A DNA stretch of 34,016 nucleotides from NCBI GenBank assembly GCA_021798015.1, contig JAJZYP010000011.1, forward strand, positions 1-34,016. The letters are read 5' to 3'. The notes beneath the pieces were generated by a model. That model was not told where the DNA came from. It made no database searches and saw nothing but the letters and a program-made list of their open reading frames with translations. The position numbers and the translations under genes were made by a program. Of the stretch, positions 1 through 34,016 are shown in pieces. How positions within the stretch are numbered: position 1 is the first letter of the stretch; every line of letters begins with the position of its first letter. The DNA comes from a bacterium (GTDB taxonomy: Bacteria; SZUA-79; Acidulodesulfobacterales; Acidulodesulfobacteraceae).

Positions 1-1
1 A

Positions 2-1387
2 AGATATAATAGAAATTTTAAAATTGTTCCTGATCTTGCAAAATCATGGAAAATCAGTAACGGCGGAAAAACTATAACCTTTTATCTTCGTCATAACATA
101 TACTGGCAAGACGGTCATAAATTTAGCGCAAGGGATGTCCTTTTTACCTACCGTTTAATGATAAATCCCGAAACCCCAACCCCTTATGGCGCGGAATACC
201 TTAAGGTTTATAAAGCAAAAATTATCGGAAAGTATATTTTTCAGGTAACCTATAAAAAACCCTACGCCCCGGCTTTATCTTCATGGGGGTTAAGCATATT
301 ACCCGAACACTTGCTTAAGGGGAAAAACCTTTTGACTACAAAGTTAAGAAGCCACCCGATTGGCACAGGTCCTTATGAGTTTTATAAATGGATTCACGGA
401 TATGAGATAATATTAAAAGCAAATCCGCGTTATTTTATGGGGGCGCCCCATATAAAACGGCTAATTTATAAAATAGTTCCAGATTCTTCCACAATGTTTC
501 TGATGCTTAAATCAAACGGCATAGACTATATGGGTTTAACCCCGCTTCAATTTAGATATGAAACGGGCGGCAAAAAATTCAATTCACGCTATAAAAAATA
601 TATCCATCCATCCTTAAGCTTTACTTTTTTAGGCTATAACCTTTTAGACCCGCTTTTTAAAAGCGTAAAAGTTAGACAGGCTTTAAGTTATGCGATAAAC
701 AAAAAAGAAATAATTAAGGGAGCGCTTTTGGGGTTGGGTATAAAATGTTATGGACCGTTTATGCCGGGGACATATTTTTATAATAAAAATGTTAAAAAAT
801 ACGGATATAACCCTCATAAAGCGCTGCAACTTTTGAATAAAAAAGGATGGCACCTTAAAAACGGAATTCTGGAAAAAGGCGGCAGATCTTTTAAATTTAC
901 GATTTTAACCCCGCAGGGAAATCCGGAACGATTAGCATCCGCGGAAATCATCCAACAAAATCTTAAAAAAGTAGGCATTCGGGTTGGTATAAGGGTGATG
1001 GAGTGGACATCTTTAATATCCGAATTTATTATGAAAAAAAGATTTCAAAGCGTCCTGCTCGGGTTCACTATTACCCCTGACCCTTATGACAACGCATCCA
1101 TATTTATGGGCTCTAATATAGTCCCGAAGGGTTTAAATTTTACATCGTTTAACAACCCTAAGATAGACAGTCTATTCAGAAAAGCACGCTCAACATTTAA
1201 TTTAAAAAAACAAAAAAAATATTACTTCGAAATTCAAAGGTTAATCGCAAAAGAAGAACCTTACACTTTCCTATATATCCCCTATGCGATGCCCGTGGTA
1301 AAAAACAGCATTAAAGGGATAAAACCTGCCCCTGCAGGCATCGGATATAATATAAGAAAATGGTATTATATTAATTTCAGTTATTAA
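2..1387 (+). CDS. ABC transporter solute-binding protein, family 5 (oligopeptide/dipeptide/nickel type), 5' truncated by window
   Basis: This is the extracytoplasmic binding protein of an ABC importer of the SBP_bac_5 family (OppA/DppA/NikA relatives), which hands a peptide-like ligand to a membrane permease. The frame is open to the window edge, and the residues before the first ATG (158) are family-typical: VPDLAKSW, then ITFYLRHNIYWQDG, then FSARDVLFTYRL. The gene therefore starts outside the window and position 158 is not its start. Further family marks are GTGPYEFYKW, the VRQALSYAINKKEI segment and a C-terminal ligand lobe ending KWYYINFSY. No permease or ATPase gene follows; moaC begins 30 bases downstream behind a G-rich Shine-Dalgarno, so the two may be co-transcribed. 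The ligand cannot be read from the sequence. Confidence 0.88.
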   Translation, partial: RYNRNFKIVPDLAKSWKISNGGKTITFYLRHNIYWQDGHKFSARDVLFTYRLMINPETPTPYGAEYLKVYKAKIIGKYIFQVTYKKPYAPALSSWGLSILPEHLLKGKNLLTTKLRSHPIGTGPYEFYKWIHGYEIILKANPRYFMGAPHIKRLIYKIVPDSSTMFLMLKSNGIDYMGLTPLQFRYETGGKKFNSRYKKYIHPSLSFTFLGYNLLDPLFKSVKVRQALSYAINKKEIIKGALLGLGIKCYGPFMPGTYFYNKNVKKYGYNPHKALQLLNKKGWHLKNGILEKGGRSFKFTILTPQGNPERLASAEIIQQNLKKVGIRVGIRVMEWTSLISEFIMKKRFQSVLLGFTITPDPYDNASIFMGSNIVPKGLNFTSFNNPKIDSLFRKARSTFNLKKQKKYYFEIQRLIAKEEPYTFLYIPYAMPVVKNSIKGIKPAPAGIGYNIRKWYYINFSY

Positions 1388-1417
1388 ATTAAATAAATAA
1401 GGGGGGGATAATAAATT

Positions 1418-1933
1418 ATGAAAAAAAATTTAAAGCTAACCCATCTCGATGAAAAGGGAATGCCAAAGATGGTCGATGTTTCTCAAAAAGCGGACACCGT
1501 CAGGATTGCTTCCGCCCATGCAAAGGTATCGATGTCAAAGGAGGCATTTAACCTTGCGGTAAGCAAAGGCGGCAAAAAGGGAGATGTGTTTGGAACAGCT
1601 AAAATTGCCGGCATTATGGCCGCAAAAAAAACTTCGGAGTTAATTCCTTTATGTCATCCTTTAAATATCGAAGGCTGCGACATTACTTTTGACCCCGATG
1701 AGAAAGAAAATACGATAATTATAATCTCTACGGTAAAAATATCCGGTAAAACAGGGGTAGAAATGGAAAGCTTGACGGCATCGTCCGTTGCCGCTTTAAC
1801 TATTTACGACATGTTAAAAGCCGTTGATAAATCAATCGAAATATCGGAAATATATCTTATTCGGAAAGAGGGTGGAAAAAGCGGATTATACACGAGGAGA
1901 AAAGAAAAAGGTGTCCAAGAAAAAGGTGTCTGA
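1418..1933 (+). CDS. moaC: Cyclic pyranopterin monophosphate synthase MoaC
   Basis: MoaC converts 3',8-cyclo-dihydro-GTP (the MoaA product) to cyclic pyranopterin monophosphate, the first stable molybdopterin precursor, in the cytoplasm. The protein (171 aa, E. coli 161) keeps the hallmark blocks: LIPLCHPL near residue 86, VEMESLTASSVAALTIYDM and the active-site region DMLKAVDK, then GGKSG. The start ATG follows a run of seven G that can serve as Shine-Dalgarno. The C terminus carries a non-family tail, KEKGVQEKGV, made by an in-frame 15-base tandem duplication that also forms the left arm of the terminator. The other cofactor genes (moaA, moeA, mobA, mobB) lie on the opposite strand from 5.2 to 12.6 kb; moaD, moaE and mog are not in the window. 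Confidence 0.96.
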   Translation: MKKNLKLTHLDEKGMPKMVDVSQKADTVRIASAHAKVSMSKEAFNLAVSKGGKKGDVFGTAKIAGIMAAKKTSELIPLCHPLNIEGCDITFDPDEKENTIIIISTVKISGKTGVEMESLTASSVAALTIYDMLKAVDKSIEISEIYLIRKEGGKSGLYTRRKEKGVQEKGV

Positions 1934-1954
1934 TTTAAAATCAGACACCTTTTT
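1920..1954. terminator. Convergent bidirectional terminator between moaC and argC
   Basis: A perfect 15-bp stem (arms 1920-1934 and 1940-1954) with a 5-base loop ends in T5 on the plus strand and, being flanked by A5, in T5 on the minus strand. It overlaps the moaC stop codon and lies 8 bases from the argC stop, so one hairpin can end both convergent transcripts. Confidence 0.85.
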
Positions 1955-1961
1955 CCCACAA

Positions 1962-3062
1962 TTACGGAAAGGGTGAATATTCGGCAATTCCGAAATCAGG
2001 CTCCAAATTAAACATAAGATTCATATTTTGGAGGGCTTGGAGTGAAGCGCCCTTTCCAAGATTATCTATTACGCTAAAAATCTTTAAAAATCCTTCCTCG
2101 CCCTTATTTTTGCCCGCTTCAAATGCTATATGACAATTATTAGAATAAATAACATTTTTGATATCGCAATTTTGAACGCTTTCCAATATGGAAACAAATG
2201 GGCTATCACTGTAAAAATCGTTATATATGGTAAAAATATCCCCTTCGGAAATATCATCTTTCAGTTTTAAATATATCGTGGTTAGTATCCCCCTTACAAC
2301 AGGAACCATATGGGGGGTAAATAAAACTTTGGGCGAAATACCCTCTTTCTGTTTATTATTAGCTAAAAAAGCGGCGGTTATTTTTTCTTTAATTTCCGGC
2401 ATATGCCTGTGCGACCAAACATTGTAGGCTTTAACGGAATTTTCCGTCTCGCAGAAAAGGTTTGATAACTTTAAACCGCGCCCGGCGCCTGAAATCCCCG
2501 ATAGGGCGTCAATTATAACAAGATTGTTTAAGTCAACGGCGTCTTTAAAGAAAAGGGGGAGCAACGGCAAAAGAGCGCCTGTTGGATAACAGCCCGGATT
2601 GGCAACAAATTGAGAATTTTTTATTTTTTCATAAAAGACATCGCTAAGACCGTAAATAAACTTAGAATTTAAATCGGCAAAATTATGTTTCTCATAAAAT
2701 TCTTCATAAATCTTTAAATCGTCAAACCTGAAATCCGCTCCTATATCCACGATTTTAACTTTATTATTTTTTTTGAAAATATCAGGGATGAGTTTGGAGC
2801 TTTGTCCGTGCGGCAGACAAAAAAATACTATATCGGATGACGAGGAGATAAAATCCTCATCGTAAGCGCTAAATAATAGATTTGAAATTGAATTTTTTTT
2901 TGATTGGGGCTTTGCGAATATGGGAAAAACCTCCGACATTTTTTTCCCCGAAAAACTTTTGGATGTTATACATGATATGGAAACATCCTGCCTTAAAGAC
3001 AGGGCATACGTTAAATAAACGCCGCTATAACCAGAGGCGCCTACAACAGAGACTTTTATCAT
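1962..3062 (-). CDS. argC: N-acetyl-gamma-glutamyl-phosphate reductase
   Basis: ArgC reduces N-acetyl-glutamyl phosphate to N-acetylglutamate semialdehyde with NADPH, the third step of arginine biosynthesis. The 366-residue protein has the N-terminal nucleotide-binding start VVGASGYSGVYL, the family-defining active-site cysteine in NPGCYPTGALLPL (about residue 158), the block DALSGISGAGRG, and a late catalytic-domain histidine segment VWSHRHMPEI. Length is normal. The proposed ATG at 3062 has no clear Shine-Dalgarno, but the protein begins exactly where the Rossmann fold should. It lies 73 bases after the rpsI stop on the same strand. No other arg gene is in the window. Confidence 0.95.
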   Translation of the reverse strand: MIKVSVVGASGYSGVYLTYALSLRQDVSISCITSKSFSGKKMSEVFPIFAKPQSKKNSISNLLFSAYDEDFISSSSDIVFFCLPHGQSSKLIPDIFKKNNKVKIVDIGADFRFDDLKIYEEFYEKHNFADLNSKFIYGLSDVFYEKIKNSQFVANPGCYPTGALLPLLPLFFKDAVDLNNLVIIDALSGISGAGRGLKLSNLFCETENSVKAYNVWSHRHMPEIKEKITAAFLANNKQKEGISPKVLFTPHMVPVVRGILTTIYLKLKDDISEGDIFTIYNDFYSDSPFVSILESVQNCDIKNVIYSNNCHIAFEAGKNKGEEGFLKIFSVIDNLGKGASLQALQNMNLMFNLEPDFGIAEYSPFP

Positions 3063-3118
3063 TATATATTAAGATAAGTTACACTCCGAATTTTCAAAGA
3101 TTAATAAACAAGATCTGG

Positions 3119-3140
3119 TAAAAATGATAAGAAAATTATC
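3119..3140 (-). terminator. Weak hairpin at the end of rplM-rpsI
   Basis: A 5-bp stem (3126-3130 with 3136-3140) that includes the rpsI stop is followed on the minus strand by T5 (3120-3124). The stem is short and AT-rich, so termination may be partial and argC may receive read-through. Confidence 0.35.
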
Positions 3141-3531
3141 TTTTTGAAAACTGAAATCTTGCCCGAGCCGCTTTTTGACCATATTTTTTCCTTTCTTTTA
3201 CCCTCGAATCTCTTGTAAGCATAGAGGCTTTTGCAAGAGTCTCCTTTATGTCGGGATTAATTAAAAGAATAGCCTTTGCAAGAGCAAGCTTTATAGCGCC
3301 CGCCTGTCCGCTTAATCCCCCACCAACAACATTGACATAAATATCGAATTTATTTTCTATTGGATAAAATGCTAAGGGTCTTGTGGCAATCACCCTTAAA
3401 CTTTCAAGAGGAAAATATTTATCGAAATCCCTTCCGTTAATTATAATCTTTCCTGTCCCTTCTTTAAAATATACTCTTGCTATCCCTGTTTTTCTTTTTC
3501 CAACCGCATGTATAACACTTTTTTTTACCAT
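3136..3531 (-). CDS. rpsI: 30S ribosomal protein S9 (uS9)
   Basis: S9 is a small-subunit protein whose basic C-terminal tail reaches the P-site tRNA. The sequence has the family blocks AVGKRKTGIARVYF, a GGGLSGQAGAIKLALAKA helix, LTRDSRVKERKKYGQKAARARFQFSKR-type tail split here by its conserved Lys/Arg cluster, and the terminal SKR. A longer frame starts with TTG at 3537, but the ATG at 3531 is preferred because an AGG lies 10 bases before it and the product then starts at the usual MVKK position. It forms the usual two-gene operon with rplM, 64 bases upstream. Confidence 0.97.
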   Translation of the reverse strand: MVKKSVIHAVGKRKTGIARVYFKEGTGKIIINGRDFDKYFPLESLRVIATRPLAFYPIENKFDIYVNVVGGGLSGQAGAIKLALAKAILLINPDIKETLAKASMLTRDSRVKERKKYGQKAARARFQFSKR

Positions 3532-3595
3532 AATCAAAGTACCTATTTATTTTTATTTTTTTGTAATAAATTTAATAAAGATTATAATATATTCA

Positions 3596-4003
3596 TCACC
3601 TTATTATTTCAAGTTTTACGGGCTGTTGAGCCGTATGCGGATGATTTTCGTCAGAATAAATTTTAATTTTTTTAAGGAGGGCATCCGAAAGCCTGTTTTT
3701 AGGAAGCATTCCCTTTACGGCCTGTAAAATCGGATATGTCGGATCCTTTTTAACCATATCTTTATAATTATATGTCTTGAGTCCCCCTGGATATCCGCTA
3801 TGAAAATTATATTCCTTATTATCCGTTTTTTTACCGGTCAATTTGGCTTTAGAGGCATTGATAACGATAACAAAATCCCCATTGTCGCTATAAGACGTCC
3901 AGTCTGGTTTATCCTTGCCCATCAGCTTATTGGCGGCAAAGCTCGCAACCCTTCCCAAACTAACACCCTTTGCATCTATTAATACCCATTTGCTTTCCGC
4001 CAT
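3596..4003 (-). CDS. rplM: 50S ribosomal protein L13 (uL13)
   Basis: L13 is an early-assembling large-subunit protein. The sequence shows KWVLIDAKGVSLGRVASFAANKL at the N terminus (first block of the family), GDFVIVINASKAKLTGKK and the VKGMLPKN-RLSDALLKK block, ending in an HPHTAQQP segment. The ATG at 4003 is chosen over the longer frame (4045) because a perfect GGAGGT lies at 4014-4019 and the family starts here; this gives 135 aa against about 142 in E. coli. It is the promoter-proximal gene of rplM-rpsI. Confidence 0.97.
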   Translation of the reverse strand: MAESKWVLIDAKGVSLGRVASFAANKLMGKDKPDWTSYSDNGDFVIVINASKAKLTGKKTDNKEYNFHSGYPGGLKTYNYKDMVKKDPTYPILQAVKGMLPKNRLSDALLKKIKIYSDENHPHTAQQPVKLEIIR

Positions 4004-4065
4004 ATTTATTGTTACCTCCAAAGCTTTATATAATTTTAATCTCAATTTTATACAATAAAAATGTT

Positions 4066-4094
4066 ATTATCTAATAAATTCACTTTTTTGTCAA
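4066..4094 (-). promoter_or_regulatory. Sigma-70-type promoter of rplM-rpsI
   Basis: Read on the minus strand: TTGACA (4089-4094), a 17-base spacer, then GATAAT (4066-4071). The -35 box is consensus and the -10 has one mismatch. It overlaps the last codon of the upstream ferredoxin gene and gives a leader of about 55 bases before rplM, so the ribosomal operon does not depend on the molybdenum gene run. Confidence 0.75.
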
Positions 4095-5203
4095 GGAATT
4101 TTTTGGTTTTGTAAAAGTAAGACCTTCTCTTTCGAGATTTCGTTTAAATTTTTTGCCTTATACATCCTAACAGCTCCAAAATTGCATATGTCTTTACATA
4201 AGTTGCACCCGGTACATAAAAACGGTTCCAGTAATATTTTGCTTTTTTTATAGCTTAAAGCGCCGGTTGGACACAATTCCCAACAATTTCCGCAAAAAAC
4301 ACAATTTTTATTTAGTTTCGGAAGTTTTATATTTAGTAAAGCCATTAAATCTTCATTGTTTTTTAAAAAAAGAAAAATGCCCTTTCGCTTTTTAAGAAAA
4401 AGTTTATTGATTTTTTTATCATTTTTATTACCCAAATCTATATAATTAGAATAAAGCTCCGAAAAGGGTAAATCATCTATGGATAAATCCTGAGCAAATT
4501 TTTTTGTGCTATTTTTAATACCTTTAAAATAATTTTTAAAAAACTCCCTTCTGTCCAAAGCTTCATCTTTTTTATCATTATCACGGTTATCCTTAGCGTC
4601 TGTTTTTATACTATCACCGGTTTTATTATCATTATTTTTTAAAGCGTCTAAAAATGAACCGGCATCAAACTCATTAATGTTTATCTCTTTGAAATTTTCC
4701 TCTCTATTCAAAAATCCGGCTATTTCTTTCACCCTTTTAATAGTTTTGTTATGAAAATAACTATATTTACACGAATTACAATCTCCTGTAATAAAAAATA
4801 AATTATTTCCTTCTTTTAGGATGGTAATTATATTTAAGGTATCTACCTCATAAATACATTTAATTTTTTCATTAATTTTTTCTATTTTTGTTTTGGAGCA
4901 AAAATAGTATATGTTATTATTTATTGTCAGATGTTTTTTTAGCTCCTCACCATTTTTTCGTTTAACATCAAACACATAATTGGGGCATATATACAGGCAG
5001 GCATTACAATTTGTGCATGTTTTTAGAATTTCTATTCTATTATCCGATATATTTATCGACAATTCAGGACATCTATTAACACATTCATAACAACTCGCCA
5101 TCGGACTTTTTAGCCTGACACAATAATTCTCATTAATAGATATGCCCTCATCATTACTATTTAAAAATTTTTCTAATAAATTAAAAAGGTTTATCGGGTT
5201 CAT
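4091..5203 (-). CDS. Polyferredoxin-like 4Fe-4S protein with four cluster motifs
   Basis: Predicted soluble electron carrier, 370 aa. Two cysteine motifs sit in the N-terminal 80 residues (CYECVNRCPEL and CTNCNACLYICP) and two near the C terminus (CVFCGNCWELCP and CTGCNLCKDICN), enough for about four clusters. Between them lie a cysteine-containing segment with ITGDCNSCKYSYF and a long polar, lysine/asparagine-rich linker that ends in RREFFKNYF. No signal peptide or membrane helix is visible. It follows mobB by 5 bases and ends the molybdenum-related gene run, so it may serve the molybdoenzyme or cofactor pathway; that role is inferred from position only. I do not recognise a named family for the whole chain. 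Confidence 0.75.
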   Translation of the reverse strand: MNPINLFNLLEKFLNSNDEGISINENYCVRLKSPMASCYECVNRCPELSINISDNRIEILKTCTNCNACLYICPNYVFDVKRKNGEELKKHLTINNNIYYFCSKTKIEKINEKIKCIYEVDTLNIITILKEGNNLFFITGDCNSCKYSYFHNKTIKRVKEIAGFLNREENFKEININEFDAGSFLDALKNNDNKTGDSIKTDAKDNRDNDKKDEALDRREFFKNYFKGIKNSTKKFAQDLSIDDLPFSELYSNYIDLGNKNDKKINKLFLKKRKGIFLFLKNNEDLMALLNIKLPKLNKNCVFCGNCWELCPTGALSYKKSKILLEPFLCTGCNLCKDICNFGAVRMYKAKNLNEISKEKVLLLQNQKIP

Positions 5204-5208
5204 GATAT

Positions 5209-5775
5209 TTAAACACTTATTACCTTTTTTTCAATAAAATCGGCAATCTTTTTTGCATCGTTTATATCTATTTGCGGTATTTTTAAATCTTTAATAAAAC
5301 CGTCCCCGCAAACAAGAATTAAATTTGGGTCATTTATATATTTAAGTTTCATACATGGGTTGACCTCCTTTCTAAAAAGCTCGATCTTAGGTATGCTTAG
5401 GTTCTTAAATCCTTCTATTATGACTACGTCGGAGCCGCTAAAAAATTTTAAGACCGTATCTTTAATTCCGCGCGGTGTTTCTATATCGCTAAAAAAAGCC
5501 ATCTTTTTTTCCGAAAGAAGCATAGTTGAAAATGCGCCTGCATTTTTATGTCTCCATGAATCTTTTCCCGGAAAATCGACCGCAAAGTCATGGTCGGTAT
5601 GTTTTATCGATGATACTTTATAACCTCTGCCTGCTAAAATTTTTATAATCTTTTCGATTAATGTAGTTTTACCCGTGCCTGATTTGGCAATAAACGAAAC
5701 AATTTTCGGGCTTTTTCCTGTATTATTGATATTTGTGTTATCTTTTGTCATAACCTTAGTTTTAGACGAATTCAC
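5209..5775 (-). CDS. mobB: Molybdopterin-guanine dinucleotide biosynthesis protein MobB
   Basis: MobB is a small P-loop GTPase that assists MobA in making the bis-MGD form of the cofactor, the form used by DMSO-reductase-family enzymes. The Walker A motif AKSGTGKTTLIEKI lies at about residues 30-43, followed by SIKHTDHDFAVDFPGKDSWRH and VVIIEGFKN, all family-typical. Length 188 aa is normal. The start is uncertain: a GTG at 5775 overlaps the dusB stop by 14 bases, while an ATG lies at 5751; neither has an ideal Shine-Dalgarno. Overlap with dusB suggests translational coupling. Confidence 0.92.
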   Translation of the reverse strand: MNSSKTKVMTKDNTNINNTGKSPKIVSFIAKSGTGKTTLIEKIIKILAGRGYKVSSIKHTDHDFAVDFPGKDSWRHKNAGAFSTMLLSEKKMAFFSDIETPRGIKDTVLKFFSGSDVVIIEGFKNLSIPKIELFRKEVNPCMKLKYINDPNLILVCGDGFIKDLKIPQIDINDAKKIADFIEKKVISV

Positions 5776-6730
5776 CTTCGTCAGTTATCATTTTCAATAT
5801 ATTTACTATCTCTTTTTCATTTTGAGCATTATTAACCTCACATCTTAAACCCTTTGACCCCCTAAATCCCCTTAAAAAGCTGTACAGATGGGGCCTTATG
5901 AGTTTATGCCCTCTTTCTTTACCGTAAAACAGGTTCATTTCTTCCATAAGTTCTATGATTATGTCTGTTTTTAGCTTAATACCTATTAAATCTTTTTTTG
6001 TAGGCGGACTATTAGCATCCAAATATTCCGTAAATATCCACGGTTTACCGATTGCGCCCCTTGCAAACATAACGCCATCCACACCTGTGGAGCTTTTTAT
6101 TTTTATAGCGTCATCCACGGTAAAAATATCTCCGCTTGCATACACTGGAATAGTTACCACATCCTTAAGTTTTTTAGTCAACGAGTGGTCTGCAATTCCT
6201 CCGAACATCAATGACCTGGTTCTTGGATGAAAAAATACGGCATCAACACCAAAGGATTCGGCAGTCTTACCGATTTCTATAAAATTTATAGAATTATCAT
6301 CAAATCCGCTTCTAACCTTAATCGTAAAAATAGAATCTTTAATTGCCTGCCTGACGGCTTTAACGATAAGAGAAAATTCTTTAGTATCTTTTAAAATTGC
6401 GCTTCCCGCTCCGGTCTTCACCACTTTTTTAACGGGACAGCCCATATTAATATCAATAACTTTAAAACCGATACCTTCTGCTTTTTTAGCGGCTTGAGCT
6501 AAAATCTCAGGGCTACTTCCAAAAAGTTGGATTCCGGTCTTTTTAATATCTTTTCCTGCTTCTGTTAATTCCAAAGTAGTTTTATCGTTGTGTAGAAAAC
6601 CGATTGCGCTGATCATTTCGGTAAAACAAAAATCAGCGCCGTATTTTAATGCTATTTTCCTGAAGGGATAGCCTGTTATACCTGCCATGGGGGCAAGAAT
6701 AGATTTGCCTACTATATTAATGTTAATCAT
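5762..6730 (-). CDS. dusB: tRNA-dihydrouridine synthase (DusB type)
   Basis: This flavoenzyme reduces uridines in the D-loop of tRNA using an FMN-containing TIM barrel. The protein has APMAGITGYPFRKIALKYGA at the N terminus, the catalytic cysteine in INMGCPVKKVVKTGAG (about residue 100), VRSGFDD, the phosphate-binding end ARGAIGKPWIF and a C-terminal RPHLYSFLRGFRG helix region that is typical of the DusB subgroup. Length 322 aa matches E. coli DusB (321). It has no link to molybdenum metabolism and sits as a housekeeping insert between the oxidoreductase operon and mobB, whose start overlaps its end. Confidence 0.94.
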   Translation of the reverse strand: MININIVGKSILAPMAGITGYPFRKIALKYGADFCFTEMISAIGFLHNDKTTLELTEAGKDIKKTGIQLFGSSPEILAQAAKKAEGIGFKVIDINMGCPVKKVVKTGAGSAILKDTKEFSLIVKAVRQAIKDSIFTIKVRSGFDDNSINFIEIGKTAESFGVDAVFFHPRTRSLMFGGIADHSLTKKLKDVVTIPVYASGDIFTVDDAIKIKSSTGVDGVMFARGAIGKPWIFTEYLDANSPPTKKDLIGIKLKTDIIIELMEEMNLFYGKERGHKLIRPHLYSFLRGFRGSKGLRCEVNNAQNEKEIVNILKMITDEGEFV

Positions 6731-6765
6731 TTTATATTATATATAAATAATAAATGGATAAGGAA

Positions 6766-7002
6766 TTAATTAGGGAAGCTTGCGGGGTTGTCGGCGGGAT
6801 ACAGACTCAAAGCGTAATTAAGGTATTTTATAAATTCTTCTTTTGTCGGCGCTTTTTTAACGCCTATATTAAAGATTTTTCTCTTTTTTTCATACCACTT
6901 GCCAAAATTTTCTTCGCTGACATCCCTGACCTCTAATAGCAATTGTTCTATTATTATGCTTAATCCCTCTTTGTTTTCGCTATTATCATTATTTTCATCC
7001 AT
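6766..7002 (-). CDS. Small acidic/basic hypothetical protein (78 aa)
   Basis: I do not recognise this protein. It is probably real: the ATG lies 3 bases after the stop of the FAD/NAD oxidoreductase gene, with GGAG at the right distance inside that gap region, so it should be translationally coupled. It starts with a polar acidic stretch (MDENNDNSENKEG), then predicted helices with IIEQLLLEVRDVSEENFGKWYEKKRK and a second helix KEEFIKYLNYALSLYP. No cysteines, no membrane segment. Position suggests an accessory or assembly role for the preceding oxidoreductase/ferredoxin pair; this is a guess from context. Confidence 0.6.
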   Translation of the reverse strand: MDENNDNSENKEGLSIIIEQLLLEVRDVSEENFGKWYEKKRKIFNIGVKKAPTKEEFIKYLNYALSLYPADNPASFPN

Positions 7003-7005
7003 ACA

Positions 7006-8334
7006 TTATCTCCAATTCGTTCTTGAAAATTCAGGTAAATCTTCAAAATCACCCCTTATGGCATATCCCTCGTTTATATTATATATCTCAAATTCATTAT
7101 CGATAACAAAGGAATATATGTTTCCGTTTAAAAATTCGTCTTTATATTTAAGACATTTTAAACCCTGCCTGATAATTGCGGATAATATTCCGCTTCCGGC
7201 AATATCCCCAAGTAAAATTGCCCCAACCAATACTTCGCCATCATAAACAAGCTTTCTATAAACCTTTTCGTCATCCTGAAACATATAAACCTTTTGAGAG
7301 TCATTGGCAGGATTGGTAAGTCCTATCGTTACAATAGGCAATCCATAAATCTCAACCGCATTTAGTCCCATCCCTCCCGGATACTCCCTGTAAACTCCAG
7401 CCATATTTGTGCCCGCCACCCTTCCTTCCTCGCATGCAAGCGGAACAATCGCAATGATATTTGGTCTTTTATTAATAACATCATAAATAACGACGGCATC
7501 CCCTCCTGCATAGACATCTTTCACGCTTGTCATCATTGTTTTATCGACAATAATACCCCTGTCTATCTTTACACCGCTGCCCTCGAGAAAACTAACATTG
7601 GGTCTAACACCCACGCCAACCACGACAATATCGGCAATAAGCTCTTTCCCGCTTTTCAAGATAACACTCACAGGATTACCCGATGCATCTAGATTAATTT
7701 TTGTAACAGTTTCACCTGTTGCAGTATCGATTCCATTCTCGTTTAACCTTTTTGCCGTAATATTTCCGGATATTTCATCTAATGCCAAACCCAAAACGCG
7801 AGGTAAAAGCTCCACAATAGTAACATGAAGACCTAATGCCTTTAAACCTTCCGACGCCTTTAATCCTATTAATCCGCCGCCGACAACTATGGCTTCTTTG
7901 TTTTTAGCCATTTTAGCGGCATTTTTCATCTTTTTCGCATCATCGAATTTTGTAAAGGTTCCCATCATTGGAGACTCAATATTAAACCCTTCGGTTGGGG
8001 GAACAAAAGGAACTCCCCCGGGTCCGATAAAAAGTTTATCATAATCGATTTTAGTTCCGTCCTCAATAATAACTTTTTTGGCGGCGGTATCAACCGAAAT
8101 CACTTTTTTCCCCAACATTGGTTTAAAGCTGTTTTTTTCATAATAGTCGTCATCTTTATACCAGATGGTTTCATCGGTTGTTTTCCCTTCTAAATAGTAA
8201 GAAATTAGCGGTCTTGCATAAGCCTTATAATTTTCATCGGATATGATCGTAACCTCTCCAGTTTTATCAAACCTTCTTATAGCATCGGCGCATGATAAGC
8301 CTGCGTACGAATTTCCAATAATAACATATTTCAT
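7006..8334 (-). CDS. FAD-dependent pyridine nucleotide oxidoreductase (CooF-associated FNOR / rubredoxin-reductase-like)
   Basis: Predicted cytoplasmic flavoprotein that moves electrons between NAD(P)H and an iron-sulfur partner. An FAD-binding beta-alpha-beta at the N terminus (YVIIGNSYAGLSCADAI), the segment YARPLISYYLEG, a second dinucleotide fold for NAD (VVGGGLIGLKASEGL, about residue 150) and the FAD-contacting DVYAGGDAV (about residue 275) define the family. It lacks the redox cysteine of NADH oxidases/CoA-disulfide reductases in the YxRP segment, so electrons probably pass on to a protein carrier. It begins 17 bases after the CooF-like ferredoxin gene with an AAGGGG Shine-Dalgarno, the same pairing often seen near CO dehydrogenase genes, though no CODH gene is here. 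Confidence 0.85.
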   Translation of the reverse strand: MKYVIIGNSYAGLSCADAIRRFDKTGEVTIISDENYKAYARPLISYYLEGKTTDETIWYKDDDYYEKNSFKPMLGKKVISVDTAAKKVIIEDGTKIDYDKLFIGPGGVPFVPPTEGFNIESPMMGTFTKFDDAKKMKNAAKMAKNKEAIVVGGGLIGLKASEGLKALGLHVTIVELLPRVLGLALDEISGNITAKRLNENGIDTATGETVTKINLDASGNPVSVILKSGKELIADIVVVGVGVRPNVSFLEGSGVKIDRGIIVDKTMMTSVKDVYAGGDAVVIYDVINKRPNIIAIVPLACEEGRVAGTNMAGVYREYPGGMGLNAVEIYGLPIVTIGLTNPANDSQKVYMFQDDEKVYRKLVYDGEVLVGAILLGDIAGSGILSAIIRQGLKCLKYKDEFLNGNIYSFVIDNEFEIYNINEGYAIRGDFEDLPEFSRTNWR

Positions 8335-8350
8335 AATCTAATCCCCTTTT

Positions 8351-8905
8351 TTATCCTTTTATGTTGGATTTTATATATGGACCGTAAATCTTTTTTGCTA
8401 CCATAAGTCTTCTTTCGTAAGAATAGTTTTTAATGCCTATCCTTTTTAAAGCCCCTTTCTTACATACCTCAACACATTTTGGGGTATCTTCATCGGCACA
8501 TCCGTCACACTTTGACGCAAAATGGTCCTTTTCCACCCTGTCAATAGCTCCGAATGGACAAGACATTACGCACATCCAGCATCCGACGCATTTTTTATAA
8601 TTGGTGATAGTCCAACCGGTTTCCATATCTTTGTATCTTGCTCCCGGCATACAGGCATCTACGCACGGCGCTTCCTCACAATTATGACATATTACCGGAA
8701 AAAATTTACCCGCCTTTTTCTTTATGTTAATCCTTGCCCCCGTATATTTAGAGCCGTATTTTTCATTCATGTGCGTCTCGCATGCCTTAACGCAAGCCAT
8801 AAATCCCTCACTCTCACACCCGTCGCATCTTGAAGGATAAAGCATTATTTCGATCTGATTTTTCTTGAGATCTTCTTTTAGATTGGTAAGTTTATTTTTA
8901 TTCAT
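8351..8905 (-). CDS. CooF/DmsB-like four-cluster 4Fe-4S ferredoxin
   Basis: A 184-aa electron-transfer protein with four cysteine groups in the order typical of DmsB/CooF/HycB proteins: RCDGCESEGFMACVKAC near the N terminus, CHNCEEAPCVDAC in the middle, CVGCWMCVMSCP after it, and CDGCADEDTPKCVEVC near the C terminus. There is no Tat signal, so it should be cytoplasmic. The ATG has AGAGG five bases upstream. Its next gene is the FAD/NAD oxidoreductase, suggesting the pair links a redox enzyme, most likely the molybdoenzyme upstream, to the NAD(H) pool. The partner assignment is inferred. Confidence 0.88.
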   Translation of the reverse strand: MNKNKLTNLKEDLKKNQIEIMLYPSRCDGCESEGFMACVKACETHMNEKYGSKYTGARINIKKKAGKFFPVICHNCEEAPCVDACMPGARYKDMETGWTITNYKKCVGCWMCVMSCPFGAIDRVEKDHFASKCDGCADEDTPKCVEVCKKGALKRIGIKNYSYERRLMVAKKIYGPYIKSNIKG

Positions 8906-8929
8906 AAAAGCCTCTTATTCTTATTTATA

Positions 8930-9931
8930 TTATATTGTTATTATATTATTAAAATCCGGTAGTATTTTTATCAGCTTATCTCCCATAAAATTTAATCCAT
9001 TTTTAAGATAAATTGTGCTGTCCTTTTTAAAAAAATAAATAGATTTGTCAAGATATATGTAATTTTTCGTTATGACATAAACCCACCAATAATATAGCGC
9101 CTTTGCCATAATTCCGTATGGTTCGTTTTTAGGATTTTTAATATCAAAAAATTTGTTTATTTTCTTAATTATAACACTTTTTGCATCACCTTTCATTAAA
9201 TATTTAGAATATACCGAAAATACTTTTTTATCCAATACCATTTTATCTAAATCTTTTTTGCTGTTTATATTTATAAATATATAAGGCGATAAATTTGAAC
9301 TATTTTTTACCATATCCAAAATAGAGTAATAATAAACGGAAGACAAAAGTCTTGAAATATTTATAACATCGTTAAATAAAAAATTATCTTTTAGACTAAG
9401 AGAACAATCATTAAGCATATCTAATATGTAAACAACATCTTTTCTTTTATAACATGCGAGCAAAGGTTCAACAGTGGAATTTGGCCATAGCGGCACAACA
9501 GCTTTCACTTTTTCGGTTTTAGCTTTCTCTATTAATACCCTTATCGCCTCTACATGAAAAAAAGGGGCATCGCACTCCATTACCAAAACAAATTCTCCCG
9601 TCAGACTTTTAATAGAACTGAAGATGCCTTTGATGGGACCCCTTAACTCGCAACTTATATCATCCGAAATTAACTTAATATTAAATTTTTCTTTTTTATT
9701 TTTTCCATATCTTTTTTTAATAATCCTATCCACTGCCATATTATAATCTTTTATTCGCGTGCTTTCTCTAATAGAGATAACTATATCGGCACAGACATCT
9801 AATGCAGTATTTAATGCCCTTTCCATAAACATGGAGCCTGCAAATTCGAATAACGCCTTATCTTCCCCAAACCTTTTAGATTCACCACCCGCAAGAATAA
9901 GGCAGCTTAATTCTTTATATTTTTTAATCAT
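8930..9931 (-). CDS. mobA: Molybdenum cofactor guanylyltransferase MobA with C-terminal extension
   Basis: MobA joins GMP from GTP to molybdopterin. The N-terminal about 200 residues are a clear MobA nucleotidyltransferase: LAGGESKRFGEDKALFEF (nucleotide-binding loop), ELRGPIKGIFSSI, and the metal-binding MECDAPFF, then VEPLLACYKR. The protein is 333 aa, while bacterial MobA is usually about 190-220, so about 110 residues are added. The added part is helical and aromatic-rich (YGIMAKALYYWWVYVI and similar) with no motif I recognise. Its ATG overlaps the stop of the PTPS-like gene by 4 bases, showing tight coupling within the cofactor operon. Confidence 0.9.
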   Translation of the reverse strand: MIKKYKELSCLILAGGESKRFGEDKALFEFAGSMFMERALNTALDVCADIVISIRESTRIKDYNMAVDRIIKKRYGKNKKEKFNIKLISDDISCELRGPIKGIFSSIKSLTGEFVLVMECDAPFFHVEAIRVLIEKAKTEKVKAVVPLWPNSTVEPLLACYKRKDVVYILDMLNDCSLSLKDNFLFNDVINISRLLSSVYYYSILDMVKNSSNLSPYIFININSKKDLDKMVLDKKVFSVYSKYLMKGDAKSVIIKKINKFFDIKNPKNEPYGIMAKALYYWWVYVITKNYIYLDKSIYFFKKDSTIYLKNGLNFMGDKLIKILPDFNNIITI

Positions 9932-10416
9932 TTTAAATCCAACCGCAATTTTCCGCGTTGACCATGACCTTCGCTAAGCGTAACCTCAACATAGTTGAGT
10001 GTTTTAAATAATTCATCTTCCCTTAAATTATGGACAAGCTCGTGAGCGAAGTAAACCGTGAGATCTTCAATGTTCAGGGATGGAATTTCGATTTTAAAAA
10101 TATCGGTTTTGGGTATCAGATAAAGCTTATTATTTATTTCTATCTGATAATGCGAGCTTTTAAGGGCAATGAGTTGAACGCTTTCAGGATAATTAGCCAC
10201 CAAAATTCTATCTTCAAAAGTAGCGCATATTCTTTTTATCACGGCTTTCAACTTATACAAATGAACAATTCTTCTTTTATCATCGAATTCTCCGTCAACT
10301 ATCACATCGACATAGTGAAAATGGGGATGAATCCTCGAACAATCCCCCTTACCTGGGACAATATGCATGCATTCAAATGTTAAATCAGCCTCTTTCCCAA
10401 TAAGTTCTACTATCAT
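9928..10416 (-). CDS. 6-pyruvoyl-tetrahydropterin synthase / QueD family protein
   Basis: Members of this family act on dihydroneopterin triphosphate-type pterins in queuosine, biopterin or archaeal pterin synthesis. The sequence (162 aa) has the CX3HXH motif CSRIHPH (Cys26, His30, His32), which in QueD supplies the catalytic cysteine and two zinc ligands, with His18 in CMHIVPGKG as the likely third ligand. A mid segment FEDRILVANYPES and the IPKTDIFKIEIPSLN stretch fit the family T-fold. It is embedded between moaA and mobA (4-base overlap with mobA), not near other queuosine genes, which raises the possibility of a pterin role tied to molybdenum cofactor. The substrate is unknown. Confidence 0.75.
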   Translation of the reverse strand: MIVELIGKEADLTFECMHIVPGKGDCSRIHPHFHYVDVIVDGEFDDKRRIVHLYKLKAVIKRICATFEDRILVANYPESVQLIALKSSHYQIEINNKLYLIPKTDIFKIEIPSLNIEDLTVYFAHELVHNLREDELFKTLNYVEVTLSEGHGQRGKLRLDLK

Positions 10417-10446
10417 TATTATTGCACCTCACCAGATTGTTTGCCG

Positions 10447-11289
10447 TCAGTTATAAAAAAAATCTCTTAGATAACCGTTTGGAAGAAGCCTTAAACCGGA
10501 GCATCTGCCACCGGAGGATTCGCACAAATTTTTTACATTTCTGCAAAGGGTTATTTTAGTGCCATTTATTTTAAAAAACTTTCTGTCATTTAGTTTTTCG
10601 GTATTAAAATCTAAATCAATCTTCTGTAATGTTTTGATCGGGTCAATATAATATTTTCCATGAATATCAGCCATTGTTTTATCCGATAATTCGATAAATT
10701 GCAAGTTAAACTTATTTTTTACGCAATAATCTATTATATTTTTTAAGCTTTGTTTATTTGTATTTAACCCCTTTAATAATAAATTGTCTATCTCAACCTT
10801 ATAGCCGTTTTTTCTTAAAAGTTCAAGTCCTGCCAATACATCATTAAACAAGTTTTTACCTGTAATGAATTTATATTTTTCTTCACTCAGCGTATCGAGG
10901 CTTACAGATATTTTACTTATTATATTCGGGCTTAAATCCTTTATCCTTTTTTTTATAAGCGTTCCGTTAGTCGTGATAAATATATCTATATCTCCAACAT
11001 GTTTTACGCTATATAAAAGATTTTTCAAATCCTCAAACAAAAGCGGCTCCCCGCCGGTAAACTTTACTTTTCGCAATCCATAGTCTTTTACTGAATATAT
11101 AGCATTTATTATGTCACCGGTTTTAATAACCGAAGGCATTTTTGACGGAATCCCCTCATTATGGCAATAAAAACACTTCTCATTGCAATTGCTTTTAAGG
11201 GATATCCTTAAAGAAGGTATCTTAAATTCAAATCTATTAATTTTAAAATTTTCTTTGTCGTTAATTGCCTTAAATAAAAATTGCCTCAT
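10447..11289 (-). CDS. moaA: GTP 3',8-cyclase MoaA, short variant
   Basis: Radical SAM enzyme that opens molybdopterin synthesis from GTP. The SAM-binding cluster motif CX3CX2C is at Cys35, Cys39, Cys42 (NCNEKCFYC), followed by FTGGEPLL and a normal MoaA barrel (SVSLDTLSEEKYKFITG). The protein is only 280 aa against about 330. The C-terminal second cluster normally uses CX2CX13C; here the cysteines are 249, 256 and 263 (CX6CX6C) in a segment containing SSGGRCSGLRL, and the chain stops 17 residues later with FFYN. The C-terminal Gly-Gly needed for activity in characterised MoaA is absent. Its ATG overlaps the moeA stop by 4 bases. Functional identity is likely from context; the variant end deserves checking. 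Confidence 0.85.
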   Translation of the reverse strand: MRQFLFKAINDKENFKINRFEFKIPSLRISLKSNCNEKCFYCHNEGIPSKMPSVIKTGDIINAIYSVKDYGLRKVKFTGGEPLLFEDLKNLLYSVKHVGDIDIFITTNGTLIKKRIKDLSPNIISKISVSLDTLSEEKYKFITGKNLFNDVLAGLELLRKNGYKVEIDNLLLKGLNTNKQSLKNIIDYCVKNKFNLQFIELSDKTMADIHGKYYIDPIKTLQKIDLDFNTEKLNDRKFFKINGTKITLCRNVKNLCESSGGRCSGLRLLPNGYLRDFFYN

Positions 11290-12578
11290 TTTTCCATGTC
11301 GGCTTCATAATCGTTTAATGTGATTTCGACAATACTCCCTGCCTTAATCAGGGTTGTATCTTCGTCCATAACAAAACTTCCGGACGCTTTAATCATAGGA
11401 CTCAAAGACCTTGCCGCAGAAGGGGGTTTGGGGAATGGTATGAGCGAGGCAAACAAGGTACCCGCTTCATTTATAAGCTTAACCTGAAAATATTTTCTAA
11501 CGCCTTCCTCTGATGATGCGTCTTCTTTAAGTTTAGCAAAAACCGCCGGATATTTTTTGTAAATATTGGTTGTATTCATCATCTTTTGTATATACGGCCT
11601 TACAAAAAGATCAAATGTTATTATAGCCGAATATGGCCAGCCTGCAAGGGCAAATATGGGTGTTCCGTAATTTAAAATTCCAAAAGACGTTGGTTTCCCC
11701 GGCACAAGCCTGACTCCATGGAACAGAAGTTTTCCTGTTTTTTCGATAGCCGATGGTATTAAATCATAAAAGTTGGTAATTTCCTTATTTTCTAAAACCA
11801 AAAAACTGGCGCCTGTACCACCGGTTGAAATTATCAAGTCATATTTTTTTGATTTATCGGAATCTGCCAGAGTGTCTATCAATCTATCTAATTTATCCTC
11901 TACCGCTCCAATAACCTCGGGAATACCGCCGGCATCCTTAACAAGCGATTTAAGAACCGTTGTGTTTATATCATAAATTTTATTCCCGCTTATATCCTCT
12001 CCCGGAGATATAAGCTCATTTCCGCCTGATAATATTCCTACTACAGGTTTTTTATAAACCGAAATATATTTTAATCCAATGCCTGATAACGCCGCTATAT
12101 CGCAAATCCTTATCTTATGTCCCCTTTTAAAAAGTAATTCTCCGGCTTTTATGTCATCACCGACCTGAGATATATAGGAACCCTTTTCGATTTCTTTTTT
12201 ATATGACATCCGACCGTTTGAATATTCTTCGACATCCTCAACTAAAACAACGCTGTCTGCATTGGGAGGAACAGGGGCGCCCGTAGTTACAAAGGCAGCC
12301 TCTCCTGAATTTAAAGGATTTAGCACACCTGAATAACCGGCGGTAATTTGAGCCACGACCTTAAATCGATTTATTCCTTTTTCAAAAACATCGGAATATA
12401 TTAAAGCAAAACCATCAACCGCAGACCTGACAAACGGAGGAACATTATTTGCCGGAACGATATTTTCCGATATAATTCTATCTATGCTATCCTCAACCGG
12501 TAATTCTTCCGACAATTCTATTCTTTTGATATTCTCAAAAGCCAATTTTAATAAATCTTGCGTCGTTTTGCCATGCAT
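11286..12578 (-). CDS. moeA: Molybdopterin molybdenumtransferase MoeA
   Basis: MoeA inserts molybdate into adenylylated molybdopterin. The 430-aa protein has the ordered family blocks: VPPFVRSAVDGFAL (substrate loop), TGAPVPPNADSVVLVED, the MoCF-binding STGGTGASF and VPGKPTSFGI, then a C-terminal domain IV. The motif usually written LPGNP reads LAGWPYSA here. The ATG at 12578 has no Shine-Dalgarno, and a hairpin with a T-run ends 14 bases before it, so translation or transcription start may be unusual. moaA follows with a 4-base overlap. Confidence 0.93.
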   Translation of the reverse strand: MHGKTTQDLLKLAFENIKRIELSEELPVEDSIDRIISENIVPANNVPPFVRSAVDGFALIYSDVFEKGINRFKVVAQITAGYSGVLNPLNSGEAAFVTTGAPVPPNADSVVLVEDVEEYSNGRMSYKKEIEKGSYISQVGDDIKAGELLFKRGHKIRICDIAALSGIGLKYISVYKKPVVGILSGGNELISPGEDISGNKIYDINTTVLKSLVKDAGGIPEVIGAVEDKLDRLIDTLADSDKSKKYDLIISTGGTGASFLVLENKEITNFYDLIPSAIEKTGKLLFHGVRLVPGKPTSFGILNYGTPIFALAGWPYSAIITFDLFVRPYIQKMMNTTNIYKKYPAVFAKLKEDASSEEGVRKYFQVKLINEAGTLFASLIPFPKPPSAARSLSPMIKASGSFVMDEDTTLIKAGSIVEITLNDYEADMEK

Positions 12579-12591
12579 AATTTTTATTAAT

Positions 12592-12619
12592 AAAAAGCCG
12601 GCAAAAATGATTTGCCGGC
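12592..12619 (-). terminator. Intrinsic terminator or attenuator immediately upstream of moeA
   Basis: A perfect 9-bp GC-rich stem (GCCGGCAAA at 12597-12605 with its complement at 12611-12619) is followed on the minus strand by T5. It lies after the 81-aa gene and only 14 bases before the moeA start codon. It may end the molybdoenzyme transcript or limit read-through into the cofactor genes. Confidence 0.7.
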
Positions 12620-12677
12620 AAAATAATATAATTCTTAAATCAAACTTAAATCTTAAATCAAAGCCTTATTAATTTAT

Positions 12678-12923
12678 TTAAAAGTAAGGCTCTACTTCAT
12701 AAGTTTTAATGCCCGCTTTCTTTATTAAATCAATAGCCTTTTTTTCATCTTCCAAGCCTACAAATATAGTAGCATGATAAGGTGTGACGCTTGCCACATT
12801 TCTCCCTACAATATGAACACCTGCTTTTTTTATAATTTCTTCCGCTTTATCAAAGTCTCCATTAATATATTCAACCCTTATTGGTGCATGATAGATGGTT
12901 CCAACAACTCCTATATCTGCCAT
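12678..12923 (-). CDS. Small conserved-looking protein, possible ACT-like fold (81 aa)
   Basis: I cannot name this protein. The ATG has a strong AAGGAGG, so expression is likely. The sequence shows a beta-alpha-beta-beta-alpha-beta rhythm: IGVVGTIYHAPIRVEYI, a helix FDKAEEIIKKAG, strands VHIVGRNVASV and HATIFVGL, a helix EDEKKAIDLIKKAG, and a last strand KTYEVEPYF. Two similar halves (each ending KKAG) suggest a ferredoxin-like or ACT-type fold, which often binds small ligands. It is the third gene after the molybdoenzyme subunits and precedes a terminator hairpin. A regulatory or assembly role is possible but only inferred. Confidence 0.65.
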   Translation of the reverse strand: MADIGVVGTIYHAPIRVEYINGDFDKAEEIIKKAGVHIVGRNVASVTPYHATIFVGLEDEKKAIDLIKKAGIKTYEVEPYF

Positions 12924-13001
12924 ATAAAAACCCTCCTTCTTTAATAAATTTCAAAATGATTTAGTAAACAAAATTTATATTTATTATTTATATAGATATA
13001 A

Positions 13002-13655
13002 TCAACCAACCTTAATGGGGTTATCCGTGTCCCGAGTATTTGATGTACCCATTGTTGTATTAGGAGTAACAAACCCGAAAAAATGTTCGGTCATTTTCCT
13101 TGCCGTTTTTTCTCTATCTATTGTCGATATTCTATTTATATTGCCAAACCATAACGCATCCGTGGAACAGAGCGTAACACAGGCGGGCAAAAGCCCCTCA
13201 TCGACCCTGTGTCTGCAATAATCGCATTTCGTAACCTTTCCCGTTGCATCATTAAACTGCGGAGAACCGAACGGGCAGGCATGGATGCAGGATTTACATC
13301 CGATACATGTATTTGGGTCATTAAATACGATACCATCGGCGCGTTTTTGCATAGAACCTGTTGGACAGGCTTTCACACAGGCGGCATCATCACAGTGAAA
13401 GCAATTCATAGGCAGATACACTGTTTTTAACTGCCCTTTCTTTACAAAATAAGGTCCAACCTGAATAACCCTCATTCTGCGAGGACCTACAGGAAGATTG
13501 TGTTCTTTTTTGCATGATACTTCGCAAGACATACAGCCTATACATCTATCTATATTTACCTTCATTGAATATTTTGGAGTGGATGATTGAAGCGTAATCC
13601 TGGATGCCCTTTCCTCTCCAAGATGAAACCTATCGAATCCATAATCTGATGACAT
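13002..13655 (-). CDS. Molybdoenzyme iron-sulfur subunit (DmsB/PsrB/NrfC type)
   Basis: Electron-transfer subunit that relays electrons to or from the molybdopterin subunit encoded next to it. The 217-aa protein has four cysteine groups in the standard order: CIGCMSCEVSC (about residues 38-48), CFHCDDAACVKAC, CIGCKSCIHACP, and CDYCRHRVDEGLLPACVTLC. Each can hold one 4Fe-4S cluster. There is no Tat signal and no membrane anchor. The ATG has AGGAG seven bases upstream. It follows the catalytic gene by 97 bases that contain a hairpin, and is followed by the 81-aa protein. Confidence 0.92.
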   Translation of the reverse strand: MSSDYGFDRFHLGEERASRITLQSSTPKYSMKVNIDRCIGCMSCEVSCKKEHNLPVGPRRMRVIQVGPYFVKKGQLKTVYLPMNCFHCDDAACVKACPTGSMQKRADGIVFNDPNTCIGCKSCIHACPFGSPQFNDATGKVTKCDYCRHRVDEGLLPACVTLCSTDALWFGNINRISTIDREKTARKMTEHFFGFVTPNTTMGTSNTRDTDNPIKVG

Positions 13656-13693
13656 ATTTATACTCCTAATTTTTAAATTTTAATTTTTGTAAT

Positions 13694-13730
13694 AACAGGG
13701 CTACGGCAATTTTATTACCGCAACCCTGTT
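13694..13730 (-). other. Intercistronic hairpin between molybdoenzyme subunit genes
   Basis: A 7-bp outer stem (13694-13700 with 13724-13730) encloses an inner CGG/CCG stem with a loop of AT. No uninterrupted T-run follows on the minus strand, so it looks more like an mRNA-stability or differential-expression element than a full terminator. Confidence 0.5.
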
Positions 13731-13752
13731 GGGTTATTTTTACTTAATAAAC

Positions 13753-16296
13753 TTAATATTTACGAATATCACAAGAATCGGGGGTACACTCAACTGGTTC
13801 CTTGAAGTTTACAAGCTTTTTCCACCCTATACTAAGCTCATGATATTCCTTCCAGTGATCCTTCCATTTTCCAACGATAACATTTTTATCCTGATACTTT
13901 GGGTCCCAAACCTCAGGGAATTTTTTTTGTAAAAATTCCAGAACATTTTTCGCCGTTAAATCAGGATCAGGATCCCCTTTTCTATAAACCCTGCAAAGGA
14001 TAGCCTTAAATTGTATTTGTCCATAAACAGGGTCTTTTATTATATCGTCTATAACGGTATTAATAGACTCATAAGGGTGGAAAGGTTGATACCTGTCAAA
14101 CCCGAAGTTTGCCCATATGCCGTCTTCCGGAACCATTTCCGTAACCCATGCAGGACCCTCAACCCAACCCCTGTCGTTTTCCACTATTACCATATCGCCG
14201 TCTTCTATGCCCATAACAGCGGCGGTTTCAGGATTTATTTCTATATTTCTGTCAGGTTCAAGCTCGTCGTTCCATGGCCACCAGTGCCCGCCTTCATGAA
14301 AGGACTGCGCAATACGGGTTGTATTTAAAACCAACGGAAACTTTTTAGCCCTTTCGAGATTTCCAAGCGGAGATTCCGACCCCTCAACCTGGGTTGGAAC
14401 ACTATACCAGCCAATTTTTTCCAATGCCTCGGAGGCAAGTTCGATTTTTCCGGACGGGGTTGGAAATCTTTTATCTGAATCAGGATAGTTTTCGCCCTCT
14501 TTATACATTATCCATTTTCCTCTCAAGACCGCTTCGTCATCCTGAAACACAGCCTCTTTTTTTGAGAAAACAGGCCACATAAGTCCGCCCTTAGGATTTT
14601 TTTCCGGGTTTAACACATCATAGGTAATACCTCTTGTAAACGGTTCCTGCTCGTTAAAGAAATCGGTCATTTTAATTTCGTTAACCCTTCCTTTATCTGG
14701 ACCGTTTTCATAATATCCCCACGGGTTAAATTCAACCTTGTCAAAGTGTCCTGCTTGTCCTTTAAGCCTTTGTGCCAAACCTGCAAAAACATCGATATCG
14801 GCTCTATGTTCATGCTGATAAGGTATTACTTTGTTATGCCACTGAATAAGCCTGTTGTTTCCATGATGACATATACTGTCGGTTTCGACGGAAATAGCTA
14901 TCGGGAATGCCACATGGCTAAACATATATGTATGATTCGGATATATGGAAAGATGAATGTTTATCATATTTCTCTTCATTGCTTCTTCCATTTTCCATGA
15001 ATTTGGAAATTGAGGCAGATGGTCGCCGTTCCATATTATACCTTTAACCGGATACGGTTTTTCATACATCATCGCGTTTATAATGCAGGGAACGGAGCTA
15101 TCACCCCACGATATTAATTTATCGGTTATTTGCGGTCTTTTAAACTCAGGCAAACCCTTTAAATCGTTTCCGTAATTAAGCGGGGGACGACAGTTGTGAA
15201 GCCAGTTCCACCCGCCGCCTTTAACGCCGATAGAACCTGTAAGCGCTAAAAGAGCCGCAATAGACCTATTGACATTGTTAGAGTTATAAATTTGCGCAGT
15301 ACCTAAGTTGCCTGTAACGGATGCCGGCCTTGCGGAACCAAATTTTCTTGCGGCTTCTATAATCATCTCTTTCGGCACATAGGTAAGTTTCTCTGCCCGC
15401 TCGGGAGTCCACTGAGCACATTCTTTAGCATACTCACCAAAACCGGTAACCCACTTATCGACAAACTCTTTATCGTAAAGCTTTTCTTTAATAATAATAT
15501 TTCCCATGGCAAGGAACAAAATCGCATCCGAACCCGAACGAATTCTCATGCCGATGTCGCATTTAGAAAGCGTTGCGTTAAAGCGAGGGTCAACACCTAT
15601 TAAAAACGCTCCGTTATCTTTGGCATCAAGAAGATGGGTCATGGTTATCGTCTCTTGAGCCGCCATGTTCGTTCCTACAACTAAAATGCACTTTGAATTT
15701 TTCCAGTCCTGCGAGGGGTTCATGAGTCTGCCTAAACCTTTTGCGCCAAAGACATAGTTCATCGCTACGCCGGGACTTTCGCAGCAAATAGGTCCTTGAC
15801 CGTAAACATTTGGAGTGCCGAATATTCTTGCAAATCTCGCACCACCCTCTTTGTTCCCGAATGAAGACCTTCCTGTTCTAAATACTGTTAAAGCCTCGGG
15901 ACCATATTCATTGGATAATTTAATTAATCTTTCGGCGGCAAAATCAAGGGCGTCATCCCATGAAACTTTCTTAAAATCATCGGTTAAAGATTTTCTCATC
16001 ATAGGATAATGAACCCTAAGGGGGTCATACCACCATTGAATCTGTCCCACACCCTTAGAACAAAGCCCGCCCCTATTTTGCGGATGCTCCTGGTCGCCCA
16101 TTACATCCACAATCTTGCCGTCCTTTAAAAATATTTTAAGACCGCATCCGCTTTCGCACATATTTGTGCAGGTGGAGTAACGAACGGTATCATAATCTTT
16201 GGATGATTCCTGCGGACGATGGTCGGGCTTTATTTTCATTAATCTGTTATCCTTTACTCGCAAAAACTTCTCGCTTTTTAATTCCTCAAAATCCAT
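13753..16296 (-). CDS. Molybdopterin oxidoreductase catalytic subunit (DMSO reductase family), cytoplasmic
   Basis: Catalytic subunit, 847 aa, binding bis-MGD and one 4Fe-4S cluster. The cluster motif is Cys43, Cys47, Cys51 and Cys79 (CX3CX3CX27C, in STCTNMCESGCGLKIF). Further marks are FRTGRSSFGNKEG, VVGTNMAAQE and IGVDPRFNATLSKCD (cofactor binding), and a C-terminal domain starting near FPLVLNTTR. At the position that usually supplies the metal ligand there are adjacent cysteines 171 and 172 (GPICCESPG). There is no Tat signal, so the enzyme should stay in the cytoplasm; no membrane subunit is encoded. A GGAGG precedes the ATG at 16296. Polysulfide/thiosulfate-, arsenic- or formate-type activity cannot be told apart from motifs alone. 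Confidence 0.92.
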   Translation of the reverse strand: MDFEELKSEKFLRVKDNRLMKIKPDHRPQESSKDYDTVRYSTCTNMCESGCGLKIFLKDGKIVDVMGDQEHPQNRGGLCSKGVGQIQWWYDPLRVHYPMMRKSLTDDFKKVSWDDALDFAAERLIKLSNEYGPEALTVFRTGRSSFGNKEGGARFARIFGTPNVYGQGPICCESPGVAMNYVFGAKGLGRLMNPSQDWKNSKCILVVGTNMAAQETITMTHLLDAKDNGAFLIGVDPRFNATLSKCDIGMRIRSGSDAILFLAMGNIIIKEKLYDKEFVDKWVTGFGEYAKECAQWTPERAEKLTYVPKEMIIEAARKFGSARPASVTGNLGTAQIYNSNNVNRSIAALLALTGSIGVKGGGWNWLHNCRPPLNYGNDLKGLPEFKRPQITDKLISWGDSSVPCIINAMMYEKPYPVKGIIWNGDHLPQFPNSWKMEEAMKRNMINIHLSIYPNHTYMFSHVAFPIAISVETDSICHHGNNRLIQWHNKVIPYQHEHRADIDVFAGLAQRLKGQAGHFDKVEFNPWGYYENGPDKGRVNEIKMTDFFNEQEPFTRGITYDVLNPEKNPKGGLMWPVFSKKEAVFQDDEAVLRGKWIMYKEGENYPDSDKRFPTPSGKIELASEALEKIGWYSVPTQVEGSESPLGNLERAKKFPLVLNTTRIAQSFHEGGHWWPWNDELEPDRNIEINPETAAVMGIEDGDMVIVENDRGWVEGPAWVTEMVPEDGIWANFGFDRYQPFHPYESINTVIDDIIKDPVYGQIQFKAILCRVYRKGDPDPDLTAKNVLEFLQKKFPEVWDPKYQDKNVIVGKWKDHWKEYHELSIGWKKLVNFKEPVECTPDSCDIRKY

Positions 16297-16330
16297 TTTT
16301 TTACCTCCATTTTAGATTTTTCTATAATTT

Positions 16331-17176
16331 TTATGAGCAAAATTCTTTAGCTTCATCGTTAATTATCAAATCTCCGCAACCCTGCAAACCAAATAGAAAT
16401 CCTATGTACTCAGTAAGCCCAATTATCGGAGCAAAAACATCAAGGTCTGATAATTCAATACCGTCCTTAATATTTTTTTCACACATAGAGCATATTGCGA
16501 CTATATAATCAGAATTGGTTTCATCTGCTTTTTGGTTAATTAATTTGAAAAATGCGCCGATATTGTTGACATTTTCAATTCTTTTTGAATGCACCGGGGT
16601 GGTGTTTTGCAATTTTTCTCCTCCGCAACACTCCCCATATAAATTGACATCGGCGCCAAGTGAATTTAAGATTTCTTTTAAAATATTAATTTTTTGGTTA
16701 TCGTAATAACAGCCCGTGTAAAGGAGTATCGAATGACCCTTTAAACTCCTTGTAATGTTATTTAAAAGATTTTTATTTACATCGGAATCGGTAATAATAT
16801 CGATAAGGTGGAAAGCGCCCGTGGAACCGTTCGTGATTTTTTTTAGATTTGCATTAAAAGGCTTGAGGCTGTATTCTGCTTGATTTTCAAACATAGAATT
16901 TGAGTTTACTATTTTAAGGGCATCGTTTATCTGTTTAACACAAACCTGACATCCGGAATATAAAAAGTAATCGCCTTTTTGCTGTGAAATACCCAAGTTT
17001 CTAAGCGGCATTACCACTTTATTAAAAAAACTCGGTTTATAATAGGATGGAGGCGCCCCGCAACAGTTCCACTCTGAAACCAACTCTACTTCTATGTCTA
17101 ATAGTTTAAATATAGCTTCTAAATTTATGTTGTGAGATTCTATACACCCAGGAAAATAGACAACCTTTTTATTCAA
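16331..17176 (-). CDS. CCG-domain protein, HdrB-like (heterodisulfide reductase subunit B type)
   Basis: HdrB-type proteins carry CCG domains that bind non-cubane 4Fe-4S clusters and reduce disulfides or pass electrons. The 281-aa protein has two CCG motifs: Cys11, Cys38-Cys39, Cys76 and Cys79 in the first (FPGC, NCCGAPP, GCQVC), and TGC, ECCGGEK and CSMC in the second. The start is TTG at 17176, the first codon that keeps the VVYFPGC strand; GAGGG lies about 10 bases upstream. It is the first gene of the operon, 34 bases before the molybdoenzyme gene. No HdrA or HdrC gene is present, so it is probably an electron-transfer subunit of the molybdoenzyme complex (inferred). Confidence 0.85.
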   Translation of the reverse strand: MNKKVVYFPGCIESHNINLEAIFKLLDIEVELVSEWNCCGAPPSYYKPSFFNKVVMPLRNLGISQQKGDYFLYSGCQVCVKQINDALKIVNSNSMFENQAEYSLKPFNANLKKITNGSTGAFHLIDIITDSDVNKNLLNNITRSLKGHSILLYTGCYYDNQKINILKEILNSLGADVNLYGECCGGEKLQNTTPVHSKRIENVNNIGAFFKLINQKADETNSDYIVAICSMCEKNIKDGIELSDLDVFAPIIGLTEYIGFLFGLQGCGDLIINDEAKEFCS

Positions 17177-17246
17177 CGGTATTAAACCCTCATTTTATTT
17201 TTTAGGACAAAAAACTACATAAAATTAAGTTTGCTAATATTTTAAA

Positions 17247-17302
17247 AATAAGCGTTATTTTGAAGCACTTATTATTTTAATATAAATGCAATTTGAAATC
17301 AA
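17247..17302 (-). promoter_or_regulatory. Promoter of the molybdoenzyme operon with dyad at the start site
   Basis: Minus strand: TTGATT (17297-17302), a 17-base spacer, TAAAAT (17274-17279). An inverted repeat, AATAAG and CTTATT with 15 bases between, spans 17247-17273, covering the expected start of transcription, and could bind a regulator. The remaining bases between 17177 and 17381 show no gene. Confidence 0.5.
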
Positions 17303-17381
17303 GAACTTTTTTATGAATTTAAAATAAAAATTTAGTTTTATGCACCTTATAAAATTTAATCGGGGATTTAAACTGTTAAAC

Positions 17382-17433
17382 TGGTGCCGAGAGGCGGAAT
17401 CGAACCGCCGACACGAGGATTTTCAGTCCTCTG
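17382..17433. repeat. attL: displaced 3' end of tRNA-Phe
   Basis: Identical over 52 bases to 29785-29836. It holds the anticodon stem-loop, T arm, acceptor 3' strand and CCA of tRNA-Phe but no 5' half, so it is not a functional tRNA; it marks the left end of the element. Confidence 0.95.
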
Positions 17434-17487
17434 TCTTAATTTATAACTAACTGATATTATTAAATAATTAAACGATATTTAAAATAT

Positions 17488-17508
17488 GGTAGTAATATAG
17501 TAGTAAAC
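17488..17508. repeat. Paired GTAGTAA sites at left end (candidate integrase arm sites)
   Basis: Two copies of the GTAGTAA motif, 17489-17495 and 17500-17506, lie 55 bases inside the left end. The same motif, again in a close pair, lies in the integrase leader at the right end. Tyrosine integrases commonly bind such arm repeats beside the core att site. Confidence 0.5.
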
Positions 17509-18359
17509 TAAATATTCTTATATAATACGCAGCACCCTTCTTTAAATAACATTTCCAACGGTATTCCTATCCTCTTTTCAACCTCGGCACTAGAGCAATC
17601 GAAAGAATTTTCCAACAACACTTGAACTATATGATTAGCATCCCTTTTAGAAAAGAATTTAACTAATCTAACCGCATTGACGACATTGGCGTTCATTTTG
17701 CTTTCAGTAATTATTCTTTTCAGAGCTTCTTCATTGGCTTTTTGCTTGTGAGGCTTTGCCTCCGGCCGCTTGAATGTTTTAGTCATCGTCCTGAAATCCC
17801 GTCCGTTTACGCCCGATAACGAATTATTAAAAAGCTTGGCTATATTGTAATATGATACGCCGTTTTTAAGCAAAAATTCAATATCTTTTCTTGGGTCAAT
17901 GTAAATCTTTTTTAGGAATTGACCATACATAAAATATATATAGTTAGACGATAATTTAAGTTTTTCATCTTTACAAATATCGTCAAGATAATCCTTAACC
18001 GCAAAAAAATCCGACTCCTTTGAGAAATCATAAAAATATTTTTGGGACAAGAGAGTATGTATTAAGCTGTTATCGGTGATTTTATACTTTTTAAACAACT
18101 CATCCCATTTTTTATAATCTATTTTTCTTGCTTTAATAATTTTGGCAAATTCCCTCACCCTTTCATCGGATAAATCCATGCAGGAAATAAATTTTTTGTA
18201 AAGGCTTGGCTCTTTTCTCAAACTCTTTTCCTTCTTCTCTTTTTTCCTTAATTCAAGAACTTTTAAATCCTTGTATCCTAAACCAAGATAATCGGCAATA
18301 TATCCAACTTTTAATCCGGCTGCATAAAGTTTGTCGGCAATATACTCGTATTTTATCAT
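17508..18359 (-). CDS. Unknown helical protein with N-terminal HTH-like segment, divergent from alpA
   Basis: No family recognised. The ATG at 18359 is chosen over the longer frame (18389) because GGAG lies 7 bases upstream of it. The 283-aa protein begins with YIADKLYAAGLKVGYIADYL, which fits a helix-turn-helix, then a charged coil (KKEKKEKSLRKE) and many amphipathic helices; the C-terminal half repeats ideas of short helix-turn-helix units (NGVSYYNIAKLFNNS). It is transcribed away from the AlpA gene with a 67-base shared intergenic region, the usual position for an island's master regulator. A repressor or replication-control role is inferred from this layout only. Confidence 0.65.
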   Translation of the reverse strand: MIKYEYIADKLYAAGLKVGYIADYLGLGYKDLKVLELRKKEKKEKSLRKEPSLYKKFISCMDLSDERVREFAKIIKARKIDYKKWDELFKKYKITDNSLIHTLLSQKYFYDFSKESDFFAVKDYLDDICKDEKLKLSSNYIYFMYGQFLKKIYIDPRKDIEFLLKNGVSYYNIAKLFNNSLSGVNGRDFRTMTKTFKRPEAKPHKQKANEEALKRIITESKMNANVVNAVRLVKFFSKRDANHIVQVLLENSFDCSSAEVEKRIGIPLEMLFKEGCCVLYKNI

Positions 18360-18426
18360 TTTTGAACTCCAAAATTGGTAAAAATACAACCTATCATAAC
18401 CTCTTAAAACATTTTATCATAAATTT

Positions 18427-18618
18427 ATGAACAATAATGAAGAAAAACTATACGGCATGAATGATGCGGCAGAATATTTAGGAATCTGCTACCGAACTAT
18501 GCAAAATATCGTTTATGCCAGAGAGATAGGATTCATAAGAATAAGAAAATATTACAAGTTTCGTGAATCCGATCTTAAAAAATATTTAGAAAAGAATTAT
18601 GTAAAACCAGTCAAATGA
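18427..18618 (+). CDS. AlpA/excisionase-type HTH protein
   Basis: A 63-aa DNA-binding protein with the MerR/AlpA-type winged helix: LYGMNDAAEYLGICYRTMQN at the N terminus (helix-turn-helix), then IGFIRIRKYYKFRESDLKKYL (wing and following helix). Proteins of this type control excision or the main promoter of integrative elements. The ATG at 18427 has only a weak upstream Shine-Dalgarno. It lies just ahead of the primase gene and divergent from the putative regulator, as in Gram-negative phage-inducible islands. Confidence 0.85.
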   Translation: MNNNEEKLYGMNDAAEYLGICYRTMQNIVYAREIGFIRIRKYYKFRESDLKKYLEKNYVKPVK

Positions 18619-18652
18619 TTTTTATGCATAATTCTTTTCATTAGAGGCATAA

Positions 18653-19555
18653 ATGAAAATAGATGGGTTAAGAAAAGTAGGACTTAATGAAATCATGATT
18701 AGCTTTGGTTATGAAAGAGATGGAAAGCAAAGCGATTTGCGCCGTAGCATTTATCATACGGATATGGGGAAAATTAGCATTATGGATCCCAAGTTTTATA
18801 ATTTTTCTTCAGGAAACGGCGGGGGCGGTGCAATCGATTTAGCAATGCATCTAAAAAACTGCTCTTTCATTGAAGCTTGCAAATTTTTAAATAATAACTA
18901 CACGGAAAAAACTACAACTACTCGGAAAAAAACAATATCAAACAATATATACCATATACCTAATATGCTTATGCCCGAAAGGAATGACTCTAAAATCAAT
19001 ATCGTATTTGATTATCTTGTTAACAATAGAAAAATACCTTCTAATTTTGTCAATTCATTGATATTGCACAATGCAATATATGCGAACAAGTACGGCTCGG
19101 TGGTTTTCAGACATTGTTCCTTTGTGCCGGAATTAGATGGCGAATATAGAGTGAATGGCGCGACTATAAGGGGAACTTATAATAAATTCAAGCAAACTAT
19201 TGGAAATAAAGACGAGGGTTTATTTTGGTTCGGGAAAAATGTCAAAGATGCAAAAAAGGTTATTTTGGCTGAATCCCCGATTGATATTATTTCATATTTC
19301 TGTTTAAAAAGCGGCTCATCTGATAATTGCTACATAAGCCTTTCAGGGGTTTCTTTTCCGAGCAGGCTAAAAGAACTTTTACGGTTAAAAAATATTATAC
19401 TGGCGCTGGATAATCCCGATTTTGAAAAGAACATGACCGCAAAAACGACTAATTTAAAATTAGAAAAAGAAATAAAAGAAATAAGTAAATTTGTTAAAAG
19501 AGAACTTCCATGCAATAAGGATTGGAATGATGACTTAATTTATAAAATGGGATGA
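18653..19555 (+). CDS. Toprim primase-like protein (DUF3991/Toprim type)
   Basis: Likely replication primase of the element. The N-terminal part has YHTDMGKISI-type strands followed by FYNFSSGNGGGGAIDLAMHL (about residues 55-72), the region that carries the zinc finger in DnaG; here the zinc cysteines are missing. The C-terminal part holds a Toprim domain: VILAESPIDIISY with the acidic residue Glu207, and IILALDNPD with Asp253 and Asp256. GAGG precedes the ATG. The next gene starts 4 bases after its stop and encodes a helicase-like protein, completing a minimal primase-helicase module. Confidence 0.8.
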   Translation: MKIDGLRKVGLNEIMISFGYERDGKQSDLRRSIYHTDMGKISIMDPKFYNFSSGNGGGGAIDLAMHLKNCSFIEACKFLNNNYTEKTTTTRKKTISNNIYHIPNMLMPERNDSKINIVFDYLVNNRKIPSNFVNSLILHNAIYANKYGSVVFRHCSFVPELDGEYRVNGATIRGTYNKFKQTIGNKDEGLFWFGKNVKDAKKVILAESPIDIISYFCLKSGSSDNCYISLSGVSFPSRLKELLRLKNIILALDNPDFEKNMTAKTTNLKLEKEIKEISKFVKRELPCNKDWNDDLIYKMG

Positions 19556-19558
19556 AAA

Positions 19559-20935
19559 ATGCTTGAAAAACTTGTAGGAGAGAAACTTAAAAATGATTTA
19601 ACGGCAAAAAGTGCTGACCGATTGCTGACCGATTTGTCAGCGCCGCAACAGCAAGCGGGAGTTGGAGTTCATAGAAATATTCCCGCCGCTGACATAGGGG
19701 GTGCAAATAGGGCAAAAAGACATCAATCCCGCAATATCATTGAATTGTTGTCTAAAAAACCCTTGTCAAAAGACGCAAAAAGCACCGTAAAAGCGTATAA
19801 TTTAATCAAAAATCAGCTAAATTGGCGCGGAAACTTGGCAATTCCCCCTGTATCTTTTTTAGAAACCGTAACTGCTGTTTTCAAAAACGAAACCGATATT
19901 GCGTTAGAGTTGCCATTCTTTGCTGGATTAAATTTTATTGCCGCTCACCTGTTATATTTAAACGTTAGTATTAACTTTTCCGACCAAATTATTAAGCCGG
20001 ATATTTGGACTATAATTTTATCCGAATCCGGTAGCGCAAAGACTTTTGCAAATAACGTCTTCGAGAAAGCTATTGATATAAAAAATCTCTTCGATACAGG
20101 AATACAATCGTCGGCTAAGTTTATCGAAGAATTGCAGAAAAATAATAATGGCTTTTGGATACGCGACGAGTTTGCCCAGCTTTTGAAGGCAATGAAAACG
20201 CAGTCATACTTAGAAGAATTAAAAGACTACCTGCTTAAAATCTATGACAATAAAACAATTATGCGCAAAACCTTAAATCGTGAAATTATCGTTGAAAATC
20301 CAGCTTTAGTCTTGTTTGCCCTAAACGTATATTCCACTTATCTTCAAAATATTTCTTTCGAGGATATATTAGACGGTTTCGCCCAAAGATTAAACTACGT
20401 TATTGCGAAACAAGACCCTGAACGCCCCGAACTATCCGTCGCATTATATCCTTTCAAGCTGTTAAGAGAAACGGTAAAGAAGTCATGGAAGAAGATAAAG
20501 TTTCCTCGAAAGGACAAAACATATATCTTAGGTAAGGAAGCTGTTAAAGCATTTGAGGAATCATTTTACTCCTATGCCGCAACCGAAGCAGGAAAACTTC
20601 CTGCGTCCTTTCTGCGCAGGACACTGTTTAAGTCTATAAAATATTCACTTATTTATCATATTATTTTAAAAAAAGCTAATAAAAAAGAAATCGACGCAGA
20701 AGATATAACTTGGGCGATGAGAATTATATTACTGCATATTTCGGATGTTAAGGAAGTGTTGGAAAATTATGGCTTTTCTGATTTGGAAAAAACAATTCAG
20801 AAAGTCGAAAACTTAAAGAAAAAGTTAGCGGCTCAGGGGAAACCAATAAAAACAAGGGATATTATATCTAATGTTAAAGAGATTAGATCGGTTCCAGAAG
20901 CTAAAGCAATTCTTGAAATTATTTATCAAACGTGA
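19559..20935 (+). CDS. DUF3987-like replicative helicase/ATPase
   Basis: A 458-aa protein with a RecA-like core. The Walker A-like loop is ESGSAKT (residues 156-162, in ILSESGSAKTFAN), and the Walker B-like acidic pair is in WIRDEFAQLL (Asp203, Glu204). FAQRLNYVIAK supplies a candidate arginine finger or sensor. The N-terminal 90 residues are low in motif and contain a Gln/Ala-rich stretch (SAPQQQAGVGVHR). The first gene overlap is close (3-base gap) to the primase, so the two are almost certainly expressed together to start replication of the excised element. Confidence 0.8.
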   Translation: MLEKLVGEKLKNDLTAKSADRLLTDLSAPQQQAGVGVHRNIPAADIGGANRAKRHQSRNIIELLSKKPLSKDAKSTVKAYNLIKNQLNWRGNLAIPPVSFLETVTAVFKNETDIALELPFFAGLNFIAAHLLYLNVSINFSDQIIKPDIWTIILSESGSAKTFANNVFEKAIDIKNLFDTGIQSSAKFIEELQKNNNGFWIRDEFAQLLKAMKTQSYLEELKDYLLKIYDNKTIMRKTLNREIIVENPALVLFALNVYSTYLQNISFEDILDGFAQRLNYVIAKQDPERPELSVALYPFKLLRETVKKSWKKIKFPRKDKTYILGKEAVKAFEESFYSYAATEAGKLPASFLRRTLFKSIKYSLIYHIILKKANKKEIDAEDITWAMRIILLHISDVKEVLENYGFSDLEKTIQKVENLKKKLAAQGKPIKTRDIISNVKEIRSVPEAKAILEIIYQT

Positions 20936-20979
20936 GGTCGATGCGAATTATCATTAATATTTAAAGGAAGGAAGTTAAA

Positions 20980-21393
20980 ATGGAAATGAAAGAAAAAAAT
21001 AATATTACGGTTTACGTTGCAGATTTTGACGAGCGATATTTTTATTTAGTTTCTTCAGACCCTATGGAAGAATATTATCGGCATGACGGTTATAATTTCA
21101 TTTTACCTAAAACTAAGGCTTGCCTTAAGGAATTTCCATGTCAGTTTAAGGAAATAAACGCATACATCGAAAAAATTGCCGGGAGGAGAGTTTACCTATC
21201 CCAAGTGCATTGGTTATATATGAAAAATCTGATAAAAGACGAGCTCGGCCTTGATGTTAAAATCAAAAAACGTTATCCGGGTATTCTTACGGTAGCGGAA
21301 CTTATAACGCTGAACCAAAAAATAGATAAAGCTGCGTTAAAAAAACTCTCTAAAAACTGCTCGGAAAAGATTTACATAAAATCCGCCAAGTAA
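20980..21393 (+). CDS. Unknown protein of the replication module (137 aa)
   Basis: No family recognised. A strong Shine-Dalgarno (AAAGGAAGGAAG) lies ahead of the ATG. The first half is strand-rich with aromatic residues (ITVYVADFDERYFYLVSS), and the second half is helical and basic (YLSQVHWLYMKNLIKDELGLDVKI, then LKKLSKNCSEK). No cysteine pair motif, signal or membrane segment. It is the last gene of the plus-strand replication cluster before the structured noncoding region. Confidence 0.65.
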   Translation: MEMKEKNNITVYVADFDERYFYLVSSDPMEEYYRHDGYNFILPKTKACLKEFPCQFKEINAYIEKIAGRRVYLSQVHWLYMKNLIKDELGLDVKIKKRYPGILTVAELITLNQKIDKAALKKLSKNCSEKIYIKSAK

Positions 21394-21479
21394 AAGCTAT
21401 TTTTATTTTTTGCTCCGTTCAATAGAAACAAAAGATATAAAAAATCGACTTGTCTAACGCTGATAATTTTCAATACTAC

Positions 21480-21508
21480 TTTCGAAATCTCTAAAAAATT
21501 CATATAAA
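21480..21508 (+). promoter_or_regulatory. Possible promoter of the structured RNA
   Basis: TTTCGA (21480-21485), a 17-base spacer and TATAAA (21503-21508). The -35 is poor, so this is tentative; its predicted start lies just before the first hairpin at 21529. Confidence 0.35.
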
Positions 21509-21514
21509 ACAGGC

Positions 21515-21838
21515 GATATATAAATGTGCTATCAGATTGATAGAAGTCGATGGTGATTCTGCGATAGAAAGGTTTTTAAATACCCAACCGCTTTCGCTTC
21601 CTTTGGCGTCAAAGGAAGTAGGGTTCGGGACAACGTCCCGACATAATATCTTTAAACCATCGTTTTTCGCCGGAGTGCACCGCAAGCCGCAAGTTGTTTA
21701 AGCCCGCTTGCCTAGTTTGAGCAATGAAGCGGGTTAAAAAGCACGGAGCAAGAAAAACGATAACAACTGCCGCCTCCTTCAGTTTGAGCGGTAGCGATAA
21801 TTTTTACGATAGTAAAAATGACAAACTGAGGGAGGGGG
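21515..21838 (+). ncRNA. Candidate structured noncoding RNA with pseudoknot
   Basis: No credible gene fills this stretch, yet it is full of long stems: 21529-21534/21538-21543; 21597-21605/21610-21618 (9 bp, 4-base loop); 21625-21631/21635-21641 (7 bp); 21701-21709/21727-21735 (one G-U); and 21773-21786/21822-21835 (14 bp, one U-G) enclosing 21800-21807/21812-21819 (8 bp). A 10-bp helix 21659-21668/21752-21761 and a 7-bp helix 21692-21698/21762-21768 interlock as an H-type pseudoknot with adjoining 3' strands. The wobble pairs are G-U only if the plus strand is the RNA, which sets the orientation. I know no RNA family to assign; edges are approximate. Confidence 0.6.
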
Positions 21839-21891
21839 GATGAAAGGCACAAAATACATAATTTTATAAAAGTGATTACTATTTTTTCAAT

Positions 21892-21919
21892 TTGATTTTT
21901 TTTAAAAATATGATATTAT
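21892..21919 (+). promoter_or_regulatory. Sigma-70-type promoter of the second recombinase leader
   Basis: TTGATT (21892-21897), a 16-base spacer, TATTAT (21914-21919). Expected start near 21926. This leaves an untranslated leader of about 630 bases before the recombinase ATG at 22558. Confidence 0.55.
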
Positions 21920-21925
21920 AAAAAC

Positions 21926-22557
21926 ATTGGTCAATTCATCTGCGATTCTGCGCTTTAATTGGCGGCGCTTTAAAAGGAATCACATATCTTCGTAAAAAGA
22001 TTAAAACTTACCTATTTTAGAAAGAAAATCAAAAACTTTCCAATCTGAAGCAAACGGATTATTAAATTTGCAAATATTTGCTCTATCGGCTTGTAAAATC
22101 CTGTCGTTCTACGGTGATTTTTAAGTTTATCTTATGATAAGCAATGAAAATACCTATTGAACCTAAGATTTTATAAAGGAAAATTTATTCCTGCCCGGAA
22201 AAAGAAACATTATATTCCGGGTTGCCTAAAAGTAAATACCTTTCTAAAGGAAGCCGAAATCTTCCATAGTTATCCTGATTAACTCTAAAAAACCAGACAA
22301 AGACTTGCCGGGTCTATAACACGGAAATTAACTTTATAAAACATATAAGGATTATTGGCTTTATCCCTTTTGTTTAATCATCTGAGAGCTGGGATTGTCT
22401 ACCCTGTAAAAAGCCATTTAAAAAAGACATTATCTACCTTAAAGCAGGGACTATAAAGTTCCAAGGACATATACATAATGTAATAAAGCAAATTAAAAAT
22501 GCCGCTGCCGGGATCTTGTCTAAAAATTAACAAATTATTTTGAAGGAGGAAATACAA
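21926..22557 (+). ncRNA. Long structured leader or large noncoding RNA upstream of recombinase gene
   Basis: About 630 bases without a credible reading frame. Complementary segments include 21998-22002/22042-22046 enclosing 22020-22024/22036-22040; 22056-22060/22097-22101 enclosing the palindrome GCAAATATTTGC (22070-22081); 22127-22131/22136-22140; 22194-22200/22215-22221 (CCCGGAA stem); 22249-22253/22261-22265; 22357-22362/22410-22415; and a three-tier stem 22427-22433/22475-22481, 22437-22440/22463-22466, 22447-22451/22458-22462 with a G-U pair on the plus strand. No T-run terminator separates it from the recombinase, so it may be its 5' leader or an independent RNA. Confidence 0.45.
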
Positions 22558-23436
22558 ATGACAAAGATAGAATATAAGATAAATCAGGAACTAAAGCAAA
22601 TAGAACATTTCCATAAAATGGATTCTCCCCTATCCGTTGTAAGTAACAAAAGCGACCACGATATAAGGCAGGATATGAGGCGTATAGCAAAAGACGCTCG
22701 AAACTTCGGAATCGGCGTTACCGCAAATCAAAAAGGCGATATTGGAAAATGGAGCAACGGGAATATTTCTAAAATGGTGGAATACTATAAAGCCTATGGG
22801 CTAAAGGACGCAACAATCATTAATTACGTCTCTTCCTTGAGGTCCTTTTTGCATGAAACCGGGAAAACGAATATTAGCATTTCCAACGGCGAACTTGGAC
22901 TTAAAAGGGAAATGGAATACAAGGACAAAAGCCTAAACGCAAAGGGAGTGGATATACACAAAAAACTCGCATATTTCAAAGAAAAAGATGCCAACGTTTA
23001 TGCCCAGCTAAAAATATCTTCCATAGCCGGATTAAGGAAGGAAGAAAGCGTCCACGCCGCACTTGCGCTGGCCAAAGGATACGATATCCTTAAGGATGAT
23101 AAGCTAATCCTTAAGGGGTCATGGTGTAAAAACGGCAGGCCGAGGGAGATAAAACTTTCACCAGAAAAGGTTAAAGAATTTGACGAGCTTAAGAAGTACG
23201 CAATGAACGGCGATTATAATAAAAGCAGAAATCTAAAACAGGAAATGAACCACTTGGGAAATTCTATTAAGAACGCCGGATTTAACATGCACGCAGTCAG
23301 ACATGGGGTAGCGCAGGAAAGATATGCCGAACTCATAAATAAAGGTTTTGACGAAAAAGGGGCTAAAACGGCGGTTTCGCAAGAACTTGGGCATAACAGG
23401 GATTATGTTACGAAGGTTTATCTCGGCGGAAAATAA
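22558..23436 (+). CDS. Tyrosine recombinase (integrase-domain protein), second in element
   Basis: A 292-aa DNA breaking-rejoining enzyme. The catalytic set is visible: Arg in IAGLRKEES, HAVRH (HXXRH) near residue 242, LGHNRDYVTKVYL with the likely nucleophile Tyr close to the C terminus. The N-terminal 120 residues are a core-binding domain (DIRQDMRRIAKDARNFG, then ATIINYVSSLRSFLHE). The ATG at 22558 is preferred to a TTG at 22540, because GAAGGAGG (22543-22549) lies in the gap between them. It is unlike the integrase at the right end, so it probably does a different job, such as dimer resolution or control of a second site. Confidence 0.85.
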   Translation: MTKIEYKINQELKQIEHFHKMDSPLSVVSNKSDHDIRQDMRRIAKDARNFGIGVTANQKGDIGKWSNGNISKMVEYYKAYGLKDATIINYVSSLRSFLHETGKTNISISNGELGLKREMEYKDKSLNAKGVDIHKKLAYFKEKDANVYAQLKISSIAGLRKEESVHAALALAKGYDILKDDKLILKGSWCKNGRPREIKLSPEKVKEFDELKKYAMNGDYNKSRNLKQEMNHLGNSIKNAGFNMHAVRHGVAQERYAELINKGFDEKGAKTAVSQELGHNRDYVTKVYLGGK

Positions 23437-23512
23437 CAATAATAAGGTAATTATTTTTTCCATTACCAAAAATTTATAATTTTATATTCAAAAAAAATGG
23501 TAAAATGAGGTT

Positions 23513-23518
23513 TATAAT
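23513..23518 (+). promoter_or_regulatory. Consensus -10 box ahead of the restriction gene
   Basis: TATAAT at 23513-23518, 38 bases before the restriction endonuclease start, with no good -35 box 16-18 bases upstream. The 120 bases from 23437 to 23556 otherwise hold a weak GGTAAT/ATTACC hairpin after the recombinase gene. Confidence 0.35.
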
Positions 23519-23556
23519 TTTAAATCTTTATTAAATTAATTTATTAGTGAGCGGAA

Positions 23557-24390
23557 ATGTCCGAAAAAGATAATTTTAAAATATTATTAAAAGAATTTGC
23601 ATCAACAATAACCGAACATTTAAGTTCCGGAGACGGGCAATGGACGGTTAAAGGGTTTATTGATATATATAAAAATGTCTATACCATTTCCTCTGATACG
23701 AAAATTGTATCTAAAATTTTAGAGATTCATCTTTTTCCAAAAATTCTAACTTTTGCCGAGCAAATTGGATATAAGATAGTGCTTGCAGACCATCAGAACT
23801 ATTATCCAGATTTAACATTTATTAAAAAATCCGATGAAAAAATAAAGTTTGCGGTGGATTTTAAAACAACTTATAGAAAACCTGAAAATAAAAACCTTTG
23901 CAATGGTTTTACTTTGGGTTCACATGGTGAATATTTTATTAACAGAGAAAATAAAAAGAATATACAATTTCCTTATGGCGAATATAATGGGCATTTTTGT
24001 TTCGGCATAATATATGATAGAGCGGATGGCTCGACTATTGATGAAACTAAAGTATATAAAGTTGATAATCTGCAATCTATTGTTTCAGTTGTTAAGAATT
24101 TTCAATTTTTTGTGGTTGAAAAATGGAAAATAGCTAGCGATAGAGGCGGAAGCGGGAATACCGCAAATATAGGAAGCATTGTTTATATAAAGGATATTAT
24201 TGAAGAAAATGGCATGTTTTCAAGATTAGGTGAAAAATGGTTCGATGATTATTGGATAAATTATAACAAAATAACAATTATTAACGACGCCGGCAAACCA
24301 GAGAAAATTAATAATCTCTATAAATTTGTAAAATACAGAGGTGGAGATGTATCGCTAATTATTCAAAAACATAACGGAGTAAAAAAATGA
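23557..24390 (+). CDS. EcoRV-type type II restriction endonuclease
   Basis: Predicted to cut DNA at GATATC. The 277-aa protein matches EcoRV along its length by recall: SDTK near residue 47 with Glu56, the catalytic set Asp85 (YYPDLTF), Asp101 and Lys103 (VDFKTTY), and the DNA-recognition loop GSGNTANIGS (198-207) against GSGNTTNIGS in EcoRV, plus HQNYYPD against QNHYPD for the minor-groove loop. All residues I know to contact the target in EcoRV appear kept. It is about 30 residues longer than EcoRV. The stop overlaps the methyltransferase start by 4 bases (ATGA), so toxin and antidote are co-translated. Confidence 0.9.
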   Translation: MSEKDNFKILLKEFASTITEHLSSGDGQWTVKGFIDIYKNVYTISSDTKIVSKILEIHLFPKILTFAEQIGYKIVLADHQNYYPDLTFIKKSDEKIKFAVDFKTTYRKPENKNLCNGFTLGSHGEYFINRENKKNIQFPYGEYNGHFCFGIIYDRADGSTIDETKVYKVDNLQSIVSVVKNFQFFVVEKWKIASDRGGSGNTANIGSIVYIKDIIEENGMFSRLGEKWFDDYWINYNKITIINDAGKPEKINNLYKFVKYRGGDVSLIIQKHNGVKK

Positions 24391-25292
24391 TTGGCAATAA
24401 AATAATTGTTCCACCTATAAAAAGTCAGGGTATTAAAACGAAGCTTGTCCCGTGGATTAAATCTATCCTCCCACAAAAAACAGGCAGATGGATTGAGCCT
24501 TTTATGGGAACCGGCGTAGTCGCATTCAATACCGATTTTAAAGAAGCCTATCTTAGCGATATTAATCCGCATATAATTAATTTTTACAATGCAATAAAGA
24601 ATAAAGATATAACGCCTCATCTCGTAAGGTTTTTTCTTGAAAAAGAGGGAAATATATTAAAAAATAGAGGGGAAGAACATTATAAGTTTATTAGAGACAG
24701 GTTTAATAAATATTTTGACTCGCTGGATTTTTTGTTTCTTTCAAGAGCTGGGTTTAACGGCATGATAAGATTTAATAAAAAAGGTTGCTGGAATATTCCG
24801 TTTTGTAAAAAAATAAATAGGTTCAACAAATCTTATATAACAAAAATAGTTAATCAGGTTTCACGCGTATCTAACCGCATTACTTCCAATTGGATATTTG
24901 AATGCACGGATTTTAGAGAAATAATAAAAAAAGCAAGCAAGAATGATATTATATATTGTGATCCGCCTTATCATGGTCGTTATGTTGATTATTATAATGG
25001 ATGGTCGGATGATGACGAAAATGATTTATTTGAATTATTAAGCATCACGAAAGCGAAGTTTATTCTATCTGCATGGCATCATAATAATTATAGAAGTAAT
25101 TCAATGATAGAAAAATATTGGAATATCTTTAATATAATTACAAAAGAACATTATTATCATTCCGGAGGTAGGATAGAAAATAGAAATTCCATTGTAGAAG
25201 CTCTTGTTTACAATTTTGAACTTAATTTTTCAAAGCCTGTCGAAAAGTCCTTATTTTTGGGTGTTGGAAGTATGTCAAAAATAAGTTTATAA
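24387..25292 (+). CDS. Adenine-N6 DNA methyltransferase, D12/Dam class (M.EcoRV type)
   Basis: Protects the host by methylating adenine in the sequence cut by the neighbouring endonuclease. The SAM-binding motif is EPFMGTGVVAFN (about residues 35-47) and the catalytic motif DPPY is at residues 192-195 (YCDPPYHGRY). PPIKSQGIKTKLVPWI at the N terminus is typical of Dam/M.EcoRV class enzymes, which bind the GAT part of their target. Length 301 aa is normal. The ATG overlaps the endonuclease stop. EcoRV itself has divergent genes, so the arrangement differs here. Confidence 0.92.
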   Translation: MIGNKIIVPPIKSQGIKTKLVPWIKSILPQKTGRWIEPFMGTGVVAFNTDFKEAYLSDINPHIINFYNAIKNKDITPHLVRFFLEKEGNILKNRGEEHYKFIRDRFNKYFDSLDFLFLSRAGFNGMIRFNKKGCWNIPFCKKINRFNKSYITKIVNQVSRVSNRITSNWIFECTDFREIIKKASKNDIIYCDPPYHGRYVDYYNGWSDDDENDLFELLSITKAKFILSAWHHNNYRSNSMIEKYWNIFNIITKEHYYHSGGRIENRNSIVEALVYNFELNFSKPVEKSLFLGVGSMSKISL

Positions 25293-25304
25293 CTAAAGTC
25301 AATA

Positions 25305-26273
25305 ATGTTTTTTAGATCGTGTCAAGATTTTCAAATAAATATGACAGAAAAATTAAAAAAACCGCCGGCAATAGAAGAAACTAAACAACAAATAACTATT
25401 AATGATTTAATCGATTTTTTTGATAATTTTTTAAAAATTCTTTCATCTTCAATCGATGATATTTTAAATTATGCTCAATCTAATCATATAAAAGATATTA
25501 AACAGTATGAGAGCATTATTTTAAAACAAATCAACAAAAGATCAACAAAAAAGGAAATAAATGATTTTTTAAATATTGCAAAAAATGATTTGAAAGATTA
25601 TAAAAACTTAATGGAGAAGAAAAGCTATCCTAATGCAATTTATCACCTTCAACAATCTGTTGAAAAAACAATAAAAAGTATGTGTTTCTTCTTATTTGTT
25701 GATTTTAAACCAAGATCAGTTGGGCATGACTTTTCTAATATAATGCTCTTGCTTAAAAAGGATGGGGTATTGTCTGATTTATTAAAAGAATTTATTATAA
25801 GGTTCGAAAACAAATTAAATAAATATTTTAATTACAAAATTAAAATTTTTGGGAACACAAAAATAGATTTATCTAATTTTTGGATTGATATTGACAATAA
25901 AATTTTTTTAAGAGATTTTAAAAAACGAATGATAGAAATATTTTCAGAAAATTCAGCAGGGGTATCGTTTTTTTTATTAATGTTTCTCAATTTTAAGAAG
26001 CAGATAAAGGAAACATCTGATGGCGGCAATAAAATTAGTTTGTATAATATATTATATAGTTCGGAACTATTTATTTTTCATATGATTTTATCCCCTCACG
26101 AGGATTCAACTCGATATCCAAATAATGATAAAAGTAAAATGGGGCCGGGAGATTATACTGAAAAATCCCAGATAGTTAGTTTTTCCAATTATATTAGCAT
26201 GGAATTAGAAGAAATAATCGAACATATTAATAAAATAATATTAAATGTAAAGTCTCAAGTAAATATTATTTAG
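25305..26273 (+). CDS. HEPN-like domain protein of the defence cargo
   Basis: A 322-aa protein without a name I can give. Residues about 95-150 match the HEPN pattern: a helix DLKDYKNLMEKKSYPNAIYHLQQSVEKTIKSM, then SVGHDFSNIMLLLKK, as in HEPN proteins of toxin and abortive-infection systems. A clear RNase RX4-6H motif is not seen; RSVGH is the nearest. The C-terminal 150 residues are helical with FFLLMFLNFKKQ. No good Shine-Dalgarno precedes ATG 25305; the ATG at 25341 is an alternative start. It lies 12 bases after the methyltransferase stop, so it is probably co-transcribed with the restriction-modification genes. Confidence 0.6.
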   Translation: MFFRSCQDFQINMTEKLKKPPAIEETKQQITINDLIDFFDNFLKILSSSIDDILNYAQSNHIKDIKQYESIILKQINKRSTKKEINDFLNIAKNDLKDYKNLMEKKSYPNAIYHLQQSVEKTIKSMCFFLFVDFKPRSVGHDFSNIMLLLKKDGVLSDLLKEFIIRFENKLNKYFNYKIKIFGNTKIDLSNFWIDIDNKIFLRDFKKRMIEIFSENSAGVSFFLLMFLNFKKQIKETSDGGNKISLYNILYSSELFIFHMILSPHEDSTRYPNNDKSKMGPGDYTEKSQIVSFSNYISMELEEIIEHINKIILNVKSQVNII

Positions 26274-26374
26274 ATCAGGCTTTCAAGAAGAATATTAATC
26301 TAAATTCGTCAATAATAAATTATAACTTTTATAAATAGTTATAAATTTAAAATAACTTAAATTCAGGAAGCATT

Positions 26375-28147
26375 ATGAAAGCAGAAGCTAAAGCTCTAAA
26401 TTTTATTATTAATGAAGGAATAATTAAGGTTCCATTTTTTCAAAGGTCATATGTTTGGGATAAAGAAAATTGGGAGGAATTATTTGAAGATTTAGCCGAA
26501 TTTAATAATTATCATTTTCTTGGATCAATAATTTTTAAACAACAAAAAGTTTCAACAGGTGATCCCAAAGAAGTTTCATTGATTGATGGGCAACAAAGAT
26601 TAGCAACTATCTGTATCTTATTAAAAGCGATTTACGATAATTTGGATGATGATAAAAAAAAGAATTTATATGGTAGACTTGAATCTTTTCTTTATTTCAA
26701 GAAAGATGAAACTGGTAGTGAATTAGAAGAAAAAATTAAACTTTCTAAAAATGATAGAGAAGATTATAAAGAAATAATATTAAATGGCAATATAAGTGAT
26801 TCAACTAAAAAAACGGGATTAATTGGATGTTATAATCATTTTAATAAAAAACTTAAGAATAAAATTATTGAAGATAAAACGATTCTCGATAAATTAATAA
26901 ATAAAATTTTTAGTTCAAATTACAAATTATTTGTTGTTATTGATCTTGAAGCGGAGGATAATGAACAGGAAATTTTCGATACGATAAACAGTGCCGGGGT
27001 GAGATTAAGCAGTGCAGATATAATTAAAAACGCCTTATTCCAAAGAATATTAGAATTAGATACACTGGAAATTAAATTAACAGATTTATTATATAAAAAA
27101 TATTGGGAAGATATTTTCCAATCAGATAAAGAAAAAGAGAATGAATGGCTAAAAGAAAAAAATACTGGCAGGGTAAAAAGAGACAATATTGAGATATTAT
27201 TTCATTCATACGCGGTATTAAAAAGTTTTTTTGATCCTGAAAATGACAACTTATCTGACCTATCTTCTATATATAAAAAGGAATTACATAAATTTAAGAC
27301 CATAGCTGAGATAGAGAAATTTTTTTTGATAGAACTCACCAAATATGCAGATATTTTCTATAATAATCTTATTTCAGAAATTGAATTATTGGAATTTGAC
27401 AATCAGATTGACAATCAGATTCATCGTACCTTACATATTATTAATACTTTAGAACTGTCAACATTTTATCCATTAATACTCTATATATTGCATAATATTA
27501 AAGCAGAAGATAGAGAAAAATACTTAAAAGCATTAGAAAAGTATGTTATCAGAAGGGCGATTGCCAATAAAACAACTAAAAATTATAACAAAGAAATAAA
27601 AAATTTTATTAAAGATATAAACTCACTTATCTCGGCATCAAATGATGATACTAATGATACTGAAATATATAGCGGGCTACAAAATATATCAAATAATAAA
27701 GCAAACCTAATTTTATTTTGGATAGAATTATATAGAAGAAAAGATTCTAAATATGACATGAAGGAATTAAAATATACCTATACTTTAGAGCATATATTGC
27801 CCACCAAATGGGAGCAACATTGGTCCGACATCCCTGTTTATGACGAAAATGAAAATGAAATTACTAACGAGGGGGAAAAGAAAAGAGTAAGGAATCAATT
27901 ATTAAATTCAATCGGAAATATGACATTGCTGAGATCCAGTCTAAATTCTTCTATTAGAAATAATAAATTTGATATAAAGATAAATGGATCCAGCGGAAAA
28001 AAAGGGATTAAAGACTATGCCGATTTATCTATTACCAAAGAAATTTTGCCTTCTTCAAGTATTCATTCTTGGGATGAACGTAATATTAGAGAACGAACCA
28101 AGAAATTATTTGAGGAATTTAAAAATATTTGGTCAAAAGGTTTATAA
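26375..28147 (+). CDS. DUF262/DUF1524 (GmrSD-like) NTP-dependent nuclease
   Basis: A single-chain member of the GmrSD/BrxU/SspE type of DNA nucleases, which act against incoming DNA, often with modified bases. The N-terminal DUF262 domain has PFFQRSYVW (residues 20-28) and the nucleotide-handling motif DGQQR (71-75). The C-terminal DUF1524 HNH-like nuclease has YTLEHILPTKW (His473) and IGNMTLLRSSLNSSIRNNKF. Length 590 aa is complete. AGGA precedes the ATG. Its substrate is not evident. The gene is AT-richer than its neighbours, in line with its recent gain, and it lies about 100 bases after the HEPN-like gene. Confidence 0.88.
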   Translation: MKAEAKALNFIINEGIIKVPFFQRSYVWDKENWEELFEDLAEFNNYHFLGSIIFKQQKVSTGDPKEVSLIDGQQRLATICILLKAIYDNLDDDKKKNLYGRLESFLYFKKDETGSELEEKIKLSKNDREDYKEIILNGNISDSTKKTGLIGCYNHFNKKLKNKIIEDKTILDKLINKIFSSNYKLFVVIDLEAEDNEQEIFDTINSAGVRLSSADIIKNALFQRILELDTLEIKLTDLLYKKYWEDIFQSDKEKENEWLKEKNTGRVKRDNIEILFHSYAVLKSFFDPENDNLSDLSSIYKKELHKFKTIAEIEKFFLIELTKYADIFYNNLISEIELLEFDNQIDNQIHRTLHIINTLELSTFYPLILYILHNIKAEDREKYLKALEKYVIRRAIANKTTKNYNKEIKNFIKDINSLISASNDDTNDTEIYSGLQNISNNKANLILFWIELYRRKDSKYDMKELKYTYTLEHILPTKWEQHWSDIPVYDENENEITNEGEKKRVRNQLLNSIGNMTLLRSSLNSSIRNNKFDIKINGSSGKKGIKDYADLSITKEILPSSSIHSWDERNIRERTKKLFEEFKNIWSKGL

Positions 28148-28172
28148 TGTGCAATAATCTATAACGTCTATA

Positions 28173-28541
28173 TTAAAGTTCAAAGCAACTTTCAAAAAAC
28201 CAATTGGCATAATTTATTCCTACCTTGTCAACTATTAATCTACCGTTTTTTATAAGGCTACCAAGTGTTCCATTAATTTTATATATACGCCCGTTTTGTG
28301 CTATCGCATTCAACGATGTAGATTTTGTAATAGTATGCGCCTTAACGATATCGCCGGAACATTCTTCTTTCAAAATCTGTGGCGATAGATAATATTTATG
28401 ACCAAAAGCTTTTTAAAAAGTTTTAATAGTCTCATTTATTTTTGTATAACTACCATCAGATTTATTTAAATGACACTTTTTATATTTTTTACCGGAGCCG
28501 CACCAGCATGGTTCATTTCTGCCAAGCTTTTTCATGGACAT
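28173..28541 (-). pseudogene. SEC-C motif protein gene broken by an in-frame stop
   Basis: The frame starts at ATG 28541 (AAAGG upstream) with a SEC-C zinc motif, [19 protein letters not shown] (CXCX8CH), runs 42 codons and meets TAA at 28413-28415. Beyond it the same frame continues without shift as KAFGHKYYLSPQIL and ECSGDIVKAHTITKSTSL, which from memory resembles the body of longer SEC-C proteins, then stops at 28173. The gene is thus interrupted, and its C-terminal part is missing. Alternatively the first 42 codons are a functional short SEC-C peptide. Confidence 0.65.
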
Positions 28542-28581
28542 AATGTTAATCCTTTAATATTTTAAATATTATAAATCAAAA

Positions 28582-29637
28582 TTACTCAATTTTTCCCCCC
28601 CACACCTCATCCACAGCTTTTTTAAGCGTATCCGGCAATAGATGGCTATACCTTTTCGTCATCTGCGTTGTCCTGTGTCCTAACAGCTCCCCCGTAATAT
28701 ACAGGCTCGTCCCGCCCATTACCATTTTGCTTGCGAATACGTGCCTTAAGTCGTGGATACGCAAATCCTTCAACCCCGCATTTCTGCACGCCGTATGAAA
28801 AGAACGCTTAAAATCGGTTAATTTAGCCCCGTTGTTATTAAACACGTATAAACAGTCTTGAATTTTATTTATGCCGCTTAAGAGAGATTTTAGCGGTTTT
28901 GAAACAGGAATATACCGGTCGTATTTTGTTTTCGTCCCTTTTATTGCTATAACGCCGGTCTTTAAGTCCACGTCGTCCCATTTAAGATTTAACGCCTCTC
29001 CCTTGCGGCAACCGGTATAAATCAAAAAAGTTATTAAATCTTTAGTCAGCTTATTCGTGGCGCCTGCGATAAGCTTATTAATATCTTCATCGGAAAGGGT
29101 TTTAAGGCGGGATAATTCGTTAAGTTTTTTTATGCCGATTGCCGGATTTTGCGAAATATATTCCCGTTCTATACAGAAATTAAAAAAGTTAGACAATGTA
29201 ACTATTTCAAGATTAACCGAACGATAATTCATTTCGCCGTCCTTTTTACCTTGATTTTTGGATAATCCTATTAATTCTAATTTTCTTGAAAGCTGATAAT
29301 TCTTGATATCGTTAACCGTAATTTCTTTTAAATTTTTATTCTGAAAAACCGGTAAAAAATGCTTGCCGGCAATACCTTTCCGTCTAACCGTATCTTTCTC
29401 GTTATTTATGCGTGAATATTTTAAGTATTCTTCCCAAACGGTAGTAAAGTTTACTACCGTCTTTTTTAAAAACGGCAGGTCGTTCTTTTCCCGTGCTATA
29501 TCGGTTTGTTTAGCTTCGGCAATTAGTTTTGCGGACTGCTTATCGGTAGTTTTAGTGGTTCCCTGGTATTTTTTTCCTTCGTAGGTTATGCAGTAATACC
29601 ATATATCGTTGCCTTTCTTGCGGTATATTGAAGCCAT
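28582..29637 (-). CDS. int: Tyrosine integrase of the tRNA-Phe element
   Basis: Catalyses insertion and excision at tRNA-Phe. The 351-aa protein has an N-terminal arm-binding/AP2-like domain (SIYRKKGNDIWYYCITYEGKK), a SAM-like core-binding domain, and the catalytic set Arg in YTGCRKGEAL, HDLRHVFASKM and LLGHRTTQMTKRYSHL with the nucleophile Tyr near the C terminus. A longer frame starts at 29712, but the ATG at 29637 has GAGGGG at the right distance and matches the usual start of the family; the extra 25 residues would be read through two GTAGTAA repeats. It lies next to the intact tRNA. Confidence 0.93.
   Translation of the reverse strand: MASIYRKKGNDIWYYCITYEGKKYQGTTKTTDKQSAKLIAEAKQTDIAREKNDLPFLKKTVVNFTTVWEEYLKYSRINNEKDTVRRKGIAGKHFLPVFQNKNLKEITVNDIKNYQLSRKLELIGLSKNQGKKDGEMNYRSVNLEIVTLSNFFNFCIEREYISQNPAIGIKKLNELSRLKTLSDEDINKLIAGATNKLTKDLITFLIYTGCRKGEALNLKWDDVDLKTGVIAIKGTKTKYDRYIPVSKPLKSLLSGINKIQDCLYVFNNNGAKLTDFKRSFHTACRNAGLKDLRIHDLRHVFASKMVMGGTSLYITGELLGHRTTQMTKRYSHLLPDTLKKAVDEVWGGKIE
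29438..29460. repeat. Perfect 11-bp inverted repeat built on GTAGTAA, inside int
   Basis: ACGGTAGTAAA, one base, then its exact complement. It carries two inverted copies of the motif that occurs in pairs at both ends of the element. On the plus strand it is followed by C and T6, so it could also work as an antisense terminator. It lies in coding sequence. Confidence 0.5.
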
Positions 29638-29653
29638 TTTACCCCTCATATAA

Positions 29654-29671
29654 GGTAGTAATGGTAGTAAA
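29654..29671. repeat. Paired GTAGTAA sites in the int leader
   Basis: GGTAGTAAT (29654-29662) and GGTAGTAAA (29663-29671) in direct tandem, just upstream of the integrase Shine-Dalgarno. Binding by the integrase here could both form the attR arm and repress its own gene. Confidence 0.5.
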
Positions 29672-29784
29672 TAAGTAGGAAAATTTTTACATTTTGCCTC
29701 ATTTTTACTCATAATTCTACATTTTTATTCATATTAAAGTCAAGAGGAAAATCTTAGAAATGCCTTATTTACTGCGGTTTAAAG

Positions 29785-29860
<76 letters not shown>

Positions 29861-29979
29861 ATAATAATTATTGCCAGAATTACCATCAGTGAAAGGAGAT
29901 TTAAGGTTTTTAATCTTAGCATAAAAAATTTTAAAATGCAAATAGTTTTTGTTGTCTTAAAATAATATATTAAATTTTG

Positions 29980-30015
29980 TTGACATTTCATTTGGGTTAT
30001 TATATATAATGAAAT
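29980..30015 (+). promoter_or_regulatory. Strong upstream promoter with internal dyad
   Basis: TTGACA (29980-29985), a 17-base spacer and TATATA (30003-30008), overlapping TATAAT (30005-30010). An 8-bp inverted repeat, ATTTCATT and AATGAAAT (29985-29992, 30008-30015), brackets the spacer. Reads toward the acetate transporter, leader about 235 bases. Confidence 0.6.
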
Positions 30016-30100
30016 AATTAGATTAAACAATAAATAAAGATTTTTTTATAATATATTAAGTATCCATTTTATTTTTATTTAAATTATCATACGCTTTTCT

Positions 30101-30130
30101 TTGAAATACATATATGTATTTAAATATAAA
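30101..30130 (+). promoter_or_regulatory. Second promoter with an 18-bp palindromic operator in its spacer
   Basis: TTGAAA (30101-30106) and TATAAA (30125-30130), spacing 18. The perfect palindrome AAATACATATATGTATTT (30104-30121) fills the spacer, the classic place for a repressor site. Leader about 115 bases to the transporter ATG. Confidence 0.5.
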
Positions 30131-30166
30131 AATATAAAACATCGGGATGGTAAAGAAAGGATGGGA

Positions 30167-30216
30167 TTTAAACACCTTAAATGACCTTGTATTGTTCAAG
30201 GAATTAGGTATTTAAA
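30167..30216 (+). promoter_or_regulatory. Folded leader element before the acetate transporter
   Basis: Three nested, ordered stems: TTTAAA (30167-30172/30211-30216), ACCT/AGGT (30174-30177/30206-30209) and CCTTG/CAAGG (30185-30189/30197-30201) with a 7-base loop. It ends 20 bases before the Shine-Dalgarno (30237-30241). It may regulate translation or message stability. Confidence 0.4.
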
Positions 30217-30249
30217 TAATTAAACATTAATTTAATGGAGGAATTCTTT

Positions 30250-30837
30250 ATGTCAGAAGAAAAATTAAGTATCGGCGATCCGACCGCATTAGGTTTGATT
30301 AGTTATGGAATAGCTTTAATCACATTGAGTATGATGGTAGGGGGTTTCATGGGGAAACCAAGCTTTTTAATTATGTCGATTGTTTTTATCGGGGCTGTCG
30401 GAATAGGTATTGCGGGAATATTTGATTTTCTGCGGGGAAACACCTTTGGAGGGGTTGCATTCATAGGATGGGGCATATTTTTTGGCGCATTTGCGCAACT
30501 TAATATGGGTCCCACTTTTAAAACTGCCATGTTCCACGCTGGACCGGCTCTGGCATTTCTTGGATGGTATTTTATATTCTGGGCTGTTTTTGGGTTTCTA
30601 ACAGTTGTAGGCTCTATCACAGCTAAAAAATGGATAATGTTAACAATTGCCCTTAGTTTTACAACTTTAATGTTGATACTTGCAGCCATAGCTCATTGGA
30701 TAGGAGTTACAGGACCAAACCCAGGATTTATGCATCTTGCAGGTATAAGCGGAATAATTGCAGCAATATGCGCAGCTTATACGGCGTTTGCCACTTTTTT
30801 AAATGAAATTGCCGGAAAAACCGTCCTCCCGGCATAA
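30250..30837 (+). CDS. GPR1/FUN34/YaaH family acetate uptake transporter
   Basis: A six-helix inner-membrane protein that takes up acetate and related short acids (SatP relatives). The family signature near the N terminus, usually NPAPLGL, reads DPTALGLISYG here. GIAGIFDFLRGNTFGGVAFIGWGIFF and the C-terminal AYTAFATFLNEIAGKTVLP are typical. The ATG at 30250 is preferred to 30235 because GGAGG (30237-30241) lies between them; this gives 195 aa, normal for the family. Uptake of acetate fits an anaerobe that oxidises or assimilates it. Palindromic promoter and folded leader suggest tight control. Confidence 0.9.
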   Translation: MSEEKLSIGDPTALGLISYGIALITLSMMVGGFMGKPSFLIMSIVFIGAVGIGIAGIFDFLRGNTFGGVAFIGWGIFFGAFAQLNMGPTFKTAMFHAGPALAFLGWYFIFWAVFGFLTVVGSITAKKWIMLTIALSFTTLMLILAAIAHWIGVTGPNPGFMHLAGISGIIAAICAAYTAFATFLNEIAGKTVLPA

Positions 30838-30861
30838 TTCATAACCACACCCCTTAATGAC

Positions 30862-30902
30862 ATTATAATGGGAGCTATTTATTTTATAGCTCCCATTATA
30901 AT
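30862..30902. terminator. Perfect 17-bp hairpin between convergent genes
   Basis: Arms 30862-30878 and 30886-30902 with a 7-base loop. No T-run follows on either strand, but its place just after the transporter stop suggests it ends the transcript or protects its 3' end. The opposing atpE ends 176 bases further. Confidence 0.6.
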
Positions 30903-31029
30903 TAATGCAGAACACTACGCCCTATCAGTGTAAATTTCGATAGACTTGCGTTATGCCTGCCACCCCTTTATGATTAATGAAGAACACCCCGCCTGCCTTC
31001 GGCTGCCACCCCTCTACAAGAGGGGAATG
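30901..31029. repeat. Two abutting diverged direct repeats, REP/MITE-like
   Basis: Copies at 30901-30972 and 30973-31029 both begin ATTAATG, AGAACAC and both hold CTGCCACCCCT near the end. The second keeps a hairpin CCCCTCT-ACA-AGAGGGG (31009-31025). GC content is higher than the surroundings. No gene is seen from 30838 to 31077. Confidence 0.5.
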
Positions 31030-31077
31030 AGGTCGGAAAGAGTTAAAATTGCGTAAAAGGTTTGCGGGAGGTGCCGA

Positions 31078-31473
31078 CTATTTTAGAAATATTCCTTTAA
31101 ATGGATTTGCGTAGAAAAGAATAAAAGTGATTAAAAGCGCGTAAAGAGCCAAGGATTCCATAATCGCCATACCAGTAATCATCCAGACTATTAATTTCTT
31201 TTCCATACCGGGATTTCTTCCCATCGATTCCAATGCCCCCCTAACGGCATTACCCATACCGACACCAGCACCGATAACGCCCAGACCTATTGCAAGACCC
31301 CCGCCTAACGCCGATAATCCGAAAAATAAACTTTTTGAGAACAAAACGGAGTGGGTCACTATATGATGTTGAACTATTATCGGCGCTTTATTTAAAGTTT
31401 TTTCGGCAAAGGCTTTAACACTGAAAATAAATACCGTTACAAATGTAAAAATCGGAATAAAATACTTAGACAT
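31078..31473 (-). CDS. atpE: ATP synthase F0 subunit c, with N-terminal signal-like extension
   Basis: Forms the rotating c-ring. The mature part has two membrane helices joined by the polar loop GRNPGMEKK, with the ion-binding glutamate in the second helix (GMAIMESLALYALL). The protein is 131 aa instead of about 80-100, because about 50 residues precede helix 1; the first 23 (MSKYFIPIFTFVTVFIFSVKAFA) look like a signal peptide. Residues resembling sodium-type rings (Glu, Ser after it, Tyr five after) occur, but the helix 1 glutamine of sodium rings is Met, so protons are more likely. GGAGG precedes the ATG. Confidence 0.93.
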   Translation of the reverse strand: MSKYFIPIFTFVTVFIFSVKAFAEKTLNKAPIIVQHHIVTHSVLFSKSLFFGLSALGGGLAIGLGVIGAGVGMGNAVRGALESMGRNPGMEKKLIVWMITGMAIMESLALYALLITFILFYANPFKGIFLK

Positions 31474-31566
31474 CAGACCTCCAACTATTATTTTGCAATT
31501 ATAGGTTTCTTATTTTTTAAAAGCTGACAATTTTATTTTCATAAATTTAAACAATTATTTTATTTA

Positions 31567-32223
31567 TTAATGCTCTTCTTCTAAGGAAAGCGCAATATAA
31601 ATAATTGCAAGTAAATAAAACACAAACGCCTGCATCAAGTCTGTAAAAACTTGCATATACATCATTATGGCAGGAATTACCCATGGAAGTAAAAGCAATA
31701 AAACCGTAACCATAAATTCTTCCGCAAAAATATTTGCAAACAGTCTTAATGCATGAGAAAAAGGGCGTGATAACGCAGACATAACTTCAATGATTATCAT
31801 TATGGGAGCAATTATTATAAGCGGACCAAGGAATTTTTTTATATATTTTGCTCCATGTTTTTTAATTCCTACGATATGTGAAAGAAAAAATACGATTAGC
31901 GCCAATGTTGCCGTTGTATCGATAGTTGCCGTTGGCGAGGTAAAACCTGGAATACTCCCGATTAAATTAGAAAAAAGAACAAAAATGGCAAAAGAAGCTA
32001 TTAGGGGCAAATATACCACCCCTTCCTCACCCACTATTTCTTTGAGAAAGTATTCGGTCATAATAAATATTAATTCAAAAAAACTCTGGATGCCGTTTGG
32101 GATAACCTTTAAATTTCTTCCAACAAGAAATGAGACCAATAATATTGAACTCATCACAAGAACTGTCATTGTCCAATATATCGGTATGCCGGGAATACTA
32201 ACAAGTATAGGCGCTTTTAACAT
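31567..32223 (-). CDS. atpB: ATP synthase F0 subunit a
   Basis: Membrane stator subunit that carries ions to and from the c-ring. The essential arginine is in SHALRLFANIFAEEF, and FTDLMQAFVFYLLAIIYIALSLEEEH is the conserved last helix. Length is 218 aa, at the short end of the family (E. coli 271), with a short N-terminal part starting APILVSIPGIPIYWT. Order atpZ-atpI-atpB-atpE matches an F0 operon; b, delta and F1 genes must lie elsewhere, as the operon ends here. Confidence 0.95.
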   Translation of the reverse strand: MLKAPILVSIPGIPIYWTMTVLVMSSILLVSFLVGRNLKVIPNGIQSFFELIFIMTEYFLKEIVGEEGVVYLPLIASFAIFVLFSNLIGSIPGFTSPTATIDTTATLALIVFFLSHIVGIKKHGAKYIKKFLGPLIIIAPIMIIIEVMSALSRPFSHALRLFANIFAEEFMVTVLLLLLPWVIPAIMMYMQVFTDLMQAFVFYLLAIIYIALSLEEEH

Positions 32224-32263
32224 ATATGTTTGTAATTTTATGCCAGATTAATACACATCATTG

Positions 32264-32689
32264 TTAATTTTCCGTCTTAATATTTAACGGAAAAAACAAC
32301 CAAAGGATCGTCATCGAAATAGGAACTATTGTAATTCCAATAGCCACAAAAATAAAATTCAGCTTGATAAACTTATAAGATATTATAAAAAAAAACAAAA
32401 CTATGAGCAAGTCTTTTATCAAGGTTAAGTTAATTTTAATTATACTTAATTTTTTAATATTTCTAAATAAATGCAGGGTTATATCGATAAATAAAAAATA
32501 AGAAAACATAAAGCCCAAAAATATACTTATTAGACCATTATTTTGCTTAAAAAATAGTTCCGATATAGCACCTGTAATTAAAATTAAAATTAAGCCGATT
32601 ATAAATTCCCATAAAATTAAGTTAAACTTTAATGATTTTTCATTAAAGTTTTGTATTAAGCTCCCTTTTAATTGCCTTATATATTTCAT
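32264..32689 (-). CDS. atpI: AtpI-like membrane protein of the ATP synthase operon
   Basis: A 141-aa protein with four predicted membrane helices (IGLILILITGAISELFF, LISIFLGFMFSYFLF, LLIVLFFFIISYKFI, IFVAIGITIVPISMTILW), between atpZ and atpB. UncI/AtpI proteins help assemble the c-ring. Similarity to characterised AtpI is weak and mainly positional. The ATG at 32689 has GGCGGG upstream and lies inside the end of atpZ (47-base overlap), which implies coupled translation. Confidence 0.75.
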   Translation of the reverse strand: MKYIRQLKGSLIQNFNEKSLKFNLILWEFIIGLILILITGAISELFFKQNNGLISIFLGFMFSYFLFIDITLHLFRNIKKLSIIKINLTLIKDLLIVLFFFIISYKFIKLNFIFVAIGITIVPISMTILWLFFPLNIKTEN

Positions 32690-32858
32690 AAATTCCCGCC
32701 AAAAAACCTAGAATGGAAAAAATTATCAAAAAGAGATATTCGTAACCAAAGTATTTGTCGATTCCAATTCCTATAAAAATTCCAATTAATACGGATATTA
32801 TTAAATTTAAACCTAAAGAACTCATTCTAGCAATTTGCTTAATAAACTCTTTGTCCAT
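32643..32858 (-). CDS. atpZ: AtpZ-like small membrane protein
   Basis: A 71-aa protein with two membrane helices, of the AtpZ/AtpI family found first in atp operons; it helps assemble or supply ions to F0. MDKEFIKQIARMSSLGLNLII opens it, and IGIGIDKYFG plus LGFLAGIYEIYKAIKRE are typical. The ATG at 32858 is chosen over 32882, because the latter lies in the right arm of the upstream terminator. GGA lies ahead of the chosen start. It overlaps atpI. Confidence 0.8.
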   Translation of the reverse strand: MDKEFIKQIARMSSLGLNLIISVLIGIFIGIGIDKYFGYEYLFLIIFSILGFLAGIYEIYKAIKRELNTKL

Positions 32859-32872
32859 TTTTAATTCCAAAT

Positions 32873-32940
32873 AAAAAGGCATTCACCTAATATTTATTAT
32901 ATCTTAATTACATAAGATAATAAAATGGTAAATGCCTTTT
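32873..32940 (-). terminator. Terminator between cytochrome gene and atp operon
   Basis: Outer arms 32874-32887 and 32927-32940 (13 of 14 pairs) enclose an inner 7-bp stem, TATCTTA/TAAGATA, and are followed on the minus strand by T5. It separates the upstream cytochrome gene from atpZ; an atp promoter is not evident. Confidence 0.75.
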
Positions 32941-32973
32941 ATGAAATGACCACGGTTAATTTAAAACAACAAC

Positions 32974-34016
32974 CTACTTTTTAACGGATTTCTTCACCTT
33001 TTTAGACTTAGCTGCTTTGGATGATTTAACAGGTTTGCCCCATGGTAATGAAGCAGGCGGAACCCATTTTTTATGCTCTTTTGCAAGGTGCTGATTATAA
33101 GCTATAATATTTAGAGAATCAAGATAATGAACCACTTTTTTGCCTTCGGCTATCGTTATAGGACAGCCGTTAACATCTTTCATCTGATGCAAAACAAGAT
33201 GCTTCCAAACTCCGTAAGCCTTCCCGTTATATTTTTCAACCCTGTTTAATGTATGGCATATAACACACTTATCGTGTAGAAGACCATATCCCTTTTTAAC
33301 CGGCCATGGATAAACAATGGGCGGAACATATTTTGTTCCGTTTAAATTCATTGTTTGATATATAATCCTGTTAGTTCCTCTTGCGGCTATTTTCATATAA
33401 CCCATAACCGGCACATTAACCGCAACAGATAATCCGGCAAATATTAAAAGAATTTGCGGAAATTTTGAAATACTGCCGAATTTAAAATTTGGAGTAAGGT
33501 CTTTTAGATAGTATCCAAGCACTAAAAAACCTGTTACAAAAAGTCCTGATAACGCCAAATATTTAACAGGCTGCATGTTTCCAAGAACACCTATGGTCAT
33601 AGGAAGCATTCCAAAGGCTAATGAAACAATCCCGACTATTATAAGGAAAAATATAAGTCCTACCGAAACCGTCGGTTTGGTTTTGTCTCTACTGTTTATC
33701 AGTTTCCACAGCATATAGATATATTCAAGTATGAGCGCACCGCCAAATGTTCCCATAAATGTGTACATAATCCACTGATACTTACCGAGCATTATCCTGT
33801 TAAATCCGGTACTTGAGGTAGCCCTAAAATGCTTAAACCATCCAAAATAAACTATAGGATAGGTTACCAAAAACATAACGGTTATAATGCTGGCGAAAGA
33901 CCCGAGCCAATCATAATACTCCTTATCCGATTGTTTGGAAGAGGCTATATACTTAATTCCGGCCCATAATGCCAGCAAGCCACCTGCTAAAGCAAATATT
34001 TGAATATTTTTTTCTA
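32974..34016 (-). CDS. Membrane cytochrome with C-terminal CXXCH haem c domain, truncated by window
   Basis: The frame is open to the window edge, so the start is outside; TTG 33978 is not the start. At least six membrane helices (such as ASIITVMFLVTYPIVYFGW, WIMYTFMGTFGGALILEYIYML) are followed by a haem c-binding site CVICHTLNR about 90 residues before the end, and a Met-containing MKDVNGCPI, a possible sixth ligand. The C terminus is basic (KSSKAAKSKKVKK). GNMQPVKYLAL recalls cytochrome bd oxidase subunit I, but I cannot confirm this. It is probably a quinol or cytochrome oxidase-type membrane subunit of a respiratory chain. Confidence 0.7.
   Translation of the reverse strand, partial: EKNIQIFALAGGLLALWAGIKYIASSKQSDKEYYDWLGSFASIITVMFLVTYPIVYFGWFKHFRATSSTGFNRIMLGKYQWIMYTFMGTFGGALILEYIYMLWKLINSRDKTKPTVSVGLIFFLIIVGIVSLAFGMLPMTIGVLGNMQPVKYLALSGLFVTGFLVLGYYLKDLTPNFKFGSISKFPQILLIFAGLSVAVNVPVMGYMKIAARGTNRIIYQTMNLNGTKYVPPIVYPWPVKKGYGLLHDKCVICHTLNRVEKYNGKAYGVWKHLVLHQMKDVNGCPITIAEGKKVVHYLDSLNIIAYNQHLAKEHKKWVPPASLPWGKPVKSSKAAKSKKVKKSVKK

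Follow-up and report, generated by a model that had tools for sequence, protein, structure and literature searches.

The hairpin cluster described here is real, far beyond chance and evolutionarily conserved. By analogy with MpsA, MobK and TcpM, we propose with about even confidence that positions 21582-21835 act as an oriT-like folded DNA site, which the tyrosine recombinase int1 would recognise as a recombinase-type relaxase. This proposal is based on the observed conservation and covariation, on the place of the element before a recombinase gene, on a like layout on distant plasmids and on a linkage to coupling-protein genes. Positions refer to the window, i.e., the whole stretch of 34,016 nt that was analysed.

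The element lies in an island bounded by attachment repeats. The left repeat (17376-17436) gives a 62-bp alignment at 97% with the right one (29779-29840), which is located inside tRNA-Phe (29785-29860), and the main island integrase (28582-29712, minus strand) adjoins this tRNA. A replication module with Toprim/DUF3991 primase-like and DUF3987 genes (18653-20935, plus strand) is followed by the conserved island gene orf137 (20980-21393, plus strand) 5' of the folded element; relatives of orf137 were absent from the viral contigs searched. A preliminary description of this DNA had correctly placed the hairpins in a gene-free middle of the island. Defence cargo occupies 23557-28147 and comprises an EcoRV-type endonuclease with a D12 methylase, a HEPN protein and a GmrSD-type nuclease.

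A conserved fold of three domains

The stems drawn in the preliminary description were found in the window. They include a 14-bp stem (21773-21786/21822-21835) that encloses a stem of 8 bp (21800-21807/21812-21819), a 10-bp stem (21659-21668/21752-21761), a 7-bp helix (21692-21698/21762-21768) with its 3' strand directly next to the 3' strand of the 10-bp stem, and the hairpins 21597-21618 and 21626-21640. The view that such a density of structure exceeds chance also held, with a minimum free energy of -109.5 for 21515-21838 versus -82.6 in shuffles (z = -4.9; 0 of 100 shuffles). For 21575-21840, fold z-scores were -5.4 on the plus and -3.2 on the minus strand as RNA, and -6.6 and -5.7, respectively, as DNA; this stretch hence folds strongly as DNA too, and better on the plus strand. 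In contrast, the interlocking pseudoknot that had been described did not withstand comparison. The 10-bp stem recurs in nine same-group homologues and in two copies that are more distant, but its 7-bp partner is not preserved in them, and they offer at best 3 to 8 unrelated pairs instead. Likewise, a 5' end at 21515 finds no counterpart among homologues, as homology begins only around 21572-21582, downstream of a non-conserved 21515-21570; what is conserved as a unit spans approximately 21575-21840. A selected, folded island element thus stands from the earlier reading, whereas the pseudoknot, a transcript start at 21515 and RNA as the proven form are unsupported.

The element consists of three folded domains, A, B and C, within 21582-21835 (about 255 nt). 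Domain A (21582-21640, plus strand) is formed by a stem ACCC (21582-21585)/GGGT (21621-21624) around the hairpin 21597-21618, followed by the hairpin 21626-21640. Its homologues show compensatory changes, i.e., AACCC/GGGUU, AAACC/GGUUU and AACCU/AGGUU as well as CAAGCG/CGCUUG and CAAGCUG/CAGCUUG. Domain B (21659-21761, plus strand) starts with the 10-bp stem and continues over an internal loop, in the window GCCGGA (21669-21674)/GGAGCAA (21745-21751), to a stem GTGC (21675-21678)/GCAC (21741-21744) and an inner hairpin. The loop reads C-GCCGKA-G/C-GRAGCAA-G, is invariant across copies and sometimes appears twice along a single hairpin; a short form of this pattern occurred 21 times in the order and 0 times in a reversed control. 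Among 18 distinct copies of domain B, 94% of cells were paired and both sides had changed in 9 of 13 pairs, with a covariation score of 0.454 versus 0.110 when shuffled and at most 0.10 for slid pairings. Domain C (21773-21835) is a long, near-perfect palindrome whose arms, CCTCCTTCAGTTTG/CAAACTGAGGGAGG, enclose an inner hairpin; the apex of the domain in the window contains TAGCGA. The palindrome is retained in all complete copies, and we propose domain C as the core binding site of the tyrosine recombinase.

A covariance model was built from an alignment of nine homologous elements of the order, with the window left out. In the aligned structure, 96.6% of cells were paired and double changes occurred at 7 pairs. 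Comparison among homologues, the check suggested earlier, yielded strong covariation, and the homologues shared no conserved reading frame. The held-out model matched the window at 21579-21839 (E = 6e-18, 68 bits) despite a strongly different domain B sequence. Model copies were present in 22 of 30 genomes of the order, several per genome, with unrelated flanks and in part truncated; in divergent copies the stems are wholly replaced and the three-domain plan is retained. Two of the truncated copies stop within domain B and are then followed by unrelated genes (L069, 2191-2338; L071, 4973-5110). The strict domain B pattern was absent from the viral contigs searched. A looser pattern gave at least 120 matches in viral contigs, with the flanking stems in almost none of those examined, and these matches were treated as chance.

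Leader and recombinase genes downstream of the element

Domain C is followed by a promoter-like site (21892-21919, plus strand), which is a consensus match only (TTGATT-16-TATTAT with TG before the second hexamer) and is conserved in several homologous islands. Behind it, a conserved non-coding leader of about 520-620 nt with several hairpins (21925-22540, homology to about 22443, plus strand) precedes int1. Leader identity between islands is 72-85%, and compensatory changes were seen in 12 of 92 consensus pairs. The leader, which the preliminary description had not singled out, is a candidate structured RNA; it may be the real RNA here and is likelier to be one than the folded element. The int1 gene (22558-23436, plus strand) encodes a tyrosine recombinase with a match to PF12835 (Integrase_1) above cut-off and a complete R160-K191-H245-R248-H279-Y288 set, and these catalytic residues are invariant in 13 int1 relatives. 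Furthermore, an N-terminal domain of the SAM-like, i.e., core-binding, type is present in int1 and its relatives (PF12834 in the plasmid relatives and in the proteins of L355 and L358). A profile search of solved structures with int1 returned nothing, and a search of genome contigs returned ten loci, of which those identified were the same MAG contigs of this order.

Several unrelated islands have the element 0.4-1 kb upstream of the gene for a secondary tyrosine recombinase, with both in the same orientation. Islands of the prim/DUF3987 type show this arrangement, and Rep3-type elements have the same order with another recombinase and another leader. In L355 and L358 the element precedes divergent int1-like genes with 26-32% identity to int1, in L356 a shortened one, and overall the recombinases behind element copies share only about 19-32% identity with int1. 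The L355 copy lies in a transfer-gene element that also encodes TraH, TraU, TraG_N and a RepB primase; no relaxase was recognised among its long open reading frames. Several copies (L141, L143, L147, L149, L150, L152, L153 and L357) have no recombinase in reach, some of them reaching a contig end, which weakens the view that a recombinase always follows the element. The link between element and recombinase is hence strong but not universal. The cargo beside the element varies and can lie on either side, i.e., a SIR2-like gene, VapBC (L139/L140), a 273-aa gene (L137) or nothing. In two of the order's islands (L007, 6607-7839; L079, about 1400-2600), the SIR2-like cargo separates orf137 from the element. 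Several mobile regions (L137, 1662-2483; L149; L150; L152) encode, 110-340 nt behind the element, a member of a protein family of 264-280 aa that has no convincing match in Pfam. A repeat GGTGTCAGATTTATTTATTC...CTCCCGAC...GTCGGGAG was noticed at many places (L138, L139, L144, L312) and may be the one that belongs to the RAYT-like Y1 transposases encoded in these genomes.

Relatives of int1 (Phage_int_SAM_2/Integrase_1; PF12834/PF12835) were also found on plasmids of Gammaproteobacteria and Alphaproteobacteria, and 72 of 87 plasmid records with an int1-like recombinase are typed non-mobilizable. We examined 16 such plasmids, 15 of them with usable upstream DNA. When the best inverted repeat within 1 kb upstream is taken for each plasmid, a long palindrome lies 364-829 nt upstream of the gene in 12 of the 15 and is missing in 3; these palindromes were longer than those of 29 or 30 of 30 shuffles. 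Their arms often read GTCACTAC-N6-8-GTAGTGAC, a layout like that of recombinase core sites. On 6 of the 16 plasmids (pSIO1, three from Acinetobacter, one each from Psychrobacter and Pleionea) a type IV coupling protein gene follows the recombinase, directly or past a small gene, which links this recombinase family to conjugation. For pSIO1 the coupling protein was confirmed by Pfam (T4SS-DNA_transf, 1.1e-45). This plasmid (L371, 4.9 kb), typed non-mobilizable, has four annotated genes, i.e., the int1-like recombinase, the small gene, the coupling protein and a hypothetical one. Two plasmids carry a MobA/MobL gene beside the recombinase, so that the recombinase could instead resolve dimers.

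Proposed function and rival explanations

Folded site, leader with promoter-like sequence and recombinase gene follow one another in the same order as in known systems, which points to an oriT-like site with a candidate RNA partner. Among the roles listed in the preliminary description, an origin-type role is the one that the evidence favours, albeit there it had been put forward for an RNA and not for a DNA site. We infer folding as DNA, nicking and transfer, as well as the transcription and role of the leader, as follows. As a relaxase-like enzyme acting on the folded site, the function we propose for it by analogy, int1 would bind the palindrome arms of domain C. In DNA that is single-stranded or extruded, domains A and B would fold and expose the conserved internal loop of the GGA type, which would serve as a structure-specific landmark. 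int1 would nick one strand, and the island would pass via the type IV secretion system of a helper. The leader would be transcribed with int1 and may supply an RNA required for transfer, as a possible functional analogue of the sgm-sRNA of SGI1.

As the main rival, ahead of a pure RNA and then of a functionless repeat, we rank dimer resolution or cargo recombination. The element would then be the site at which int1 resolves dimers or captures and exchanges cargo, with domain C as a dif/lox-like core and A and B as accessory DNA structure. The 6-8-bp spacer between the plasmid palindrome arms fits this explanation, as do the core-binding and catalytic domains of int1 with their full catalytic residues, the circular replicons on which its relatives reside, and the variable cargo directly beside the element (SIR2 in L007/L079, VapBC in L139/L140, the 273-aa gene in L137). 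We nonetheless consider it rather unlikely, because it explains neither the recurrent association with coupling-protein genes and TraG/TraH/TraU nor the long conserved leader, and no clean cassette bearing the site at both ends was found.

The data do not settle whether the element functions as DNA or RNA. A structured plus-strand RNA of the island that acts in trans or regulates in cis, either by itself or as the 5' portion of a longer transcript with the leader, would agree with the better RNA fold of this strand (z -5.4 versus -3.2), with many GNRA-like loops and with the compensatory changes in the leader. Interior G-U pairs also outnumber A-C pairs in the element by 13:6 when counted by distinct context, a ratio compatible with that of RNase P in the same genomes (4:1) yet not decisive for RNA. 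Conversely, a low G-U content was discarded as proof of DNA, as RNase P scanned identically had the same fraction (7/694 versus 17/1761). Several observations weigh against an RNA: the fold is no less significant when computed as DNA, the palindrome of domain C is nearly perfect, domains A-C showed neither a conserved promoter nor an intrinsic terminator, and no Rfam family gave a covariance-model match. Moreover, several apical loops are a two-base TT or GAA on 2-bp stems, which according to known hairpin thermodynamics are favourable mainly in DNA. Taken as a whole, we regard the RNA explanation as unlikely. A small dispersed palindromic repeat (REP- or MITE-like), moved by Y1 transposases and devoid of host function, appears highly improbable, although the copies are several per genome, have unrelated flanks and are in part truncated, and Y1 transposases occur in 19 of 30 genomes. 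Dispersed palindromes are shared with REP/RAYT systems, and so is the GKAG tetranucleotide that precedes the inner hairpin, a REP feature. Yet the element differs from these in its low copy number and complex three-domain architecture, no model match lay beside any of 23 Y1 loci, compensatory change dominates, and the element stays before recombinases that have diverged as far from int1 as described above.

Comparison with known systems

Three systems with tyrosine-recombinase-type relaxases are known, i.e., MpsA of SGI1, MobK of pIGRK and TcpM of pCW3 (PMC6414798, PMC8152469). These proteins were reported to lack a core-binding domain and to have no significant similarity to one another (PMC8152469). 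The present locus shares with them a gene of the tyrosine recombinase superfamily that retains the catalytic residues and, in architecture only, an upstream inverted repeat of the same orientation; since int1 keeps its core-binding domain, we do not file it in this class. Tentatively, and with somewhat less than even confidence, we suggest that the PF12834/PF12835 recombinases represent a widespread unrecognised mobilisation system of islands and of plasmids typed non-mobilizable. It would combine a folded-DNA origin, an sgm-like leader RNA and a relaxase with a core-binding domain, often with its own coupling protein. If so, the element in the window would be the first origin of this system structurally resolved by covariation. 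At present, plasmids and islands with an int1-like recombinase are scored non-mobilizable because no classical relaxase is found on them. As a transfer system, the module would explain the movement of many small plasmids and islands and widen a class of only three characterised members, and the odd RNA requirement of SGI1 would become testable in other systems.

Integron attC/attI sites resemble the element in their single-strand hairpins, whose stems vary and whose unpaired bases are conserved, the adjoining tyrosine recombinase and the nearby cargo. We rejected attC because no RYYYAAC/GTTRRRY boxes, cassette arrays or paired sites were seen and the gene orientation is opposite. The likeness to TcpM/oriT of pCW3, i.e., a tyrosine-recombinase-type relaxase and an inverted-repeat oriT, is one by description. 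In pIGRK, oriT1 is located directly upstream of mobK (PMC8152469). Here as there, several inverted repeats lie upstream of the gene for a tyrosine-recombinase-like protein, the relaxase in pIGRK and a proposed one here, and the AGCGA motifs of pIGRK recur in the domain C apex. However, MobK consists of a short catalytic domain, the distance from its oriT to the gene is much smaller, and a G4 motif is required there. SGI1 has a 125-bp GC-rich inverted-repeat oriT, and the core of the sgm-sRNA, which is needed for SGI1 transfer, is encoded between oriT and the tyrosine recombinase gene mpsA (PMC6414798, PMC9299015). MpsA, which is reported to have no core-binding domain, acts together with MpsB, and the site described here is about 255 nt long with three folded domains; the likeness is one of architecture. 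In the order oriT-sgm-sRNA-mpsA-mpsB, SGI1 nevertheless combines, like the island in the window, an inverted-repeat site, a non-coding stretch and a tyrosine recombinase gene in one orientation on an integrative island, and the partner element in L355 also carries TraG/TraH homologues. By this analogy, int1 may work like MpsA, MobK and TcpM.

What the first reader, a model, noticed from the sequence alone, without database searches (positions are those of the whole stretch)
21926..22557. About 630-base structured leader before the second recombinase
A good promoter (21892-21919) precedes a long untranslated stretch with ordered nested stems, including a three-tier stem (22427-22481) with a G-U pair on the plus strand. 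In size and setting it recalls large ornate RNAs of mobile elements such as GOLLD or ROOL, though I see no specific match.
Basis: partly seen in the sequence, partly recalled or inferred. Interest (0 to 1): 0.62.

Follow-up and report, generated by a model that had tools for sequence, protein, structure and literature searches.

The report
Large structured RNA before recombinase gene
In mobile DNA islands of an uncultured bacterial group, the gene for a DNA-recombining enzyme is almost always preceded by a roughly 600-letter folded RNA that matches no known RNA family and has evolved together with the enzyme, which makes a working link between the two directly testable.

Summary
The stretch at about 21926-22550 has homologues in 18 places in 11 of 30 genomes of the window's family, and carries clear compensatory base changes: 18 pairs changed on both sides against 8.7 in shuffles, 0 of 500. 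It has a conserved promoter, reaches the ribosome-binding site with no terminator found, and matches no Rfam family. Of 14 near-complete genes of the downstream recombinase (PF12835 type), 13 have it upstream, whole or up to a contig edge, and one has a remnant. RNA and recombinase distances correlate (r 0.83). More distant recombinases of the family, in the same genomes and on proteobacterial plasmids, also have long noncoding leaders; one pseudoknot seems shared and covaries between clades (post hoc). GOLLD/ROOL membership is not met. Best reading: a recombinase-specific structured leader RNA, inside a 12.4-kb tRNA-Phe island with defence cargo, that gates the recombinase. An RNA-protein partnership is the bolder alternative. 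No transcript was seen, so function is inferred.

The parts
17376..29836 (.). integrative element (island) that holds the RNA; 58-bp direct repeats 17376-17433 and 29779-29836 are the tRNA-Phe attachment duplication
   Evidence: the repeat finder, 98% identical copies 12403 apart; tRNA-Phe 29785-29860; partial tRNA 17393-17449
18653..20935 (+). primase/replication genes (DUF3991-Toprim_2; DUF3987)
   Evidence: Pfam, PHROGs DNA primase; same genes upstream in several related islands
20980..21393 (+). 137-aa protein (C1), family present in most related islands, no Pfam or PHROGs match
   Evidence: clustering
21582..21641 (+). hairpin 1 (ACCC..GGGTTCGGG..CCCGA), terminator-like; also at places without the RNA (G000:C166, G023:C69, G011:C44)
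21659..21761 (+). hairpin A: long imperfect hairpin with internal-loop strands CGCCGGAG / CGGAGCAAG; arms vary between homologues
   Evidence: motif search in 30 genomes shows it also occurs away from the recombinase
21770..21839 (+). hairpin B: CTCCTTCAGTTTG / CAAACTGAGGGAG; arms vary in a complementary way between homologues
21892..21919 (+). promoter, TTGATT-16-TATTAT
   Evidence: position conserved in homologues
21926..22550 (+). large structured RNA (leader of the recombinase gene)
   Evidence: conservation, covariation, covariance model
21942..21983 (+). P1, pairs 21942-21949 with 21976-21983; 5 of 8 pairs changed on both sides
22075..22238 (+). P4, long-range closing helix 22075-22081 with 22232-22238
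22125..22142 (+). P5 hairpin; 4 of 6 pairs changed on both sides
22249..22265 (+). P6 hairpin (GGAAG-CTTCC / GCAAG-CTTGC / GCAGG-CCTGC); 3 of 5 pairs changed on both sides
22301..22315 (+). P8 hairpin AGACUU-GCC-GGGUCU with two invariant G-U pairs
22389..22429 (+). P10 hairpin 22389-22392 with 22403-22406, and pseudoknot of its loop 22396-22400 with 22425-22429
   Evidence: cross-clade descriptor
22558..23436 (+). C0, 292-aa tyrosine recombinase of the Integrase_1 (PF12835) type; R160, K191, H245, R248, H279, Y288 invariant in 12 clade I copies
   Evidence: Pfam, alignments, fold match to Tn1549 Int, Cre and integron IntI
23557..28147 (+). cargo: EcoRV-like restriction enzyme, D12 methyltransferase, HEPN protein, GmrSD-like protein
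28582..29712 (-). C2, the island's own Phage_integrase

Best explanation
The stretch is a large (about 600-nt) structured RNA made as the 5' leader of the message for the small tyrosine recombinase C0, from its own conserved promoter. Shown here: conservation, compensatory pairing, near-strict pairing with C0, co-divergence with C0. Inferred: that it is transcribed, and that it works in cis. Most likely step by step: transcription starts near 21925; the RNA folds into a 5' domain (P1-P3), a central branched domain closed by P4, and a 3' domain (P8, P10 and a pseudoknot) that ends about 110 nt before the ribosome-binding site. That 3' domain gates how much C0 is made, probably by switching between folds or by binding C0 itself, so that the recombinase is active only in some state of the island's life. 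The module hairpin A - hairpin B - RNA - C0 sits at a place where defence cargo is exchanged.
For: Homologues in 18 places in 11 of 30 family genomes. Covariation. G-U exceeds A-C cells 42 to 7 on the + strand, 16 to 7 without P8, as expected for an RNA read in the C0 direction. Folding z-scores are lower on the + than on the - strand in the 4 clade I leaders tested. No terminator-like site between RNA and C0. 13 of 14 near-complete clade I C0 genes have it directly upstream. RNA-C0 distance correlation r 0.83, 0 of 5000 permutations; mean pairwise identity equals that of the C0 gene (0.74 and 0.75). The gap upstream of C0-type genes is at least 400 bp in 15 of 17, against 1 of 26 other tyrosine recombinases of the same genomes.
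Against: No RNA-seq, so a separate transcript or processing cannot be excluded. 600 nt is very long for a cis regulator. No known regulator class matches. No ligand, switch or anti-Shine-Dalgarno pairing was shown. The 5' domain is replaced in G010:C72 and G023:C6, so not all parts are needed. Long leaders on plasmids do not share the sequence.
Confidence: 0.5

Rival explanations
1. The RNA is a working partner of the recombinase: C0 binds it and the RNA-protein complex finds, holds or activates DNA sites, as ncRNA and protein do in other mobile elements.
For: Near-strict linkage to C0 and co-divergence. Size and highly conserved stretches outside the helices. Long leaders also precede many other members of this recombinase family: 8 of 11 non-rhizobial plasmid records examined have gaps of at least 350 bp. 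Cargo differs immediately downstream of the C0 catalytic tyrosine codon.
Against: No guide-like match between RNA and the C0 3' junction in 10 loci. Some family members have no leader (L096, L098). C0 shows an ordinary tyrosine recombinase fold with no confident extra domain. In the held library the searches listed no tyrosine recombinase with an RNA partner.
Confidence: 0.25
2. The pairing acts at the DNA level: the strand folds when single-stranded (transfer, replication or recombination), making a recombination or replication site beside the recombinase gene, like folded attC sites or the proposed ssDNA reading of the STAXI motif.
For: Hairpins A and B upstream of the promoter are also conserved and not obviously transcribed with it. 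The recombinase family is common on small plasmids. STAXI is a precedent near XerDC-type integrases (PMC2864571, passages).
Against: Excess of G-U over A-C cells on one strand. A conserved promoter placed exactly before the conserved region, which ends at the ribosome-binding site.
Confidence: 0.12
3. A free-standing ornate RNA of the GOLLD/ROOL sort that merely sits before the recombinase.
For: Size and complexity; mobile-element setting.
Against: No Rfam match; no own terminator; near-strict linkage to C0.
Confidence: 0.07
4. Ordinary sequence without structural function, conserved only because it hitch-hikes with C0.
For: Single-sequence folding of the window is weak.
Against: Covariation; invariant blocks while neighbouring cargo is unrelated.
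Confidence: 0.03

Closest known systems
GOLLD and ROOL RNAs (large ornate RNAs of phages and prophages)
   Same: size about 600-800 nt, intricate structure, mobile-element setting
   Different: no sequence or structure match; linked to one recombinase gene with no terminator found between; not in a tRNA array
STAXI motif (Ssbp, Topoisomerase, Antirestriction, XerDC Integrase; PMC2864571, passages read)
   Same: pseudoknot motif near integrases of mobile elements
   Different: STAXI is a tandemly repeated pseudoknot; not hit in the Rfam searches; here one pseudoknot inside a 600-nt RNA
Lacto-int RNA (named in the table of PMC2864571; passage read) and int-alpA RNA (name from recall, used as a term)
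   Same: candidate RNAs beside integrase genes
   Different: other hosts and far smaller (size from recall); the Rfam searches hit no such family
IS110 bridge RNA (PMC11208158, listing and abstract start only)
   Same: noncoding RNA encoded beside a recombinase
   Different: IS110 encodes another kind of recombinase (recall); no guide-like complementarity seen here
Integron integrase with attI/attC
   Same: tyrosine recombinase fold (2a3v among the best fold matches), conserved noncoding DNA beside the gene, exchangeable cargo next to it
   Different: recombinase reads towards the cargo; no array of attC-like sites shown; a long RNA-like stretch between the hairpins and the gene
Integrase_1 / Phage_int_SAM_2 recombinases on plasmids, e.g. 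beside mcr-4.3 in Shewanella (PMC9769806, passages read)
   Same: same protein family as C0; many records have long unannotated leaders
   Different: leaders share no alignable sequence with the window RNA

Membership tests
GOLLD (Rfam) | match to the covariance model | tested here: not met
   no hit at gathering score nor in the permissive search
GOLLD (Rfam) | located near phage tRNA arrays | tested here: not met
   only one tRNA gene, the attachment tRNA-Phe, 7 kb away
ROOL (Rfam) | match to the covariance model | tested here: not met
ROOL (Rfam) | abundant discrete transcript | not testable with these tools
   no transcript data
group I / group II intron and all other Rfam 15 families | match to any family model | tested here: not met
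   4227 models, only tRNA hits in the window; lax search gives 4 chance-level hits
structured RNA (general) | pairing kept through changes on both sides | tested here: met
   18 pairs, 40 cells, 0 of 500 shuffles; 0 of 60 column shuffles
structured RNA (general) | is transcribed | not testable with these tools
   promoter conserved but no RNA data
cis-acting leader | same strand, directly before one gene, no terminator between | tested here: met
cis-acting leader | changes expression of that gene | not testable with these tools
   needs a reporter assay
RNA-guided recombinase (IS110-like) | RNA loops complementary to target or donor DNA | tested here: not met
   longest shared words at the C0 3' junction no longer than in random windows of the same locus, 10 loci; other sites not tested
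RNA-guided recombinase (IS110-like) | protein of the IS110 recombinase family | tested here: not met
   PF12835 match only; tyrosine recombinase fold
integron | array of attC sites | not tested
   only simple repeats in the element were searched; none attC-like was noticed
tyrosine recombinase | catalytic residues R, K, H, R, H/W, Y | tested here: met
   invariant R160, K191, H245, R248, H279, Y288 in alignment A2; assignment of roles from recall

The most novel reading that the evidence does not exclude
A whole family of tyrosine recombinases (PF12834/PF12835) works as a ribonucleoprotein: each recombinase is made from a message whose long 5' part folds into a lineage-specific large RNA that the recombinase needs for choosing or activating its DNA site, and the family uses this to exchange defence cargo at the 3' end of its own gene. 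It would be the first RNA-partnered tyrosine recombinase that I know of.
Probability: 0.17. Interest if true: 0.92.

Novelty: new variant of a known kind. Interest (0 to 1): 0.62.

Why it matters
Large structured bacterial RNAs are few and mostly of unknown function, because most offer no gene partner to test. This one comes with an obvious partner, a single small recombinase, in islands that carry restriction systems and other defences, and the same recombinase family with long leaders occurs on plasmids of culturable Proteobacteria. The question of what such RNAs do could therefore be tested in cultivable hosts with ordinary reporter and recombination assays.

Tried and rejected
Single-sequence folding energy as proof of structure: too weak for the window. 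Rfam lax search: four chance-level hits. Guide-like pairing with the C0 3' junction: none above random in 10 loci. One covariance model of the 3' half reaching distant leaders: it finds the clade I copies (14 strong matches, plus one marginal at E 0.047 in G028 of unknown worth) but nothing below E 0.38 in 32 other loci. Nucleotide profile against nine distant leaders: only a weak hit in L081, E 8e-4, beside minus-strand chance hits. Viral contigs: no C0 relative with one query, five remote ones with the profile A3, no RNA motif. Phages: one remote C0 relative in a bacterial draft record. Hairpin A as a recombinase-specific site: rejected, since it occurs elsewhere. Solved structures by sequence: none.

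Limits to keep in mind. The 13 aligned RNAs are those of 18 places that were long enough; dropped were G002:C16, G007:C13, G011:C133, G010:C86 and the second copy in G010:C72. Four of the 13 (G008, G003, G026, G000:C168) are 93-95% alike, so events are fewer than cells. The helices counted were picked on the same alignment. The cross-clade descriptor was written after seeing both clades: 6 of 6 clade I and 4 of 7 clade II leaders fit, 0 of 8 plasmid leaders, against 0.2-0.5% of shuffles with the strict form and 1.7-4% with the loose form needed for two of the clade I leaders. The control (26 loci) consists of the best PF00589 matches, which look like Xer-type genes, and the island integrases C2 also have gaps of 235-812 bp in 7 loci.

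Full report
What is there. In the held set its family, order and phylum each comprise the same 30 genomes. The named relatives are all 'MAG: bacterium isolate' records. I suspect an acid-mine-drainage lineage, but that is recall and untested. A 12.4-kb island lies in the window between 58-bp copies of the tRNA-Phe end, 17376-17433 and 29779-29836. It carries primase genes, a 137-aa protein, the noncoding region, a small recombinase C0 (PF12835), an EcoRV-like restriction system with further defence-like genes, and its own integrase C2.

Check of the observation. Folding of the window sequence alone is unimpressive. The decisive test is homology. The own genome has two more copies at 73-75% identity, and 11 of 30 family genomes have 18 matching places. 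In a first search of 99 genomes 38 gave matches, but most of those were short AT-rich matches to the promoter region and are not counted; the long ones are 67-84% identical to the window.

Structure. On a 13-sequence alignment (A4) I placed ten helices, one of them a pseudoknot. 95.0% of cells pair, against 33-44% when partners are slid by 1-3 columns. 18 of 57 pairs and 40 cells are changed on both sides, against 8.7 and 12.2 in shuffles, 0 of 500 reaching either; the measure 'further pair types' is not above shuffles (223 of 500). A search for covarying helices anywhere in the alignment gives four local ones, a number no shuffle of 60 reaches. The best are P1, P5, P6 and P10, for example GGAAG/CTTCC, GCAAG/CTTGC, GCAGG/CCTGC in P6 and CTGG/CCAG, TCGG/CCGA in P10. 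P8 keeps two G-U pairs in all 13. G-U exceeds A-C cells 42 to 7, or 16 to 7 without P8, which favours an RNA read in the direction of C0.

Link to the recombinase. Fourteen near-complete clade I C0 genes are known in the 30 genomes. Thirteen have the RNA directly upstream, in two cases cut by the contig start; the fourteenth (second copy in G010:C72, with an internal stop and a missing start) has only a remnant. The RNA without C0 was seen only where a contig ends (G000:C4, G011:C133, G010:C86) and as a partial copy in G002:C16. RNA and C0 distances over 11 loci correlate with r 0.83, none of 5000 permutations as high, and both have nearly the same mean identity, 0.74 and 0.75. The gap before C0-type genes is at least 400 bp in 15 of 17, against 1 of 26 other tyrosine recombinases in the same genomes; but the island integrases C2 also have 235-812 bp.

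Wider family. Clade II recombinases of the same genomes (25-29% identical in the alignment; clade II is my label) have noncoding leaders with the same order: hairpin A, hairpin B, a stretch of roughly 290-500 nt, then the gene (read by eye, clearest in L074, L080, L081, L085 and G014:C53). In four of seven clade II leaders a hairpin with its loop paired downstream and followed by TTAAA fits the clade I pseudoknot, with different but complementary letters: TGTCTTT/AAAGACA, AGATT/AATCT, AAATGTT/AACATTT, AAAAGTT/AACTTTT. The descriptor was written after the fact and is a lead, not a test. On plasmids, of 11 non-rhizobial records whose recombinase CDS was examined, 8 have a gap of 350 bp or more (L095, L140-L143, L145-L147; not L144, L096, L098). 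Seven rhizobial records have 778-2109 bp; five of these seven were chosen because their leader matched, so they are no independent sample, and an eighth, L153, has no annotated recombinase CDS. The rhizobial leaders show weak covariation: 4 helices against 1.0 expected, 1 of 100 shuffles as high. No clear sequence relation to the window RNA was found.

Cargo junction. Across 11 clade I loci, DNA identity is 0.77-0.84 up to the catalytic tyrosine codon, 0.64 in the next 12 bases and 0.31-0.38 beyond; the C-terminal tails differ. Cargo downstream includes EcoRV-like, type III, Tsp45I and Eco57I-like restriction genes, and a CRISPR-like repeat series in L042. This fits exchange of cargo at the 3' end of C0, but recombination by C0 was not shown.

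How it most likely works. I commit to a structured leader of the C0 message that gates C0 (confidence 0.5), with an RNA-protein partnership as the main rival (0.25). The promoter, the run-on to the ribosome-binding site and the absence of a terminator argue for cis. Size, conserved stretches outside the helices and co-divergence leave the partnership open. A guide-like role at the C0 3' junction was tested and not seen.

Known things. Rfam 15 has no match. GOLLD and ROOL differ in every feature tested (passages of PMC12286853, and of PMC7567579). STAXI is a precedent for pseudoknots beside integrases (passages of PMC2864571). PF12835 recombinases have been noted beside mcr-4.3 in Shewanella, without mention of a leader in the passages seen (PMC9769806). 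In the held library the searches listed no paper whose title or abstract start describes a structured RNA tied to a tyrosine recombinase; this is no proof that none exists.

Verdict. Real, conserved, structured and apparently undescribed; function inferred. Interest 0.62.

Noticed in passing
23410-23436 and homologous loci: Homology among clade I islands stops within about 12 bases after the C0 catalytic tyrosine codon; each island continues with different cargo and a different C-terminal tail.
   Followed up: partly
G018:C22:48859-49122 (L079), G027:C67:2968-3264 (L116), G021:C61 (L082), G000:C25 (L084), G024:C78 (L071): C-terminal fragments of C0 without the rest of the gene; L116 and L082 continue with the same downstream DNA. 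L084 and L071 are cut by contig ends.
   Followed up: partly
21582-21641; G000:C166:9065-9163; G023:C69:35651-35733; G011:C44:4914-4996: Hairpin 1 occurs at places without the RNA; its tail looks like a terminator.
   Followed up: partly
L173, L175, L176 (G004:C1, G011:C195, G028:C37): Hairpin A motif (CGCCGGAG..CGGAGCAAG, nested in L175) away from any C0; in L175 and L176 followed by a long perfect hairpin with TAAATACAAACAGAG arms. What it marks is unknown.
   Followed up: no
L042:1747-2030: Four near-identical repeats GTTTGCAATGCACTAATGAGAGGTTAA plus a decayed fifth, spaced 57-68 nt, right after C0: a CRISPR-like array inside the island.
   Followed up: no
L031:6247-7776 and L033:1436-2602: Between the 137-aa gene and the hairpins other islands carry a reverse transcriptase gene (RVT_1) or a weakly SIR2-like gene: a second variable site.
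   Followed up: no
window 23557-28147: EcoRV-like restriction enzyme (391 bits to Endonuc-EcoRV) with D12 methylase, a HEPN protein and a GmrSD-like protein as island cargo.
   Followed up: partly
L040:7284-7821 and L042:264-773: In these two copies the 5' domain of the RNA (P1-P3) is replaced by unrelated sequence while the rest is conserved.
   Followed up: no
L097, L148-L153, L099: Rhizobial plasmids carry a conserved leader with a perfect hairpin CCCTGTCACTACC/GGTAGTGACAGGG upstream of a PF12835-type recombinase; it contains short ORFs whose frame is not kept (read by eye).
   Followed up: partly
L140-L143, L146, L147: Unannotated stretches of 660-1330 bp before PF12835-type recombinases on Gallibacterium, Glaesserella, Shewanella, Pseudosulfitobacter, Pleionea and Salmonella plasmids.
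   Followed up: partly
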